The position numbers were made by a program, and so were the translations under genes. A stretch of 64,000 nt of DNA from an uncultured Litoreibacter sp. (GTDB lineage Bacteria; Pseudomonadota; Alphaproteobacteria; Rhodobacterales; Rhodobacteraceae). Where the stretch lies: NCBI GenBank assembly GCA_947494435.1, contig CANLUY010000001.1, positions 1,726,001-1,790,000 of the forward strand. The letters are read 5' to 3'. The notes beneath the pieces were generated by a model. That model did no database searches. It was not told the DNA's origin and worked only from the letters and a program-made list of their open reading frames with translations. Below are positions 1 to 64,000 of this stretch, one piece after another (the first letter of the stretch is position 1; each line of letters starts with the position of its first letter).

Positions 1-1
1 G

Positions 2-1171
2 GCAAAGTATCGCGTCACCTCAACGTCTTCCAGCACAGCCTTCTCTGCGCTGTTGGCTGGATCGGCTGACTTCGGGATGGCCTCACGTCGTATCAAACCG
101 GGCGAAGCAAAGCGCTTGCAAGCTAGTGGCGCCGGTAACATGCTGAGCCCGAGCCAAGAACATATCATTGCAGTTGATAGTCTGTTGATCATCACGCATC
201 CCGACAACCCTGTTTCACAGATCACAATGGGCCAGTTGCGCGATATTTATTCTGGCCGGATCAAGAACTGGGCCCAGCTTGGCGGCGAAGATCGCCCGAT
301 CACAGTCGTGACACGCCAGGAAACTTCCGGAACTCGCAACGTGTTTGAAGGCCGTCTTTTCGCCGGCCGTTCGGCACGTCTTGCCGCGAACGCAACTGTC
401 GCAGAAAACAATAATGCGATGGCATCAGCCGTGACATCTGCTGAAGGCGCAATTGGATTTGTAGGCTCTGGCTACCAACGTGGTGCCAAGGCTTTGTCTT
501 TAATCAGCGAATGCGGCATCGTAACAGAAGCGGACGCGTTTGGTACGAAAACTGAGGAATATCCTTTCCAGCGTCGTCTGTATCTCTACAACCGTGCTAA
601 TGGTCTGGACACAACGGCGCAAAGCTTCCTCGACTATGTGACGTCAACAGCTGCCGATGGTGTTATTGCCAAAGCGGGCTTTATCGACTTAGGTATCGAG
701 ACAAAAGCACAAGCGCTTGATGGCAGCCGCGCACGTTCACTTCTTCAACCTGCCAAAGACGCCCGTGAGGGCAGCGTTATGCGCGATATGCTCGGGCAAA
801 TGCTTCAAAACGACCGTCTGTCGACAACGTTCCGCTTTGTGACCGGTTCAGCCCTGCTTGATGAACGTGGTGCGGCTGATATCAAACGGCTCGTTGAGTA
901 CCTTGAAGCTCAACCCAATGGAACGAAAGTCACACTTGTGGGCTTTACCGACAGCGTGGGGACGTTCCAAAAGAACTACGGTTTGTCGATCGGACGTGCG
1001 GCACAGGTTCGTAACACATTGCTTGCAGAGGCCGGCGATCGGTTGAATGGAATTGAGTTGACACATACCGGATTTGGCGAAGTCGCACCGGCTGCGTGCA
1101 ACACAAATGACTTAGGCCGCTCCATCAACCGCCGCGTTGAGGTATGGATAGAAAAGCCGACGAACAGCTAA
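2..1171 (+). CDS. PstS-like binding domain fused to OmpA C-terminal domain (5' end outside window)
   Basis: The reading frame is open from the first bases of the window, so the true start lies upstream; the TTG at 53 is internal. The visible N-terminal part matches the phosphate-binding (PstS-type) periplasmic fold: a GQLRDIYSGRIKNW segment, then a TRQETSGTRNVFEGRLF segment typical of PstS ligand loops. The last 130 or so residues form an OmpA-like peptidoglycan-binding domain (STTFRFVTGSALLDERG, then GFTDSVG, and NRRVEVWI at the end). It aligns along its whole length with the next gene, so the two are tandem paralogues. Likely role (inferred): an envelope protein anchored to peptidoglycan that captures phosphate or a similar oxyanion. 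No transporter genes lie next to it in the window. Confidence 0.85.
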   Translation, partial: AKYRVTSTSSSTAFSALLAGSADFGMASRRIKPGEAKRLQASGAGNMLSPSQEHIIAVDSLLIITHPDNPVSQITMGQLRDIYSGRIKNWAQLGGEDRPITVVTRQETSGTRNVFEGRLFAGRSARLAANATVAENNNAMASAVTSAEGAIGFVGSGYQRGAKALSLISECGIVTEADAFGTKTEEYPFQRRLYLYNRANGLDTTAQSFLDYVTSTAADGVIAKAGFIDLGIETKAQALDGSRARSLLQPAKDAREGSVMRDMLGQMLQNDRLSTTFRFVTGSALLDERGAADIKRLVEYLEAQPNGTKVTLVGFTDSVGTFQKNYGLSIGRAAQVRNTLLAEAGDRLNGIELTHTGFGEVAPAACNTNDLGRSINRRVEVWIEKPTNS

Positions 1172-1226
1172 CTGAGCCACCGGGCATGCCTATCCAAAGC
1201 GGCCCGTCGGGTACAGGACCAAGATT

Positions 1227-1256
1227 AAAAAGGGCTTGCGCGTGCAGGCCCTTTTT
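1227..1256 (+). terminator. Rho-independent terminator
   Basis: The arms AAAAAGGGC and GCCCTTTTT (9 bp each) enclose a 12-nt loop, and the T run ends the structure. It lies 56 bases after the stop of the first PstS-OmpA gene and separates it from its paralogue. Confidence 0.85.
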
Positions 1257-1295
1257 CGCGTCCGAACTGCGTTGGATTTGCAACAATCAAAGTCA

Positions 1296-1310
1296 TTAAA
1301 ATTCCTTTAA
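1296..1310. promoter_or_regulatory. CtrA-like box (TTAA-N7-TTAA)
   Basis: TTAA, seven bases, then TTAA lies in the AT-rich stretch 166 bases before the second PstS-OmpA gene. This spacing matches the alphaproteobacterial CtrA recognition pattern. AT-rich DNA yields such matches by chance, so confidence is low. The rest of the 1172-1475 spacer holds the terminator and a Shine-Dalgarno-like GAAGAAGG just before the ATG at 1476; no gene was seen in it. Confidence 0.3.
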
Positions 1311-1475
1311 AATACGAATTATACCTCGGTTCGGACACATTATTTTCCGATTTGGGCGCTTTTGTTTCCATCACAACAACGAAAACGGTGAACAGACCAA
1401 CTGACTAGATCGGAAGGTTGTAATGGTCCATCTGGCGAAACGGTGCCTTTGGATCTGTAACATGGAAGAAGGCTT

Positions 1476-3077
1476 ATGCAGAATAGATTCAAAACCCAAC
1501 TGAAGGCGTCCGTCGCAAGCGTTGCAATTGCAGCGGGACTGATGCTTCCATCGGCAGCGACCGCAGAAGATGTGACGCTGAAATCGGCTGACGGCACAGT
1601 GAATGTCGTTGGTGAATTCGTAGCACTTGAGGACGGTGTATATACTGTCCGGACGATCCTCGGCGATATGCGCGTCAGCGCCAGCCGTGTGCGTTGTGAA
1701 GGCGCGGCTTGCCCGTCCTTCGAAGATGTTTCCGCAGATGTTCTTATCGCGGGTTCTGACGCAATTGGTCTTGGCATGATGCCATTGCTGATGACTGGTT
1801 TGGCAACAACTCTGGACGCGGACGTTGAAATGAACAACGTTGCAGACCGTGAAACGATCGCGACATTGATCAGCGACGGTGGCTTCGGTGATGACATCGG
1901 CTCCTATATGGTGTCCACAACGTCTGATGACGCTGCGTTCACCGCATTGCTTGAGAAAGAAGCAAGCATCGGCATGTCCGCACGCCGCATCACACGCGAC
2001 GAAGCGCGTGCCTTGCGCGCTGCTGGCGCTGGCAGCATGGTCAGCCCATCCCAAGAGCGCATCGTCGCAATCGACAACGTTGTTGTCGTCACGCACCCTT
2101 CGAACCCGGTTAAGGAACTGACAACAGCTCAGCTGCGCGGTATCTTCTCTGGCGAGATCAAGAACTGGTCTGAAGTCGGCGGCAATGATCATCCGATCAA
2201 CGTCGTGATGCGTGAGCAAGACACGACAAGCCACAACTATTTCATGGATTACCTCTATGAAGATGCGAAACCGAAATACGTGGCTCAAGCAATTGGCCAG
2301 GACGATCAGCAGGTCTCCAACGTCGTATATTCGGATCGCTATGCGATCGGCTACGTCGGCTACGCGTTCCAGCGTGGGACACGTTCGATGAACCTCGTCA
2401 ACGAATGCGGCATCACAATTAGCCCTGACGCATTCTCTGCGAAGACCGAGGAATATGGTCTGAGCCGTCGTATGTATCTCTACGCACGTGGCGATACGTT
2501 GGACGAAAAAGGTCAAGACCTTCTGGAATATGCAACATCGGCAAACGCAGATGGCGTGATCGCGAAATCCGGCTTTATTGACCTCGGCGTGGTTCGCAAC
2601 ACTGAAGAAAGTGCTGCAAACCGCATCCGCTCTCTCGAAGCACAGCTTGCGGGCTACGACGTAGGCTTCGAAGGCAAGGTTGCCGAAGAAATGCTGGAAG
2701 AAATGAATAAACACGATCGTTTGTCGACAACATTCCGCTTCCGCACCGGTTCCTCGAAAATCGATGAGCGTGGACGTCTCGATATGGTTCGCCTGATCAA
2801 CTATCTCGAAGGCGCATCTGCCGGCACACAAGTTACGTTCGTAGGCTTCACCGATGACGTGGGTGCTTTCGAAGGCAACCGTCGCATTTCGCAAGAACGC
2901 GCTGATGCGCTGATGGCGGAACTCAACGACACTGCAAAAGGTCGCTTGAGCCATATCCAGATGAGTTCAGCTGGTTACGGCGAAGTTGCACCATCCGCAT
3001 GTAACGTGTCCGAGCGTGGACGTGCGATCAACCGTCGCGTTGAGGTGTGGATTTCGAAAGACTCTTCGAACTCCTAA
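1476..3077 (+). CDS. PstS-like binding domain fused to OmpA C-terminal domain
   Basis: 533 residues. The N-terminus is a Sec signal peptide (charged start, hydrophobic core, cleavage near SAATAED). A small beta-rich region (about 32-85) precedes a PstS-type binding domain (about 90-375), with TTAQLRGIFSGEIKNW and VVMREQDTTSHNYF. In the second of these the usual S-G-T triad of phosphate binders is replaced by T-T-S, so the ligand may not be phosphate. Residues about 405-533 form an OmpA domain (STTFRFRTGSSKIDERG, GFTDDVG, NRRVEVW) expected to hold peptidoglycan. The start is ATG with GAAGAAGG upstream. It is flanked by two terminators and so is probably monocistronic. It is a diverged duplicate of the gene before it. 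Confidence 0.88.
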   Translation: MQNRFKTQLKASVASVAIAAGLMLPSAATAEDVTLKSADGTVNVVGEFVALEDGVYTVRTILGDMRVSASRVRCEGAACPSFEDVSADVLIAGSDAIGLGMMPLLMTGLATTLDADVEMNNVADRETIATLISDGGFGDDIGSYMVSTTSDDAAFTALLEKEASIGMSARRITRDEARALRAAGAGSMVSPSQERIVAIDNVVVVTHPSNPVKELTTAQLRGIFSGEIKNWSEVGGNDHPINVVMREQDTTSHNYFMDYLYEDAKPKYVAQAIGQDDQQVSNVVYSDRYAIGYVGYAFQRGTRSMNLVNECGITISPDAFSAKTEEYGLSRRMYLYARGDTLDEKGQDLLEYATSANADGVIAKSGFIDLGVVRNTEESAANRIRSLEAQLAGYDVGFEGKVAEEMLEEMNKHDRLSTTFRFRTGSSKIDERGRLDMVRLINYLEGASAGTQVTFVGFTDDVGAFEGNRRISQERADALMAELNDTAKGRLSHIQMSSAGYGEVAPSACNVSERGRAINRRVEVWISKDSSNS

Positions 3078-3087
3078 GAACTTTGGG

Positions 3088-3126
3088 GCGAGGCGCGATA
3101 GAAAAATCGCGCCTCGCTTTTTTTTC
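3088..3126 (+). terminator. Rho-independent terminator
   Basis: The arms GCGAGGCGCGAT and ATCGCGCCTCGC (12 bp, perfect) enclose a 6-nt loop and are followed by nine T. It lies 10 bases after the stop of the second PstS-OmpA gene and is one of the strongest terminators in the window. Confidence 0.93.
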
Positions 3127-3251
3127 ATCCGGTAAGGCCTCCGCCCTAAAACGATCAAAGGTGAGGGCTTCGATAAACCCCGTCGAAAATGACGGCAGTC
3201 ATCCTTGTTCGTCGCGCCGGCGGCGATTTACAAGTAACAGAGAGTGATAAT

Positions 3252-4166
3252 ATGCAAACCAAATCCACGACAATCGCATGTCTCACAGCGATCGGTCTGC
3301 TTGGCGCGACCCATCCGATAATCGCCCAACAAGCTGAACTCCACACAGCAAGCTTTGCAGAAGATGTCGGCGCTCAGGAACGTATCAACTTTTCCGGAAA
3401 GCTCCGCATGCTGTCCCAGCGTATCGCAGCCTCCGCATGTCACTTCGCCGAAGGTGTGGACCCTAACGCGTCGAGCGCATTGTTGGCCAAAGATACCGCG
3501 GAATTCGAAAAAATCCTGAACGCGCTTGAGCATGGTGATGACGATCTGAGCATCAAAGGGGTCGAAAAACGCCGCAAAACTTTGGCAAAGATTGAAACTG
3601 TTAAGGAACAATGGGCAGCAATGAAGTCTTCTGCCGAAGCTATCGCCAATGGCGACAATTCGGAGACCCATTTGAACGTCGTGGTTTCATCGAACACAGA
3701 GTTGTTGAAAAAAGCAGCCATTCTTGTGACCGAGTTAGTTGGACAATATTCCAACCCCGCAGAGATGGTTCAAGCTGATTCAATGGTGATTGATATCGCT
3801 GGCCGCCAGCGGATGTTGAGCCAGAAGATCTCGAAAGAATCATGCCTATTGGCAAGCCACCATGAAAACGAAAACACGCGCTCCAATCTTGAAAAGAGCA
3901 TGCAGGTTTTTGAAGCCTCCCTTTATGCGCTGCGCAATGGCATGCCGTCTGCCGGTGTAAAGGGTCCTCCAACCAAGGAGATTGCAGCCGGGCTCGAACT
4001 CGTCAATGAAGACTGGATGAGCGTAAAGCCGACCTTGCTCGAAATCCTCGCCGGAACAGAGGTCAGCATTGATGTCGAAGCAGATAAGTATCACAAGCTG
4101 AATAAAACCATGGCTGATATGAATAAAGTCGTGGGTCTCTACTCGAACTTCGCGAAGAGAAAATAA
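3252..4166 (+). CDS. Secreted protein with two PilJ-type sensor domains
   Basis: 304 residues from the ATG at 3252, which has AGAG upstream and opens directly into a signal peptide (cleavage near IIAQQ); the frame also opens 21 codons earlier without a plausible signal. Two related halves follow, each with the helical 'type IV pili methyl-accepting chemotaxis' N-terminal signature: INFSGKLRMLSQRIAASAC (about 40) and IDIAGRQRMLSQKISKESC (about 180). In PilJ and NarX-like proteins this helical bundle senses ligands ahead of a membrane and signalling part. Here there is no transmembrane helix after the signal peptide and no kinase or methyl-accepting domain, so it is a free periplasmic protein, perhaps a ligand-binding partner. 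Both copies keep a cysteine right after the motif. Confidence 0.78.
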   Translation: MQTKSTTIACLTAIGLLGATHPIIAQQAELHTASFAEDVGAQERINFSGKLRMLSQRIAASACHFAEGVDPNASSALLAKDTAEFEKILNALEHGDDDLSIKGVEKRRKTLAKIETVKEQWAAMKSSAEAIANGDNSETHLNVVVSSNTELLKKAAILVTELVGQYSNPAEMVQADSMVIDIAGRQRMLSQKISKESCLLASHHENENTRSNLEKSMQVFEASLYALRNGMPSAGVKGPPTKEIAAGLELVNEDWMSVKPTLLEILAGTEVSIDVEADKYHKLNKTMADMNKVVGLYSNFAKRK

Positions 4167-4220
4167 CCGGGCGATACAAGAAAACCCTGCTGAGGTTTCT
4201 GTTCTGATTAGAAATTGTCG

Positions 4221-4251
4221 AGGCGCGCTGAAGCAATGCAGCGCGCCTTTT
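4221..4251 (+). terminator. Rho-independent terminator
   Basis: The arms AGGCGCGCTG and CAGCGCGCCT (10 bp) enclose an 8-nt loop followed by TTT. It sits 54 bases after the PilJ-domain gene and before the iron-type transporter operon. Confidence 0.85.
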
Positions 4252-4380
4252 CAAATTGTATTTGCATGGGTTCCAGCACACGCGGGCAAGGTCGCAATTT
4301 CGATTTTAATTGCCACAGCGCGTGGGCCTGCCTAACCTTTTTGTATAAAAATGCTAAATTTGGTATCTGGGAGGAACCGT

Positions 4381-5406
4381 ATGACTTCTTTTAAGACGAT
4401 GCTCGGCGCATCGGCATTTGCTTTGGTGGCTGCGTCTGGGGCAGCACAGGCTGATAAACTCACTTTCTATTGCTCAGCGCAGGAAGACTGGTGCCAGCTG
4501 ATGGCTAACAGCTTTCAAGATGCGACCGGCATCGATGTGGCAATGACCCGCAAGTCCTCTGGGGAGACATTCGCACAGATCAAAGCCGAAAGCTCCAATC
4601 CAAAGGGTGACGTTTGGTGGGGTGGTACGGGTGATCCGCATCTGCAGGCAGCCGAAGAAGGATTGACCGCTGAGTATGTTTCCCCGATGCGCGATCAGTT
4701 GCATGATTGGGCGATTTCACAGGCGGAGAGTGCGGGCAACAAAACCATCGGCATCTATTCCGGAGCGCTAGGTTACGGCTACAACACCGACCTGTTGGCG
4801 GCAAATAACCTGCCTGAGCCAACCTCATGGGCCGACTTGACCAAACCGGAATACAAAGGCCATGTGCAAATGGCCAATCCGAACTCTTCGGGGACAGCCT
4901 ACACAACGCTGGCCACGATGGTGCAACTGTTTGGCGAAGATGACGGCTTTGAGTTCATGAAAGGCCTGCATGCCAACATCAACCAATACACCAAATCGGG
5001 CTCCGCCCCGATCAAGGCCGCCGGACGTGGAGAGAACACAATCGGCATCGTCTTCATGCATGATGCAGTGAAGCAAGCCGTCTCCGGTTTCCCGGTAAAG
5101 GTCGTGGCTCCGGCTGAAGGCACAGGCTACGAGATCGGCTCCATGTCGATCATCGACGGCGCACGCAATATGGAAGAGGCCAAAAAGTTCTATGACTGGG
5201 CGTTGAGCGCCGAAGCACAGAACCTCGCGCTGCAGGTGAATGCCTTCCAAGTGCCGTCAAACAAAGGTGCTGAGACATCAGAAAGCGCGCCGGACATGTC
5301 GTCGATCAAGCTGATTGACTATGATTTCAAAACCTACGGCTCTTCCGACACGCGAAAGCGGCTGCTGAAGAAGTGGGATGATGAGGTGTCCACACTGCCG
5401 CAATAA
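4381..5406 (+). CDS. ABC transporter periplasmic binding protein, ferric-iron (FbpA) type
   Basis: 341 residues from the ATG at 4381, chosen because GGGAGGAACC precedes it and it begins a clean signal peptide (cleavage after AAQA). The mature start (DKLTFYCSAQEDWCQLMANS) and the SSGETFAQIKAE, GDVWWGG and LGYGYNTDLL segments match the family-1 binding proteins of the FbpA/AfuA/FutA group, which also includes 2-aminoethylphosphonate binders. Two cysteines near the mature N-terminus could form a disulfide. It is the first gene of a three-gene operon with a fused permease and an ATPase. The substrate is inferred as Fe(III), but phosphonate or another small ligand is possible from sequence alone. 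Confidence 0.85.
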   Translation: MTSFKTMLGASAFALVAASGAAQADKLTFYCSAQEDWCQLMANSFQDATGIDVAMTRKSSGETFAQIKAESSNPKGDVWWGGTGDPHLQAAEEGLTAEYVSPMRDQLHDWAISQAESAGNKTIGIYSGALGYGYNTDLLAANNLPEPTSWADLTKPEYKGHVQMANPNSSGTAYTTLATMVQLFGEDDGFEFMKGLHANINQYTKSGSAPIKAAGRGENTIGIVFMHDAVKQAVSGFPVKVVAPAEGTGYEIGSMSIIDGARNMEEAKKFYDWALSAEAQNLALQVNAFQVPSNKGAETSESAPDMSSIKLIDYDFKTYGSSDTRKRLLKKWDDEVSTLPQ

Positions 5407-5409
5407 ATC

Positions 5410-7623
5410 GTGCGCACACTGACAACCGAACAAACGACCCATCCCGTTTTGATCTTCTGGATCATTGCGGGCTGGGTCGGGTTCTTCCTCCTCCCTTGGT
5501 ACGGGGTGGAGGATTTCTTTACGTTCGAATGGCTGGTAGACGGGTATCCGTTCGATGAAGACTACGCCCCCGCCGCCTTCCTGATCGGGCAGGGGAAGAA
5601 GCTGTGGCTTGCGCCCATGTTCATCGGGCTACTGCTGCCTTTGCTGGCTTTGGGGCGACGCAAAACCGATCCCATCTATGCGAAACTGTTGATCCTTGCG
5701 GGCGCCATCGGCTTTGGCTGGTTGATCCTACAGGGTTTTGCCATCGGCATCCGCGGCTGGAATTTCGAATGGGCCAAGGCCCTCTTCGGGGACCTCGGAG
5801 ACCGCCAATACGGCATGGGCTACGGTGCGCTGATCTGCGCGTCGGCCTTCCTGTTTCTCTTCACACAAGGCATCGCCGCGCGCGGCGCAATCAATGGCGA
5901 TGTGTTTGTCGTCAGTGCGATTGGCGGCGTGATCGTGATCGTCACGGCCTTCGTGTTCTTCCCCATCGCCAAAATGCTGACCGCCGCTTTCATCACCGAG
6001 GATGGTGGCTATTCGGCAGGCGTCTTTGCCTCCAAGTTCTTCGATGACCGCCTCTGGGGTCTCGGCTGCTTGGCCGGCGGGCGCTGTGGTGTCGCGTGGA
6101 ATTCGCTGTTTCTCGCAGTGTTGGTCGGCCTGATCACAACCGTCCTCGGCCTGATCTTCGCGCTCGTCGTCACCCGCTCTGGCTTCCGCTACAAACGCGC
6201 TTTGCGCGCACTGACCGTGCTGCCGATTATCACACCGCCCTTCGTTATCGGCCTCGCGCTGATCTTGCTGTTCGGGCTGTCAGGCTCTGTCACTGTCTTC
6301 TTCTCCGACATGTTCGGCATCCAGCCGACCCGCTGGCTTTATGGTCTTCCCGGCATCCTGATCGCCCAGACGCTGGCCTTCACACCTATCGCGTTCCTCG
6401 TCCTGATCGGCGTTGTCGAAGGCGTCTCCCCTTCCATGGAGGAAGCCGCGCAAACGCTGCGTGCCTCCAAATGGCAGGTCTTCAAAACCGTATCCTTGCC
6501 GTTGATGCGGCCCGGGCTGGCCAACGCGTTCCTTCTGGGTTTCATCGAAAGCATGGCCGATTTCGGCAACCCGTTGGTGCTTGGCGGCAATTATGACGTC
6601 CTCTCGACAGAGATCTTCTTCGCCATCGTCGGCGCGCAATATGACCAAGGCAAAGCCGCTGTGTTGGCTATGGTCCTGCTCTGCTTTACATTGGGCGCGT
6701 TCTACGCGCAGCGCTTTTGGCTGGGCAAGAAAAGCTACACCACCGTGTCGGGCAAAGGCGATAGCGGCGTGCACCCGCATATGCCGCGCGCGCTGTCCAT
6801 TCCGGTGCTTGCGCTCGCGATGATCTGGGCCGCCTTCACGATGGTGGTCTATGCAATGATCTTCTACGGCTCAGTGGTAGAGCTTTGGGGCGTCAACAAC
6901 ACGCTCACACTCAAGCATTACGTCACCGCCTTCTCCTTCCGCTTTGAGGACAGCGGCATCCGCTGGTCCGGTGCCGCGTGGGACAGCTTCTGGACGACGC
7001 TGAAAATCGCAGCCATCGCCGCCCCGCTCACGGCTATCGTCGGCCTGATCACCGCCTATTTGCTGACCCGCCAGAGTTTCGCAGGCAAAAACGCGTTCGA
7101 ATTCGGCACAATGCTGTCCTTCGCGATCCCGGGCACAGTAATCGGCGTCAGCTACATCCTCGCCTTCAACGTGCCCCCGGTGGAGATCACCGGCACCGGT
7201 ATCATCCTTGTCGTCAGCTTCATCTTCCGCAACATGCCCGTTGGCGTCCGTGCGGGCATCGCGTCGATGTCGCAGCTCGACAAGTCGCTCGATGAAAGCT
7301 CCCTGACGCTGGGTGCGAACTCATGGCAAACCTTCCGCCGTATTATCCTGCCGCTGCTGCGACCCGCCATTCTAGCTGCGTTGGTCTATAGTTTCGTGCG
7401 GGCGATGACCGCCATCTCAGCCGTCATCTTCCTTGTCAGCGCAGAATATGACATGGCGACCAGCTACATCATTGGCAGGGTGGAGAATAACGATTACGGC
7501 CTCGCGATTGCCTATTCCACGACGCTTATCTTCGTCATGCTGTCGGTCGTGGCGCTGATGCAATTCATCGTTGGCCGCACAGAGATCGGCCGCCGCATGA
7601 CCCAATCACGTACCAATACGTAA
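5410..7623 (+). CDS. ABC transporter permease with two fused BPD domains (FbpB type)
   Basis: 737 residues from a GTG three bases after the binding-protein stop. About four N-terminal helices (residues 10-190) precede two permease domains. Each carries an EAA loop, the site that docks on the ATPase: EEAAQTLRASKWQVFKTVSL (about 350) and DESSLTLGANSWQTFRRIIL (about 630). FbpB permeases are normally about 500-550 residues, so the N-terminal membrane extension, with a short periplasmic segment rich in acidic and aromatic residues, is the unusual part; such long forms occur in marine alphaproteobacteria. It works in the inner membrane with the genes on either side. Confidence 0.88.
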   Translation: MRTLTTEQTTHPVLIFWIIAGWVGFFLLPWYGVEDFFTFEWLVDGYPFDEDYAPAAFLIGQGKKLWLAPMFIGLLLPLLALGRRKTDPIYAKLLILAGAIGFGWLILQGFAIGIRGWNFEWAKALFGDLGDRQYGMGYGALICASAFLFLFTQGIAARGAINGDVFVVSAIGGVIVIVTAFVFFPIAKMLTAAFITEDGGYSAGVFASKFFDDRLWGLGCLAGGRCGVAWNSLFLAVLVGLITTVLGLIFALVVTRSGFRYKRALRALTVLPIITPPFVIGLALILLFGLSGSVTVFFSDMFGIQPTRWLYGLPGILIAQTLAFTPIAFLVLIGVVEGVSPSMEEAAQTLRASKWQVFKTVSLPLMRPGLANAFLLGFIESMADFGNPLVLGGNYDVLSTEIFFAIVGAQYDQGKAAVLAMVLLCFTLGAFYAQRFWLGKKSYTTVSGKGDSGVHPHMPRALSIPVLALAMIWAAFTMVVYAMIFYGSVVELWGVNNTLTLKHYVTAFSFRFEDSGIRWSGAAWDSFWTTLKIAAIAAPLTAIVGLITAYLLTRQSFAGKNAFEFGTMLSFAIPGTVIGVSYILAFNVPPVEITGTGIILVVSFIFRNMPVGVRAGIASMSQLDKSLDESSLTLGANSWQTFRRIILPLLRPAILAALVYSFVRAMTAISAVIFLVSAEYDMATSYIIGRVENNDYGLAIAYSTTLIFVMLSVVALMQFIVGRTEIGRRMTQSRTNT

Positions 7624-7632
7624 GGACGCCTG

Positions 7633-8703
7633 ATGAGCATCAATTCCAAAGCCGCCCCCGTCAGCTTCCGCAATGTGACCAAGGTTTACGGAAAAGATGT
7701 GGTCGCAGTAGATGACATCAATTTGGAGATCGAGGCGGGCAAATTGGTGACCCTGCTGGGGCCCTCGGGCTGTGGCAAAACCACAACCCTACGCATGATC
7801 GCTGGGCTGGAAATGGCCACGCAAGGATCGATCCATATCGGCGACCGCGACGTGACTTTGCTGCCTGCCACTGACCGTGACGTGTCGATGGTGTTCCAAA
7901 GCTACGCCCTGTTTCCGCATATGACGGTGATGGAGAATGTCTCCTACGGGCTGGGGTTTTCCGGCTTCGACAAGTCAGAGACCAAAGACCGCGCGGCGCA
8001 AGGCCTCGATTTGGTGGGGTTAAAAGGCTACGGTGATCGCCTGCCATCCGAGCTGTCCGGCGGTCAGCAACAACGCGTCGCCGTTGCACGCGCTCTGGTG
8101 CTGGAGCCGCAGGTACTTTTGTTCGACGAGCCTCTCTCCAACCTCGACGCCAAGCTGCGCCGACAAGTTCGCGAAGACATCCGCGAGATCCAGCAAAACC
8201 TTGGCCTGACTGTCGTCTACGTGACCCATGATCAAGAGGAGGCGCTCGCCGTCTCTGACGAAATCGTCGTGATGCGCAACGCAGGCATCGCGCAGATTGG
8301 CAGTCCCCGCGATTTATATGATGCGCCCGCTGACCGCTTTGTGGCCGACTTCATTGGAGAGGCGAATATTATACCTTGTGAGATCACTGCGATTGAAGGC
8401 GAAACGGCAACAATCGATATTTCTGGCTTCAACCACCGCTTGCCTGCAAGAGGGCTGACTGTCGGCCCGGCGTCCCTTGCTGTCCGCCCGACCAGACTAA
8501 AGCTTGGCGCGACCAACGGTATCGAGATGCAGGTCCAAAAAGCTACCTATGTTGGCAGCAGGATGGAATACACATTGCAGGCCGATTTTGGTGAAGTCTT
8601 CGTCGTTGCGGAAGATGTCGATGCGCCGTTCAGCGTCGAAGACATGCTCACCGTTGGGTTGGACAAGACAGGTCCGGTGCTTCTACCAGCAGATAAAAAC
8701 TAG
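7633..8703 (+). CDS. ABC transporter ATP-binding protein (FbpC/PotA type)
   Basis: 356 residues. Walker A GPSGCGKTT (residues 43-51), Q-loop at MVFQSYALFPH, signature LSGGQQQRVAVARAL, Walker B VLLFDEPLSNLD and the switch histidine in VYVTHDQEEA are all intact, so an active ATPase is expected. The last 110 or so residues form the TOBE-type regulatory domain found in polyamine, iron and sugar importers. It follows the permease by 9 bases in the same direction and energises that importer. No gene follows directly in this operon: the next has its own ribosome site about 100 bases on. Confidence 0.93.
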   Translation: MSINSKAAPVSFRNVTKVYGKDVVAVDDINLEIEAGKLVTLLGPSGCGKTTTLRMIAGLEMATQGSIHIGDRDVTLLPATDRDVSMVFQSYALFPHMTVMENVSYGLGFSGFDKSETKDRAAQGLDLVGLKGYGDRLPSELSGGQQQRVAVARALVLEPQVLLFDEPLSNLDAKLRRQVREDIREIQQNLGLTVVYVTHDQEEALAVSDEIVVMRNAGIAQIGSPRDLYDAPADRFVADFIGEANIIPCEITAIEGETATIDISGFNHRLPARGLTVGPASLAVRPTRLKLGATNGIEMQVQKATYVGSRMEYTLQADFGEVFVVAEDVDAPFSVEDMLTVGLDKTGPVLLPADKN

Positions 8704-8807
8704 CCAGCGGCGACGCCGGTTGCACCCCCTAAACTTGCCCGAACTTGCCAAAATCGGAATTCGCGCCAACACTTAGCGGTTGAGAGTTCAATCGGGAGGT
8801 GTTTGAG

Positions 8808-9098
8808 ATGTGTCAGATTTTTGCGGGTCAAAACCCTGAAAACTACGAACCTGTGACGCGCCGTTTGCGACTGAATGGACAAAGTACCAGCATACGGCTT
8901 GAACGGAATTTCTGGGAAATCGTCGATGATATCGCGATCCATGAAGGGCTTACGACCCCTGCTTTTGTATCCAAGTTACATTCCGAAGTAATTGAACTCA
9001 GGGGAGAAACTCCGAATTTCACGTCCTTGCTGCGCTGTGCCTGCTTGATCCGGCAAGAGCAGATCGCGGCTGAAAATGGAAATATAGCCGCTGAATAA
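8808..9098 (+). CDS. Ribbon-helix-helix domain protein
   Basis: 96 residues from the ATG at 8808, set by GGGAGG eight bases upstream; a GTG at 8799 overlaps that ribosome site and is less likely. After a short N-terminus, PVTRRLRLNGQSTSIRLERNFWEIVDDIAIHEGLT fits the larger ribbon-helix-helix family common in alphaproteobacteria, with a beta strand (TSIRLE) followed by two helices, as in Arc/MetJ-like DNA binders. The C-terminal 30 residues (LRCACLIRQEQI) hold two cysteines. A small DNA-binding regulator is inferred, but the target is unknown. It sits alone between the ABC operon and the GMC cluster, in the same direction as both. Confidence 0.7.
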   Translation: MCQIFAGQNPENYEPVTRRLRLNGQSTSIRLERNFWEIVDDIAIHEGLTTPAFVSKLHSEVIELRGETPNFTSLLRCACLIRQEQIAAENGNIAAE

Positions 9099-9107
9099 AC
9101 TTGCGAT

Positions 9108-9125
9108 GTAGTAACGCGCTACTAC
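9108..9125. repeat. Inverted repeat GTAGTA-N6-TACTAC
   Basis: Arms of 6 bp enclose ACGCGC, giving a nearly perfect 18-bp dyad. It lies 10 bases after the ribbon-helix-helix gene and 66 bases before the VOC gene. No T run follows, so it looks more like a protein-binding site than a terminator. Confidence 0.4.
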
Positions 9126-9190
9126 CCACGCTCTGACATACTCGGCCATGCTGATCAAACAAGCTGAACCCAGCGGTTTGGGAGGACCCA

Positions 9191-9586
9191 ATGGCCAAAG
9201 CAATCCATTCCATGATTCGCGTTCTGGATGAAGAACGCTCTGTCGCCTTCTATGAAGGGGCCTTCGGTCTGACCTCGGCGGAGCGTCTGGATTTTGAGAC
9301 ATTCACACTGATCTATCTCAGCAATGCCGAGAACAGTTTCGAGTTGGAGCTGACGGTCAACAAAAGTCAGACAGAGCCTTACGATCTGGGGAATGGTTAC
9401 GGCCATCTGGCGTTTTGCGTGGATGACGTTGATGCTGAGCATGCGCGCTTTGAGGCGGCTGGCTACGCGCCGCGCAAGCTTGTCGACTTTGCCCCCGACG
9501 GCGAAGTGATTGCCCGCTTTTTCTTTGTTCAAGACCCCGATGGCTACGAGATCGAGGTTCTGCAGAAAGCGGGTCGCTACCACTGA
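9191..9586 (+). CDS. VOC-family protein (glyoxalase I / lactoylglutathione lyase-like)
   Basis: 131 residues; GGGAGG precedes the ATG by seven bases. Two beta-alpha-beta-beta-beta modules are visible: IHSMIRVLDEERSVAFYEGAFG at the N-terminus and GHLAFCVDDVDAEHARFEAAGY in the second half, ending in FVQDPDGYEIEVLQ. Metal-ligand candidates are H6, E in FELEL, H in YGHLAF and E in YEIEV, the usual H/E/H/E set of glyoxalase I. The length fits glyoxalase I (about 130-140). It may detoxify methylglyoxal through glutathione. It lies directly upstream of the GMC dehydrogenase pair in the same direction and may be co-transcribed with it. Confidence 0.8.
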   Translation: MAKAIHSMIRVLDEERSVAFYEGAFGLTSAERLDFETFTLIYLSNAENSFELELTVNKSQTEPYDLGNGYGHLAFCVDDVDAEHARFEAAGYAPRKLVDFAPDGEVIARFFFVQDPDGYEIEVLQKAGRYH

Positions 9587-9617
9587 ATTCATCTGATCAC
9601 GGGAGGAGATCACTGAA

Positions 9618-10136
9618 ATGACCGATACCAAAGCAACCTTAACACGGCGCCAGCTTCTGTCGCGCAGTGCGGCAGCTGGTGCAGCCTTTGTGGTGGGGAC
9701 GGGCTATGTCGCCTCGAACTCTGCTGCATGGGCGATGGAAGTGCAGCATTTGCAGCCGACCACAATGGCCACGCTGATCCAGATGGCGCGCGATATTTAC
9801 CCGCATGATCATGTGGCTGACGAATTCTACGCAGCGGCTGTCAAAGGCTATGACAGCGCTGACAATGCGGAGAACGTGGAGGCTGGTATCGCGGCTTTGA
9901 ACGCCGCAGCGCAGGGCAAAGGCCATGCAAGTTACATAGATGCAGGCTGGGAACGCGACCGCGTTGATATCCTGCGGGGCATGGAAGACAGCGCGTTTTT
10001 CCAGACAGTGCGCGGGGGCCTTGTGACGGGTCTTTACAACCAAAAGGCGGTTTGGCCGCTCTTTGGGTATGAGGGAGAGAGCTTCTCCAAGGGCGGTTAT
10101 ATCGACCGCGGTTTTGACGACATCAACTGGGTCTGA
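9618..10136 (+). CDS. Tat-exported small subunit of a GMC dehydrogenase (gluconate 2-dehydrogenase subunit 3-like)
   Basis: 172 residues with a twin-arginine signal (TRRQLLSRSAAAGAAFVVG) and cleavage likely after SAAWA. The rest (MATLIQMARDIYPHDHVADEFYAAAVKGYD) resembles the small, cofactor-free subunits that accompany FAD-containing GMC dehydrogenases such as fructose, gluconate or sorbitol dehydrogenase and escort the catalytic subunit through the Tat system. It ends 15 bases before the GMC gene. The usual third subunit, a multihaem cytochrome c, is absent nearby, so the electron acceptor cannot be told from this window. Confidence 0.8.
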   Translation: MTDTKATLTRRQLLSRSAAAGAAFVVGTGYVASNSAAWAMEVQHLQPTTMATLIQMARDIYPHDHVADEFYAAAVKGYDSADNAENVEAGIAALNAAAQGKGHASYIDAGWERDRVDILRGMEDSAFFQTVRGGLVTGLYNQKAVWPLFGYEGESFSKGGYIDRGFDDINWV

Positions 10137-10151
10137 GGGAGGATCACGAAC

Positions 10152-11723
10152 ATGAGTGCACCATTTGATCTGAGCGACGACAGCGTTGTCGTCATCATCG
10201 GAACCGGCGCGGGTGGCGGGGTTCTTGCAAATGAATTGGCCCAAAAAGGCGTCAGTGTTGTGGCGTTGGAAGCCGGTGGCCGACATCTGCCGGAGGATTT
10301 CGTCAACGACGAGTGGGACAGTTTCGGCCAATTGGCTTGGCTCGACCCGCGCACAACATCAGGCGATTGGCGTGTTGCCAAAGACTTCTCAGGGCTGCCT
10401 GCCTGGATCGTGAAATCTGTGGGCGGAACCACGCAACACTGGGCGGGGGCTTCGCTACGGTTTCAGGACCATGAGTGGAAAGCGGCCACGACCTATGGCG
10501 CCGTGCAAGGTGCGAGCCTGCTTGATTGGCCTATCGATCCGCGTGAAATGGATGACTACTACACCAAGGCCGAGGACAAACTGGGCGTGACCCGTACGGG
10601 CGACAGGCCCGGTCTGCCCGGCAACAATAACTACAAAGTGTTCGAAGCGGGCGCCAAGGCGCTGGGCTATGAGGAGGTTCATACCGGACGCATGGCGATC
10701 AATTCGGACGAGAAGCGTGATCGTCAGATGTGCCAGCAAACCGGCTTTTGTTTTCAGGGCTGCAAATGGGGCGCCAAGTGGTCGGCGGGCTATGTCGATA
10801 TCCCTGAAGGGGAGGCCACGGGCAATCTGGAGGTGCGTCCGCAATCCCATGTGGCGCGTATCCTGCATGATGACAGCGGCAAGGTCACAGGCGTCGAGTA
10901 TTTCGATGCGGATGGCAATTTGCAGATGCAAAAGGCGCGGATTGTTTGCGTCGCGGGCAACAGCTTTGAAAGCCCGCGTTTGCTGCTGAACTCGGCCTCT
11001 TCCATGTACCCCGACGGAATGGCCAATAGCTCCGGTCAGGTGGGGCGCAACTATATGCGGCACATGACGGGCTCTGTTTATGCGGTGTTTGATAAGCCGG
11101 TGAAGATGTGGCGCGGGACGACGATGGCGGGGATCATTCAAGATGAAAGCCGTCATGATCCGTCGCGTGGGTTTGTTGGCGGATACGAGCTTGAGACGCT
11201 TGGGCTTGGTTTACCGTTCATGGCGGCCTTCCTTGATCCCGGCGCTTGGGGGCGTGAGTTCACTTCAGCGCTGGACAGCTACGAAAACATGGCTGGCATG
11301 TGGATTGTGGGCGAAGACATGCCGCAAGAAACCAATCGCGTCACGCTGAACATGGATGTCAAAGATCAACACGGGTTGCCGGTGGTCAATGTGCATTTCG
11401 ATGATCACCCCAATGACATCGCCATGCGCAACCATGCCTACAAACAGGGGGCTGCTGTCTATGAGGCAGTCGGTGCGACGCGGGTGTTCCCGACGCCGCC
11501 ATATCCATCGACGCATAACCTTGGCACCAACCGGATGTCAGAGAATGCGCGCGACGGCGTGGTCAACAAGCACGGGCAGACCCATGATATCGCGAACCTC
11601 TTCATTTCGGATGGGTCGCAATTCACGACGGGTGCGGCAGAAAACCCGACTTTGACGATTGTCGCTTTGGCCATTCGCCAAGCTGACCACATCGCCGCAG
11701 AAATGGGGAAAGGGAACCTATAA
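10152..11723 (+). CDS. GMC-family FAD-dependent oxidoreductase, large subunit
   Basis: 523 residues; GGGAGGATC precedes the ATG. The FAD-binding motif VIIGTGAGGGVLANELAQKG lies at about 14-33, with GGTTQHWAGASLRF further on and the C-terminal GMC signature at SDGSQFTTGAAENPTLTIVALA. The histidine in YPSTHNLGTNRMS is in the region that holds the catalytic His/Asn pair. It has no signal of its own, consistent with piggyback Tat export on the small subunit encoded just upstream. The substrate is probably a sugar, polyol or alcohol oxidised in the periplasm; the sequence does not identify it. It is the last gene of the cluster and converges on the RTX gene. Confidence 0.87.
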   Translation: MSAPFDLSDDSVVVIIGTGAGGGVLANELAQKGVSVVALEAGGRHLPEDFVNDEWDSFGQLAWLDPRTTSGDWRVAKDFSGLPAWIVKSVGGTTQHWAGASLRFQDHEWKAATTYGAVQGASLLDWPIDPREMDDYYTKAEDKLGVTRTGDRPGLPGNNNYKVFEAGAKALGYEEVHTGRMAINSDEKRDRQMCQQTGFCFQGCKWGAKWSAGYVDIPEGEATGNLEVRPQSHVARILHDDSGKVTGVEYFDADGNLQMQKARIVCVAGNSFESPRLLLNSASSMYPDGMANSSGQVGRNYMRHMTGSVYAVFDKPVKMWRGTTMAGIIQDESRHDPSRGFVGGYELETLGLGLPFMAAFLDPGAWGREFTSALDSYENMAGMWIVGEDMPQETNRVTLNMDVKDQHGLPVVNVHFDDHPNDIAMRNHAYKQGAAVYEAVGATRVFPTPPYPSTHNLGTNRMSENARDGVVNKHGQTHDIANLFISDGSQFTTGAAENPTLTIVALAIRQADHIAAEMGKGNL

Positions 11724-11818
11724 GACGCGCTTTTCGCATAAAATCAAAGCTATGTCCGGGTTTCATTGCTCGGTCATGGCCGGGCATACGACAGCCTACT
11801 AAGCTGACAGCTTCCGAA

Positions 11819-14800
11819 TTAAGTGATCAGCAAAACCTCAAACGGCTTTGCTGAAAGTCTGGCGGAGTGATACTGCCTCCGACCATCTTTTCCAGCCAGT
11901 TCCGGGAATAGCTCTAAAAGTTCCTCGAAGACTTCGTCTGATGCATCACTTGCAATCAGGTCTCCGGGCTGAAAACTCTCAGTCCAAGCATTATCGACCA
12001 GAATTACCTCGTGTTGATCAAACATCACGTGGATATAAGTCACACCCTCTTCCGGCTCGACCACGCTGATCCCCGGTTTATGTGTCAGGTGCTTGGCCTT
12101 CACCAAAACCTGCTCCTCGCCGAGCAACAGTTGCGTCGCCGCATTTTCGATAATCATCCGGTGCTGAGGCGAAACGGTCATATCGCGATCAGGCACATTT
12201 GGTGCAATCGTATCAGCGCGCAAACGCACGGGCCGCAGATGTGGAGCACAGGCAAGCGCGCCCGCGTTGACAAATTTCTTTCCGATCCAACGGATTGCTT
12301 GGAATTCATTGTCGCGGGTCGCGACAAGGTCACCAACTTTCAGCTGTTCGACCAGTTTAGGCCCATCTTTCGTCATCACAAAACTGCCCGGCGTGAAACA
12401 TGGCACGACGTTTTCGATATTCATAAAGGTCGCCGTGGTGCCGTCGCTGAACGTGACCGTGCCGTTCTCCGGATTTGCGCCGTCATAGACAACCGTCGCG
12501 CCGAAATCGCCGAGAAACAGCGTATCGTTGTCATCGCCACCTTCGCCGCCGTCTATGACGTCGCCACTTCCTGCAATGATGTAGTCGGCGTCATCGCCAG
12601 CATTGATGGTATCGGCCCCGTCACCACCATCAATCGTGTCATTGCCGGCACCACCATTGATCACATCATCATTGCTGGCATCTTGCGCGGTGCTGACGAC
12701 AAGGTTGTCGATGCCGTAGCTTTCATTGTCGACATCTGCCGAAAGTGTGGCGCCAAAGCCAAGCGTTACCGAAGGGCCGGGGTTCTCAACCGTAATCCGA
12801 ACAGGATGGATTTCATCATCACTTGCAGAGAAACCTAAATTAGAGGGCGTGCTTGATCCGATATCAATCGTGACTTCGCGACCATCTGCCAGTGTAGCTG
12901 TCGCGGTATAGCTGTCTGGCGTTGTCTCATCGAAACTGCCGACAAAGACCTCTTCGCCCTCGATGAAGATACGAAAATCATCCGATGGATTCCAGCTATC
13001 CAACTCGTAAAAGTCGAACTCGAAAACAGCGTATTCTGCAGTGGGATCGACAGCGAAGGTTTTAGAAACATCTTCAGCGCCACCGCTTCCACCAAACCGA
13101 CCCAAGAACTCGCTAAGGTTTGGGCCCCCATCGGTCGTGGTGTTATCCGTCCAACCGGACGCGCCGCCCTCGAAATTCTCAGTGGTTTGTACAACAGGAT
13201 CGGAAGAGCCGTCAGCCGCATCCCCGAAAATCGTGTCGTCGCCGTCTCCACCATCAATGGTATCCGCGCCGGAGCCGCCTTGGATCGTATCATCGCCACC
13301 TTCACCGAAGATGGTGTCATTGCCGCCTTCACCGTCAATCGTGTCATTGCCAGACCCGGTATTCAGTCCGGGCTGCATCAGCGGCGGGTAGCTGGCAAGA
13401 TCAACGGCGCTTCCACCAGTATCAGGACCAGAAATCGTGCCGCTTAACGTGTTGCCGCCGTTGTTTTCGAAATAGATGATTTCAACAAGGTGCTCACCCG
13501 GTGGCAGTGTGATTGAGCCAGAGGCCGTCGCCGTTCCGTGCAGCCCGTCATTATCAACCACTTCGACGCCATTGATGAAGACTTTGGAGCCATCGTCAGA
13601 CGATGTTGAAAATGTATAAGTGCCGCCTGTTGTGACCGTCAGTTCACTGGAAAATTTCAGTGCGAAATCGTCTGCTGTGTCGTAATCCGTCGGCGTGATA
13701 GAGCTTGCAACACCAGTGGCTGTTGGCGTGTCCGCGTGATCGCGTCCGCCATTGAGCGTAAAGCCTGCAGCGGCAAGGTTTGCTGGTTCGCCAGCTGGAT
13801 CAAGGTCGTAATACTCATAAACCCAAGGATCTTCGCTTGATCCGCCAGTCCCATCAGGCGCAGAGGGCAGGGCGGCCGTATCGCCGTAAATCTCGTCATC
13901 ACCCGCACCCGCAAGTATCGTGTCGTCGCCGTCACCTGCAAGAATGATATCGTCCTGAGCGCCTTCGCCCGGTAAAACCTCATCATTGTTATCGACTAAA
14001 TCCCCGTCGGGATCACCGGCATAACTAGTGTCGATTGTGTCATCGCCTGCAGTGCCTTCGACATAGCCATCAAGCGCAAGATTGACGACGCTCTCAATGT
14101 TGGTGAAGCTCAGTGTGGAGCCGTCGTTGAAGGTAACAACACCTTGTTCCGTGACAAAGCCGACATTCGCGCCGCCTGCATCCTGATACTGTATCGAGGC
14201 AACATTAGTCACGTTCAGCGTATCGATATCGCTGCCATCGCCATCTTCGCCACCGTCCACAACATCAGAGCCGTTAGCGAAGATGATGTCATCGCCTTCG
14301 CCACCTGTTACAATGTCGCCGAAATTGGGGTCCGAACTTCCAGCCGCACCGCCGGTCGCATCGTCCGCGGAGAGGATCGCATCATCACCCGCACCGCCAT
14401 CTAACGTGTCCGCACCATCGCCACCTGACAGCGTATCATTGCCGCTGCCACCCGAAATGTTGTCCGCGCCAGCACCACCGGCAATGGTGTCGCTATCTGC
14501 GCCGCCATCTATGACATCATCACCATCCCCGCCAGCGATCGTATCATTGCCCGACCCGCCTGTGATTGTGTCATCGTCAGCGCCGCCGTCTATCGTATCA
14601 TCGCCGGACCCACCGTCGATCGTGTCATCGCCAGTTCCGCCATCAATGGTGTCATTGCCGAAATCGCCTGACAGGGTGTCGTCGCCGGAACCGCCATCCA
14701 GCGTATCGGCACCTGAGCTGGAAAAGACCAATGTCGATCCGTCTGCAGGGGCCTCATAAAGCTCAAGGATATCACCGCTTTCCGGGTCCAGCAGAATCCA

Positions 14801-17113
14801 GTTGGTCTGCGTCGTTGAGGCAGATGAAAAGCTTGATCCGGCGGGGATTGCGGCAATTGGAACGACTGTGCCAGTGTCATCAATGCGTGCCAAATCAACG
14901 GCATAGGGCGACTGGTTGTCAAAGATGACCGTCGTCGCAGTCCCGCCTGTTCCAGAGGCAAAGTCAGCAGGATCAACCGCCAATTGGTCGCCGAAGATCG
15001 TATCATCGCCCGCGCCACCCGACAGCGTATCACCGCCCTGATCGCCGTGAAGCGTGTCCACGTCTGTGTCGGTTGCCTCAAAATGAACATCGGTGATGTA
15101 TGTGATTTGTCCACCGTTGGAGCCATTCTGGTAGATGACTTCAAAGCTGCTGACGGGTCCCGCAATATTGACCAGAACCGAGCCGTTCGCATCCTCTTGA
15201 CTGTCATTGCCTGCGCCGCCGGAGGCGGTTTGCCCAGTGATCGTGTCATTCCCGGCGGCGGTGAGCGTTACAGGGATCGCATTACCATCCGCGTCAAACG
15301 CATTGACCGTGACGATATCTTGCCAAGCGTCACTGTCGATGTCGTTGATCCGGAAACTGACATTTTCCAACGGTCTGTCAGACGAGAAATCGACAGTCGC
15401 AACATTCGGCCCACCATCTCCACCCAACGCGAGGGAGGAGTTCGTCGAAAAGGGCTCGCTTGCTCCGGCATCTGTATATTGCGTCGAGGTGTCGATATTC
15501 GACTGGTTCATCGCACCATCATTGGTGATGGAAACAGTGATACTTGCGAAGCCCGTGTCTTGTGTGAAACCACCCGCGACATTCGTGCCCGCGCCTTGCT
15601 CGATCCAGCTTAGGTTCTCGTTGGCCGTCGTAAGCGTTTCAGGGCCACCGACAACAATATCATCACCCGCTCCCGCGTAGACGGTATCGTCGCCAGTGCC
15701 AGCTTGGATATTGTCCTCATCACCTGTGGTGCCAAGCATGCCGTCATTGTTGTCGACTTGTTCAAGGTTCTCATCGACAAAATCCGCATCAATGACGTCA
15801 TCGTCGCCTGTGCCGCTGACAATACCGTCGGCTCCACCATTTACTGTGAGTGTTTCGATGCCAGTAAAGGTCGCACTGGTCCCGTCGTTGAAAAAGACCG
15901 TACCGTTTTCAGAATTTGACGGATCGAAGGAGACGCTGGCGACGTCATTGACGATGAGCTCGTCATTTGTGTCTGTCCCGGTCTCCCCACCGATGATCGT
16001 GTCGCCGCCACCTGCAAAAAACGTGTCGTTATCCGCACCGCCATCAAGCGTATCTGCACCGTCGCCGCCCGTCAGCGTGTCAGACCCGAAGCCCCCTGTC
16101 AGAGTGTCGTCGCCCGAACCACCAGTTAGCGTGTCCCTGCCAGCACCACCATCAAGGATATCATTGCCATCGCCGCCATCCAGCGTGTCGTTGTTCGCGC
16201 CACCGGACAGATCATCGTTGCCGGCACCACCAATCAACGTGTCATTGCCGCTCCCACCGATCAGCGTATCGTTGCCGGAGCCGCCATCAAGCGTGTCATT
16301 ATCTGCGCCGCCATCAATGATATCGTTGCCGAACCCTCCTGAGATCGTGTCATTGCCGGCCTCACCAAAGATCGTGTCATCATCAGTCGCTGTCGCCTGA
16401 AAATGTACATCCGTGACGTAAAGAAGCTGGCCGCCTGTTCCCGCATTCTCGTAAATAATCTCAACACTGGCGACAGGGCCTTGGATTGTAACGAGGACAG
16501 AGCCTTGCGCGTTCGTCGCTGCGGTCGCGCTCGCGCCTGCAGTCACGGTGTTGCCGCTTACGGTATCATCACCCGCCGGGGTCAGCGTGACTTGAACAGG
16601 GTTTCCGTCTGCATCAAACGCATTGACGGTTAGAACATCCTGCCAGCCACGTTGGTCGATATCTTGCAGGCGGAACGTGACGTTTTCGACTGTATCTGCG
16701 AAGCCTGATCCGCCAACCGCTGAGAAGTCGAGTGTTGTTGTCCAAGCACGTCCGTTTCCGTTCCCGATCAGGCCGAGGCCGGAATTGGGGTCAAAGGGTT
16801 CTCCCGTTTCGACATATGTCGCATCTTGCTCGACGGTTGCGGAGGTTCCGGTGCCGCCATTGGCGAAGCTGACGGCCACATTGATGCCGCCGGTGTTTTG
16901 CGTAAATCCGGTTGCGACACTATCACCGTCAATGCCTTCATCGGTCCAATCGAGAAACAGGTCCGTGCTGGTAAGAGTCGGCGAACCGCCATCAATGACA
17001 TCATCGCCACCCCCGGCGGTGATAGTGTCATTGCCTGCACCACCTGTGATATCATCTGCATCACCGGTGCCGTTTAGCGTGTTGTCTGATCCATCGCCAT
17101 TGATCGTGGCCAT
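11819..17113 (-). CDS. Giant RTX (Ca-binding repeat) protein with beta domains, VHL-like, PA14 and C-terminal Hint domain
   Basis: 1764 residues, very acidic. Blocks of GGxGxDxLx nonapeptide repeats (residues 1-45, 247-370, 686-707, 800-915, 1018-1077, 1252-1297, 1480-1525) should form calcium-dependent beta rolls. Between them lie: a beta domain at 51-240 duplicated at 498-680; a VHL-beta-like domain at 726-797; a PA14-like domain at about 1095-1245 ([19 protein letters not shown]); a jelly-roll-like domain at 1310-1475; and a Hint_2 domain from Cys1572 to about 1720 ([43 protein letters not shown]). There is no N-terminal signal, as expected for type I secretion; no secretion genes lie nearby. 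Likely an extracellular adhesin or matrix protein. The ribosome site is weak and the start is the only ATG ahead of the repeats. Confidence 0.9.
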
Positions 17114-17225
17114 AAGAGCGTTTCCAGATGTCTTAACCGCTTGTTATCACGGGCGTTTGCTTGAGTTTTGATATGGGTGGGAAAGAAGGCGGAGAGGTGT
17201 CAGCCTCATGGACGAATTGCGTTTT

Positions 17226-17780
17226 TTACCCCGAAATTTCTTCCATTTTTTGAGGTATGGACCTGTATGCAGGCAGCGCATCGTGTCGGTCTCGTTCGCG
17301 GGATTGAGCGATCAGTTCATAGGTCATTGCGGCTTTGCACGTCGCTGGCAGCAACAACACAGCACCGAAGCTTCGATCTCGCGGTTGCACTGCATGCGCG
17401 TGCACGCAGTGTCCTTGATCTGACATGAACGTCAGGTCCACCTTCTGCTCAACGATGAACCCGTCAGATGGCACAGTGTTTGCTGAGGCAAAGACAATCC
17501 CGCTCTGACCGGCATGATCGACCAAATCAGCCGGCGTGCTCTTTTTAAGCGATTTGAATGACATACGATCGCCATTTACCAAATCGGTAAGGTCAAAAAG
17601 CCGTTCGCCAAAAAGCGCGCCCGAAGTGACACACACGTCGCTCAACTTCAGCATCAAAAAGGGCAGGTTCAGGTTGGCAGGTTCAATTCTTTTGGGGTCT
17701 ATGATCGGCACAAAAGCTTGCGTTGCCTGCCCCTGAAGGAAGCGGCAATAAGATCTGGAATGTGCGAGTGGCAGCGCCAT
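17226..17780 (-). CDS. Hypothetical protein, family not recognised
   Basis: 184 residues from an ATG; no family recognised. The central part (LNLPFLMLKLSDV, FGERLFDLTDLVNGDRMSF) looks like folded protein with alternating beta and alpha segments, while the last 30 residues are polar. The start is uncertain: an overlapping ATG 13 bases upstream opens another frame of 36 codons (MDELNGAATRTFQILLPLP) that also looks protein-like. A frameshift, real or from sequencing, could therefore have split the N-terminus from the body. It lies upstream of the RTX gene in the same direction, 112 bases away, and below a 20-bp palindrome. Coding status is moderately supported. Confidence 0.45.
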   Translation of the reverse strand: MALPLAHSRSYCRFLQGQATQAFVPIIDPKRIEPANLNLPFLMLKLSDVCVTSGALFGERLFDLTDLVNGDRMSFKSLKKSTPADLVDHAGQSGIVFASANTVPSDGFIVEQKVDLTFMSDQGHCVHAHAVQPRDRSFGAVLLLPATCKAAMTYELIAQSRERDRHDALPAYRSIPQKMEEISG

Positions 17781-17871
17781 TGAGTTCGTCCATCGTCATG
17801 CCCATGAGGGGCGTTAGACGATTTTTATCCCGCAATTGGTGCGAATTGATGGCGTGTCAGGTTGAGTTGAC

Positions 17872-17891
17872 GGGTAAGGAATTCCTTACCC
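17872..17891. promoter_or_regulatory. Perfect 20-bp palindrome, probable operator
   Basis: GGGTAAGGAATTCCTTACCC is its own reverse complement over all 20 bases. It lies 92 bases upstream of the hypothetical gene that reads toward the RTX gene. It has the size and symmetry of a dimeric regulator site. The surrounding 17781-18083 spacer is AT-rich, especially 17910-18060, and holds no gene that I can see. Confidence 0.5.
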
Positions 17892-18083
17892 TCATTGGTT
17901 CAGCTAGAGCGTTGTTTTTACACCAATAAAAATTTCGAAATTTTGCAGTATTTTTGCAAATTCACCCGTATTTTTACTGTTATCTCCTGAGTGTTGAACC
18001 AATTTCGCCACAATTAGCGGTATCCCGAAACCTGCCATTCATCGCGAAATAATATATAGGCTCAAGCCGTTACACGTCTTCCG

Positions 18084-21000
18084 CTAGGCTTGTAGTGCCC
18101 TGACATCAATATCCCCGTCCACGCGTGCTTTCATCGCCATGGCGGCCGCCTGCGATCCAGCGGCAGTCGTGTAATACGGGATCTTGTCATACAGCGCGAT
18201 GGAACGGATATCCCTACTGTCTTCAACAGCTTGGGCGCCTTCCGTCGTATTGAAGACCAAAGAAATCAAATTGTCTTTTAGCTGGTCCGTTACGTCAGGA
18301 CGGCCCTCATAGACTTTGTTCACCGTCTCAACCTCCAGTCCTGCGTCTGACAGCCATTTCGCTGTTCCCCGCGTCGCAAGAAGCGCGTGACCTAAGGCTG
18401 ATACCGTTTTCACGGCCTCCAGCATCGCAGCGGTTTTGTCCTCGTTCCGGATCGAGATGAAGACTTTACCTTGCCCATCGCGCGGTAATTCTGTTCCAGC
18501 GCCCATCTGCGCTTTCAAGAACGCCCCTGCGAAAGTCGGATCAGACCCCATTACCTCGCCAGTTGAGCGCATTTCTGGTCCAAGAATGGTGTCCACACCG
18601 GGGAACCGCGCGAAGGGCAGCACGGCTTCTTTGACCGCGAAATGGTCGATCATCGGATCAACAAGATCAAACTCGCTCAGCTTCGCACCTGCCATCACCT
18701 GCGCCGCAATCGCAGCAATAGGGGAGCCGACAGCCTTCGCCACAAATGGCACCGTCCGCGACGCACGCGGGTTCACCTCAATCAGGAAAATGTCGTCGCC
18801 CTTGATGGCGTATTGCACGTTCATCAGCCCGACCACATTCAGCGCTTTCGCAAGCGCCTCTGTCTGACGTCTGATCTCGACAATCGTCTCGTCAGACAGC
18901 GAATAAGGGGGCAAGGAACATGCACTGTCACCGGAATGTACGCCCGCCTCCTCGATATGCTGCATGATGCCGGAGACATGCACATCTGTGCCGTCAGACA
19001 ATGCATCCACATCCAGCTCAACCGCGCCGGACAGGTAGCTATCCAACAGCACGGGGCTGTCGCCAGAGACCACAACCGCCTCGGAGATATAGCGTTCCAA
19101 CTGCGCCTGATCGCGCACGATCTCCATCGCGCGGCCACCAAGAACATAAGACGGGCGGATCACCAGCGGAAAGCCGATTTCCTTGGCTTTCTCAAACGCC
19201 TCTGCATCAGAATGCGCCAAAGCATTATGCGGTTGCTTCAGCCCCAAAGACTGCACCAATTGCTGGAACCGCTCGCGGTCTTCCGCCAGGTCAATCGCGT
19301 CAGGCGTCGTGCCGAGAATGGGAATACCTTCGTCATTCAAAGCCTGCGCGATCTTCAACGGGGTTTGCCCGCCAAACTGGACGATGACGCCATGCAGCGA
19401 GCCTTGCTCCTGCTCGACACGCAGGATTTCCATGACATGCTCAAAGGTCAACGGCTCGAAATAAAGCCGGTCAGATGTGTCATAATCCGTCGAGACCGTC
19501 TCCGGGTTGCAGTTGATCATGATCGTCTCATAGCCCGCCTTGGTCAACGCGTAGCAGGCGTGCACACAGCAATAATCGAACTCGATCCCTTGGCCGATCC
19601 GGTTTGGACCGCCGCCTAGAATGACGACCTTTTTCTTATCTGTCGGCCGCGCCTCGCATTCCACCTCACCCATCATTGGGGCCTCATAGGTAGAATACAT
19701 ATAAGGGGTTTGCGCCTCGAATTCCGCTGCACAGGTATCAATCCGCTTGAAGCAGGCTTTCACACCAAGGTTCAGCCGGGATTTGCGCACGTCGGCCTCG
19801 TCCCGTCCGGTCAGCTTAGCCAAACGCGCGTCGGTGAAGCCCAGCATTTTCAGCTCGCGCAGGCCGTCTTCGGACATTGGCAGGCCGTCTTTGGCAACAG
19901 TGACTTCGGCGGCAACGATCTCGCGGATGCGGGCAAGAAACCACGGATCAAATTGGTTGATCTCGTTGATCTCATCGTCCGAAAAGCCGAACCGCATCGC
20001 ATGTGCAATCACGCGCAGCCGGTCAGGCGTTTGCTTGGCAAGCTCGCGCGTCAGCGTCTGATCAATCGCTTCCTGCGCGGTTGCGTCCTTGCCAACAACG
20101 ATCCGCGAAATGATATCGCCTTCCGCTGCAGGCCCCCAGCTGACGGCATCCAAGCCAGGCATGCCTTCAATTTCAATTTCGTCGAATCCGGTCAGGCCCG
20201 TCTCTAACGAGGCCAACGCTTTTTGCATCGACTCGTGAATGGTCCGTCCGATGGACATCGCTTCGCCCACTGATTTCATCGCGGTCGTCAGATACGGCTC
20301 AGAGCCTGGGAATTTCTCGAAAGCAAAACGCGGGATCTTGGTGACAACATAATCAATCGTAGGCTCGAAGGAGGCAGGCGTCACTTTCGTGATATCGTTG
20401 TCCAACTCGTCCAGCGTATACCCAACCGCCAGTTTCGCCGCGACTTTCGCGATAGGAAAACCAGTGGCCTTTGACGCCAATGCAGACGACCGCGACACCC
20501 GCGGGTTCATCTCAATCACAACCATGCGCCCGTCAGCTGGGTTCACGGCCCACTGCACGTTCGAGCCGCCTGTCTCCACACCAATCTCCCGCAGCACGGC
20601 AATGGAGTGGTTCCGCATGATCTGATATTCTTTGTCCGTCAGCGTCAGGGCAGGGGCGACAGTGATCGAGTCGCCTGTATGCACGCCCATCGGGTCTACG
20701 TTTTCGATGGCACAGACGATAATCGCATTGTCGGCGTGGTCGCGCACGACCTCCATCTCATACTCTTTCCAACCGAGCAGCGACTGGTCGACAAGGATTT
20801 GCCCAACCGGCGAAGCGTCCAGACCGGAATGGCAGATCGCCATATAATCATCACGGTTATACGCGACACCACCGCCAGTGCCGCCCATCGTGAAAGCGGG
20901 GCGGATGATCGCTGGCAGTCCCACCTCTTCCAACGCGTCCAGCGCGATATCAACACCGGCTTTCACATCATATTTTCCCGCCGCGTTCTTCGGCGCGGTC

Positions 21001-21446
21001 ACAATCGTGGCTTTCGGGTTCTCAATACCCAAACGGTCCATCGCCTCGCGGAACAGTTTGCGATCTTCTGCCATTTCAATGGCTTCGCGGGTCGCACCGA
21101 TCATCTCGACATTGAATTTTTCCAGAACGCCCATCTCTTCCAACGCAAGAGAAGTGTTTAGACCGGTTTGTCCGCCCATCGTTGGCAGCAATGCATCGGG
21201 GCGCTCTTTCTCGATGATCTTGGCGACGATCTCGGGTGTGATCGGCTCGATATATGTCGCATCCGCTATCTCCGGATCAGTCATGATCGTAGCGGGGTTC
21301 GAGTTGACCAGAATGACGCGGTAGCCTTCTTCGCGCAGCGCCTTACAGGCTTGTGCACCGGAATAGTCAAACTCGCAGGCTTGGCCGATAATAATAGGAC
21401 CCGCGCCGATGATCATGATTGATTTGATATCGGTTCTTTTCGGCAT
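18084..21446 (-). CDS. carB: Carbamoyl-phosphate synthase large subunit
   Basis: 1120 residues from the ATG at 21446 ([17 protein letters not shown]), preceded by GGGGATGGG; the TTG eight codons upstream is unlikely. It makes carbamoyl phosphate from bicarbonate, ammonia and two ATP for pyrimidine and arginine synthesis, with the glutamine-hydrolysing CarA subunit, which is not in this window. Both homologous ATP-grasp halves are present: [10 protein letters not shown] and [20 protein letters not shown] in the first, and [10 protein letters not shown] and [16 protein letters not shown] in the second. The allosteric MGS-like domain occupies about the last 140 residues. Length is slightly above the E. 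coli enzyme (1073). It is a stand-alone gene diverging from the CPBP protease. Confidence 0.97.
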
Positions 21447-21580
21447 GATCCCATCCCCAAGTTGGCGCAAATTATCGTGGGTGTAAGGAGTCGCGCCAAA
21501 GGGTGCAAGTCGATGTCATCAAGGGAGTTGAGAATCTTTGTCAGAGGGTTATGTGCAGGGGTCAGAGCAAAGGAAGATCA

Positions 21581-22225
21581 ATGGCACGCTGGATAGAATT
21601 TCTCGTTTTCTTTATTGGCGTTCCGGTCGCAATCGCCGTCCTTTTGCCACCCTCCATGATGTTCCCCGCACTTTTCGCGGTGACCTTTGTCGGCCTGATC
21701 TTGCTTGGCCTGACAGAAGGCTTCCGTTGGAAATCGCTTTTTGAGGGCAGCACGCGCATTTCATGGCCGCTCATTTTCTGCGTGGCAGTCGCAACAGGGC
21801 TTGTGTCCTATGCGGTCCTGAGCCTCTTCGCGCCAGAACGCCTGTTCCAACTTTTCGGCCCGGACGCGCCAAAGGTGTGGGGCGGCTATTCCGTCATTTG
21901 GGTCATCGCGCTGTTCTACCCGTTCGTCAGCGCCCTGCCGCAGGAGATCGTCTTTCGCCCGCTCTTTTTCCGTCGCTACGGTCAATTATTCAGTCGGGGC
22001 GCGCTCTGGATCAACGCGGCAATCTTCTCGCTTGCCCATCTGATGTACTGGAGCTGGGTCGTGGCACTCATGACATTTGCTGGCGGCGTGGTCTTCGCGT
22101 GGTCTTATGAGCGCCGCAACAACTTCCCCGAAGCCGTTGTCGCGCATTCCGTCGCTGGCGTGGTTTTGTTTGCGGTTGGCATGGGCACGTATTTCTATTC
22201 CGGCAATGTCGTGCGCCCCTTCTGA
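21581..22225 (+). CDS. CPBP (CAAX protease/bacteriocin-processing) family membrane protein
   Basis: 214 residues from the ATG at 21581 (AAAGGAAG upstream). Some six to seven hydrophobic segments are visible. The conserved CPBP core is present: PQEIVFRPLFF (motif 1), FSLAHLMYW (motif 2) and VVAHSVAGVV (motif 3). Motif 1 normally reads EExxxR; here the first glutamate is glutamine (Q-E-I-V-F-R), while the second glutamate, the arginine and both histidines are kept. Members cleave prenylated proteins in eukaryotes and process peptides or act as scaffolds in bacteria; the substrate here is unknown. It converges on cfa, with only five bases between the two stops. Confidence 0.8.
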   Translation: MARWIEFLVFFIGVPVAIAVLLPPSMMFPALFAVTFVGLILLGLTEGFRWKSLFEGSTRISWPLIFCVAVATGLVSYAVLSLFAPERLFQLFGPDAPKVWGGYSVIWVIALFYPFVSALPQEIVFRPLFFRRYGQLFSRGALWINAAIFSLAHLMYWSWVVALMTFAGGVVFAWSYERRNNFPEAVVAHSVAGVVLFAVGMGTYFYSGNVVRPF

Positions 22226-22230
22226 ACGCA

Positions 22231-23484
22231 CTACTTTTTGGGAACAAATCCGTCCGGAAAGCTTGAATGCGGCTCAGGTGCACCGTCGACATAAAGATAG
22301 TCGCGCGTGATCGGCACAGTGCCTTGATGTTTATGCAACTGCAGATGGAACAACACATGCGGCATATCTGAAAGCGACAGTTCCGATGCGATTAGATAAT
22401 AGCGCCACATTCTGATGAAGCGCTCATCATATCCCATCTCCCGCACCTCATCGAGGCGCGCTTCAAACCTGATCAGCCATTCATAAAGCGTGCGGTCATA
22501 ATGTGTCCGCCAAACCTCGATATCAGCCTGCTCCAACGTGGTCTTCTCAACCACACGCAGCACCTCCGACAGGGCAGGGGTATAGCCGCCCGGAAAGATG
22601 TACTTCTGAAACCAAGGGCTCAAGTTACCGGGCGGTCCCGTGCGCCCGATAAAGTGGATCAGCGCAACGCCGTCTTCCTTAAGGTTCTGCTCAATCTGCT
22701 TGAAGTACCGCGGATATTGCGGCTCGCCCACATGCTCCAACATGCCCACAGAAACGATCCGGTCAAACTGCTCCGTCACATCGCGGTAATCTTGCAAGCG
22801 GAACTCAACCAGATCAGCAACACCGGCCGCCTCCGCCCGCTCGGTCGCGGCCTTCCGTTGCTCATTCGACAAGGTCACGCCAACGACCTGTACGCCGTAG
22901 TCTTTTGCCAGCGTAATCGCCAAACCACCCCAGCCCGAACCGATATCAAGAACCCGCATGCCCGGCTTCAGCAGCAGTTTACCGGCGATATGTGCTTTCT
23001 TCGCAGCCTGCGCTTCTTCCAACGTAAAGGACGGGTCTTTGAAGTAGGAGCACGTGTATTGCTTATCTTCATCGAGAAAGAGGTAATAAAACGGTGTGGA
23101 GATGTCGTAGTGATGCTCCGCATTGGCTTTCGCAGCCTTCAACGGGATCCACTGATCCCATTTGCGCTTTGCAATCCGCGCAGCCCGCGCGATTTTCTGT
23201 GTGGCAGGCAGGTTTCCAGCGCTAAAATTGCGCACAATCAGCGTCAAAAATCCGCGAATATCATCGTTCTCAACCGTCAGGCGCTCGTCCATATAGGCTT
23301 CGCCCATCGCAAGCTCTGGGTTGAGGATCAATTTGCGTGGCAATGTGGGGTCATGCAGCGCCACTGTCACCGAAGGCTCAGTGCCGTCACCCGCATGGAC
23401 AACCTCCCCATTGGGAAGCCTGAGCGTCAAATCGCCCGTCTTCAGCAAGCGGCGGACAAGTCCCGCCAACATCCTGTCCCACAT
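22231..23484 (-). CDS. cfa: Cyclopropane-fatty-acyl-phospholipid synthase
   Basis: 417 residues from the ATG at 23484 (GGGAAGAG upstream); the frame continues to a TTG 18 codons earlier, judged not to be the start. It transfers a methylene group from S-adenosylmethionine to unsaturated acyl chains of membrane phospholipids. The SAM motif VLDIGSGWGGLAITLAKDYG is followed by GVTLSNEQ, both classical for CFA synthases, and YPRYFKQIEQNL and GLLxFIGRTG-like segments (HFIGRTGPPG) follow. An N-terminal lipid-recognition region (about 1-110) is present. Length is close to the E. coli enzyme (382). It is probably monocistronic. Related tuberculostearate-type enzymes cannot be fully excluded. Confidence 0.9.
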   Translation of the reverse strand: MWDRMLAGLVRRLLKTGDLTLRLPNGEVVHAGDGTEPSVTVALHDPTLPRKLILNPELAMGEAYMDERLTVENDDIRGFLTLIVRNFSAGNLPATQKIARAARIAKRKWDQWIPLKAAKANAEHHYDISTPFYYLFLDEDKQYTCSYFKDPSFTLEEAQAAKKAHIAGKLLLKPGMRVLDIGSGWGGLAITLAKDYGVQVVGVTLSNEQRKAATERAEAAGVADLVEFRLQDYRDVTEQFDRIVSVGMLEHVGEPQYPRYFKQIEQNLKEDGVALIHFIGRTGPPGNLSPWFQKYIFPGGYTPALSEVLRVVEKTTLEQADIEVWRTHYDRTLYEWLIRFEARLDEVREMGYDERFIRMWRYYLIASELSLSDMPHVLFHLQLHKHQGTVPITRDYLYVDGAPEPHSSFPDGFVPKK

Positions 23485-23758
23485 ACTAAATTCTCTTCCC
23501 CAAGAGAGGTCGCCCCCGAAGGCAAACCCGAACCACAAATCGGTTAAAGGCCAAAATGTGGTGATATTAAGGCCAAAAAGGTGAAACGTGTTATGAACAG
23601 CGCTGGGTTGTGGGCCAGTTTTATCAAAAGGTCAATTCAACTAAACCAATTCGTCCAGTTTTTGTTTTGCAGCCCTTGTGCGCTTGACTTCTAGGCTCAG
23701 CCCATGTGTATCGACCCGACGAGAAATTCCGACCATGAAACGTCGAAGGGTAGAGACC

Positions 23759-25534
23759 ATGCATGAGTATCGCAGCCACACTTGCGCCGACCTGAACAAA
23801 TCCAATGTGGGCGACACTGTGCGCCTTTCTGGTTGGGTGCATCGCGTGCGCGATCACGGCGGATTGCTGTTCATTGACCTGCGCGACCATTACGGCATCA
23901 CTCAAGTCATGGCCGACCCGGATAGCCCCGTTTTTGCTGAGATCGAAAAGGTCCGCAGCGAATGGTGTATCCGCATTGACGGCAATGTCATGGCCCGCGA
24001 CGAAAGCCTCGTGAACCCCAAGATCCCAACCGGCGAGATTGAGGTTTTCATCCGCGATATCGAAGTGCTTGGCGGTGCAGATGAGTTGCCGCTCATGGTC
24101 TTTGGCGATCAGGAATACCCGGAAGAAACCCGCCTGAAATACCGTTTCCTCGACCTGCGTCGTGAAAAACTGCAACGCAATATGGTACTGCGCTCAGATG
24201 TCGTCTCTTCGATGCGCCAACGCATGTGGGACATGAAATTCAAAGAATTTCAGACACCCATCATCACAGCCTCCAGCCCCGAAGGCGCGCGCGATTTCCT
24301 CGTGCCATCCCGCCTGCATCCCGGCAAATTCTACGCCCTCCCGCAAGCTCCACAACAGTTCAAACAACTGCTTATGGTCTCAGGCTTCGACAAATACTTC
24401 CAGATCGCGCCCTGTTTCCGCGATGAAGATCCACGCGCTGACCGCTCACCCACCGACTTTTACCAGCTCGACCTAGAGATGAGCTTTGTCACCCAGCAAG
24501 ACGTGTTCGACACGATCCAGCCCGTCCTGCAAGGCGTGTTCGAAGAATTCGGCGGCGGACGCAAAGTCGACACCGAATGGGAGCAGATCAGCTACCGCGA
24601 CGCGGCGCTCTGGTACGGCACCGACAAGCCAGATTTGCGTAACCCGATCAAGATGCAGGTCGTCTCTGAGCATTTCAAAGGCTCTGGTTTCGCGATTTTC
24701 GCCAAAATCCTTGAGCAAGATGGCACTGAAATCCGCGCGATCCCAGCACCGGGCGGCGGCTCGCGCAAATTCTGCGACCGGATGAACGCGTTCGCGCAGA
24801 AAGAAGGTCTGCCCGGCATGGGCTACATCTTCTGGCGTGATCAAGGCGAAGGCATGGAAGCCGCAGGACCTCTGGCCAAAAACATTGGCCCAGAGCGGAC
24901 CGAAGCCATCCGTCAACAACTTGGCCTTGGCGTCGGCGATGCCGCGTTCTTCCTCGGCGGCAAGCCGAAAGCGTTCGAATCCGTTGCAGGCCGGGCCCGC
25001 GTCGAAATTGGCAATGAGCTGAAACTCACAGACCTCGACCGCTTCGCCTTCGCATGGATCGTCGACTTCCCGATCTACGAAAAGGACGAGGAATCTGGCA
25101 AGATCGACTTCGAGCATAACCCATTCTCAATGCCACAAGGCGGAATGGACGCGCTGAACGGCGATCCGCTTGAAGTCCTTGGCTACCAATATGATCTCGC
25201 CTGCAACGGCTACGAGCTGGTCTCCGGCGCGATCCGGAACCACCGTCCTGAGATCATGTTCAAAGCCTTTGAAATCGCAGGCTACGGCAAAGAAGAAGTC
25301 GAAAAGCGCTTCGGCGGCATGGTCAATGCGTTCAAATACGGCGCACCACCCCACGGCGGCTGTGCCGCAGGGATCGACCGCATCGTAATGCTTCTGGCAG
25401 ACGAGGCGAACATCCGCGAAGTGATCTTGTTCCCGATGAACCAACGCGCCGAAGACCTGATGATGTCAGCGCCGTCTGAGCCGATGAGCGATCAACTGAT
25501 GGAACTTGGCCTGCGCGTGATCCCGCAGGAATAA
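23759..25534 (+). CDS. aspS: Aspartyl-tRNA synthetase
   Basis: 591 residues from the ATG at 23759 ([12 protein letters not shown]), the start that matches family length; in-frame ATGs upstream add a basic extension unlike the family. It charges tRNA with aspartate. The N-terminal OB-fold anticodon domain ([26 protein letters not shown]) precedes the class II core: motif 2 [24 protein letters not shown] around 220 and motif 3 [23 protein letters not shown] near 545, with the bacterial GAD insertion between them. Alphaproteobacterial AspRS is often non-discriminating (also charging tRNA-Asn for GatCAB); this cannot be decided here. A monocistronic housekeeping gene. Confidence 0.97.
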
Positions 25535-25609
25535 GCAAAACGCGACCGCACTCTTGCGACGGAATATGACACGGCTAACGTGTTATAAAGGCAAACGCAG
25601 GAGGCGGTC

Positions 25610-26986
25610 ATGGGCTTCAGCCCCACCAAAGCAGCGATCCGGTTCGGGGAGGGGTTGTCACCCAACATCCCCGCGCCGCAGTCGATTGCGGCGGTGTTGG
25701 ACCAACTGACCGGCCCGGATCTGGTTGCACAACGCCATCCGATCCCGACAGTCACAGACATGTTGCCCCAATTTGTGGAAGTCAGCGAAGCCCGCCGCGC
25801 ATATCGGCGCAAACGCGACACGGCCGACGCGGAAGCGCTGCAAGACAGGTTTCGCAAAGCCCGCCGGACTGTCATCCTCGCGCAGATCGGCCATACCAAA
25901 CAACTCTTCGCCCGGTCCATTGTGACCCCAAATCCGTTTCGTGAGCGGCTGACACGGTTCTGGGGCGATCACTTCACCGTCTTGGGCAAGTCCGGTGTAC
26001 TGCGCAACGCGGTCCCACATTATTGGGAGGAGGCCATTCGCCCCCACATCACGGGCACCTTCGCGGATATGCTGAAAGCTGCGATCACGCATCCCCTGAT
26101 GCTGATGTATCTCGATCAAACGGCCTCCTTCGGCCCCAATTCTCCCGCAGCCCGTGGGCGTCGCGGCCTCAACGAAAACCTCGCGCGTGAACTGTTGGAA
26201 TTGCACACGATTGGTGTCGGTGCCCCCTATACCCAAACCGATGTGACAGAATTGGCGGAGCTGCTGACCGGCCTCACAGCCAACGAAAAGACCGGTACGA
26301 CCTTCCTCGAAAACCGCGCAGAACCGGGCGTTGAGACGGTCCTCGGGCGCGACTATGGCGGCCAAGCCGCTTCCATCAATGATGTCCATGCTGTTCTGGA
26401 TGATTTGGCCAAACACCCCGCAACGGCCCACCAACTGGCCCGCAAACTGGCGCAGCATTTCACGTCCGATACGCCAGACACTGGCATGATCGACGCAATG
26501 GCCGCGGCCTATCTTGATGCAGGCAGTGCGCTGATGCCGATGTATGACACGATGCTCAATCACCCCTCTGCGTGGGACAGCTTTGGTCAAAAAGTCAAAC
26601 AACCCATTGATTTTGTTGCTTCTGCCTTCCGTGCTTTATCACTTCCAACACGGTCCCTTGAACGTCTGAATGGCGCGAAATTACGTGGCTACATCGCAAG
26701 CCCGCTCAGCGCGATGGGTCAACCGCTGTTTCGCCCCGGCGGCCCTGATGGCTGGCCTGAACTGGCCGAAGACTGGATCACGCCGCAAGGTCTCGCAGCC
26801 CGCCTGCAATGGTCGATGGCTGCCCCCTCCGCCTTCTACCGAAGCCTGCCTGACCCGCGCGCCTTCTTGGATACCGCACTCGCTGATCTGGCTGATGAGC
26901 GCGTGACCTTCGCTGCCAAAAGTGCAGAAACCCGACGCGAAGGCGTCGGGCTCGTTCTCGCTTCACCCGCATTCCAAAGGAGATAG
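25610..26986 (+). CDS. DUF1800 family protein
   Basis: 458 residues; CAGGAGG precedes the ATG. It carries the DUF1800 hallmarks: FWGDHFTV (residues 115-125), MLMYLDQTASFGPN, GLNENLARELLELHTIGV and YTQTDVTELAELLTG, then C-terminal PDGWPELAEDWITPQGLAARLQW. The biochemical role of the family is unknown; members are usually exported and almost always stand next to a DUF1501 gene, as here, with the coupling ribosome site lying inside the last codons. No signal peptide is evident from this start. The pair forms a two-gene operon; a role in the envelope or in handling an extracellular polymer is a guess from other genomes. Confidence 0.88.
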   Translation: MGFSPTKAAIRFGEGLSPNIPAPQSIAAVLDQLTGPDLVAQRHPIPTVTDMLPQFVEVSEARRAYRRKRDTADAEALQDRFRKARRTVILAQIGHTKQLFARSIVTPNPFRERLTRFWGDHFTVLGKSGVLRNAVPHYWEEAIRPHITGTFADMLKAAITHPLMLMYLDQTASFGPNSPAARGRRGLNENLARELLELHTIGVGAPYTQTDVTELAELLTGLTANEKTGTTFLENRAEPGVETVLGRDYGGQAASINDVHAVLDDLAKHPATAHQLARKLAQHFTSDTPDTGMIDAMAAAYLDAGSALMPMYDTMLNHPSAWDSFGQKVKQPIDFVASAFRALSLPTRSLERLNGAKLRGYIASPLSAMGQPLFRPGGPDGWPELAEDWITPQGLAARLQWSMAAPSAFYRSLPDPRAFLDTALADLADERVTFAAKSAETRREGVGLVLASPAFQRR

Positions 26987-26989
26987 GTG

Positions 26990-28207
26990 ATGTCAGAATT
27001 GAACAGACGAGATTTTCTCCTGCGCGGCGGCGCATTGGGGTGCTCGCTCGCGGCCAGTCCTCTTCTAACGCCGGTCAGCTTCGCCTCAACACCAGGTGAA
27101 AACCGTCTGGTTGTCATCATCTTGCGTGGTGCCATGGATGGGCTGGACGCCGTGCGCCCCTATGGTGATCCGCAATTTGCAGATTACAGACCGCGCCTCA
27201 TGGCCAGCCTTGCAGAGGACACTGATCTTGACGGGTTCTTCGCCCTACATCCTGCGCTTGGAGGCCTGATGCCGCTTTGGCGCGCCGGGGAATTGGGCTT
27301 TGCACAGGCAGTCTCCACACCCTATCGCGACAAACGCAGCCATTTTGACGGGCAGGATTTGCTTGAAGCGGGAACCGGTCAAGATGTGGAATTGCCCCGC
27401 GACGGGTGGCTGAACCGCCTTTTGCAGGCTTTGCCAAACGCAACCTCCGAGACCGCATTCGCTGTTGGCCGCGAAGACCTCAAACTGCTGTCCGGGGCCG
27501 CGCCGATCTCAAGCTGGTCGCCTGACGCGCGACTGGACATGTCCCCTCAGGCACGTCTGTTACTCGAACAGGTCTACCACGAAGACCCTCTGTTTCGCGA
27601 CACAGGGCTGGATGCAATGGCCCTCGCGGACAGTCTGGGCGTTGCGAGTGATGACAGCTTCGGGCTGTCAAAACGCGATATGCGCGCGCAAGCAAACCTT
27701 TCAGCACAAGCCGGAGAGGCGGAGGTTCTGGCACAGTTCGCGGCGAAGCGGCTTAACGCCTCTGCCCGAATTGCGGCTTTTTCATTGTCAGGCTGGGATA
27801 CCCACAGAGCGCAAGAGCGTGGGATCACGCGGGCGCTTCAAAAGCTGGAAAGCGCGATTCTGACACTGAAATCAGAACTTGGACCGCATTGGAACACCAC
27901 CGCAATCGTCGCCATGACGGAGTTTGGTCGTACTGTCCGTGAGAATGGAACACGTGGAACTGATCACGGGACCGGCGGTGCATTGGTCATGGCGGGAGGC
28001 GCAATAAGGGGCCGCAAAATATATGGAGAGTGGCCCGGTCTAGCGGAGGCGCAGCTCTACGCGCGCCGTGATCTTATGCCAACCGGCGACGTGCGCGCTT
28101 ATCCGGCTTGGCTCATGAATGGAATGTTCGATTTAGACGTGAACACGTTGGAAACACAGGTTTTTCCGGGTTTGTACATGGGGCAGAATCCACGCATTTT
28201 AACCTAG
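26990..28207 (+). CDS. DUF1501 family protein with Tat signal
   Basis: 405 residues from the ATG at 26990, placed by AAAGGAG; a GTG one codon earlier is too close to that site. The N-terminus is a twin-arginine signal (NRRDFLLRGGALGCSLAASP). The DUF1501 fold belongs to the alkaline-phosphatase/sulfatase superfamily: VVIILRGAMDGLDAV at the start, HFDGQDLLE, LSGWDTHRAQERG, and VAMTEFGRTVRENGTRGTDHGTG with its D-H-G triplet. These are positions that bind metal in related hydrolases, but activity has not been shown for the family. It is co-transcribed with the DUF1800 gene, and the protein is expected in the periplasm. Confidence 0.88.
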   Translation: MSELNRRDFLLRGGALGCSLAASPLLTPVSFASTPGENRLVVIILRGAMDGLDAVRPYGDPQFADYRPRLMASLAEDTDLDGFFALHPALGGLMPLWRAGELGFAQAVSTPYRDKRSHFDGQDLLEAGTGQDVELPRDGWLNRLLQALPNATSETAFAVGREDLKLLSGAAPISSWSPDARLDMSPQARLLLEQVYHEDPLFRDTGLDAMALADSLGVASDDSFGLSKRDMRAQANLSAQAGEAEVLAQFAAKRLNASARIAAFSLSGWDTHRAQERGITRALQKLESAILTLKSELGPHWNTTAIVAMTEFGRTVRENGTRGTDHGTGGALVMAGGAIRGRKIYGEWPGLAEAQLYARRDLMPTGDVRAYPAWLMNGMFDLDVNTLETQVFPGLYMGQNPRILT

Positions 28208-28224
28208 ACTGAACCTGCTTTAGA

Positions 28225-28413
28225 TCACCAAGCTGGGTCTGTGTCCTGTGCGATCAGCGTATCGCTCAGCTCACCGGTCAGATCGCCCATGCCGCTTGAT
28301 ACTTGCGCGGAAATCGCCAAAGCCAAGCCAACCAAAGCGGCCATCAGCATTGTCATATCGACAACGGCAGCGCCGTCCTCATTCGCGATAAAATTCTTGA
28401 CCGTGTTTTTCAT
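28225..28413 (-). CDS. Flp-type pilin-like small protein
   Basis: 62 residues from the ATG at 28413 (GGAGAGAGAAG upstream); a longer frame upstream lacks a ribosome site. The sequence MKNTVKNFIANEDGAAVVD, then a hydrophobic stretch (MTMLMAALVGLALAISAQVSSG) and a short polar tail, matches the layout of Flp pilins: a short basic leader, a glycine or alanine before the cleavage region, an acidic residue five positions on (here D), then the assembly helix. No prepilin peptidase or tad/cpa genes lie in the window, so it is an orphan locus. It converges with the DUF1501 gene and diverges from the acetyltransferase. Confidence 0.65.
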   Translation of the reverse strand: MKNTVKNFIANEDGAAVVDMTMLMAALVGLALAISAQVSSGMGDLTGELSDTLIAQDTDPAW

Positions 28414-28593
28414 CTTCTCTCTCCACTCCAAGCAAGCAGCTTTTCGTCTTGTCGTTTGCGTTGAGACTAAATTGACAATCAAAGAAGGCAGGAATGTGCC
28501 GAATTAGGGCTCGACTAGGGTCCATTTCGAGCCCATTTTAACGAAAATTTCGGCAAATGTGACTCAATCCAAAAAGAGTTGGAACAGCGTATA

Positions 28594-29307
28594 ATGAGCG
28601 GGACGAAGACATTTGGTGCGCCGGTCACGGGATGGTCGCCTCCGCCAAGGCCGGGAACGGACCCGTTGCGTGGCTCTTTCGTCACTTTGGAAGCTTTGGA
28701 TGCCGATATTCACGCCGCTGATCTACATCGGGCCAATAGCGTCGAGGATGGCATATGGGATTACCTGCCTTACGGCCCCTTTGCCTCAGCTGCCAGTTAT
28801 CATCGTTGGGTGCGCGATATCACAAAAGCGGGTGACCCTCACTTCTGGGCGATCCGCAACGTAGACACCGGCCATTGCGGCGGTGTTGCAAGCTATCTGC
28901 GTATCTCGCCAGAGAACGGGTCGATCGAAGTGGGCCACATCAATTTCGCCGCAGAGCTACAAAAGACCAGAGCAGCGACAGAGGCGATTTTTCTGATGAT
29001 GCAATGGGCCTTCGAAAACGGATATCGCCGGTTCGAATGGAAATGCGATGCCCTTAACTATGGCTCACGCCGCGCGGCGCAACGGTTTGGCTTCAGCTTC
29101 GAAGGCGTCTTCCGACAGGCGACCATATACAAGGGCCGCAACCGCGATACCGCTTGGTTTGCTTGTATTGATCAGGAATGGCCCGCCTTGAAAGAAGCCT
29201 ATCAGGCATGGTTCGCGGAGACGAATTTTGATCAGAACGGCCAGCAAATCGAAAGCCTTGCCGCTTTGACGGGGTTGGTCCGTGTCGCTGATGATCCGGT
29301 TCTGTAA
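28594..29307 (+). CDS. GNAT family N-acetyltransferase (RimJ/RimL type)
   Basis: 237 residues from the ATG at 28594; the ribosome site is weak and a TTG five codons upstream is an alternative. The opening (FGAPVTGWSPPPRPGTDPLRG) is typical of a RimJ/RimL-like subgroup. The GNAT core follows: FWAIRNVDTGHCGGVASYLRI, EVGHINFAAELQKTRAATEAIFLMMQWAFENG, the acetyl-CoA region, and FEWKCDALNYGSRRAAQRFGFSFEGVFRQ near the end of the fold. The usual R/QxxGxG/A loop is altered to LQKTRAA, which is common in this subgroup. The acceptor (protein N-terminus, amino acid or other amine) is unknown. Transcribed alone, converging on the response regulator. Confidence 0.85.
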   Translation: MSGTKTFGAPVTGWSPPPRPGTDPLRGSFVTLEALDADIHAADLHRANSVEDGIWDYLPYGPFASAASYHRWVRDITKAGDPHFWAIRNVDTGHCGGVASYLRISPENGSIEVGHINFAAELQKTRAATEAIFLMMQWAFENGYRRFEWKCDALNYGSRRAAQRFGFSFEGVFRQATIYKGRNRDTAWFACIDQEWPALKEAYQAWFAETNFDQNGQQIESLAALTGLVRVADDPVL

Positions 29308-29314
29308 GGCGGTG

Positions 29315-30037
29315 CTAAACGGGTTCTGAAACGGCCAGCCTGTCTTTGATCAGGTCGCGGATCTTTGCGACGGGCGTTTTGATGTCCTGACCTTTTGCAA
29401 AAGCATCCGACAATCTGTCCGAGGCGGATTTGAGGGCCTGATCGCCCGCCAATCGGGCAAGACCTTGTAAGAAGGGCGCAACATAACCCAACGACTCCGG
29501 CTCGGATTTGAGCAGCTCATCCAAATGCGACAGATCTTCGCGCAATGATAGCGTATCGGGCTCAATCACCTCTTCACTCAACAGGCGCGGCCCGGTGGGG
29601 CGCATCTCCTTGGGGAGGTGTTGCAAAATAGCGTGTTGGAAAGCGCTGACCGTATCAATCGGTTTGGCAAGGAACCCATGCGCGCCGTTTGCAAGTGCGT
29701 CTTGTTCAAACCCTTCCCCATCTGCACCGCTGGTCGCAATGATCACGGGGCGATCATCATCGGTAAGCTTTGCCAGATCAGCGATCAAATCCATTCCCGA
29801 TCCATCTGGCAGTCCGATATCAACAATGACAACGGACGGGCGATACAGTTGCAAATGTCTATGCGCGGCCGTCAAGCTGTCGGCCCGTCTGATCCGTGCG
29901 CCAGACCGGATACACAAAAGCCGGACAGCTTCGGAGGCAAAGCGGCTGTCTTCCACCACCAGAACTGTAAGACCCAAAAGTGGCCGCATGGCCGTTGGGT
30001 GAATATTCATAGACAGATAACCGAGATCTTCTGGCAT
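29315..30037 (-). CDS. Response regulator with REC domain and helical C-terminus
   Basis: 240 residues; GGAG stands ahead of the ATG. The N-terminal REC domain runs from about 22 to 145: VLVVEDSRFASE (acidic pocket), phosphoacceptor Asp in VIVDIGLPDGSGMDL, the switch residue in IIATSGADG and the conserved Lys in GFLAKPID. The remaining 95 residues are predominantly helical and carry no recognisable DNA-binding or enzymatic domain; the HLDELLKSEP and LAGDQALKSASDRLSDAF segments recall four-helix phosphotransfer-like or dimerising segments, but no Hpt histidine motif is seen. Its partner kinase is not nearby. It may act in a phosphorelay rather than by binding DNA. Confidence 0.82.
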   Translation of the reverse strand: MPEDLGYLSMNIHPTAMRPLLGLTVLVVEDSRFASEAVRLLCIRSGARIRRADSLTAAHRHLQLYRPSVVIVDIGLPDGSGMDLIADLAKLTDDDRPVIIATSGADGEGFEQDALANGAHGFLAKPIDTVSAFQHAILQHLPKEMRPTGPRLLSEEVIEPDTLSLREDLSHLDELLKSEPESLGYVAPFLQGLARLAGDQALKSASDRLSDAFAKGQDIKTPVAKIRDLIKDRLAVSEPV

Positions 30038-30219
30038 GGCAGCGTCTCCAAGGGACAGGAACGGGGGCGAGTCGTTTTCGACGCCTCAAATTTGCATCAA
30101 CTTGCCTAACAGAACGTGAATCGCTGGAAACAACTGCGCGCCTGCGGCACCTCGGCCTCTTTGCAAGCGCATCTGTGCATCGCATAACGGTGACAAATCG
30201 AACTAACAGGACTGAGCAC

Positions 30220-30624
30220 ATGATTGGACGCCTAAACCACGTAGCCATTGCCGTACCCGACCTTGAGGCGGCCTCTGCCATGTATCGCGACACGTTGGGG
30301 GCCACTGTGGGCGATCCGCAGCCCGAACCAGATCACGGGGTCACGGTTGTCTTTATTGAGCTGCCAAACACCAAGATCGAACTGCTTTACCCCTTGGGTG
30401 ATGACAGCCCGATCAACGGGTTTCTGGAAAAGAACCCGTCCGGCGGCATCCACCATATCTGCTACGAGGTGGACGACATCCTCGCAGCCCGCGATCAGCT
30501 TAAAGCTTCCGGTGCACGCGTTCTGGGCACCGGCGAGCCCAAGATTGGCGCGCATGGCAAGCCCGTCTTGTTCCTGCATCCCAAGGACTTCACAGGCACC
30601 CTTGTTGAGCTGGAGCAAGCTTGA
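30220..30624 (+). CDS. mce: Methylmalonyl-CoA epimerase
   Basis: 134 residues from the ATG at 30220 (CAGGA upstream). It interconverts the 2R and 2S forms of methylmalonyl-CoA in propionyl-CoA breakdown to succinyl-CoA. Both VOC modules are clear: IGRLNHVAIAVPDLEAASAMYRDTLGA, then GGIHHICYEVDDILAARDQL and ending FLHPKDFTGTLVELEQA. Metal ligands in this family are His in NHVAIAV, Gln or His in IHHICYEV, and Glu in LVELEQ, all present. Length matches other epimerases (about 134-140). It overlaps DUF1467 by TGATG, a pairing conserved in Rhodobacterales. Confidence 0.92.
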   Translation: MIGRLNHVAIAVPDLEAASAMYRDTLGATVGDPQPEPDHGVTVVFIELPNTKIELLYPLGDDSPINGFLEKNPSGGIHHICYEVDDILAARDQLKASGARVLGTGEPKIGAHGKPVLFLHPKDFTGTLVELEQA

Positions 30625-30899
30625 TGGCCATCACCTCCATGGGCGTCATTTTCGCCGTGGTCTGGTTCATGACCCTCTTCGTTGTGCTGCCCTTGGGCGC
30701 AAAGTCTCAACGCGAAGACGGGGATGTGGCCGTTGGCACACCTGCCTCCGCCCCTTCGAACCCGCAAATGCGGCGCAAGTTCAAGATCACCACTATCGCG
30801 GCCTTTCTGATCTCTGTGCCGATCATCCTTGTGATCAATTATCAACTGATCACAGTCGATATGATTGACCTGTTCAAGCGGTTCGGGCCGGACAGCTAA
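30624..30899 (+). CDS. DUF1467 family small membrane protein
   Basis: 91 residues; its ATG overlaps the mce stop (TGATG), so it is translationally coupled. Two membrane helices are predicted: MGVIFAVVWFMTLFVVLPLGA at the N-terminus and TTIAAFLISVPIILVINYQLI near residue 60, with a charged loop (AKSQREDGDVAVG) between. The first helix plus PLGAKSQ is characteristic of DUF1467. Function is unknown; association with mce is recurrent in alphaproteobacteria. Its end overlaps the 3' end of the convergent EI24-family gene by four bases. Confidence 0.88.
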   Translation: MAITSMGVIFAVVWFMTLFVVLPLGAKSQREDGDVAVGTPASAPSNPQMRRKFKITTIAAFLISVPIILVINYQLITVDMIDLFKRFGPDS

Positions 30900-31579
30900 G
30901 CGTTCAGACGGTGAAATAGATGCGTGAACGCGGCCACGCCAATGATCGGGATGATGAGGTTCATCACCGGAATGGTCAACGGGATCGCCATCGCGACGCC
31001 TGCCAGCCAGATCGCCGTCGCGTGACGCTTACGAAAGACGCGCACCTCGGCAGGGGCGAGGCGACGACGCGCGACCATTGTGGCGTATTCACGCCCCAGT
31101 AAAAGCCCGTTGACACCCCAGAAAATGAGCGGGGCAAACGGGGCAAAGATCAGCGCGATGACCAGCGCCACAAGATTGACCGCGACCAGAAGGCCGAGGA
31201 ACTTCACGGTTTCCACAATCGTCTCTGAAAATGGGATGTGGGAGACAGGGGGAAGCCCTGCGTAATGCTTGGCCTCCACCGCGTCTGCGACATCATCAAG
31301 GAAAATGCCACTAAACGCAGAGGCCACCGGCACCATCAGAAAGATGGAGGCGACCAGCATCACCGGGATCACCGCAAGCGAGGCTAGATTATCGACCCAA
31401 GTGATCTCTCCGATCCACGGGAGGGAGAAGCTGTCGGGCACCAGCAGCCCAATGGTCCAAGCAAAAGCAACGGTGAACGCGAAAAGCAGGCCAATCATCA
31501 GACCTAATCCCAAAGCCAACACACGGATGAAGCGCGGGTCGGTGATTTGTCCCAACGCGCGCAGATAGTCGCCGATCAT
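30896..31579 (-). CDS. EI24/CysZ-like membrane protein
   Basis: 227 residues from the ATG at 31579, which overlaps the nitroreductase stop as ATGA; another ATG four codons earlier lies within that gene. Four or more long hydrophobic segments (LGLMIGLLFAFTVAFAWTIGL, LASLAVIPVMLVASIFLMVPVA, FLGLLVAVNLVALVIALIF, VAMAIPLTIPVMNLIIPIIG) and the central FSGIFLDDVADAVEAKHY fit the EI24 family, which includes the sulfate permease CysZ and etoposide-induced 2.4. Whether it carries sulfate is unproven, although sulfate activation genes occur 9 kb away. Translationally coupled to the nitroreductase. Confidence 0.82.
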   Translation of the reverse strand: MIGDYLRALGQITDPRFIRVLALGLGLMIGLLFAFTVAFAWTIGLLVPDSFSLPWIGEITWVDNLASLAVIPVMLVASIFLMVPVASAFSGIFLDDVADAVEAKHYAGLPPVSHIPFSETIVETVKFLGLLVAVNLVALVIALIFAPFAPLIFWGVNGLLLGREYATMVARRRLAPAEVRVFRKRHATAIWLAGVAMAIPLTIPVMNLIIPIIGVAAFTHLFHRLNA

Positions 31580-32154
31580 GATATGACCCATTGCGTGATG
31601 GCGTCGATATCCGGGCGGGGGCGATCGGGCGGGGTGGAGGTCTCTGTGCCGAGATGGATAAAGCCTGCGACATATTCATGGGAGTGCAGATCAAGCGCCT
31701 CTGTCAAAAATGGGCGATCAAAGGCCGTCCAGCCGGTCAACCAGTTGGCGCCCCAACCGCTGGCAAGGGCCGCATTCAGCAAGGCCAAACACACCGCACC
31801 GGCAGACAAGGTTTGCTCAATTTCAGGAATTTTCTCACTGGGTTTGGGGGAGGCCACGACAGCAACCGAAAGCGGCGCCGTCTCGAACATCGCGCCGATC
31901 TTGTCGATCTTCTCTGCCTCAAGCCCCAGCGCACGCCCTCGCGTCCGCGCAGACTGGCCAAGCCGGTGCAGGGCCGGAGGGGTAAGCACGATGAAGCGCC
32001 ATGGCTCAAGTTTGCCATGATCAGGGGTGCGCGCAGCGGCTGTGAGCAGAACATCCAGTGTGGCTTTGTCCGGCGCAGGCCCGGTCAGCGTCTTTGCAGG
32101 GCGTGACCTGCGCGACAAAAGAAAGTCCAAGGCGGCTTGGTTTGCAGATGGCAT
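31576..32154 (-). CDS. Nitroreductase family protein (YdjA/RutE-like)
   Basis: 192 residues from the ATG at 32154. It belongs to the small FMN-dependent nitroreductases: the FMN-binding start FLLSRRSRPAKTL, then AAARTPDHGKLEPWRFIVL, AGAVCLALLNAALASGWGANWLTG and the C-terminal HEYVAGFIHLGTE. SRRS plus DHGKLEPWRF is the signature of the YdjA subgroup, which reduces nitro compounds or quinones with NAD(P)H as a homodimer. The physiological substrate is not known. Length is typical (183-200). First gene of a pair coupled by ATGA to the EI24-like membrane protein; it follows the topA operon in the same direction after 130 bases. Confidence 0.87.
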   Translation of the reverse strand: MPSANQAALDFLLSRRSRPAKTLTGPAPDKATLDVLLTAAARTPDHGKLEPWRFIVLTPPALHRLGQSARTRGRALGLEAEKIDKIGAMFETAPLSVAVVASPKPSEKIPEIEQTLSAGAVCLALLNAALASGWGANWLTGWTAFDRPFLTEALDLHSHEYVAGFIHLGTETSTPPDRPRPDIDAITQWVIS

Positions 32155-32284
32155 AAGGTCCCCGTCACTGTTTCGATACATGTCGGGTATCTGCGCGGCG
32201 TCTTCAAGGGGGTGTGACCTGATTGAGGCGTGCGTGCCGCCCGCCGCTTTACTATTTGCTCAGTGCAGGGTGCCGGTGTTGGCG

Positions 32285-32431
32285 TCAGGGAGAGGTGGAT
32301 AAGAAAGAGGCAACGGCTGTGCCTGTTTGGGCGTCAACGGCGTCCGCTTGTGCGGGGGCCATTTTGACCCAGAACAACAGCCCGACAAGCCCGAAAAACA
32401 GGCCAAAAAAGATCAACATGCCTTTGATCAT
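32285..32431 (-). CDS. Small single-pass membrane protein overlapping topA
   Basis: 48 residues, read directly from the minus strand. The ATG overlaps the topA stop codon as ATGA, a strong sign of translational coupling. The sequence is a basic start (MIKGM), one hydrophobic helix (LIFFGLFFGLVGLLFWV) and a short polar, alanine-rich tail ending in STSP. It has no recognisable family. It is too short for most gene finders, but the overlap, the ideal transmembrane length with a positive N-terminus and the good codon use support it as real. A role tied to topA is not implied by the sequence. Confidence 0.68.
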   Translation of the reverse strand: MIKGMLIFFGLFFGLVGLLFWVKMAPAQADAVDAQTGTAVASFLSTSP

Positions 32432-35025
32432 TTCTTGGCCGCAGTTTTCTTCTTGGCGGCTGGCTTTTTCTTCTTGGCAGGTGCTTTGCGCTTCTTGCCA
32501 CCTTTGGCGGCCTTTTCTTCGATCAGCACAACAGCCTGATCAATCGTCAGGTCATCGGGCTCAGTGCCCTTTGGAAGCGTCGCGTTCACCTTTTCCCATT
32601 TCACGTAAGGCCCGTATTTGCCCTCCATGATCGCAATCGGTCCACCTTGATCGGGGTGCTCGCCCAGTTCCTTCAAGGTCTTCGCAGCAGCGCCGCGGCC
32701 ACCACGAGATGCGACTTTGGCGGCGAGCAACTCGACCGCATGGTTCATCCCCACGGTGAACACATCGTCCATCGTTGCGAGGTTGGCATTCGTGCCGCCG
32801 CGCTCAGATGTGCTTTCCGCGTGTTTCAGATATGGCCCGTAGCGGCCAATATTGGCCCAGACGTTCACTTTGTCCTCCGGGTGCGGCCCGATCAAACGGG
32901 GCAGGGAGAGCAGCTTGAGCGCGTGTTCCAGCGTCAGCTCTTCCAGTGCGAAGCCTTCCTCCGGCCAGTTTTTTGGCACGGATTGGCGCTTGGGCTTCTT
33001 ATTCTCTTCCGTCACATCGCCGCGCTGGACATAAGGGCCAAACCGGCCTTTGTGGATCCAGATCTTGTCGTCGCCGTCCATGCCCAGCATCTTGCCCTCA
33101 GGCGGAATGCCTGTGTCTTCGTCTCCGCCGGGCGGACCGAAGGCGCGCGTGTATTTACATTCGGGATAGTTCGAGCAGCCAATGAACGCTCCACCGGCGC
33201 GTGCGGTGCGCATCGACAAACGACCCTCGCCACAATTGGGGCAGAGGCGCGGATCAGTGCCGTCTTCGTTGGGCGGGAAGATGTGTGGTGCTAAAGCCTC
33301 GTTAATCTTCTCCAGCACTTCGGTGATCGACAGATCCATGGCTTCCGCAATCGCAACAGCGAAGTCGCGCCAGAACCGATCGAGCACATTCTTATAATTC
33401 CGCTCACCTGCGGAGACGTCGTCCAGCTCTTCTTCCAAAGCGGCGGTGAAATCATATTCCACATAGCGCTTGAAGAAATTCGTCAGGAAGACCGTGACCA
33501 ACCGGCCTTTGTCTTCCGGGATCAGGCGGTTCTTTTCTTTGCGCACATAGTCGCGATCCTGAATGGTCGTGACGATAGAGGCATAGGTAGACGGACGTCC
33601 GATCCCCAGCTCTTCCATCCGCTTGACCAAGGTCGCTTCGGTATAACGAGGCGGGGGCTGCGTGAAATGCTGCTCAGGCGTGACCGCCTTCTTGGCTGTG
33701 GCCTCCCCCTGATTGATCTGGGGCAGGGACTTGTCGTCATCATCCAGAACCGCATCATCGCGGCCTTCTTCATAGACCCGCAGGAAGCCGTCAAAGAGCA
33801 TCACTTGACCGGACGCGCGTAGTTCGACCTGCTCATCACCAGAGCCGATGATCGCTGTTGTTCGCTCCATCTTGGCGGCGGCCATTTGGCTCGCAATCGT
33901 GCGCTTATAGATCAGATCGTAGAGCTTGTACTGATCCTTATCCATGATCTTTAGGCTATCAGCGTCGGCCATCATATCCGTGGGCCGGATACATTCATGC
34001 GCCTCTTGCGCGTTCTTGGCCTTGTTTTTGTACATGCGCGGGCTGTCCGGCACGTAGTCGCCGCCGAATTTCTTCTTGATCGCATCACGCGCGCCATGCA
34101 CGGCCTCAGGGGCCATGTCGATGCCATCAGTCCGCATATAGGTGATGTGACCGGCCTCATAAAGGCGCTGTGCCGAACTCATCGTCTGCCGCGCGCCCAT
34201 CCCGAACTTGCGGGAGGCTTCCTGCTGCAAGGTCGATGTCATAAACGGCGCTGACGGGTTGCGCGACGCGGGCTTGGCCTCGACCGATTTGACGACCATA
34301 TCGCGGGAGTTGATGGCTTGCACGGCCAGCTCTGCCGCCGTCTCATTGGCCAGATCAAACTTATCGAGCTTGTCGCCACCCAGCACCGTGAGGCGCGCTT
34401 CAAAATCCTTGCCGCGCGGCGTGGTGAGCATGGCTTTGACAGACCAGTATTCCTGCGCGTTGAATTTCTCGATCTCCATCTCGCGGTCGACAATGATCCG
34501 CAAACAGACCGACTGCACACGACCAGCGGATTTCGCACCCGGCAGGCGGCGCCACAAGACAGGGGACAGCTTAAAGCCAACCAGATAGTCCAGCGCGCGG
34601 CGGGCAAGGTAGGCGTGAACCAGAGGCTCATCGACTTGCCGTGGGTTTTTCATCGCCTCCGTGACGGCCGCTTTGGTGATCGCATTGAACACAACACGAG
34701 ACACTGGTGTGTCTTTCTTGATCGCCTTGCGCTTGCGCAACGCTTCTTCCAAATGCCAACTGATCGCCTCCCCCTCGCGGTCGGGGTCGGTTGCGAGGAT
34801 CAGCGCGTTGTCATCTTTCAGGGCGTCGGCGATGGCTTTGACATGCTTTTTCGAGTCGCTCGCGACCTCCCATTGCATCTCAAATTCGTTCTCCGGATCA
34901 ACAGAGCCGTCTTTCGGGGGCAGGTCCCGCACATGTCCGTAGGAGGCTAAAACAGTATAGTCGGATCCCAAATATTTGTTGATTGTCTTGGCCTTAGCCG
35001 GGGATTCTACAACAACAACGGGCAT
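32428..35025 (-). CDS. topA: DNA topoisomerase I
   Basis: 865 residues from the ATG at 35025 (AGAGGT upstream), which gives the conserved start MPVVVVESPAKAKTINKYLG; the upstream extension is rejected. Type IA topoisomerase, relaxing negative supercoils. TOPRIM acidic motif LATDPDREGEAISWHL; active-site tyrosine in AGHITYMRTDG (about 310). C-terminal zinc-finger-type segment CPNCGEGRLSMRTARAGGAFIGCSNYPECKYT (CPNC, CSNYPEC) and several topoisomerase C-terminal repeats containing GRFGPYVQ, GRYGPYLK and GKYGPYVKW. The extreme C-terminus is a lysine/alanine tail (about 30 residues) usual in alphaproteobacterial TopA. The last codons overlap the 48-residue membrane gene. Confidence 0.96.
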   Translation of the reverse strand: MPVVVVESPAKAKTINKYLGSDYTVLASYGHVRDLPPKDGSVDPENEFEMQWEVASDSKKHVKAIADALKDDNALILATDPDREGEAISWHLEEALRKRKAIKKDTPVSRVVFNAITKAAVTEAMKNPRQVDEPLVHAYLARRALDYLVGFKLSPVLWRRLPGAKSAGRVQSVCLRIIVDREMEIEKFNAQEYWSVKAMLTTPRGKDFEARLTVLGGDKLDKFDLANETAAELAVQAINSRDMVVKSVEAKPASRNPSAPFMTSTLQQEASRKFGMGARQTMSSAQRLYEAGHITYMRTDGIDMAPEAVHGARDAIKKKFGGDYVPDSPRMYKNKAKNAQEAHECIRPTDMMADADSLKIMDKDQYKLYDLIYKRTIASQMAAAKMERTTAIIGSGDEQVELRASGQVMLFDGFLRVYEEGRDDAVLDDDDKSLPQINQGEATAKKAVTPEQHFTQPPPRYTEATLVKRMEELGIGRPSTYASIVTTIQDRDYVRKEKNRLIPEDKGRLVTVFLTNFFKRYVEYDFTAALEEELDDVSAGERNYKNVLDRFWRDFAVAIAEAMDLSITEVLEKINEALAPHIFPPNEDGTDPRLCPNCGEGRLSMRTARAGGAFIGCSNYPECKYTRAFGPPGGDEDTGIPPEGKMLGMDGDDKIWIHKGRFGPYVQRGDVTEENKKPKRQSVPKNWPEEGFALEELTLEHALKLLSLPRLIGPHPEDKVNVWANIGRYGPYLKHAESTSERGGTNANLATMDDVFTVGMNHAVELLAAKVASRGGRGAAAKTLKELGEHPDQGGPIAIMEGKYGPYVKWEKVNATLPKGTEPDDLTIDQAVVLIEEKAAKGGKKRKAPAKKKKPAAKKKTAAKK

Positions 35026-35192
35026 GAAAGACCTCTGATTCACGGGACTGCTCTGGCGGCGATACATGTGGCGCGGGCTGGGGGGATGTCAACAGGGCGA
35101 GACAATTCGCCTCCAACAACCGCCTAAAAAGTGACGCAAGGTTGATCGGCCTTGGTGATGATTTCGTCATGTTCTGCTATTATATCGTCCGC

Positions 35193-36017
35193 ATGAAGTT
35201 CTTGGTGGCCCTCTTCCTTTTGTTCCCCAGCGTGGCGATTGCCGACTGCGTCGTGCTGTTGCACGGTCTTGCGCGGACGTCCTTCTCCCTCTCTGTGATG
35301 GACGAGACGTTAGAGGCAAACGGGTACCAAACTGTTAATCTTGACTACCCTTCGACCAGCGAGACGATTGACGAGCTGGCTGAAGAAATCATCCCCGCCG
35401 CAATTGCAGAATGCGACCAGAACACCCCGATCCACTTCGTCACCCATTCGATGGGCGGCATCTTGGTGCGCGCATGGCTCAGCCAGAACGACCTTCCCAC
35501 TTTGGGCCGGGTCGTGATGTTGGCCCCGCCCAACCAAGGATCGGAGCTTGTCGATCAACTGGGTGATCTGGAGCCCTTTGAATGGGTCAACGGCCCTGCT
35601 GGTCTGCAGCTTGGCACCGGCCCTGACTCAGTGCCGCGCAAACTTCCACCGGTTGATTTCCCGCTCGGCGTTCTGGCGGGATCAAAGACGCTCAACCTGG
35701 TCTATTCAACGATCATCCCTGGGCCTGATGATGGCAAAGTGTCCGTCGCCAGCACGCGCGTTGAAGGAATGACCGATCACAAAACCTATCCCGTCACGCA
35801 TACCTTTATGATGAATTCACCGCTTATCGTCGGCCAAACCATCCGGTTTCTAGAAAACGGCCAGTTCGAAGATGGCCTGACCCTTACCGATATTGTCGGC
35901 GAAGTGACGGAGGCTGTGACCGATGGCACTGTGCTGGAAGGCGGGGTCATCAATGGCGACCTGCTGGAGGGGACAGTGCTCGAAGGCACCATCATCGACA
36001 ACGTTATCTCCGACTAG
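35193..36017 (+). CDS. Secreted alpha/beta hydrolase (lipase/esterase-like) with pentapeptide-like tail
   Basis: 274 residues from the ATG at 35193, the start that gives a signal peptide ([19 protein letters not shown]). The fold opens with [14 protein letters not shown], carrying the HG oxyanion motif, and the nucleophile elbow is [12 protein letters not shown] (G-x-S-x-G form H-S-M-G-G). An Asp in GPDDGKVS and His in THTFMM are candidates for the other triad members. The final 40 residues run [27 protein letters not shown], five successive pentads with a hydrophobic centre, like a short pentapeptide beta-helix. The substrate is unknown (lipid or ester). It converges on purK with a 15-base gap. 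Confidence 0.8.
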
Positions 36018-36032
36018 ATACCACGCCTCGCC

Positions 36033-37106
36033 TCAGCTTTTCGGGGAGACCCGATTGATATGGCCCATCTTGCGTCCTGGCTTTGCGTCGGCCTTCCCGT
36101 AAAGATGAAGCGCCACATCAGGATCAGCGGACAGCGCCGCCACACGGTCCATATCTGCGCCAATCAGGTTCTCCATCACGGTATCGGCATGGCGTGATCC
36201 GTCGCCCAAAGGCCAGCCTGCGACCGCACGGATATGCTGCTCAAACTGATCAATGACACAGCCATTCTGCGTCCAGTGACCGGAATTATGCACGCGTGGC
36301 GCAATCTCATTCACGATCAGGCCGGCAGGCGTCACAAACAGCTCCACGCCCAAGACACCGACATAATCCAACGCATTCAAAATGCGCCCCGCCATCAACA
36401 CAGCGTCGGTCCGCTGCGCGCCGCTCAAATTCGCTGGCACCGTGGTCGTATGCAATATTCCGTCGCGATGCACATTCTCACCGGGATCAAAACACGCCAC
36501 TTGCCCGTCCAAGGCCCGTGCCCCAATAACAGAAACCTCGTGACTGAACTCAATGAACCCTTCCAGCACACAAGGCGCGTCGTTCATCTGCGCCCAGACT
36601 GCGTCCAGATCATCGCCATCCTTAATCCGCGCCTGACCCTTGCCGTCATAGCCCAAGGTCTGAGTCTTCAGGATCGATGGCGCGCCGATCTTGGCCACAG
36701 CCGCCTTCAATTCCGCCGCAGAGGTCACGGCCGCGAATGGCGCGACTTTCAGCCCCAGACCTTCCAGAAACTCTTTCTCCGTGATCCGGTTTTGCGACGT
36801 GGCTAAAGCCCACCGGTTTGGCCGGATCGGTGCGCCACTTTCCAGCAAGTCCAATGCCGATGTTGGCACATTCTCGAACTCATAGGTGATGACATCGACG
36901 GACTGCGCAAAGGATTTCAACGCTTCCGCATCATCATAGGATTTTTGAAAATGATAGTTGGACACATGGCTCGCCGGACAATCACCGCCGGGCTCATAGA
37001 CACAGGTTTTGAACCCCAACCGTGACGCAGCAACCGACAGCATCCGGCCCAACTGACCGCCACCCAAAATTCCGATCGTAGCCCCGACGGGCAATGCATC
37101 ACTCAT
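36033..37106 (-). CDS. purK: N5-carboxyaminoimidazole ribonucleotide synthase
   Basis: 357 residues from the ATG at 37106, which overlaps the purE end by eight bases. It carboxylates aminoimidazole ribonucleotide using ATP and bicarbonate in de novo purine synthesis; PurE then rearranges the product. The ATP-grasp signature is clear: [20 protein letters not shown] at the start, [23 protein letters not shown] in the ATP-binding domain and [17 protein letters not shown] near residue 300. Length fits the family (about 355). Forms the purEK operon, with purE upstream. Confidence 0.95.
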
Positions 37107-37587
37107 CTTTCGGCTCATCGGGAATGGAAGCAGACAAGTCCGCGCGCCACGCATCTAATCGCGCCGCCAAATCATCGTCCTGCAGCGCCAGAATGCCCGC
37201 AGCCATCAACCCGGCATTGGCCGCTCCAGCGGCTCCAATCGCCATCGTGGCGACAGGAAACCCGCGCGGCATCTGCAGGATAGAATAAAGACTGTCCACA
37301 CCAGACAGCGCCTTGGTCTGCACCGGCACTCCGATCACCGGCACGCGCGTCTTTGAGGCCATCATGCCGGGCAAATGCGCAGCCCCGCCAGCCCCTGCAA
37401 TAATCACCTGCAATCCGCGATCCACAGCCGTTTTGCCATACTCCCACAGCCGGTCCGGCGTCCGGTGGGCGGAGACGATCTTCGCTTCATAGCGAACGCC
37501 CAACGCGTCAAGCATCTCGGCCGCTTCCTTCATCGTCGGCCAGTCAGACTGACTGCCCATGATAATGCCGACTTTAATCTCTGCCAT
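37099..37587 (-). CDS. purE: N5-carboxyaminoimidazole ribonucleotide mutase
   Basis: 162 residues from the ATG at 37587 ([16 protein letters not shown]); the frame extends 16 codons further without support. Class I Pur[13 protein letters not shown] (phosphate loop), [12 protein letters not shown] (active-site His in the SAHR motif), [16 protein letters not shown] and PVIGVPV. It performs the mutase step after PurK and so belongs to the same pathway. Length matches bacterial PurE (about 160-170). First gene of purEK; its last codons overlap the purK start, so translation is coupled. Confidence 0.96.
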
Positions 37588-37660
37588 GTCTTTGAAATTC
37601 CCGAACCCGCGAAAAGGAAGCGGCACTATAGCCACGCACCCGCCTTTCGCAATAACTCAC

Positions 37661-37879
37661 TTATGCAATGATATCAGGGGTCAATTGGTCTTCGAGCACC
37701 TGAATGCGGTCTTTCAACCCCAGTTTCTGCTTCTTCAACCGCTTGACGGTCAACTGATCCGCAACGGCACGTTCCTGCAGTGCAGTGATCGCCTCATCCA
37801 GATCGCGGTGTTCGCGCCGCAAGACCTCAAGCTTGACGCGCAGCACCTCGGTCGGGCTCATATTCTGAGGGTTGTTCAT
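37661..37879 (-). CDS. DUF465 (YdcH) family protein
   Basis: 72 residues. The sequence is almost wholly coiled coil: SPTEVLRVKLEVLRREHRDLDEAIT, then QLTVKRLKKQKLGLKDRIQVLEDQLTPDIIA at the C-terminus. LKKQKLxLKD is the defining DUF465/SlyX-like motif. The function of YdcH-type proteins is not established. Independent transcription is likely: 73 bases separate it from purE downstream, and it diverges from the heat-shock gene on the other side. Confidence 0.88.
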   Translation of the reverse strand: MNNPQNMSPTEVLRVKLEVLRREHRDLDEAITALQERAVADQLTVKRLKKQKLGLKDRIQVLEDQLTPDIIA

Positions 37880-37964
37880 CGCGCCTATTCGTCCGTTCAG
37901 ACCATCGGGACCCTCACGTTAGAAGGATTCTGTTAACGAACCAACTCTTAAGATCGCCGATACC

Positions 37965-37993
37965 CTTGCATGAACACGAGTTAGCCCCCATCT
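37965..37993 (+). promoter_or_regulatory. Heat-shock (RpoH) promoter of the hsp20 gene
   Basis: CTTGCA (-35 like CTTGAA) is separated by 15 bases from CCCCATCT (-10 like CCCCATNT), the RpoH pattern, 68 bases upstream of the Hsp20 start and in the right direction. A heat-shock promoter fits a small heat-shock protein gene. Transcription probably begins near 37998-38002. Confidence 0.65.
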
Positions 37994-38060
37994 TTTCACT
38001 ATTGGTCGCCATAACGGGGCCAACAGCTGCAAAAGTCGCTTGAACGAAAAGGGCTGTCGC

Positions 38061-38474
38061 ATGACAAAACTCGCTTTGGGGTCACACCCCTTCCTGCTGG
38101 GCTTTGACCAGCTTGAACGCCTCGTAGAACGGACCGCAAAATCCGGCAATGACGGCTACCCGCCTTTCAATATCGAACAATCCGATCGCAATGCGTTCCG
38201 CATCACGTTGGCCGTGGCAGGCTTTGGCGATGACGACCTCTCGATCACGGTCGAAGACCGCCAACTGGTAATTCGCGGCAAGCAACCCGATGCCAGCGAA
38301 GACCGCGTCTTCCTGCACCGTGGGATCGCCGCGCGACAATTCCAGAAAGCCTTTGTGCTGGCCGACGGCGTCGATGTCGCTGGCGCAACAACAGAGAACG
38401 GCTTGCTGCATATCGACCTTGAACGCGCGGTGCCTGAAACCGTCGTTCAAACAATCCAAATCAAGAAAGGATGA
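38061..38474 (+). CDS. Small heat-shock protein (Hsp20/IbpA family)
   Basis: 137 residues from the ATG at 38061. It is a holdase chaperone that keeps unfolded proteins soluble under heat stress. The alpha-crystallin domain spans about 35-130: PPFNIEQSDRNAFRITLAVAGF, DDDLSITVEDRQLVIRGKQ, FLHRGIAARQFQKAFVLADGVDV and a final IQIKKG. The HRGIAxRxFxRxFxLxDxVxV pattern is that of the IbpA subgroup. Upstream is a good RpoH-type promoter. Four bases separate its stop from the DUF1150 ATG, so the two form an operon. Confidence 0.93.
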   Translation: MTKLALGSHPFLLGFDQLERLVERTAKSGNDGYPPFNIEQSDRNAFRITLAVAGFGDDDLSITVEDRQLVIRGKQPDASEDRVFLHRGIAARQFQKAFVLADGVDVAGATTENGLLHIDLERAVPETVVQTIQIKKG

Positions 38475-38478
38475 TGCC

Positions 38479-38706
38479 ATGAACACTCCATTTGACCTGA
38501 ATGCCGGTGTGCAGGAACGCATCGTCTATGTCCGCCCCGTCGATGTGGCAGAGCTGCCCAAAGAAGTGCGCGACAATTCCGAAGGGCGCGAAACGATCTA
38601 TGCCCTTCACGCCGCTGATGGGGAACGTTTAGCGCTCGTCGCCAACCGCGACATGGCGTTCGCCTTGGCACGCCAGAACGACTTCGCACCGGTTACAGTG
38701 CACTGA
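38479..38706 (+). CDS. DUF1150 family protein
   Basis: 75 residues; AAGGATG supplies the ribosome site inside the end of hsp20. The sequence (ERIVYVRPVDVAELPKEVRDNSEG, then IYALHAADGERLALVANRDMAFALARQNDFAPVTVH) matches DUF1150, a small alphaproteobacterial family regularly found immediately after hsp20. The function is unknown; co-transcription with the chaperone suggests a heat-stress role. In this frame a longer antisense-like open frame exists, but this is the one that carries the conserved protein. Confidence 0.87.
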   Translation: MNTPFDLNAGVQERIVYVRPVDVAELPKEVRDNSEGRETIYALHAADGERLALVANRDMAFALARQNDFAPVTVH

Positions 38707-39179
38707 TACACGCTATCCCGAAACTTGCCTGAACTTCACCCGCGAGACCGGCCAGGTCGAATGAACCTTTGCCTGGCCGACCTACACCGCCCAGCAAGCG
38801 CGTGATCCTAGCAGGCCGGGTGAAGCACAGGTCGAAACCCTCGGTCCGAGAGAGGCCCCTACACGTGTCCGACAAAGGCAGGACCGTCATGTCAGGCGAT
38901 GTTATGCCGCATTAAAGAGCAGGCCTCCAAAACCGCCGCAGCCTTTGACGTCACCTTAAGATTTCAGCCTGACTTTCTGATGGGCTTCTGGGTCTCAACA
39001 GCCAACGATTGCAGCTAAGCGGTCATAGCTGGCATCGAAGCAACAGACCCAATACCCCGGTGATGCAGAACGGACTCACGGTTTCGACCATGCGCCAAAG
39101 GGGATTCACAAGGCCGCACGCATCCTTTAACGTCGCGTTAATCAATCAAGAACGACGCAAAAGTCGGGGAAACGGGCAG
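38707..39179. other. 473-base non-coding spacer with GC-rich stem-loops
   Basis: No convincing gene on either strand. A strong stem GGCCAGG...CCTGGCC (38750-38780) with a 15-base loop is followed by GACCT...AGGTC pairing over about 55 bases and by CTCGGTCCGAG (38839-38849). This resembles a structured transcript. I looked for RNase P, tmRNA and SRP signatures and found none. The last 120 bases are the leader of the methyltransferase. Confidence 0.35.
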
Positions 39180-39818
39180 ATGGCACAAGCATCAACAAGA
39201 CAAGTCAAGGGCGACAGCTATTACGGCAAGACCGCCCGCAATTACGAAATTCGCCGCACACGCCAACCATGGTGGCATGTCGAAAACACTGAGATGGAAG
39301 CCCTTCTCGACACATTGCCACGCAGCCTGCGCGTTGTGGATGTTCCCTTCGGAACGGGCCGTTTCGTGCCCATGTATCTTGAGCGCGGATATCAGATCCA
39401 CGGGCTTGATGCCTCTCAAGCGATGATCTCCCAAGCGGGTGAAATCCTTGGGGAGCAGTTCAAGAAATGCAGCACGAAAACAGGCACTGCCACTGCATTG
39501 CCTTATGAAGATGGTGAATTTGACTTGCTCGTCTCCACCCGTTTTCTGCGCGATATCATTATCTTCAAAGATGCCAAGAAAGCGCTGGCTGAATTCGCCC
39601 GGGTGACCAAATCCTACGCGATCATCCAGCTGGGCCAAACGACAGCCGCAAAGGGCACGACGCCGCGCGCGGGTGAAGCGATGGGCAGTAAAATGTCCGC
39701 CAAACAGATTGAAAATCTCCTGGCCTCCGTTGGCTTCTCAATCGTAGAGAAACGTTTGGTAAAAGCAGACGAGGCCGACGCCTCCGAGATTTATCACGTT
39801 CTGTGTAAGAAAAGCTAA
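39180..39818 (+). CDS. Class I SAM-dependent methyltransferase
   Basis: 212 residues from the ATG at 39180 (GGGGAAACGGG upstream). The open frame continues far upstream, but the leader is not protein-like. Motif I is VVDVPFGTGRFVPMYLERGYQIHGLDAS (D-x-P-F-G-T-G variant), followed by ATALPYEDGEFDLLVSTRF (motif II/III) and LAEFARVTKSYAIIQLG. It starts with a basic, unstructured segment (RQVKGDSYYGKTARNYEIRR), a pattern of methyltransferases acting on small molecules or cell-surface intermediates. Four bases separate it from the P-loop kinase, so the two are an operon in the same region as the sulfation genes. The substrate is unknown. Confidence 0.78.
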   Translation: MAQASTRQVKGDSYYGKTARNYEIRRTRQPWWHVENTEMEALLDTLPRSLRVVDVPFGTGRFVPMYLERGYQIHGLDASQAMISQAGEILGEQFKKCSTKTGTATALPYEDGEFDLLVSTRFLRDIIIFKDAKKALAEFARVTKSYAIIQLGQTTAAKGTTPRAGEAMGSKMSAKQIENLLASVGFSIVEKRLVKADEADASEIYHVLCKKS

Positions 39819-39822
39819 GCCC

Positions 39823-40545
39823 ATGTTGATCGAGGTTCTGGGCCTTCCGGGGTCCGGCAAAACCACTTTGATCAAACAGGTCTTGCCCCAGCTTCGTAGC
39901 TTGGGGCGCCGCTCCCGACGTGCCGATAAGCTGGCGGGATTGCCTTGCGAGGCCCCTGAAGCGCTGCGCTACCTCAGCCGCAGTCCGGACCGTGCCGCGC
40001 TTTACCGCGCTCAAGCCTTCCGGCAGGCCTATCCCGCCTTGATGGATCATATCGAGCGGCGCTTGACATCCGATCTGACAGAGCAGTTTTTGTTCACCCT
40101 TATTGGGTCGCATTACCAAGCGTATACAGAACATGCGGACAATTTCGATTTCGTCTTTCTGGATGAAGGCTTCGCGCATCGCGGCGTGTCAGCCCATCTC
40201 GATCAGGAGGACGCCGTTTTTGCCGATTTCATGAAATTGGTTCCGGTGCCGGACCTCGTTATCCATCTCAGCCCGCCGCCGCGTGTCGCCTTCCGGCGCG
40301 CGATCAGCCGTCACGAAGGGCAGGAAGAAACAAAGGTCCGCGTGACCGAAAAGCTCGGCAATCACGCGGTCTTCCGTCACCGCCAGCGTCTTTTGGAAGC
40401 CAGCCTAGACATCTTGTCAAAGCGCGGTGCGAAAGTCGTCTCTTTCAACACCGCCGACCCGATGGAGGTCTGTCGCGATATCATCGTGACCGAAGTTCAA
40501 GCGGCACACTCCTCGCAAGAAACGTCCCCGCAAGCGGCTGAATGA
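39823..40545 (+). CDS. P-loop NTPase, kinase-like
   Basis: 240 residues. The P-loop GLPGSGKTTLIKQ begins at residue 7, so the nucleotide site is at the very N-terminus as in small-molecule kinases. FDFVFLDEGFAHRG contains a Walker B-like acidic pair (DE), and VIHLSPPPRVAFRRAISRHEG supplies the basic segment of thymidylate or nucleoside kinase-like folds. No family could be fixed. It follows the methyltransferase by four bases and ends before a terminator, facing the sat-cysC gene. Phosphorylation of a sugar, nucleoside or polysaccharide precursor is a reasonable guess, no more. Confidence 0.65.
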   Translation: MLIEVLGLPGSGKTTLIKQVLPQLRSLGRRSRRADKLAGLPCEAPEALRYLSRSPDRAALYRAQAFRQAYPALMDHIERRLTSDLTEQFLFTLIGSHYQAYTEHADNFDFVFLDEGFAHRGVSAHLDQEDAVFADFMKLVPVPDLVIHLSPPPRVAFRRAISRHEGQEETKVRVTEKLGNHAVFRHRQRLLEASLDILSKRGAKVVSFNTADPMEVCRDIIVTEVQAAHSSQETSPQAAE

Positions 40546-40566
40546 CCTCAATGAAACCACATAAAA

Positions 40567-40600
40567 AAGCGGCTCCCGTCGGGGCCGCTTCTTGCATTTT
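40567..40600 (+). terminator. Rho-independent terminator
   Basis: The arms AAGCGGC and GCCGCTT, extended inward by CCC/GGG around GTC, are followed by CTTGCATTTT. It lies 21 bases after the P-loop gene and before the convergent sat-cysC gene. Confidence 0.65.
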
Positions 40601-40630
40601 ACGGGGTTAATTTTCCCTAAAGAAAATTAG

Positions 40631-40681
40631 GAAAATCATTTTTTATCAAAGGGTAAGGCGAATCCCCCGCGCGCGGGGGAT
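40631..40681 (-). repeat. Dispersed hairpin repeat, copy 1
   Basis: The head is the 20-bp palindrome ATCCCCCGCGCGCGGGGGAT (40662-40681). Reading on the minus strand, an AT-rich tail follows with TTACCC and TTGAT (TGAT at offset 16-19 from the head). It lies six bases beyond the sat-cysC stop. Copies 2 and 3 share the layout. It may also serve as terminator for sat-cysC. Confidence 0.55.
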
Positions 40682-40687
40682 CGCGCT

Positions 40688-42757
40688 TTATGCCTTGATC
40701 AGCCCCATTGATTCCAGCTTCAAGATCACCTGATGAGCGCAGTTATCCACCTCGACATTCTCTGTCTCGACCGACAATTCAGGATTTTCAGGCACATCAT
40801 ACGGATCAGAAATCCCAGTAAATTCCTTGATCTTCCCCTCACGCGCCAGCTTATACAGCCCCTTCCGATCACGACGCTCACATTCCTCGATAGAGGTCGC
40901 GACGTGGACTTCAATAAACGCCCCAAAGCTTTCTATATCTTCCCTGACCGCCCGACGCGTCGTCGCATAAGGCGCAATCGGCGCGCAAATCGCGATCCCT
41001 CCATTCTTGGTGATCTCCGAGGCGACATACCCGATCCGGCGGATGTTAAGGTCGCGGTGCTCCTTGCTAAAGCCAAGCTCGGACGACAGATTCTTACGGA
41101 CGATATCCCCGTCCAAAAGCGTCACAGGACGTCCACCCATCTCCATCAACTTCACCATCAAAGCGTTCGCAATCGTCGACTTGCCCGAACCTGAGAAGCC
41201 AGTGAAGAACACGGTGAACCCTTGGTTCGCCCGCGGCGGCCGCGACTTACGCAGCTCTTCCACAACAGCCGGGAAGGAGAACCATTCAGGGATATCCAGC
41301 CCCTCAGCCAACCGGCGCCGCAGCTCCGTGCCTGAGATATTGAGGACCGTCACCTCGTCCTTATCTTTGATCTCATCCGCAGGCTCATATTGGGCACGGT
41401 CCTGCACATAAACCATGTGCTTAAAGTCGACCATTTCGATGCCCATTTCTTCCTGATGCTCGCGGAACAAGTCTTGTGCATCATAAGGCCCGTAAAAATC
41501 CTCACCGGCGGAGTTTGTACCCGGTCCTGCGTGATCGCGTCCCACAATGAAATGCGTGCAACCGTGGTTCTTGCGGATAAGCCCGTGCCAGACCGCTTCG
41601 CGCGGGCCTGCCATCCGCATCGCGAGGTTCAGCAAAGACATGGATGTGGTCGAAGCCGGATATTGATCCAGAACAGCCTCATAACACCGGACGCGCGTGA
41701 AGTGATCAATGTCGCCGGGCTTCGTCATACCGACAACCGGATGGATCAACAGGTTGGCCTGCGCCTCTTTGGCCGCACGGAACGTCAGTTCCTGATGGGC
41801 GCGGTGCAGCGGGTTGCGGGTTTGAAACGCCACGACCTTGCGCCAGCCCAGCTTGCGGAAATAGGCGCGCAATTCGTTCGGCGTATCGCGCCGCGCGCGG
41901 AAGTCATAATGCACTGGCTGCTGAATGCCCGTTACCGGACCACCCAGATAAATCTTGCCCGCCTGATTGTGCAGATAATTTACCGCCGGATGCGCGCTGT
42001 CATCGGCCCCGAAAACCTGCGCCGCTTCATGCGACTTGTTCGGCTCCCAACGATCGGTGACCGTCATCGTCCCCAGAATAACGCCTTCCTGATCGCGCAA
42101 GGCAATGTCCTGACCCAACTCAAGAGAGGCCGCAAATTCTTCAGAGACATCCAAGGTGATCGGCATCGGCCACAGCTCACCCGTGCTCAGGCGCATCGTA
42201 TCAACGACAGAGTTGTAGTCCTCTTCTGACAAGAACCCTTTCAGCGGGTTGAAGCCACCGTTCATCAGCAACTCAAGGTCGCAAATCTGGCGCGGCGTCA
42301 GATCGTGGGAGGTCAGCTCAGCCGCCTCCACCTTCATTTTCTGCGCACTGTCATAGGACACGTAAAGCTCGGGGATGGGGGCGAGGTTGTTTTGCATGGA
42401 TTTAATCCTGTCACTGAAATGGGTGAGCGCGGTTGAGGCGCCTGTAAGCTCGGAATGCAACGCGTCGTATTCCGCAAATTTTCTGGCCAAGAAGGCATTG
42501 ATGAGGCGGTTCTTTTCAGACGCGCCCAAGGCTGTAAGTGAATAGGCGAACCGTTGACGCCTATCAGGCCCGGCGCGGTCGGTGATCTCGACCAAGCCAG
42601 CCTCTGCCGCGCGCTTTAACAATCCGTTGAGACGTCCAAGGGAGATCCCTAACGCCTCAGCCGTCGCGCGCTGCGCGGCATCCGGCGACAACTCCAGTTG
42701 CCGCAAGAGGCGGAAGGTCAGGTCTTCTTCCTCTTGGATATGGCGATCTTGTTTCAC
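40688..42757 (-). CDS. EPS-type MarR domain fused to bifunctional sulfate adenylyltransferase / adenylylsulfate kinase
   Basis: 689 residues from a GTG. Residues 1-115 form a winged-helix domain of the EPS-associated MarR type: EEEDLTFRLLRQLELSPDAAQRATAEALGISLGRLNGLLKRAAEAGLVEITD, wing, then FLARKFAEYDALHSEL helix. From Met121 the enzyme starts exactly where stand-alone forms do (569 residues): ATP sulfurylase with QTRNPLHRAHQEL (about 314) and GRDHAGPG (about 407), and APS kinase with P-loop GFSGSGKST (about 520). It makes PAPS from sulfate. No stop codon separates the parts. An AGGA eight bases before Met121 could permit internal initiation, so either a true fusion or two products from one frame is possible. 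Operator-like repeats lie upstream. Confidence 0.9.
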   Translation of the reverse strand: MKQDRHIQEEEDLTFRLLRQLELSPDAAQRATAEALGISLGRLNGLLKRAAEAGLVEITDRAGPDRRQRFAYSLTALGASEKNRLINAFLARKFAEYDALHSELTGASTALTHFSDRIKSMQNNLAPIPELYVSYDSAQKMKVEAAELTSHDLTPRQICDLELLMNGGFNPLKGFLSEEDYNSVVDTMRLSTGELWPMPITLDVSEEFAASLELGQDIALRDQEGVILGTMTVTDRWEPNKSHEAAQVFGADDSAHPAVNYLHNQAGKIYLGGPVTGIQQPVHYDFRARRDTPNELRAYFRKLGWRKVVAFQTRNPLHRAHQELTFRAAKEAQANLLIHPVVGMTKPGDIDHFTRVRCYEAVLDQYPASTTSMSLLNLAMRMAGPREAVWHGLIRKNHGCTHFIVGRDHAGPGTNSAGEDFYGPYDAQDLFREHQEEMGIEMVDFKHMVYVQDRAQYEPADEIKDKDEVTVLNISGTELRRRLAEGLDIPEWFSFPAVVEELRKSRPPRANQGFTVFFTGFSGSGKSTIANALMVKLMEMGGRPVTLLDGDIVRKNLSSELGFSKEHRDLNIRRIGYVASEITKNGGIAICAPIAPYATTRRAVREDIESFGAFIEVHVATSIEECERRDRKGLYKLAREGKIKEFTGISDPYDVPENPELSVETENVEVDNCAHQVILKLESMGLIKA

Positions 42758-42774
42758 AACAACGACTCAATAAG

Positions 42775-42834
42775 TGTTCACTCATGAACAAATAGTAAGC
42801 GCGAGTGCGTTCAGCAATGAACAATCTTCATTGC
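42775..42834 (-). promoter_or_regulatory. Two operator-like dyads upstream of the MarR-sat-cysC gene
   Basis: Minus strand: TGTTCATGAGTGAACA at 42775-42790 and TGTTCATTGCTGAACG at 42808-42823. They share TGTTCAT-N3-TGAAC, lie 33 bases apart (about three helical turns), and the nearer one ends 17 bases before the GTG. A further dyad (GCAATGAA / TTCATTGC, 42814-42834) overlaps the second. Such paired 16-bp dyads are what a dimeric MarR-type regulator binds; autoregulation by the fused domain is inferred. Confidence 0.65.
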
Positions 42835-42878
42835 GGGTGGAAACAGTGTGTTTTGAGTGACAGCCGAAGCCGCCGACC

Positions 42879-43823
42879 TTACCCTTCGTCAGCGGCGAGG
42901 AACCGTTCGGCTTCAAGCGCGGCCATGCACCCCATTCCGGCAGACGTCACGGCTTGGCGGTACTTGTGGTCTGTCAGGTCGCCAGCGGCAAAAACCCCGG
43001 GAATAGACGTTTCCGTACTGTCGGGCTTGGTCACAACATAGCCGCCCATATGGGTCTCAAGCGTGTCCGCGACCAATTCGTTGGCTGGCGCGTGACCGAT
43101 CGCGACAAAGACACCCTTACAAGGGATCTCTGTGATCTCATCCGTTTTTACATTTCGGACCTTTACGCCCTCAACTGAATTGGGGTTCTCGGTTCCAATG
43201 ACCTCTTCCAACTGATGAAACCAAAGTGGCTCGATCTTCGGGTTCTTGTGCAGACGATCTTGCAAAATCGCCTCGGCGCGCAACTCGTCGCGGCGGTGGA
43301 TCAGCGTAACCTTAGAGGCAAAGTTGGTCAAAAACAGCGCCTCTTCCACGGCCGTGTTGCCACCGCCGATCACGACAATCTCTTGACCGCGATAGAAAAA
43401 CCCGTCGCAGGTCGCACAGGCCGATACGCCAAACCCTTTGAACTTCTCTTCAGATGGCAAGCCCAACCACTTGGCTCGCGCGCCGGTTGCCAAGATAATA
43501 GCGTCGGCGACATATTCCGTGCCGCTGTCAGACTGGCACACGAAAGGCCGCTTTGAGAAATCAACGCTGGAGATTATGTCGCCGATGATTTCGCATCCCA
43601 TCGCTTTCGCATGGGCTTCCATCCGGACCATCAAATCAGGGCCTTGCACCTCAGTATCACCGGGCCAGTTCTCAACTTCCGTGGTCGTGGTCAACTGTCC
43701 GCCGGGCTCAATCCCTTGCACCAAGATCGGGTCGAGCATCGCGCGGGACGCATAGACTCCCGCCGTATAGCCCGCAGGGCCAGAGCCAATGATCAGAACT
43801 TTGGTTTTGCGTGTCTCGGCCAT
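42879..43823 (-). CDS. trxB: Thioredoxin-disulfide reductase
   Basis: 314 residues. It transfers electrons from NADPH through FAD to thioredoxin. The FAD motif VLIIGSGPAGYTAGVYASRA starts the protein; the redox pair is CATC in GVSACATCDGFFYRGQ (about 138); the NADPH motif is VVIGGGNTAVEEALFLTNFA; the final FAD contact is GVFAAGDLTDHKYRQAVTSAGMG. Length is usual (about 315-320). It reads toward the sat-cysC gene, 121 bases away, and diverges from lrp, an arrangement repeated in Rhodobacterales. Reduced thioredoxin also serves PAPS reductase, but that link is only contextual. Confidence 0.95.
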   Translation of the reverse strand: MAETRKTKVLIIGSGPAGYTAGVYASRAMLDPILVQGIEPGGQLTTTTEVENWPGDTEVQGPDLMVRMEAHAKAMGCEIIGDIISSVDFSKRPFVCQSDSGTEYVADAIILATGARAKWLGLPSEEKFKGFGVSACATCDGFFYRGQEIVVIGGGNTAVEEALFLTNFASKVTLIHRRDELRAEAILQDRLHKNPKIEPLWFHQLEEVIGTENPNSVEGVKVRNVKTDEITEIPCKGVFVAIGHAPANELVADTLETHMGGYVVTKPDSTETSIPGVFAAGDLTDHKYRQAVTSAGMGCMAALEAERFLAADEG

Positions 43824-43921
43824 GATGTCCCCTAGTGTCTCAAAATGCAGCTTGCCCGATATAGTCGCGCAGGCGCTCGTGTGCCAGAGGGCAATATGTA
43901 AATTCGCCGACGCATTTTTTA

Positions 43922-43969
43922 TTGCGCGTATGTGAAATATTGTTGCGCATATCCGCTGTGTTGCGTAAG
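43922..43969. promoter_or_regulatory. Three TTGCG-type direct repeats between trxB and lrp
   Basis: TTGCGCGTA (43922), TTGCGCATA (43943) and TTGCGTAAG (43961) recur at 21- and 18-base spacing, about two helical turns, immediately upstream of the lrp start. Repeated, phased half-sites fit an Lrp/AsnC-type autoregulatory region. The match is short and the site is proposed from spacing alone. Confidence 0.4.
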
Positions 43970-43992
43970 TTATATTCAGCTAAGGGGATAAC

Positions 43993-44493
43993 ATGGCCAT
44001 TTCAAAACTAGACGATATTGATCGTAAAATTCTGGCTGAGCTACAGGCAGATGGTCGGATGACCAATGTGGAGTTGGCGCGCCGTGTCGGTATCTCCGCC
44101 CCGCCATGCCTGCGCCGTGTGCGCACGCTGGAAGACTCAGGATTCATCCGCGGCTATCACGCCGAAGTCGAAGCCCGCGCCCTTGGGTTTGAGGTGCAGG
44201 TGTTCGCGATGGTCGGACTTCAAAGTCAAGCAGAGGCCGACCTGTCGGCCTTTGAAGCGCGGTGCGAAAACTGGCCCTTGGTCCGTGAATGCCACATGCT
44301 GAATGGCGAGGTGGATTTCATATTAAAATGCGTGGCACCTGACCTGTCCAGTTTTCAGAGCTTTTTGACAGAGGAACTAACCTCGGCAGAGAACGTCGCG
44401 AGTGTCAAAACATCCCTCGTAATCCGTGGCTCAAAGGACGAGCCCGGCGTCCCGTTTGATGTCGTTGAAGAGCGTTTGCAGCAAATCAGCTGA
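43993..44493 (+). CDS. Lrp/AsnC family transcriptional regulator
   Basis: 166 residues; AAGGGG lies six bases before the ATG. The N-terminal helix-turn-helix (DDIDRKILAELQADGRMTNVELARRVGISAPPCLRRVRTLEDSGFIRGY) is followed by the RAM ligand-binding domain (VFAMVGLQ, LVRECHMLNGEVDFILKCV, SSFQSFLTEELTSAENVASVKTSLVI). These regulators form octamers, respond to amino acids such as leucine and wrap DNA at phased sites. It diverges from trxB and converges on the Hint protein. Length is normal. The target set is unknown; autoregulation is likely. Confidence 0.93.
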   Translation: MAISKLDDIDRKILAELQADGRMTNVELARRVGISAPPCLRRVRTLEDSGFIRGYHAEVEARALGFEVQVFAMVGLQSQAEADLSAFEARCENWPLVRECHMLNGEVDFILKCVAPDLSSFQSFLTEELTSAENVASVKTSLVIRGSKDEPGVPFDVVEERLQQIS

Positions 44494-44498
44494 TCGAC

Positions 44499-45296
44499 TT
44501 AGCCACCAGCGCGCAGTGCTGTGACCTCAAATGCGGTTAGACGTTGGATTAATTGAGGACCAAACCCATCCAAAGAACGCACATGCGGAAACAACCGCAA
44601 CAGTGAATAAAGCAGTTCGTCATCCAGCAGCGTTTCCGCAAAGGGGCCAGGATGGAAGCATTCCAATTCGACGCCGTTGGCCGTGATCGTCGCTTGACGG
44701 TCAAACGCAATGTTGAATAGCGAAACCGTAGAAATGGGCGTGATCTCAACCACCTGCACGCCATCTACAAAGGCGCGGACCGGCGCAAAAGCCAGATCTA
44801 CACCGAACAGCTTTTTGCAAGCCGCGTGGCGCGTCAGAAGATGAGACCGGGGCCCCAGCAACAAATCAGAGGCGGGTTTAGATAACCCGAATGTGTCGCT
44901 GGTGACCCGGAATAGTTTGCTGCGATCAGAGGCGTGCACCTCTTGCGGCGTCATATCGTAAGAACCAACCCATTGGAGGGGAAGGGGACCGTACTCACTC
45001 GTCAAAATGTCCATGCCGGGCACAAGATCTTCGACCGCAACCGCACCTTGCGTCGTCGTGACAAGCGTGCCGCGCGCCATATGGGCGCAGGCCGCCTCGA
45101 TCACGGGAATGCTGGGGGCAATAATCGTGTCAAAGTCTGCGTGGCCGGAAGAGGTCAGCCAAGCAACATTATAGGGGCGTGACATCGCGTGCGGCCGGGG
45201 CAGAGGACCCCGCAGAGGTGCGCGCGTTAGGGAGGGAGGGACAGAAACGTCGGAGGGCATCTGCATAGCGGCTCTCGCCGTGGTGGAGTAGGTCAT
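44499..45296 (-). CDS. Hint_2 domain protein lacking the nucleophilic cysteine
   Basis: 265 residues; AAAGGGA precedes the ATG. The central 170 residues fit the Hint_2 (Hedgehog/intein) domain of Rhodobacterales: MARGTLVTTTQGAVAVEDLVPGMDILTSEYGPLPLQWVGSY, then LLLGPRSHLLTRHAACKKLFG with the block-B histidine, and ECFHPGPFAETLLDDELLY at the end. At the first position, normally a cysteine four residues before the glycine of the G-T pair, there is His (AHMARGT), so the autoproteolytic N-S acyl shift should be lost. A proline-rich N-terminus of about 45 residues precedes it. No RTX repeats are attached, unlike the large Hint protein at 12 kb. It diverges from the sulfotransferase gene. Confidence 0.8.
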   Translation of the reverse strand: MTYSTTARAAMQMPSDVSVPPSLTRAPLRGPLPRPHAMSRPYNVAWLTSSGHADFDTIIAPSIPVIEAACAHMARGTLVTTTQGAVAVEDLVPGMDILTSEYGPLPLQWVGSYDMTPQEVHASDRSKLFRVTSDTFGLSKPASDLLLGPRSHLLTRHAACKKLFGVDLAFAPVRAFVDGVQVVEITPISTVSLFNIAFDRQATITANGVELECFHPGPFAETLLDDELLYSLLRLFPHVRSLDGFGPQLIQRLTAFEVTALRAGG

Positions 45297-45565
45297 GCGT
45301 CGTCCCTTTCAGGTCTTGGCTGGCCTGCATAAACCCCACCGGAATGCAGATGTATTACTGTTGTTAAACGCACAATGGACACTTTGCGGCCTGAAAGTCA
45401 AAAATTTGGGGGTAATGGTTCCCGATTGATGATCAATGGAGCGCCAGAGCCCGAATTGTTGACTGCTCCCAAGGCGCTGCTGCCACATTTCGCGAATCGA
45501 AGCTCTGGTGGGGCCTGTCATCTCCGTGTTAGGCGAAGGGGCCAAGGCAAAAGGTTGGGCCGCCC

Positions 45566-47224
45566 GTGTTGACCAATGATCAGATCAAAAAGCTATACGC
45601 AAAAGCGCAGAGCGCCCAGAACGCGGGCAAACTCGACGATGCCGCGAAGCTCTATGCGCGTATCCTGAAAGCCAACCCGAATGTTGCTGAGGCGCAGTTC
45701 AACATGGGGCGCATTGCCTCGCGAAAAGGCGCTGTGCCTCAAGCCGCTCAGCATTTCGAAGCCGCACTAAAGCTCAAACCCAGCCAGCCGGAGATTTGGT
45801 TGGCTTATCTCGACATGGCATCGCATCACCCCAATATCGACAACCTAGACAAGCTTCTGACGCGTGCGCAACCCGTGACAAATGACTTACCGCAGCACAG
45901 CTTCTTCAAAGGTCTGGTCGCTGCACGTCGCGGTCAACCTGACGCTCGCTTATTGATCGAGCAGGCCATCGCAACGGGCCTCACCTCCGCTCGCGCGCAG
46001 ACGGAACTGGGCATTCTGCACGCTGCCGATGGCGATACCGAGGCCGCGATCGCCGCGTATGAAGCCGCACTAGAGATCAAACCGCAATACGATTTCGCCC
46101 TATCTCGTTTGGCCGAAATGTATCGCAACATCGGCCAAACCGACAAAGCGCTGGATGCCGCGCGCGCCGCCATCAAAGCCGCCCCACATGTCTATCCACA
46201 TTACTACCTCTATGCGTCACTGCGAAAGCTCGCGGCGGATGATCCCATGATCAGCCAGATGCAAACCATGCTGCAGCGTGCTAAGAAGGGTGCCCCTGCG
46301 CTCAATCAACTTGCGCACGCGCTGGGCAAAGCGATGGAAGATACTGGCCAAACCGATCAGGTGTTCCGCTATCTCGACATCGCGAACGGGATCACGTCCA
46401 AAGCCTACCCCTACGATCCCGCCCAAGACGCACAAACCGCACAGGACACGGCTGACAGGTATCTGTCGCTTCCTGCACTCACCACAACGCCCAGCGATGC
46501 AAGCAAACCCACACCGATCTTCGTCACTGGCCTGCCGCGTTCGGGCACCACACTGGTAGAGCAGATTATCTCTTCCCATTCAGATGTCGCCGGCGGCGGT
46601 GAACTCGGCCTGTTCGGCCCAATCCTGCAAACGGCGCTAACGGAGGCAAGCAACCCAATCAGCCTCGAAAAGGCCGTGCCGCAAGTGGGGGAGGCCTACC
46701 GCGCGAAGCTCGCCACGCGGTTCCCGGGCGCGCGATACGTCACCGACAAGTCCATCTCCAGCTACGCCTCCATCGGGTTCATCCGCTATGCCGTGCCGGA
46801 TGCCCGCATCATCGTTGTCCGCCGTGATCCTGCCGACAATGCCCTGTCGATCTACAAAAACATGTTCCGCGACGGCACGCATCGCTACGCCACAGACCTG
46901 CGCACTATCGCAAAGTTCATGAGGTTGTTTGAACGCCAACTTGCCTTTTGGCAGGAGCAAACCCCCGACGCGTTCTCTGAAATCAAATATGAAGAGCTGA
47001 TCGCCGATCCGGAACCGCAGTCTCGCGCGTTGATCGCAAATGTAGGCCTTGAGTGGCAGGACGCCTGCCTGTCTTTCTACGACAATGCCCGCCGCGTGGA
47101 CACACTCTCAACAACCCAAGTGCGTCAGCCGATCTATGCGTCATCCGTCGGGGCATGGAAACGGTATGAGGCCAATATGGCCCCTTTTCTGGAAGAATAT
47201 CAGAAAGACACGCAACCAACCTGA
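45566..47224 (+). CDS. TPR-sulfotransferase
   Basis: 552 residues. The start is GTG or the adjacent TTG at 45566/45569; there is no nearby ATG. The N-terminal half (about 1-250) holds about six tetratricopeptide repeats (YAKAQSAQNAGKLDDAAKLYARILKANP; LGILHAADGDTEAAIAAYEAALEIKP). The C-terminal half is a PAPS-dependent sulfotransferase: 5'-phosphosulfate loop PIFVTGLPRSGTTLVEQIIS at about 310, and 3'-phosphate motif ARIIVVRRDPADNALSIYKNMF at about 410. It would transfer sulfate from PAPS to a hydroxyl of a protein or glycan. The donor is made by the sat-cysC enzyme nearby. A strong terminator follows. The acceptor is unknown. Confidence 0.9.
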   Translation: MLTNDQIKKLYAKAQSAQNAGKLDDAAKLYARILKANPNVAEAQFNMGRIASRKGAVPQAAQHFEAALKLKPSQPEIWLAYLDMASHHPNIDNLDKLLTRAQPVTNDLPQHSFFKGLVAARRGQPDARLLIEQAIATGLTSARAQTELGILHAADGDTEAAIAAYEAALEIKPQYDFALSRLAEMYRNIGQTDKALDAARAAIKAAPHVYPHYYLYASLRKLAADDPMISQMQTMLQRAKKGAPALNQLAHALGKAMEDTGQTDQVFRYLDIANGITSKAYPYDPAQDAQTAQDTADRYLSLPALTTTPSDASKPTPIFVTGLPRSGTTLVEQIISSHSDVAGGGELGLFGPILQTALTEASNPISLEKAVPQVGEAYRAKLATRFPGARYVTDKSISSYASIGFIRYAVPDARIIVVRRDPADNALSIYKNMFRDGTHRYATDLRTIAKFMRLFERQLAFWQEQTPDAFSEIKYEELIADPEPQSRALIANVGLEWQDACLSFYDNARRVDTLSTTQVRQPIYASSVGAWKRYEANMAPFLEEYQKDTQPT

Positions 47225-47237
47225 CCGAAAAGAAAAA

Positions 47238-47274
47238 ACGCCCGCATGTGGGAGGACATGCGGACGCTTTTTGT
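47238..47274. terminator. Bidirectional terminator between convergent genes
   Basis: The arms CCGCATGT and ACATGCGG enclose GGGAGG, flanked by runs of A upstream (AAAAAA) and T downstream (TTTTT). It works for the TPR-sulfotransferase in one direction and the 52-residue gene in the other. Confidence 0.85.
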
Positions 47275-47291
47275 GGACCGGTCTGGGCGGC

Positions 47292-47450
47292 TCAGGCTGA
47301 TTTCATCTTTGTGTAGCTCAGCGCTGGTGCCTCAGTGGCCAATTTGATGTTCGAAGAGGACGCGCCTGCTTTGCGGCTCCATGGCATGTCAGCATCTGTT
47401 TTGGCACTTTCGTCCAGAACCCAGCTCATCCAACGCGATGTTTTCGCCAT
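47292..47450 (-). CDS. Small conserved-looking protein (52 residues)
   Basis: 52 residues from the ATG at 47450; CGGAGAG is the ribosome site. The first half (AKTSRWMSWVLDESAKTDADMPWSRK) is reminiscent of short uncharacterised proteins in Rhodobacteraceae that start with a basic tryptophan/methionine helix and carry an MPW motif; this is from memory and weak. The second half is alanine/serine-rich. No membrane helix or metal site is apparent. It is preceded by a structured leader and, further up, a CtrA-like box. It ends just before the bidirectional terminator. Function unknown. Confidence 0.62.
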   Translation of the reverse strand: MAKTSRWMSWVLDESAKTDADMPWSRKAGASSSNIKLATEAPALSYTKMKSA

Positions 47451-47472
47451 GTTATCTCTCCGTTCAATTTGT

Positions 47473-47517
47473 GGCCCAGAACCGCTGCCTTGAGGTGCAG
47501 CGTAGTGGCTCCGGGCC
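47473..47517 (-). promoter_or_regulatory. Structured 5' leader of the 52-residue gene
   Basis: On the minus strand an outer stem GGCCCGGA / TCTGGGCC (one G-U pair) encloses an inner stem CGCTGC / GCAGCG with the loop ACCTCAAG. The 45-base element ends 22 bases before the ATG at 47450. It could be a regulatory leader or riboswitch-like element; the CCUC in the loop could touch the GAG of the ribosome site. No known riboswitch class was recognised. Confidence 0.45.
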
Positions 47518-47583
47518 GGTAACTCGTGCTCCGTTTGGAACATCCTCTTTGTCGCCTAGCAATCGGGCAGGAGAATGGCTTGC

Positions 47584-47598
47584 TTAAATTTTTCTTAA
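47584..47598. promoter_or_regulatory. CtrA-like box (TTAA-N7-TTAA)
   Basis: TTAA, seven bases, TTAA, about 135 bases upstream of the 52-residue gene. The pattern is that of CtrA sites but lies in an AT-rich stretch, so chance occurrence is possible. Confidence 0.3.
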
Positions 47599-47638
47599 AG
47601 TTTTTTGAGGCGGATTGTGGCCGGTGCCTTGCGGAATA

Positions 47639-47699
47639 TTGCCCTTATTTTTAGGGGATTTCCGCCACCGCGCGGTTTCGCGCCGGTGGATTAGGGCAA
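47639..47699. other. Two-stem structured element downstream of pgeF
   Basis: The outer arms TTGCCCT (47639-47645) and AGGGCAA (47693-47699) enclose an inner stem CCACCG-CGCG / CGCG-C-CGGTGG with loop GTTT (47665-47689). No T run follows on either strand, so it is not a simple terminator. Together with the leader and CtrA-like box it makes up the 303-base spacer 47451-47753, in which I see no other gene. Confidence 0.45.
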
Positions 47700-47753
47700 G
47701 ACTATGATGCCAACTGCCCTGATATTGTCACGATCTGAGAAACAATCGACCCA

Positions 47754-48506
47754 TCAAATACGAATTGTTGCGATAAGCCGCCCGTAATCCGGGTCCTTTT
47801 CATGGACAGACCGCCTGTAAGAGAAAAAGCGAGCCGCGTCGCTATAAGTACAATGCCGCGTCCATTCCGCCTCAACCCCCGCCGCCCGCAAGCGCGACAG
47901 CCCGTAACCTGGCAGATCGAACTGAACCCGATCCTCTTTGCCTTGTGCAAAGAAACGCGCGTTGTCGGGATCATCCTCCAGAAACCTGTCCATGTAGTCC
48001 GGACCAACCTCATAGGCGGCCTGACTGATACAGGGGCCGATCACGGCTTGAATATTCCCACGGGACGCGCCAAGCGCTTCCATCGCATCAATCGTGGCTT
48101 CCAAAACGCCACCGATCGAACCGCCCCAACCGGCATGCGCAGCACCCACAACCTGCGCCTCGGCATCAGCGAACAGCACAGGCTGGCAATCGGCCGTCAA
48201 AATACCCAACGCGAGGCCCGGCACATTCGTCACCATCGCATCGGCTCTTTGTTTTTCCTGTGTCGCGGCCTCCACAGTCAGAACTTCAGCGGAGTGATAT
48301 TGATGCACGGACACCAACGCATCCGCGCTGACCTGCATCGCCTCGGCCACACGCCCTCTGTTGGTCGCAACCGCATCTGTTTGATCCGACGAGCCAAACC
48401 CGCAATTCAATCCCTTGAAAATGCCCGAAGACGCCCCGCCGCGGCGCGTGAAAAAGCCGTGCCGGAAGGGCGACAGGCTGTCTGCGGTGATGATCTCAAG
48501 CGTCAT
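47754..48506 (-). CDS. pgeF: Peptidoglycan editing factor PgeF (multicopper-oxidase-like laccase domain)
   Basis: 250 residues. Formerly annotated polyphenol oxidase (YfiH/YlmD); the E. coli protein is a hydrolase that corrects misincorporated amino acids in peptidoglycan precursors. Family marks: HGFFTRRGGASSGIFKGLNCGFGSSD at the N-terminus, VHQYHSAEVL (metal-binding His), ILTADCQPVLFAD (Cys and Asp), VVGAAHAGWGG (His) and IGPCISQAAYEVG, ending DPDYGRLIATIRI. The Cys/His zinc ligands are all present. Its ATG overlaps the MidA-family stop (ATGA); the order lgt-midA-pgeF is an operon with coupled translation. Confidence 0.93.
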   Translation of the reverse strand: MTLEIITADSLSPFRHGFFTRRGGASSGIFKGLNCGFGSSDQTDAVATNRGRVAEAMQVSADALVSVHQYHSAEVLTVEAATQEKQRADAMVTNVPGLALGILTADCQPVLFADAEAQVVGAAHAGWGGSIGGVLEATIDAMEALGASRGNIQAVIGPCISQAAYEVGPDYMDRFLEDDPDNARFFAQGKEDRVQFDLPGYGLSRLRAAGVEAEWTRHCTYSDAARFFSYRRSVHEKDPDYGRLIATIRI

Positions 48507-49564
48507 GTCTCAAACCCGGGTGGAGGGGGCGAGCCCTCAGGGTGAAGCGCGATTGCTTTGAACAAACTCCCCATCTGCGCAGGGTCCGTCAAGCGCTGAT
48601 ATGCCGCCAGATGCTGTTTCAATCCAGCTTCATCACCGGCATCGTCCAACCGCTCCGCCAAAGCCTGCGCACGTGGTCCAATCCCCAAATGGTACAACAA
48701 CGCGCCTTGTTCGACCATCTTCGTCACCGGGCAGGTGCTGGCCTCCGCCATCGCTTTGAAATCCACATGCGCCGTCAAATCAGCCTCACCGGGTGTTTCC
48801 AGCGGATCGCAAGGCGCATGACCCTTCACCGCCTGAAACGTATCCCCCCGCGATCCCCAATCTCCGTAATCCACGATCAACCCCGCGCCCCCATGACGTG
48901 CAATGCGAGCAGACAGTTCGGCCATGATGGGCGCGGCATAGGCGCAATGCTCAACCATCTGCCCGTCTTCCGTCGTCTCAAGGCGATCCGCCAGCATGTC
49001 CAACGGGGCAGGGGGCGCGAACCCGTAGACGAGCCTGTCTTCCTCTGCACCAACACGCCGTTCAGCCCAGCCCGCGCCCTGTTTCACAAATTGACGGATC
49101 GGCAGCGCGTCGAAAAACTCGTTCGCAATAAAGAACAGCGGCGCGTCGGGCAGGGTGGTGACATCATCATGCCAAACCGGCGTCACGCCTTCTAACGTCT
49201 GCGCTTGGATGTCTCGCAAAGCGGGGCTCGCCTCAATCAAATGGACCTCAGGCGCAAACCCAGCCATGCCCCGCGTCGCGCGTAGCATATCGGCCATCAA
49301 TGTACCGCGACCGGGTCCAAGCTCTGCCAAAACGCAAGCGCTGCCCCCTTGGTCTTTCCATGCCTGCGCCAGACACAGCCCCATCAGCTCACCAAACATC
49401 TGGCTGACCTCCGGCGCTGTCACGAAATCACCGGCAGACCCGAACGGATCGCGCGTCGTGTAATACCCGAACTCAGGATGCAGCAGACAGGTCTGCATAT
49501 AAGCCGCAATGCTCAGCGGCCCGTCCACCGCAATCTGACGCAGCAATTGGCTTTTCAGCGTCAT
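48503..49564 (-). CDS. Class I SAM-dependent methyltransferase, MidA/NDUFAF7 family
   Basis: 353 residues from the ATG at 49564, which overlaps the lgt stop. COG1565 family: [45 protein letters not shown] is the diagnostic N-terminal stretch, followed by [19 protein letters not shown] (SAM motif I) and [15 protein letters not shown]. The mitochondrial homologue methylates an arginine of complex I subunit NDUFS2; a role in complex I assembly is possible in alphaproteobacteria but unproven here. Middle gene of lgt-midA-pgeF, with ATGA overlaps on both sides. Confidence 0.9.
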
Positions 49565-50454
49565 GCCACTTGGCGGCGACGTGCGGCCCAAATGATCAGC
49601 AGCCCCACAAGGATCATCGGACTGGACAGGAATTGCCCCATTGTGATCCCGAATTCACCCAGTTGCCACGCATAGCCCAGCGGGTTGAGCTCCGAGGTGA
49701 AATGCGCGTCGGGTTGGCGGAAGAACTCCACGAAGAACCGCGCCGTGCCATAGCCCACCAGAAACGCACCGATCAAAGCACCCGGCGTTTTGAACCAACC
49801 GCGTCTCAGGCCCAGCCAGAACAACACGGCACACAGAACAAGCCCTTCCAGTATAGCTTCATAAAGCTGCGATGGATGACGCGCGCACAGCGTCTCGACG
49901 GTTGCACAGGCCTGCGCGGCATCACCGGGAAAGACCACGGCCCATGGCAGATCGGTCGGGCGGCCCCACAGCTCCGCATTGATGAAATTGGCACACCGCC
50001 CTAAAAACAGCGCAGGCGGTGTCGCGACCGCAATCGCATCGCCCACTTGCAAGGGGCGCAGCTTGTTCTTCCAGCAAAATGCGAGCCCTGCAATCAACAC
50101 ACCCAAAGCGCCGCCATGGAAAGACATGCCGCCCTGCCAGACTTGCAAAATCTCTGCCGGATTGGCCAAATAGTAGGCCGGTTGATAGAAGAACACGAAG
50201 CCCAAGCGCCCGCCCAGCACGACGCCCAAAATGATCCACGTCACCAGATCGGACACTTGTTCACCCGTCATCGGCGCCTTGTTGTCGGGCCATAAACTAG
50301 CCTGCTTGACCAAGCGTATCACGATGATCCAACCGATGATGATGCCCACGATATAGGCCATCGCATACCACCGCAGCGCGATCTCTCGGCCAAACAGCTC
50401 AAAGGCAAAAATATTCGGACCAATATCTGGGAAAGGAAGACGTATGGGTATCAT
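49561..50454 (-). CDS. lgt: Prolipoprotein diacylglyceryl transferase
   Basis: 297 residues from the ATG at 50454 ([19 protein letters not shown]); the ribosome site is weak and a short hairpin CGCACT/AGTGCG lies over the start, so a TTG 12 codons upstream is an alternative. Integral membrane enzyme that attaches diacylglycerol to the lipobox cysteine. About seven hydrophobic helices; the Lgt signature is [25 protein letters not shown], with [12 protein letters not shown] and a catalytic-type H-G-G in MSFHGGALG. Lipoproteins for it exist in this window (for example at 51 kb). First gene of lgt-midA-pgeF. Confidence 0.94.
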
Positions 50455-50549
50455 GCGCACTGAAGTGCGACGCCCCTGCGACGATGTCAACCTTGAGAAA
50501 TGCCGCCAACCTCCCCATATAGGTCACAAGCAAGAGATGAGGTGAGCAC

Positions 50550-50819
50550 ATGCAATCACGCAACAAATTCTTCGACGACATGTCGCAAGTGATGACAAAC
50601 GCGATGGGCGTCGCCCAAGGCGCCCGCACAGAAGCCGAAAACGCGATGAAATCCCTCGTGGACCGCTGGCTGGCCGACCGCGACTTCGTCACCCGTGACG
50701 AGTTCGACGCCGTGCGCGCCATGGCCCAAAAAGCCCGCGAGGAAAACGAAGCCCTCAAAGCACGGCTCGACGCCCTAGAGGCAAAACCCGCCAAAAAAGC
50801 GTCCCCTAAGAAGAGCTGA
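50550..50819 (+). CDS. ubiK: UbiK-type accessory factor (BMFP domain)
   Basis: 89 residues. The sequence (MQSRNKFFDDMSQVMTNAMGVAQGARTEAENAMKSLVDRWLADRDFVTRDEFDAVRAMAQKAREENEALKARL) has the two-part UbiK/BMFP layout: an amphipathic N-terminal helix that touches membranes and a C-terminal coiled coil that trimerises. A lysine/alanine tail (KPAKKASPKKS) follows. In E. coli UbiK aids ubiquinone synthesis as a partner of UbiJ. It diverges from lgt. The gene name rests on family resemblance and size. Confidence 0.82.
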   Translation: MQSRNKFFDDMSQVMTNAMGVAQGARTEAENAMKSLVDRWLADRDFVTRDEFDAVRAMAQKAREENEALKARLDALEAKPAKKASPKKS

Positions 50820-50946
50820 GATAGTTCGGTCGGTATCAGTGGAAAATCGCAAGAACCCCATTTGGTTGCTTACGATACGTGCCAGAGCCAAATCCAACTG
50901 TTCAGGCTAGCGCACTCAGCCGCCTCTCCTCACCTTGAAAGAGGCA

Positions 50947-51624
50947 TTATTGAGGGCGGCTGACAGTCTCGACACCTGCCGCATTGATATAGCGGACTGT
51001 CAACAAACCACGAGCGCGTTTCCACTCAAACACCTCTTGGCGCGGCGTCCAATTGTAGCGTTTGTCCTTTGGAACGGTGTCCCAGAACAAGGTGCCACCG
51101 TAGCGCCACGGATCCAGCACCATGCCCGAATACATATCTCCGCCCTTCGGCGAGATAATGGCTGTGCTGTGTTCCAGCTTCCAGTTGTCGTAATTGGCAA
51201 TCGCACGATGCAAATCGAGCGTTTGGAAATTCTCCGCTTTCAAGCGGTTCTCCATATCTTCGGCCCAATGCCAGCACAGTCCGCGCGGCTTTGTCCCGCG
51301 ATTGACCTTGATATTGTGAATGATCGGCGGATCGGTGATCTGGTACTGCGCTTTTAGAACGGCTGTATACTCATAAGCGATCTTTGCCGCGCGCGCCGCT
51401 TCTTCGGGGTCGATGCCTGCATTGAGCGCAAGGATACCCGCTGTCAAATCTGCAATATTGCGGCTGACCTCAGGATCAAGGCTGGCCAATGGGTCACCGT
51501 TTGAAGGAACAGATAGGCTGTCGCTTGGCACTGCGCCAACCGTGCTGCGCTGCGTATCAGGTGTGCCGCATGCAACTGTAAGTGCCAAGATGGCTGCGGC
51601 CATCATCTGTTTGACTGAAAACAT
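50947..51624 (-). CDS. Lipoprotein of unknown function with possible Cys-His-Asp site
   Basis: 225 residues from the ATG at 51624, the start that yields the lipoprotein signal MMAAAILALTVACG with lipobox L-T-V-A-C. The mature part contains RGLCWHWAEDMENRL, later LEHSTAIISPKGGDMYSGMVLDPWRYGG. The ordered C...H...D spacing recalls papain-fold cysteine hydrolases, and the CWHW and DPWRYGG segments look like conserved active-site neighbourhoods. This is inference from residue order, not a family match. The protein probably sits in the outer membrane after processing by Lgt, LspA and Lnt. It is transcribed alone and diverges from the aldo/keto reductase. Confidence 0.72.
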   Translation of the reverse strand: MFSVKQMMAAAILALTVACGTPDTQRSTVGAVPSDSLSVPSNGDPLASLDPEVSRNIADLTAGILALNAGIDPEEAARAAKIAYEYTAVLKAQYQITDPPIIHNIKVNRGTKPRGLCWHWAEDMENRLKAENFQTLDLHRAIANYDNWKLEHSTAIISPKGGDMYSGMVLDPWRYGGTLFWDTVPKDKRYNWTPRQEVFEWKRARGLLTVRYINAAGVETVSRPQ

Positions 51625-51771
51625 CGCCCTGTTATCCGCTCGAATGACCCGTGTTTGTGGCCGTTCTGCTATCTCGCACAAGCGGCCTTGTCGAGGCTCA
51701 GACCGGATCACATCCTCGTGGATGCAGCCCCGCCACAGCGCGGGTGGGGTTAAAATTCTATGAAGAAATAG

Positions 51772-51818
51772 CTTTATTGATTTATATCAATGACTTGTAA
51801 TTTTCCCCGCATGCGGGG
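51772..51818 (-). repeat. Dispersed hairpin repeat, copy 2
   Basis: The head CCCCGCATGCGGGG (51805-51818), read on the minus strand, is followed by an AT-rich tail with TTGAT at the same offset as copies 1 and 3, and with an internal TTGAT/ATCAA dyad. Unlike the other copies it lies between divergent genes, 44 bases before the aldo/keto reductase start, so it cannot act there only as a terminator. Confidence 0.5.
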
Positions 51819-51862
51819 GATTCTTGCTTCCGGTCGATCCAAGCTTCTGCCACGATAGCCTC

Positions 51863-52795
51863 ATGACCCAGCTTTATACCCGCTCCGGCACCCCCGCCTC
51901 ATCGCTCTGCTTCGGCACCATGCAATTCGGAAGCAACGCCGACCACGCCGCCTCCCAAGCGCTCTATTCAGAATGCCGCGCCGCCGGTCTGAATTTCTTC
52001 GACACCGCCTACGCCTACAATGAAGGCACCTCAGAAACCTATCTCGGGGAATTCGCTGCAAACGAATTGGATGACGTCATCATCGCGACAAAAATCGCCT
52101 ACGATAAGCCCTCAACCAAGCAAACGATCATCGACAGCACCAATACCAGCCTCGAACGTCTGAAGATGGACAGCGTCGATCTGATGTATCTCCATCGCTG
52201 GGACGCTGAGACCCCGCTGGCGCACAGCCTCGAAGCGCTCGCTGAGCTCAAGTCACAAGGCAAGTTCCGCTACATCGGCATCTCTAATTTCGCGGCGTGG
52301 CAAGTCATGAAAGCCTGCCAGATTGCCGCCGGGTTCGATCTGAAGATCGACGTCCTGCAACCCATGTATAACCTCGTCAAACGACAAGCGGAGGTTGAGA
52401 TCCTTCCCGCCTGCGCCGATCAAGACGTCGCAGTTGTTCCATACTCTCCCCTCGGCGGCGGCTTGCTTACTGGCAAGTATGCCCAAGGGGCAGGCGGACG
52501 CCTAAAGGACGTGGACATGTATAACCGTCGCTACGATGTCGAATGGATGCATGAAACTGCCGCCCGCCTGCCTGAGCTGGCGTTATCCAACGGAACCGAT
52601 GCCGCGACCCTTGCCGTCGCTTGGGTTGCTCACAATCCGCTGGTCGCCGCGCCGATTATTTCAGCGCGGTCTGTCCAACAATTGCAGCCGTCTTTGGAGG
52701 CGATGCGCTTCAAGATGACCGATCAAATCTACGCAGACATGTGCGCCCTCACACAAGCCCCGCCTCCTGCGACGGACCGCCTCGAAGAAGCATGA
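51863..52795 (+). CDS. Aldo/keto reductase
   Basis: 310 residues from the ATG at 51863. NADPH-dependent reductase of the AKR superfamily: SLCFGTMQFG at the start, catalytic Asp-Tyr in FFDTAYAYNEG, Lys in IIATKIAYD, His in LMYLHRWD (the usual D-Y-K-H tetrad), FRYIGISNFAAWQV and, near the end, AAPIISARSVQQLQPSLEAM which contacts the cofactor phosphate. It resembles the general YajO/Tas-type group. Its stop overlaps the following FAD-oxidoreductase start by ATGA, so the pair is translationally coupled. Physiological substrate unknown. Confidence 0.92.
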   Translation: MTQLYTRSGTPASSLCFGTMQFGSNADHAASQALYSECRAAGLNFFDTAYAYNEGTSETYLGEFAANELDDVIIATKIAYDKPSTKQTIIDSTNTSLERLKMDSVDLMYLHRWDAETPLAHSLEALAELKSQGKFRYIGISNFAAWQVMKACQIAAGFDLKIDVLQPMYNLVKRQAEVEILPACADQDVAVVPYSPLGGGLLTGKYAQGAGGRLKDVDMYNRRYDVEWMHETAARLPELALSNGTDAATLAVAWVAHNPLVAAPIISARSVQQLQPSLEAMRFKMTDQIYADMCALTQAPPPATDRLEEA

Positions 52796-53862
52796 GTGAT
52801 TTTCTCATCATCGGCGGCGGCATCGCTGGCCTCTCCACCGCTGCGCGTCTCTCTGAACTGGGTTCGGTGACGCTGCTTGAGGCCGAAACCGCGCTCGGCT
52901 ACCACGCAACGGGTCGCTCCGCCGCTATCTTTTTGCGCGACTATGGCAACGACATCGTGCGCGAGCTGAATTACGCTTCGACCGGTTATCTGCAAGACCA
53001 AGGCTTACTCACGCCACGCAGCATGATGCTGATCGCGGGACATGAAAAGAAAGAGGCGTTCGAGAGGGAGTATCCGACCTTCAAGATGGATCAGATCTCA
53101 ATCTCGGAAGCACAATCCAAATTCCCAATCCTTAATCCTGAAACCGTAGGCTACGCCGGATATCGCGAGGATATCTTTGATCTAGACACCGATCTCATGG
53201 TTCAAGGTTTTGTCAAAGCCGCGCTGGGCAATGGCACAAAGATCGCACTGAATGCGCGCGTTGATGCGATCAAACAGACAGCTTCGGGCTGGTTGGTCCA
53301 TTGCGGAGAAGAACAACACGAAGGTTCGTTTTTGATTAATGCGGCAGGCGCATGGGTTGACGATGTTGCACGACTTGCAGATATCGCGCCCTTGGGTATC
53401 CAGCCGTTTCGCCGGTCCTTTGCACAGCTATCCAAACCATCCGGGTACGACATGACAGACTGGCCTTTCGTTGATGCAGTGGAAGAGGCTTGGTACGCAA
53501 AGCCCTCGGCCGGCAAGATACTGGTATCCCCATCGGAAGAAGACCCAATGGACCCGTTCGATGCCTATGCGGATGATATGGTGCTGGCGGAAGGTCTGGC
53601 GCGATACGAGGCGATGGTGACCGAACCCGTCACTCGGCCTGAAACCACTTGGGCGGGTCTACGCAGTTTTGCACCGGATCGTGCATTGGTGCTTGGTCGC
53701 GATCCAGCCGTAGGGAATTTCGTTTGGTGTGCAGGGCAGGGCGGATACGGATTTCAAACAGCGCCCGCCGCCAGCCGGTTGTTGGCTGATCTCATGAATG
53801 GCCAGAAATCCGAACTGGATGATGCGACAATTGCAGCGCTATCCCCCGCTCGTTTCCACTGA
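52792..53862 (+). CDS. FAD-dependent oxidoreductase of the DAO family
   Basis: 356 residues from the ATG at 52792, which overlaps the AKR stop as ATGA; the open frame runs further upstream but lies inside the AKR. The FAD motif FLIIGGGIAGLSTAARLSELG starts the protein, with GYHATGRSAAIFLRDYG (FAD-shielding loop), INAAGAWVDDVA and the C-terminal WCAGQGGYGFQTAPAASRLLADL. This is the D-amino-acid or glycine/sarcosine oxidase-type fold, which oxidises secondary or primary amines. The substrate is unresolved. Coupled to the reductase; the small membrane gene follows after 40 bases. Confidence 0.88.
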   Translation: MSDFLIIGGGIAGLSTAARLSELGSVTLLEAETALGYHATGRSAAIFLRDYGNDIVRELNYASTGYLQDQGLLTPRSMMLIAGHEKKEAFEREYPTFKMDQISISEAQSKFPILNPETVGYAGYREDIFDLDTDLMVQGFVKAALGNGTKIALNARVDAIKQTASGWLVHCGEEQHEGSFLINAAGAWVDDVARLADIAPLGIQPFRRSFAQLSKPSGYDMTDWPFVDAVEEAWYAKPSAGKILVSPSEEDPMDPFDAYADDMVLAEGLARYEAMVTEPVTRPETTWAGLRSFAPDRALVLGRDPAVGNFVWCAGQGGYGFQTAPAASRLLADLMNGQKSELDDATIAALSPARFH

Positions 53863-53902
53863 CGCATTGTTTTTGAGCGCGTGGCCGCTTACTTGGGCAG
53901 CA

Positions 53903-54259
53903 ATGATGCAAGACCCACATATGAGCCCTGGGGATTTACGGCGCGCCCGCGTGCGTGCGCGGTTTGAACGTCAGTTCTTGGCAATAGAGCAGCAATTGCC
54001 GTGGCTGAGGCGTCCGCTGACGGTCATCCGCGCCCGTGGCTGGTGGGTCATTCGATTGCCGATCGCACTGCTTTTTATCGCGGGTGGGATATTGTCAATC
54101 CTACCGTTCCTCGGTCTTTGGATGTTGCCAGTAGGCCTGTTGCTTTTGGCTGTCGACCTGCCTCTTTTACGGGCTCCCCTGTCAGCAGGGATCATTAGAT
54201 CACGCAGACGCTATATGGTTTGGCGGCATAAGCGGGGTCGAAAGACGCCACGCAAATAG
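53903..54259 (+). CDS. Small membrane protein (PGPGW-like)
   Basis: 118 residues from the ATG pair at 53903/53906; another ATG at 53921 is possible. A basic, helical N-terminus (PGDLRRARVRARFERQFLAIEQQLPWLRRPL) is followed by a tryptophan-containing membrane region: ARGWWVIRLPIALLFIAGGILSILPFLGLWMLPVGLLLLAVDLPLLRAPL, then a strongly basic tail (RSRRRYMVWRHKRGRKTPRK). The LPFLGLWMLPVGLLLLAxDxPxLR pattern resembles the PGPGW transmembrane family of uncharacterised proteins. It overlaps nothing and converges on the dimethylglycine-dehydrogenase-like gene with three bases between. Confidence 0.68.
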   Translation: MMQDPHMSPGDLRRARVRARFERQFLAIEQQLPWLRRPLTVIRARGWWVIRLPIALLFIAGGILSILPFLGLWMLPVGLLLLAVDLPLLRAPLSAGIIRSRRRYMVWRHKRGRKTPRK

Positions 54260-54262
54260 GCT

Positions 54263-56752
54263 TCAGCCATCAATCCGGATCGCGGCATTTTTCGGATCAT
54301 ATGGACTGTCTTCGACGATTTCTGCGTCCCACAACTGACGCTGCATCCGCACTTTCAACTTGGTGCCAACCTTGGCCAAGTCTGGCGAGACGTAGCCCAT
54401 GCCGATGCTCTTGCCGAATGCGACCGAGTAGCCTCCGGACGTGAGACGCCCGACCTTAGCGTCTCCATCATAAAGCGCTTCGCGGCCCCACGGATCAGCA
54501 TCGCTAGGGCCGTCGATTAGAAGGGTCACGCATTTCGACCGGATGCCAAGCGATTGCATGGCGTCTTTGCCTCGGAAATCCTTTTCCAAATCCACAAACC
54601 GTGGCAAATCAGCCTCCATCGGCGTCGCATCGCGACCCAGTTCGGTGCCGAACGCGCGATAGGATTTCTCCTGTCGTAGCCAGTTTTGGGCGCGCGCACC
54701 AACGAGTTTCATGCCATGTTGCTCGCCGGCCTTTTCAAGAAGATCGAATAGGTAGTTCTGCATTTCCATGGGATGATGCAGTTCCCAGCCAAGCTCGCCT
54801 GTATAGGCCACACGGATTGCATTGACGGGACACATGCCCAATTCGATTTGTTTCGCGGACAGCCACGGGAAGCGTTTGTTTGACAGTGCAGTTGTGGGGT
54901 CCGCGTCTTTAATCACAGCATTCAAAACGTCGCGAGACTTAGGACCGGCGATGGCAAAGACGCCCCATTGCGTTGTGACGTCCTGACATTCAATGCGGCC
55001 GAACTCCGCTTCTTTGTCCTCAATCGACTTTTTCAGGTAGTCCGCGTCATATGCCGTCCATGCACCTGCCGAGACGAGATAGAACTCGTCCTCAGCAAGC
55101 CGAACAATCGTGTATTCCGTTCGCGTTGTGCCAGCCTCTGTCAACGCATAGGTCAGATTGATCCGGCCAACCCGTGGTAGCTTGTTGGTGGTGAACCAGT
55201 CCAAGAATTCAGCTGCGCCGGGCCCTTTGACGATGTGTTTGGTGAAGGCCGTTGCGTCGATCAGGCCGACGCCTTCGCGGATCGCTTTGGCCTCTTCGAC
55301 CGCATATTGCCACCATCCGCCGCGCCGGAAAGACCGGCTGTCGTGATCGTTGAAGCCTTGCGGTGCGTAGTAGTTCGGACGTTCCCAGCCGTTGACCCAG
55401 CCAAATTGCGCACCGCGTGCGGCTTGCCGATCATAGGCGGGGGATGTGCGTAAAGGGCGGGCCGCAGGCCGCTCTTCATCGGGGTGGTGCAGGATGTAGA
55501 CGTGGTCGTAGCATTCCTCGTTCTTGCGGGCTGCAAACTCCGTCGTCATCCAGGAGCCGTAACGCTTTGGGTCGAGGGAGGCCATGTCGATCTCCGCTTC
55601 GCCTTCGACCATCATCTGCGCGAGGTAATGCCCCGTGCCGCCCGCCGCCGTGATACCGAAGGAGAACCCCTCGGCCAGCCACATATTGCGCAGGCCCGGT
55701 GCTGGGCCCACCAGCGGGTTGCCATCTGGCGTGTAGCAAATCGGTCCGTTGAAATCGTCCTTCAGCCCGCATGTCTCGCAAGACGGGATACGGTGGATCA
55801 TCGCCATGTATTGCTCTTCGATCCGCTCAAGATCGAGCTGGAACAGATCGGCGCGGAAGCTGTCTGGCACGCCATATTCGAAACGCGCGGGCGCGTTTTT
55901 CTCATACACACCAAGGATCCATCCGCCGCGTTCTTCGCGGACATAGCTTTGCGCATCCGCGTCGCGGATGACGGGGTGTTCGGCATTGCCTGCCTCGCGC
56001 CATTTCACAAGCTCGGGATCCTGCTCCATCACAATAAATTGGTGCTCGACCGGGATGGCTGGAATTTTGATCTTCAGCAATTTCGCCGTGCGTTGTGCAT
56101 GGTTGCCTGTTGCGGTGACGACGTGCTCTGCCGTGATGACTGCTTGTTCATCTGAGGGCACAAGATTGCCGCCCCTTTCAACCATCTTGGTGACTGTCAC
56201 GCGCCACTCATTGCCCGTCCACTCATAACCATCAACCTGCCATTTCCGTTCGATGGTTGCGCCATGCTGGCGCGCCCCTTTGGCCATCGCCATAGTGACA
56301 TCGGCAGGATTAATGTAGCCGTCCGTGGGGTGGTAAATCGCGCCCTCAAGGTCTTCAGTACGGATCAATGGCCAGCGATCTTTGATCTCTTTTGCTGTTA
56401 GCCATTCGTAAGGGACGCCAACGGTCTCGGCTGTCGCACCATAGAGCGCATATTCATCCATCCGTTCCTTGGTTTGGGCCATGCGCAGATTGCCACAAAT
56501 GGAGAAGCCAGCATTGAGGCCGGTTTCTTCTTCGAGCGTTTTGTAGAATTTGATCGAATAGTCGTGAATATGCGTGGTTGCGTAGCTCATGTTGAAATAG
56601 GGGAGCAGACCGGCTGCGTGCCATGTGGAGCCAGACGTCAACTCGTCGCGTTCAAGAAGCATCGTGTTCCAGCCCGCCTTCGCCAAATGATACGCGATAG
56701 ACGTTCCGACGGCACCACCGCCGACAACAAGTGCTTTTACGTGGGTCTTCAT
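54263..56752 (-). CDS. Dimethylglycine/sarcosine dehydrogenase-like FAD protein with GcvT domain
   Basis: 829 residues; ATG start. N-terminal half is a DAO-type FAD oxidoreductase: VKALVVGGGAVGTSIAYHLAKAG, ERDELTSGSTWHAAGL (the His of the covalent-flavin or substrate region), and GPAPGLRNMWLAEGFSFGITAAGG. After about 430 an aminomethyltransferase (GcvT-type) half follows: GVGLIDATAFTKHIVKGPGAAEFLDWFTTNKL, TQWGVFAIAGPKSRDVL, AYTGELGWELHHPMEMQNYLFDLL and C-terminal SGGYSVAFGKSIGMGYV. Such fusions oxidise N-methylglycines and hand the one-carbon unit to tetrahydrofolate, in breakdown of glycine betaine, a common marine osmolyte. The precise substrate (dimethylglycine or sarcosine) is not fixed by sequence. 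Stand-alone gene. Confidence 0.9.
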   Translation of the reverse strand: MKTHVKALVVGGGAVGTSIAYHLAKAGWNTMLLERDELTSGSTWHAAGLLPYFNMSYATTHIHDYSIKFYKTLEEETGLNAGFSICGNLRMAQTKERMDEYALYGATAETVGVPYEWLTAKEIKDRWPLIRTEDLEGAIYHPTDGYINPADVTMAMAKGARQHGATIERKWQVDGYEWTGNEWRVTVTKMVERGGNLVPSDEQAVITAEHVVTATGNHAQRTAKLLKIKIPAIPVEHQFIVMEQDPELVKWREAGNAEHPVIRDADAQSYVREERGGWILGVYEKNAPARFEYGVPDSFRADLFQLDLERIEEQYMAMIHRIPSCETCGLKDDFNGPICYTPDGNPLVGPAPGLRNMWLAEGFSFGITAAGGTGHYLAQMMVEGEAEIDMASLDPKRYGSWMTTEFAARKNEECYDHVYILHHPDEERPAARPLRTSPAYDRQAARGAQFGWVNGWERPNYYAPQGFNDHDSRSFRRGGWWQYAVEEAKAIREGVGLIDATAFTKHIVKGPGAAEFLDWFTTNKLPRVGRINLTYALTEAGTTRTEYTIVRLAEDEFYLVSAGAWTAYDADYLKKSIEDKEAEFGRIECQDVTTQWGVFAIAGPKSRDVLNAVIKDADPTTALSNKRFPWLSAKQIELGMCPVNAIRVAYTGELGWELHHPMEMQNYLFDLLEKAGEQHGMKLVGARAQNWLRQEKSYRAFGTELGRDATPMEADLPRFVDLEKDFRGKDAMQSLGIRSKCVTLLIDGPSDADPWGREALYDGDAKVGRLTSGGYSVAFGKSIGMGYVSPDLAKVGTKLKVRMQRQLWDAEIVEDSPYDPKNAAIRIDG

Positions 56753-56870
56753 GGACGCAATCCCTCAACTGGAGTCGCGTATTGATCGCCTGTTCTGTGC
56801 AGGTATGCGAAGAGGGTCCCGACATTCTTGCGACAATTGCGACCTGCATGTCGCGATTGACTGTCTCAGG

Positions 56871-57389
56871 TCACTTTTCTTTAGGGAACTGGCACCGCTT
56901 AAAGCCCCGTTGCATTTTGCAAATCATACGTTTGGGCTTTTCGATTTCCGGCTCTTTGTTGGATGCAAACAGGCCGCTTAACCGCTCACGAAAGGTCTTC
57001 TCGAGATCTTCGGCTGCTTGCAATTCAGATGCCGCTTGCGCGGCATTAATAGGAGGCGCCGCATTTACGTCAGCACGGGCCGATTTGGTTTGCTGTTCTG
57101 TTTGGGCTTTTTGAGACGGAATTCCGGCATTGAGCGCCGTTTCCGGTGGTGCGGCTTCGATGGGTTTAGGATGCGCAGCTTCCAACGGCGCCTCGCCTTT
57201 CGATACCGCCGCACGAGCCTCGTACGCTTGCATAAGATGTCCAATTTTCTGCTGAACAAAAGCAAGTGGTGGCAAGGGAGCTGCACCACTTGATTGATGT
57301 TTTTGGAATTCAAGCACCATCATTGTCCCAAAGGCCAAAGCCATCAACGGGAGTGGTATGATCAGTGTTAAAATAACCTTCTTAAACAT
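56871..57389 (-). CDS. Hypothetical single-pass membrane protein
   Basis: 172 residues; AAGGGG precedes the ATG. An N-terminal membrane anchor or uncleaved signal (VILTLIIPLPLMALAFGTMMVLEF) is followed by a long polar, alanine/proline/glutamate-rich linker (AHPKPIEAAPPETALNAG) and a charged helical stretch (AASELQAAEDLEKTFRERLSGLF), ending with two cysteines in RMICKMQRGFKRCQFPKEK. No family recognised. The closing pair of cysteines, nine apart, could be a disulfide or metal site. It diverges from the lytic transglycosylase gene by 203 bases; the spacer shows no other feature. Confidence 0.6.
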   Translation of the reverse strand: MFKKVILTLIIPLPLMALAFGTMMVLEFQKHQSSGAAPLPPLAFVQQKIGHLMQAYEARAAVSKGEAPLEAAHPKPIEAAPPETALNAGIPSQKAQTEQQTKSARADVNAAPPINAAQAASELQAAEDLEKTFRERLSGLFASNKEPEIEKPKRMICKMQRGFKRCQFPKEK

Positions 57390-57592
57390 CGTTTAGCCCC
57401 TTATCACTTTCGCTGTATGACAAGGGAATTGGGCAGTTTTGAGACAAAGCGACGAAATTTCAATGAATATAGCGCAACTCTGCTATGCAACTTGCTACAA
57501 TTTTTAACGGTCATGGAAGTTTCGACTTTGCCCCACTGGCCAGTTGGCATAAGTTCCTATTGATATTTGTCTTAAGAATTGGGGGGCGATAG

Positions 57593-58402
57593 ATGCCTGA
57601 TTTCAAAAGTGTTTTAGGTGCTATGGCAGTTGTCGTCAGCACAACCGTATCGGGTTACGCGGCTCAATGCGGCAACAATGCTGGCGGTTTTGCTGCTTGG
57701 AAAACCCAATTCGCAAAAGAAGCGCAACAAGCGGGCATTCGGACGGCGGGGCTGAAAGCGCTGGCGAATGCATCATATTCCAAAAGCACGATTGCTGCGG
57801 ACCGCAATCAGAAAGGGGTGAAATATACCCTCGATCGCTTTGTCAAAATTCGGCTCGGCTCTGTCGACGGGTTTGCCGCGCAGGCGAGAAAACGCAAAGC
57901 GCGCCACCCCGGCTTCTACCAATCTTTGGAATCCAGATACGGAGTACCAGCCGGTATCCTTCTGGCAATCCATGGTATGGAAACGGGCTTCGGTCGGAAT
58001 ATGGGCAACACCCCGGTCATCGATTCCATTCTAACCGTTGCCTATGACTGCCGTCGCAGTTCCTTCTTCGTCCCACACGCGCTCGCGGCACTTTCGATGG
58101 TGGATCGTGGCGTGTTGGCACCCGGTCAACGCGGCGCGGCGCACGGAGAGTTGGGGCACACGCAGTTCCTGCCCGGGAATGCGCTGCGTTATGGCGTAGA
58201 TGCCACTGGCGATGGGCGGGTCGATTTCTACAATCAAGCCGATGCGTTGGCCTCCACCGCGAATTTTCTACGCGCCAAAGGCTGGCAACCGGGGCAACCC
58301 TATCAGCAAGGCACCGCTAATTTCCGTATCTTGAACGATTGGAATGCGGCTACGGTTTATCAGCAGGCCATCGCTTTGTCCGCTGCAAAGATTGACGGCT
58401 AA
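57593..58402 (+). CDS. Lytic murein transglycosylase, MltB-like
   Basis: 269 residues; GGGGGGCGATAG precedes the ATG. An N-terminal signal (SVLGAMAVVVSTTVSGYAAQCG) is followed by an SLT_2-type catalytic domain: FAAWKTQFAKEAQQAGI, then RYGVPAGILLAIHGMETGFGRNMGN with the catalytic Glu in HGMETGFG, and GELGHTQFLPGNALRYGVDATGDGRVDFYN. It cleaves the glycan strand with formation of 1,6-anhydroMurNAc in the periplasm. It lacks the C-terminal peptidoglycan-binding repeat of some relatives, and the signal has no clear lipobox although a cysteine follows the cleavage region. Convergent with the 2-hydroxyacid dehydrogenase. Confidence 0.88.
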   Translation: MPDFKSVLGAMAVVVSTTVSGYAAQCGNNAGGFAAWKTQFAKEAQQAGIRTAGLKALANASYSKSTIAADRNQKGVKYTLDRFVKIRLGSVDGFAAQARKRKARHPGFYQSLESRYGVPAGILLAIHGMETGFGRNMGNTPVIDSILTVAYDCRRSSFFVPHALAALSMVDRGVLAPGQRGAAHGELGHTQFLPGNALRYGVDATGDGRVDFYNQADALASTANFLRAKGWQPGQPYQQGTANFRILNDWNAATVYQQAIALSAAKIDG

Positions 58403-58432
58403 AACAACGTGACGTCGCAACAAACCTAAGCG

Positions 58433-59419
58433 TCAGAGCATGCCGGGCACGACCTGGTCGGGCGGTCTATGTCCATCATCAAATGTCTTGATGTTGAGCA
58501 GGACTTTCTCGCCCATTTCGATGCGACCTTCCTCCGTCGCAGAACCCATGTGAGGCAATGCGACAACCGTTGGAAGCCCTTTCAGACGGGGGTTGATGTC
58601 CGTTCCGCGTTCGAACACGTCAAGCCCGGCACCCGCTAACTCGCCTGCTCTTAGCATGCGTGTCAGCGCATTTTCATCGATGACCTCTCCGCGGGAGGTG
58701 TTTACGACAACAGCCGATGGTTTCATCAGTTTCAACCTCCGGGCGTTCAGAAGATGGTAGGTTGATGGAGTATGTGGACAGTTGATTGACACAACGTCCA
58801 TGCGTGCCAACATCTGATCCAAGCTTTCCCAGTAGGTAGCCTCCAACTCGTCTGCGATACCTTGATGAACAGGTGTGCGATTGTGGTAGTGGATTTGCAT
58901 GCCGAAGACTTTCGCGCGTCTGGCGACGGCTTGGCCAATGCGGCCCATCCCCAGAATGCCCAGCCTGCGCCCGGCGATACGGCCTCCCATCAGCGCTGTT
59001 GGGGACCAACCTTGCCAATCGCCCGATTGCATCATCGCGAGACCTTCTGGGATGCGGCGCGTCACTGAAAGGATCAATGCCAGAGTCATATCGGCCGTGT
59101 CTTCCGTCACGGCTCCGGGCGTGTTTGAAACCAGAATGCCCCGCTGACGCGCAGTGGTCACATCAATATGGTCGACGCCTGCACCGTAATTCGCGATCAG
59201 CTTTAGGCGGTCGCCAGCTTGTCCCAGCATTCCTGCGTCAATCTTGTCCGTGAGGGTGGGTACGATCACATCGGCACTGCGCATGGCATCAGCGAGTTCT
59301 GCTTTGCTCATGGGCGTATCGGTGTCCCGCAAGGTGGTGTCAAAAAGCTCAGCCATCCGGGTTTCGACTGTGTCTGGCAACCGTCGCGTCACGACAACAC
59401 TCAGCTTCTGTCTTGGCAT
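58433..59419 (-). CDS. D-2-hydroxyacid dehydrogenase (glyoxylate/hydroxypyruvate reductase-like)
   Basis: 328 residues from the ATG at 59419 (CGGGAGG upstream). NAD(P)H-dependent D-2-hydroxyacid dehydrogenase family: NYGAGVDHIDVTTARQRGI, the Rossmann motif GILGMGRIGQAVARRAKVFG, the catalytic Arg in VVVNTSRGEVIDE, Glu in the following helix and His in VVALPHMGSATEEGR. The RRAKVFGMQIHYHNR region, with Asn-Arg after the second strand rather than Asp, suggests NADPH preference, as in glyoxylate or hydroxypyruvate reductases. The true substrate is unconfirmed. It diverges from the SH3-domain gene. Confidence 0.92.
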   Translation of the reverse strand: MPRQKLSVVVTRRLPDTVETRMAELFDTTLRDTDTPMSKAELADAMRSADVIVPTLTDKIDAGMLGQAGDRLKLIANYGAGVDHIDVTTARQRGILVSNTPGAVTEDTADMTLALILSVTRRIPEGLAMMQSGDWQGWSPTALMGGRIAGRRLGILGMGRIGQAVARRAKVFGMQIHYHNRTPVHQGIADELEATYWESLDQMLARMDVVSINCPHTPSTYHLLNARRLKLMKPSAVVVNTSRGEVIDENALTRMLRAGELAGAGLDVFERGTDINPRLKGLPTVVALPHMGSATEEGRIEMGEKVLLNIKTFDDGHRPPDQVVPGML

Positions 59420-59529
59420 GGGTGGCCTCCCGGGGCTGGAACATTCGTCTCCATAGTGGCAAGATCGTGGGCTAAGGGGCAAGCAACAATAAGCCTCGCG
59501 TAGCAGAATAAATCACGGGCGAATTGCAG

Positions 59530-60024
59530 ATGAAAATGCGAATGGGCGTGGCAGCGATCAGTGCCCTTATGATAGCTTCCGGAAGCTTTGCGGCGGATCG
59601 TGGTCCGGTGACCAATTTGCCTATGCCACGGTTTGTGTCTTTGAAGGCTGCGGAGGGGAACGTCCGTCGTGGGCCCTCTTTGTCTCATCGGATCGATTGG
59701 GTGTTCAAGCGCCGTAACATGCCGTTGCAGATCGTCGCGGAGCATGGCCACTGGCGCCGGGTTGAGGACCGTGATGGCGCGGGTGGATGGGTTCATTATA
59801 CGCTGTTGTCTGGTGTCAGAACCGTCTTGATCGAGCAGGATATGGTGCCGCTTTATAAGATCGCGGATGTGAATTCACCTGTGCAGGCCCATGCGGAGGC
59901 AGGGGTGATTGCCCGGCTAGGTAAGTGCGCGGGAGAGTGGTGCCGGGTGACGGCGGATGGCTCCAAAGGTTGGGTAAAGAGGTCGTCTTTTTGGGGGATG
60001 ATGCCGGGTGAGACCCGCGAATAG
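59530..60024 (+). CDS. Secreted SH3-domain protein
   Basis: 164 residues from the ATG at 59530 (another ATG two codons on). A signal peptide (MGVAAISALMIASGSFAADRG) precedes two bacterial SH3-type repeats: LKAAEGNVRRGPSLSHRIDWVFKRRNMPLQIVAEHGHWRRVEDRDGAGGWVHYTLLSG and the second, VVLIEQDMVPLYK... with GEWCRVTADGSKGWVKRSSFWGM. GNVRxGPSxSHxIxWVxxRxxxPLxI marks the SH3_4 family; such modules commonly bind cell-wall or other glycans in the periplasm. It is followed closely by the third copy of the dispersed hairpin. The role is likely envelope-related but unknown. Confidence 0.85.
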   Translation: MKMRMGVAAISALMIASGSFAADRGPVTNLPMPRFVSLKAAEGNVRRGPSLSHRIDWVFKRRNMPLQIVAEHGHWRRVEDRDGAGGWVHYTLLSGVRTVLIEQDMVPLYKIADVNSPVQAHAEAGVIARLGKCAGEWCRVTADGSKGWVKRSSFWGMMPGETRE

Positions 60025-60031
60025 GAAATGG

Positions 60032-60079
60032 CCCGCGTGCGGGGATTTTTGTAACCTACTGATTTTATTTATTTATCCG
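60032..60079 (+). repeat. Dispersed hairpin repeat, copy 3
   Basis: The head CCCGC-GT-GCGGG (60032-60043) is followed by GATTTTTGTAACC and an AT-rich tail with CTGAT; TGAT is at offset 16-19 from the head, as in copies 1 and 2. It lies seven bases after the SH3 gene, so here it could double as its terminator. Confidence 0.5.
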
Positions 60080-60094
60080 AAAATTCAGATTTTC

Positions 60095-60922
60095 TTAACT
60101 TTCGCCAAACATTTCGGCGAGTTCTTCCCATAAACGCTCAGACGCGGCTGTCAGCAGATGTCCTTTGCGCATCGCTGGGTCATAAGCGCGTCCGTCGAGA
60201 AGGCGGGCGATCCCGCCGGCTTCTTGATAGATCAACACGCCAGCTGCGTGGTCCCAGACATTCAGCATTCCGTTGAGGCAAAACTGCGACGCCCCTTGTG
60301 TCAGCATTCTGTACTCGTGACAGGAGCAGCGCAGTGTCGTGGTACGGCGGAAACGTGGTAGTGTCGCGGCCAGTTGGGCCTGTCTTTCTTTCTTGAACAG
60401 ATACAGCCCGACATAGCCAAAGCTGTCTTCCAGCGCATCGGGCGGCGGTGACAGGCTGAGGGGTGTTTTTGTCCCGTCCGGTCGGCAGAAATAGGCGCCT
60501 TCACCTTTTACAGCCATGATCCAATCATCAAAACTTGGATCATAAAGCAGCCCGAACACTGTCTCTCCATCCTCGATAACCGCGAGGATGACGCCATAGG
60601 TTGCAATCCCGTTGGCATAGTTCCAAGTGCCGTCGATGGGGTCGATCACGACGACTTGACCGGGTTCTTTAACGCGTGCGAGCACTGTCTTGTCGGCAGA
60701 GACGGCTTCCTCCCCGACGATGGCGGCCTCGGGGAGAATGTCATGCACGGCTTTGGAGATCGCCAATTCAGCGGCACGATCCGCAATTGTGACCAGATCG
60801 TCAGGCGCAGATTTGCTGTCAATTTGCATCGCGTCCAGATTTCGGAAATGCGGAATAATCTCCGCTTTCGCGACCTGACGGACGGCCTCAATCAAGGCTG
60901 AGATATGATCTTCGCTCATCAT
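60095..60922 (-). CDS. Inositol-monophosphatase-family phosphatase
   Basis: 275 residues. Metal-dependent, lithium-sensitive-type fold: GEEAVSADKT (the Glu), VVIDPIDGTWNYANGIATYGV (D-P-I-D-G-T, metal ligands) and, near the C-terminus, NVWDHAAGVLIYQEAGG (W-D-x-A-A-G). All core residues are present. Members include inositol-1-phosphatase (SuhB), 3'-phosphoadenosine-5'-phosphatase (CysQ) and histidinol phosphatase; sequence alone does not separate them, and CysQ would be attractive given the PAPS genes in the window, but the overall sequence looks closer to general SuhB-like forms. Stand-alone gene. Confidence 0.87.
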   Translation of the reverse strand: MMSEDHISALIEAVRQVAKAEIIPHFRNLDAMQIDSKSAPDDLVTIADRAAELAISKAVHDILPEAAIVGEEAVSADKTVLARVKEPGQVVVIDPIDGTWNYANGIATYGVILAVIEDGETVFGLLYDPSFDDWIMAVKGEGAYFCRPDGTKTPLSLSPPPDALEDSFGYVGLYLFKKERQAQLAATLPRFRRTTTLRCSCHEYRMLTQGASQFCLNGMLNVWDHAAGVLIYQEAGGIARLLDGRAYDPAMRKGHLLTAASERLWEELAEMFGES

Positions 60923-61076
60923 CGCAATGTCCCCTCATGCAACCTGGGTCTCAAATCATCTTCAAACGGTGCGCGCAAGACAAACCCTTACAGGTTCGAA
61001 AATACCTTCCGTCACTTTTCCCAGCCTGCGCGGCGAGCGCAAAAACACCATATGCGCCGTTAGGCGCTCCTTTGGG

Positions 61077-63095
61077 TCACGCCACTTTGTCGAGGCCGCG
61101 GCCTTTGAGCAGCGCGTCCACCTCCGGCATTTTTCCGCGGAACGCCATATAAAGCGTCTCCGCTTCTTGTGAGCCGCCCGTAGACAAGATGTGGTTTTCC
61201 AACTTGCGCGCCATGTCGGGATCAAAGGCCCCGCCTGCTTCCTCAAACGCCTCAAATGCGTCGGCATCCATCACCTCGGACCACATGTAGGAATAATAGG
61301 CAGAGGAATAGCCGTCACCTGCAAAGACATGCGCAAAATGCGGGGTCGCGTGGCGCATGCGGATCGCGTGCGGCATGCCCAACCCGTCAAGGATTTCGGT
61401 CTGACATGCCATGATATCATCGGGCACGGGGCCGTTATGGAATTCCAGATCAACAAGGGCAGAGGCCACGTATTCCACTGTCGCGAAGCCCTGATCATAG
61501 GTGGCCGCTTTGAGCATTTTGTCCAACAGGTCGGCGGGCATGGCTTCACCGGTCTGGTGATGCGTTGCGTGTTTTTGCAGCACTTCGGGGACTTCCAGCC
61601 AATGTTCATAAAGCTGGCTGGGCAGTTCCACGAAATCGCGTGGGACGGATGTGCCGGAGATCATTTCGTAGGTCACGTCTGACAACATCTGGTGTAGTGC
61701 GTGGCCGAATTCATGAAACAGCGTCCGGGCATCGTCATAGGATAGAAGCGCCGGATCACCCTTTGCGAAGTTGCACACATTGATCACATGCGGGCGGATG
61801 TCGCCTTTCAGTTTTTGTTGGCTGCGCAAGGCCGAACACCACGCACCGGACCGTTTGCCGCCACGGGCGAAGTAGTCCCCGATGAAGACGGCGATGTGTT
61901 GGCCGTCACGGGTGACTTCCCATGCTTTGGCGTCGGGGTGGTGCAGGGGCACGTCCAGCGGTGCAAAAGACAGGCCGAACAGGCGGCGTGCGCAATCGAA
62001 TGCGGCTTCGATCATGTTGTCGAGTTGCAGGTAGGGTTTCAATGCGGCTTCGTCCAAGTCATGTTCGACGGCGCGGCGTTTTTCTGAGTAGTAGCGCCAA
62101 TCCCATGGCTCCAACTGCCCGTTGATGCCGTCTTGATGCATCAGGGTTTCCAATTTTGCCGCGTCCAGCTCGGCCTGCGCTTTGGCGGGTTGCCAGACAT
62201 TCATCAGCAAATCGCGCACATTCGCGGGGGTCTTGGCCATTTCGGTGACCAGCTTGAAATCCGCAAATGTGTCATAGCCCAAGAGGTTTGCGCGTTCCTT
62301 GCGCAATGTCAGTGTTTCAAGCGCAATGTCGCGATTGTCGGTTTCGCCGCCATTCGCCCCGCGTGCGGTCCACGCTTCATAGGCTTTTTCGCGCAGGTCG
62401 CGGCGCGGGGAATATTGCAGGAACGGCACGATCAGGGACCGTGACAGCGTGATGACATGGCCGTCTACGCCCTTTTCTTTCGCGGCGGCCTTCGCTGAGG
62501 AGATCACGAAATCCGGCAGACCGTCGAGGTCGGCCTCGCTGACTTCCATGAACCAGTCGCGCTCGTCTGCCAGCAGGTTCTGGGTGAACTCCGTGCCAAT
62601 TACGGCAAGGCGTTCTTTGATGGATTTCAAGCGGTCATACTCTGCGCCTTCAAGCTGCGCGCCTGCGCGTAGGAAGCTGCGGCGTTGCAGATAGAGGACG
62701 CGGTGTTGCTCTTCGCTGAGTCCCAGCGTGTCTTTCTGCTGCCATAGCGTTTCGACACGTTCGAACAACGCACGGTTCATCAGCACTTCCGACCCCCACG
62801 CGGCCAATTTGGGAGAGAAGGCGCGTTGTAATTCCTGACGCTTGGGGTTCGAATCGACGCCTGCCAACAAATAGAAAGGGCCCAGTGCTTTTTCCAGACC
62901 GTCACCCATCAGCGCGAGCGCGTCGATGGTATTGGCAAAACTTGGTGCGTCAGGGTTGTTTGCGATGGCATCCAACTCAGTGCGCGCAGTGGTTAGGGCT
63001 TCTTCGAAGGCCGGTTCCACGTCGTCATCGGTGAATTGGCCGAACGGGGGCAGTTCATGGGGCGTGGTCCACGGGGCGAGCAGCGGGTTGGTCAT
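61077..63095 (-). CDS. M3 family oligopeptidase (Dcp/OpdA-like)
   Basis: 672 residues. Zinc peptidase that degrades short peptides in the cytoplasm. The zinc motif LFHEFGHALHQ (H-E-x-x-H, about residue 460) and downstream glutamate in the FVELPSQLYEHWLEVPEV segment are present. Starting MTNPLLAPWTTPHELPPFGQFTDDDVEPAFE is the typical N-terminus of the Dcp/OpdA group, and the length (about 680) fits. No signal peptide is seen. It lies between the phosphatase and the amino-acid ABC permease, all on one strand but with separate spacers. Substrate preference (dipeptidyl carboxypeptidase or endopeptidase) cannot be told. Confidence 0.93.
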   Translation of the reverse strand: MTNPLLAPWTTPHELPPFGQFTDDDVEPAFEEALTTARTELDAIANNPDAPSFANTIDALALMGDGLEKALGPFYLLAGVDSNPKRQELQRAFSPKLAAWGSEVLMNRALFERVETLWQQKDTLGLSEEQHRVLYLQRRSFLRAGAQLEGAEYDRLKSIKERLAVIGTEFTQNLLADERDWFMEVSEADLDGLPDFVISSAKAAAKEKGVDGHVITLSRSLIVPFLQYSPRRDLREKAYEAWTARGANGGETDNRDIALETLTLRKERANLLGYDTFADFKLVTEMAKTPANVRDLLMNVWQPAKAQAELDAAKLETLMHQDGINGQLEPWDWRYYSEKRRAVEHDLDEAALKPYLQLDNMIEAAFDCARRLFGLSFAPLDVPLHHPDAKAWEVTRDGQHIAVFIGDYFARGGKRSGAWCSALRSQQKLKGDIRPHVINVCNFAKGDPALLSYDDARTLFHEFGHALHQMLSDVTYEMISGTSVPRDFVELPSQLYEHWLEVPEVLQKHATHHQTGEAMPADLLDKMLKAATYDQGFATVEYVASALVDLEFHNGPVPDDIMACQTEILDGLGMPHAIRMRHATPHFAHVFAGDGYSSAYYSYMWSEVMDADAFEAFEEAGGAFDPDMARKLENHILSTGGSQEAETLYMAFRGKMPEVDALLKGRGLDKVA

Positions 63096-63148
63096 GGGCG
63101 GTCTCCTTTGTGTGGAAAGGTAGTGTCGTGGGGGACGGGCGCAACCGC

Positions 63149-63943
63149 TCAGTGCGGTTTGTCGCGCATCTTTTGCTCCAGACGTCTGAGGCCGAGGGAG
63201 AGGGCCACGGTGAGGGTCAGGTAGATCAGTGCTACGATGTTGTAGGTCTCGAAATAGCGGAAGTTTCCGGCGGCGGTGACCTTGCCCAGCTGTGTAATGT
63301 CTGAGACGCCAAGGACGGAGACGAGGGAGCTGTCCTTGACCATCGCGACGAAATCATTGCCCAAGGGAGGCAAGATCGTGCGGATCGCTTGGGGCAGGAC
63401 GATCAGGCGAAACCTTTGCCAGCGGTTGAGCCCTAGGGCTTCTGCCGCCTCGATCTGGCCTTGGTCAACAGCTTGAATGCCTGCGCGAAACACCTCGGCG
63501 ATGAAGGCGGAATAGCCGATGGCAAGCGCGAGTGTGGCGCGCCAGAGCAGGGGGAAGTCGCGGGTTCTGAAGGGCTCTGCGCCTAACGGTTCCAGCGCCC
63601 AGTTGATCGCGTAGATGATGCCGGGGGCAACAACGAAAGCCACATAAAGCAGCAGGACGATGATTGGGATGCCGCGAACGACTTCGATGTAGAAGCGCGC
63701 GATTTGTCTGAGGATCAGGGATTTTGACAGCGACATGACGGCAAGAAGCAGGCCGGTCAGGGAGGCCATCGTGAAGCCTGTGAGCGTGACAAAGACCGTG
63801 ATGCGGATGCCTTTTGAGAGCGTCCCCATCACTTGTGAATAGAGGTCGTTGACGGCCACTTGGTAGAACATCCACACCATCAGCCCGCCGAGGACGACGA
63901 GCCAATAGGGGAAGTCTTTGTCCTGACCCGAAGGGCCGATCAC
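63149..63943 (-). CDS. Polar amino-acid ABC transporter permease
   Basis: 264 residues from a GTG that lies 12 bases after the preceding binding-protein gene. His/Glu/Gln/Arg/opine-type inner-membrane permease: five or so helices, FYIEVVRGIPIIVLLLYV at about 85-110, AFIAEVFRAGIQAVDQGQIEAAEALGLNRWQRFRLIVLPQAIRTILP, which is the EAA loop contacting the ATPase, and a final FRYFETYNIVALIYLTLTVALSLGLRRLEQ. The length fits the family. It belongs to an operon with the binding protein that extends beyond the window edge; the ATPase is not in view. Confidence 0.93.
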   Translation of the reverse strand: MIGPSGQDKDFPYWLVVLGGLMVWMFYQVAVNDLYSQVMGTLSKGIRITVFVTLTGFTMASLTGLLLAVMSLSKSLILRQIARFYIEVVRGIPIIVLLLYVAFVVAPGIIYAINWALEPLGAEPFRTRDFPLLWRATLALAIGYSAFIAEVFRAGIQAVDQGQIEAAEALGLNRWQRFRLIVLPQAIRTILPPLGNDFVAMVKDSSLVSVLGVSDITQLGKVTAAGNFRYFETYNIVALIYLTLTVALSLGLRRLEQKMRDKPH

Positions 63944-63955
63944 GCGCCGGGTGCC

Positions 63956-64000
63956 TTAGCCGCCAAGCTTGTAGTCAAGGAACCACTTGGTGTTGAGTGC
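63956..64000 (-). CDS. C-terminal end of an amino-acid ABC transporter binding protein (partial)
   Basis: The last 14 codons before a TAA read ALNTKWFLDYKLGG. The ending KWFLDYKLGG is typical of amino-acid periplasmic binding proteins, and the permease start lies 12 bases downstream. The rest lies outside the window. Short, so function is assigned mainly from position. Confidence 0.6.
   Translation of the reverse strand, partial: ALNTKWFLDYKLGG

Follow-up and report, generated by a model that had tools for sequence, protein, structure and literature searches.

The window analysed here comprises 64,000 nucleotides of a contig from an uncultured Litoreibacter sp. Its minus strand contains a single open frame in which a MarR-type winged-helix domain is joined to a bifunctional ATP sulfurylase/APS kinase (sat/cysC). 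The features of the locus, numbered from the first letter of the window, are as follows.

39823-40545, plus strand: P-loop-like protein with no Pfam family above cut-off, convergent with the fused gene
40688..42757, minus strand: fused gene for MarR winged helix, ATP sulfurylase and APS kinase, 689 aa, GTG start (long product)
40769..41224, minus strand: APS kinase domain, residues 512-663
41246..42373, minus strand: ATP sulfurylase part (PUA_2 and ATP-sulfurylase), residues 129-504
42395..42397, minus strand: putative internal start codon, Met121, of a predicted 569-aa short product (40688-42397)
42398..42442, minus strand: linker, residues 106-120, variable in sequence
42406..42409, minus strand: putative internal Shine-Dalgarno sequence AGGA (AGG of Arg117 and the first base of codon 118)
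42443..42730, minus strand: MarR-type winged-helix domain, residues 10-105
42776..42789, palindrome without strand: proximal operator candidate GTTCA-N4-TGAAC, 18 nt 5′ of the long start codon
42809..42822, palindrome without strand: second operator candidate, GTTCA-N4-TGAAC, upstream of the proximal one at a distance of 33 nt
42879..43823, minus strand: pyridine nucleotide-disulphide oxidoreductase, trxB-like
44499-45296, minus strand: Hint-domain protein (PF13403), for which no relation to the fused gene was seen
45566-47224, plus strand: TPR-repeat sulfotransferase

The stop-free stretch of the fused frame extends over 692 codons in the genome, and 689 residues are read from the GTG at 42757 with no internal stop. 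An in-frame TGA is located four codons 5′ of this GTG with no start codon in between, leaving the GTG as the sole possible upstream start. Residues 119 to 688 matched the NCBIfam model for bifunctional sat/cysC (NF004040) at 1038.4 bits (cut-off 669) and covered model positions 4 to 571 of 572, confirming the full-length enzyme proposed in the first-pass annotation. The Pfam models PUA_2, ATP-sulfurylase and APS_kinase all scored far above their cut-offs. Two motifs which we take to be catalytic, QTRNPLHRAH in the ATP sulfurylase part and the P-loop GxSGSGKST in the kinase, were invariant in an alignment of 52 of the 57 fused proteins described below, five with long or unclear starts having been left out. 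Unlike its solved sat/cysC relatives (1i2d, 1m8p, 2gks and 3cr8), where the best-matching stretch of each chain listed began at residue 128 or later, the protein possesses the MarR part as an extra. A search of positions 40400-43100 for Rfam elements gave no match.

The N-terminus reads as a MarR-type winged helix. Pfam HTH_24 was matched with 24.3 bits (cut-off 21.9), while MarR_2 was missed (23.1 against 27), and there was a weak match to one solved MarR protein, CouR (E 0.0062). The domain had been called an EPS-associated MarR domain; the winged helix stood, and the family name is good only as that of the nearest relative, as residues 10 to 105 scored 75.2 bits with TIGR04176 (MarR_EPS), under the curated cut-off of 88. 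This cut-off was reached by 18 of the 57 intact fused frames and missed by 39. The fusion is therefore easily overlooked, since the enzyme model covers residues 119 to 688 with a very high score and the regulator model falls under its cut-off.

A search of 290 Rhodobacteraceae genomes with TIGR04176, in which fusion was not required, produced 57 matches in frames of at least 690 codons, 44 higher-scoring standalone matches and one further fused-type domain (G032) in a frame cut by a contig end. A conserved stop separating the domains, named in the first-pass annotation as a refutation, was not seen in this search. Named genomes were scanned with a profile of the fused N-terminus and the best 80 loci were kept, all 80 of which had an open fused frame. 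The absence of stops from the collected sets of 57 and 80 loci is partly by construction, as they were chosen as open frames, but the TIGR04176 search is free of that bias. The recurrence of the same open frame in 57/290 genomes and 80/80 named public loci rules out a sequencing error or a chance frame; the MarR-enzyme fusion is real, and the domain combination that the first-pass annotation had wished to see checked in databases recurs in this family. The best 80 named loci included Phaeobacter, Leisingera, Shimia, Thalassovita, Octadecabacter and Roseovarius, and the nearest among them was from an uncultured Litoreibacter (79% identity over the matched part). One fused locus, L187, comes from a public record named Nocardioides marinus, an actinobacterium, and is probably mislabelled. 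After removal of 12 duplicates, the two sets together contained 125 distinct fused genes.

Enzymes without the regulator were also common. A whole-protein search of 295 Rhodobacteraceae genomes gave matches in 279; among the matches listed, at least 57 began at query residue 13 or earlier and the others began mostly near residues 107 to 123, corresponding to the enzyme without MarR. The same-genus relative G171 is of this unfused type. For comparison, 73 unfused homologues (33 and a further 40), which are full-length enzymes lacking the MarR part, were picked by hand from the listed matches, with high-scoring and odd ones included, and are not a random sample; upstream DNA was short in two of them (L085, 454 nt; L077, 1335 nt). 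An apparent stop within the match of genome G237 proved to be the end of the enzyme (locus L080) rather than an interdomain stop. Separate adjacent regulator and enzyme genes were not found among 90 loci (57 fused, 33 unfused), which contained one case of a broken MarR part (L089). Six plasmid records of Roseobacter and Sulfitobacter (H1-H6) contain unfused copies of the enzyme gene that are 89 to 91% identical, and the MarR part was reached by none of the 15 matches listed for roseobacter plasmids. Beyond the family, 385 genomes of the class Alphaproteobacteria, at least five of them Rhodobacteraceae, were searched with the fused-N-terminus profile, with up to 10 first-look candidates scored per genome. 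Full-length fused matches were detected in two genomes, both Rhodobacteraceae, and none was detected outside this family, where all matches were situated in frames of 343 codons or fewer.

In a tree of MarR domains (57 fused and 50 standalone, with few alignment columns), the fused domains, that of the window included, formed one side of a branch with an SH-aLRT support of 100, which would fit a single fusion event. The fused domains differ from the standalone TIGR04176 regulators in this separate grouping, in the consensus of the helix-turn-helix region and in the replacement of the standalone C-terminal helix by a linker leading into the enzyme. A tree of the enzyme part for the 90 loci had fused and unfused genes mixed, with 20 label changes and 8 of 87 inner branches well supported. 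Two histories would account for this mixing: one origin with subsequent losses, or exchange at a trxB-flanked locus common to both types. A trxB-like gene, the name trxB for the oxidoreductase at 42879..43823 being our assumption, lay upstream on the same strand, at most 1.5 kb away, at 33 of the 57 fused and 20 of the 33 unfused loci. Median dN/dS, calculated only for pairs more than 90% identical, was 0.087 over 27 pairs for the MarR part, which is thus under purifying selection, and 0.038 over 29 pairs for the enzyme. As fused-type domains occur in frames that stay open through to the enzyme despite a linker whose sequence was variable in an alignment of 28 of the 57 fused proteins, it seems that the long chain is maintained as a unit.

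The junction of the two parts was examined for signs of an internal start. Codon 117, encoding arginine, was AGG in 56 and CGG in one of the 57 fused frames. The next base was A in all 57, giving AGGA in 56, although residue 118 varied between Thr, Ser, Asn, Met and Ile; AGGA preceded 7 of the 866 other in-frame ATGs. Codon 121 was ATG in 55 frames and GTG in two, with L040 read one codon earlier. The 80 named loci had AGG at codon 117 throughout, AGGA in 79 (L195 has AGGG) and an ATG (72), GTG (7) or TTG (1) at codon 121. Over the 125 distinct genes, Arg117 was AGG in 124, compared to at most 7.3% at 43 other conserved arginine columns, and codon 121 was a start codon in all 125 (ATG 117, GTG 7, TTG 1). 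All eight replacements of ATG were therefore other start codons, compared to 2 of 46 being GTG or TTG at other conserved methionine columns. These counts come from genes that share a tree, and the control consisted of other columns of the same sequences.

Rather than marking a ribosome-binding site, the AGG at 117 might act as a rare-codon pause between the domains that aids folding, with the long fused protein as the sole product. AGG is rare in fused genes (28 of the 3,040 other arginine codons of the 57 frames), and translation might conceivably pause where the two domains meet. A pause, however, would need neither the fixed A behind a codon whose neighbouring amino acid varies nor a start codon at position 121 whose replacements are solely GTG and TTG, and we regard this explanation as very unlikely. 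The prediction that long and short products arise from one gene by way of an AGGA-preceded ATG, put forward in the first-pass annotation, is strongly supported by these patterns. A crude duplex-energy measure of ribosome-binding sites gave means of -2.0 for the long start, -4.3 for the internal start and -2.4 for the starts of unfused genes; from the stronger internal site, we infer that the short form would be more abundant than the long form. AGGA was present before the start in 3 of 73 unfused genes, two in the first 33 (one being the broken L089) and one in the further 40.

The intergenic region upstream of the long start contains two copies of the palindrome GTTCA-N4-TGAAC, the only ones in the window, where 0.10 would be expected by chance over its whole length. 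The palindrome was exact in 55 of the 57 fused loci (the exceptions being L006, with a single mismatch, and L009, which runs into a contig edge), in 78 of the 80 named fused loci (L175 is truncated, and L202 differs by a single mismatch) and in 122 of the 125 distinct fused genes. Its arms were invariant in the 55 exact loci and the 4-nt spacer was variable. In contrast, exact copies were absent upstream of all 73 unfused homologues, namely 0 of 33 examined over 0.45 to 3.2 kb and 0 of 40 examined over about 1.2 kb, with one-mismatch copies in 4/33 and 1/40, respectively. The palindrome thus does not belong to the enzyme gene in itself, and this candidate operator goes with the MarR domain. 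A comparison of independent pairs for co-change of palindrome and fusion was too weak to add to this (4 usable pairs, median p 0.125). Six of the 33 unfused loci (L062, L063, L064, L075, L076 and L077) and none of the 57 fused loci had the element CTAGA(C/G)TTT followed by CCA at 71 to 92 nt 5′ of the enzyme start, which may be an alternative promoter for genes that lack the MarR module.

The gap between the palindrome and the first start was most commonly 19 nt (38 of 122 fused genes). Second sites with up to one mismatch were detected 25 times within 120 nt above the first over the 122 genes, of which 20 were at 29 to 35 nt and 13 at 32 to 33 nt; 0.5 would be expected in all. At so short a distance from the start codon, a palindrome should coincide in part with the promoter or lie downstream of it, an arrangement that fits repression. 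A consensus scan of positions 42300-42900 detected no sigma-70-type promoter.

The same palindrome also occurred with standalone relatives of the MarR part. Exact copies were located within 300 nt upstream of the domain in 17 of the 44 standalone TIGR04176 genes of Rhodobacteraceae, one-mismatch copies in six of them, and none exactly but three with one mismatch in seven standalone relatives elsewhere in the class. Some of the 27 of 44 genes that lack the exact palindrome have GCTCA-N4-TGAGC instead, a symmetric variant present for example at L227, L236 and L237, suggesting that operator and regulator may change together within the family.

It could be argued that only the 569-residue enzyme matters and that the upstream part is a leftover or an idle translated leader. 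The unfused homologues do have a full-length enzyme without a MarR part, and the ribosome-binding site of the long start is the weaker of the two. An idle leader would, however, be difficult to reconcile with the low dN/dS of the MarR part, with the 57 genomes in which it is retained in an open frame with the enzyme and with a palindrome that is kept where the domain is present and missing where it is not; this explanation appears very improbable. Locus L089, with a broken and shortened MarR part, has its nearest palindrome copy with two mismatches and retains the AGGA and a 569-codon enzyme frame. By these predicted features, L089 is a natural counter-case to the fused genes.

The number of palindromes in whole genomes, counted in exact forms only, was used as a guide to the putative targets of the fused regulator. 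Seven exact copies were present in the genome of the window (two for a control pattern), and two of these were at the fused gene. Of the remaining five, four were internal to coding frames and one separated a thioesterase-like gene from another MarR gene. The intergenic copy has the form GGTTCATTTTTGAACC (G000:C1:1156335-1156348; L032 position 1501) and lies next to a standalone MarR gene, where it might allow cross-talk or might be an operator unrelated to the fused gene. In 30 of the 57 fused genomes, the extended 16-mer TGTTCA-N4-TGAACA was found at 16 places in 14 genomes, 13 of which were at the promoter of the fused gene, with none for the control. Both counts suggest that the likely regulon is chiefly the fused gene itself.

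Control of other genes by the MarR domain, such as exopolysaccharide genes or sulfotransferase genes, with PAPS supply as the signal and autoregulation as a secondary effect, would be an alternative role for the protein. Polysaccharide genes were indeed detected beside five of eight standalone TIGR04176 loci (one or two neighbouring frames per locus), and the window contains a sulfotransferase gene 2.8 kb from the fused gene. The placement of the exact sites, with most copies in the genome of the window either at the fused gene or inside coding frames and 13 of 16 places for the 16-mer at fused-gene promoters, argues against this alternative and we consider it unlikely. A Pfam scan of eight neighbours of the fused gene gave the trxB-like gene, an Lrp/AsnC-like gene, a methyltransferase and others, and the region is not an exopolysaccharide locus. 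The link to exopolysaccharide drawn in the first-pass annotation thus applies to standalone relatives and not to the fused gene. The DNA binding proposed there gains indirect support, as the palindrome follows the MarR domain; on exact sites, however, the likely target would be the promoter of the fused gene, not exopolysaccharide genes.

By way of background, cysteine, methionine and sulfated molecules all have sulfate activation as their entry step, for which the genome of the window appears to rely on a single gene. One match to the PAPS synthetase enzyme was detected in the genome of the window, and CysD had no match in this genome. It contains one PAPS_reduct protein (L258 1387-2187, minus strand) with CC and CxxC pairs, which presumably indicate the APS-reductase type. 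If this protein is an APS reductase, APS would lead to cysteine and the kinase half of the fused enzyme would make PAPS for sulfation. The enzyme part is predicted to turn sulfate and ATP into PAPS, and the TPR-repeat sulfotransferase at 45566-47224, the only PF00685 match above cut-off in the genome, may be a user of this PAPS.

Genes with two in-frame starts that give long and short isoforms include those for ClpA, CheA and IF2. The fused gene resembles these in having a putative internal ribosome-binding site and start within one frame, and differs in that its short product would lack a domain regulating transcription of that very gene. It may also share properties with the trigger enzymes, which double as DNA-binding regulators, those of Escherichia coli given in PMC8249747 being PutA, NadR, BirA, PepA and PyrH. 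According to this source, PutA represses in the absence of proline and has the putA-putP spacer as its sole binding site. At the sequence level, the fused gene similarly combines an enzyme and a DNA-binding-type domain in one polypeptide. The palindrome before it is a candidate operator. Unlike the trigger enzymes listed, the fused protein is a PAPS synthetase with an N-terminal MarR-like part and a conserved internal start for regulator-free enzyme, both catalysis and DNA binding being predicted. The fused gene would work like a trigger enzyme; in the strict sense, a member of that class would also have to bind DNA and place its gene control under a metabolite. No description of a MarR-sat/cysC fusion was found in one open-access library, as judged by titles and abstracts, and the main text of a proteogenomics study of Ruegeria pomeroyi (PMC3305630) does not name the enzyme.

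These comparisons establish conservation of the fusion, of a putative internal ribosome-binding site and start codon and of a MarR-linked candidate operator that has few other exact targets. On this basis, and leaving ligand gating aside, we think it probable that a single gene encodes both an autorepressor and an enzyme by means of two starts, of which the first would yield a long repressor-enzyme and the second the short enzyme. Transcription would start just 5′ of, or within, the GTTCA-N4-TGAAC palindrome. Ribosomes initiating at the first codon would produce the 689-residue long form, and those initiating at the AGGA-preceded Met121 would produce the 569-residue enzyme, equivalent to a normal PAPS synthetase. 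Through the long form, the enzyme oligomer would acquire two MarR domains, and this pair would bind the palindrome and block transcription of its own gene. Much like a trigger enzyme, the protein would be an autorepressor with a single target, whose synthesis is set by the amount of assembled enzyme, and the internal start would supply many subunits that carry no DNA-binding domain. The steps we infer from the conserved elements are production of both forms, recognition of the palindrome by the MarR domain, repression through this binding and joint assembly of long and short chains.

How far such a circuit would respond to its own chemistry is a matter for more cautious proposals. Occupancy by ATP, sulfate, APS or PAPS might, at a guess, alter DNA binding; sensing of APS, PAPS or sulfate had been suggested in the first-pass annotation. 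Autorepression may equally require no ligand, the protein being a plain homeostat that reads its own amount and not its catalytic state. The sequence data call for no ligand, and a repressor and an enzyme in one chain suffice to hold a level; the trigger enzyme PutA, on the other hand, responds to its substrate (PMC8249747). We place ligand-free autorepression, which is a variant of the two-start account and overlaps with it in confidence, a little short of an even chance. A more elaborate and rather doubtful version of the two-start account is a self-titrating gene, in which the catalytic state of a mixed long/short oligomer (free, or loaded with APS or PAPS) gates the hold of the MarR domains on their own operator, so that the gene reads its own flux and the ratio of the two starts sets the gain. 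Such self-titration would concern the only ATP sulfurylase gene detected in the genome of the window.

A built-in repressor, an operator of its own and a conserved internal start would make a compact single-gene control circuit. The fused gene is carried by many marine bacteria of the roseobacter type and by roughly one in five of the Rhodobacteraceae genera sampled (57/290 genomes). The N-terminal extensions of familiar enzymes can conceal regulators. The finding opens to direct study the questions of how the amount or the state of an enzyme feeds back on its own transcription and of why two isoforms would be kept across a whole group.
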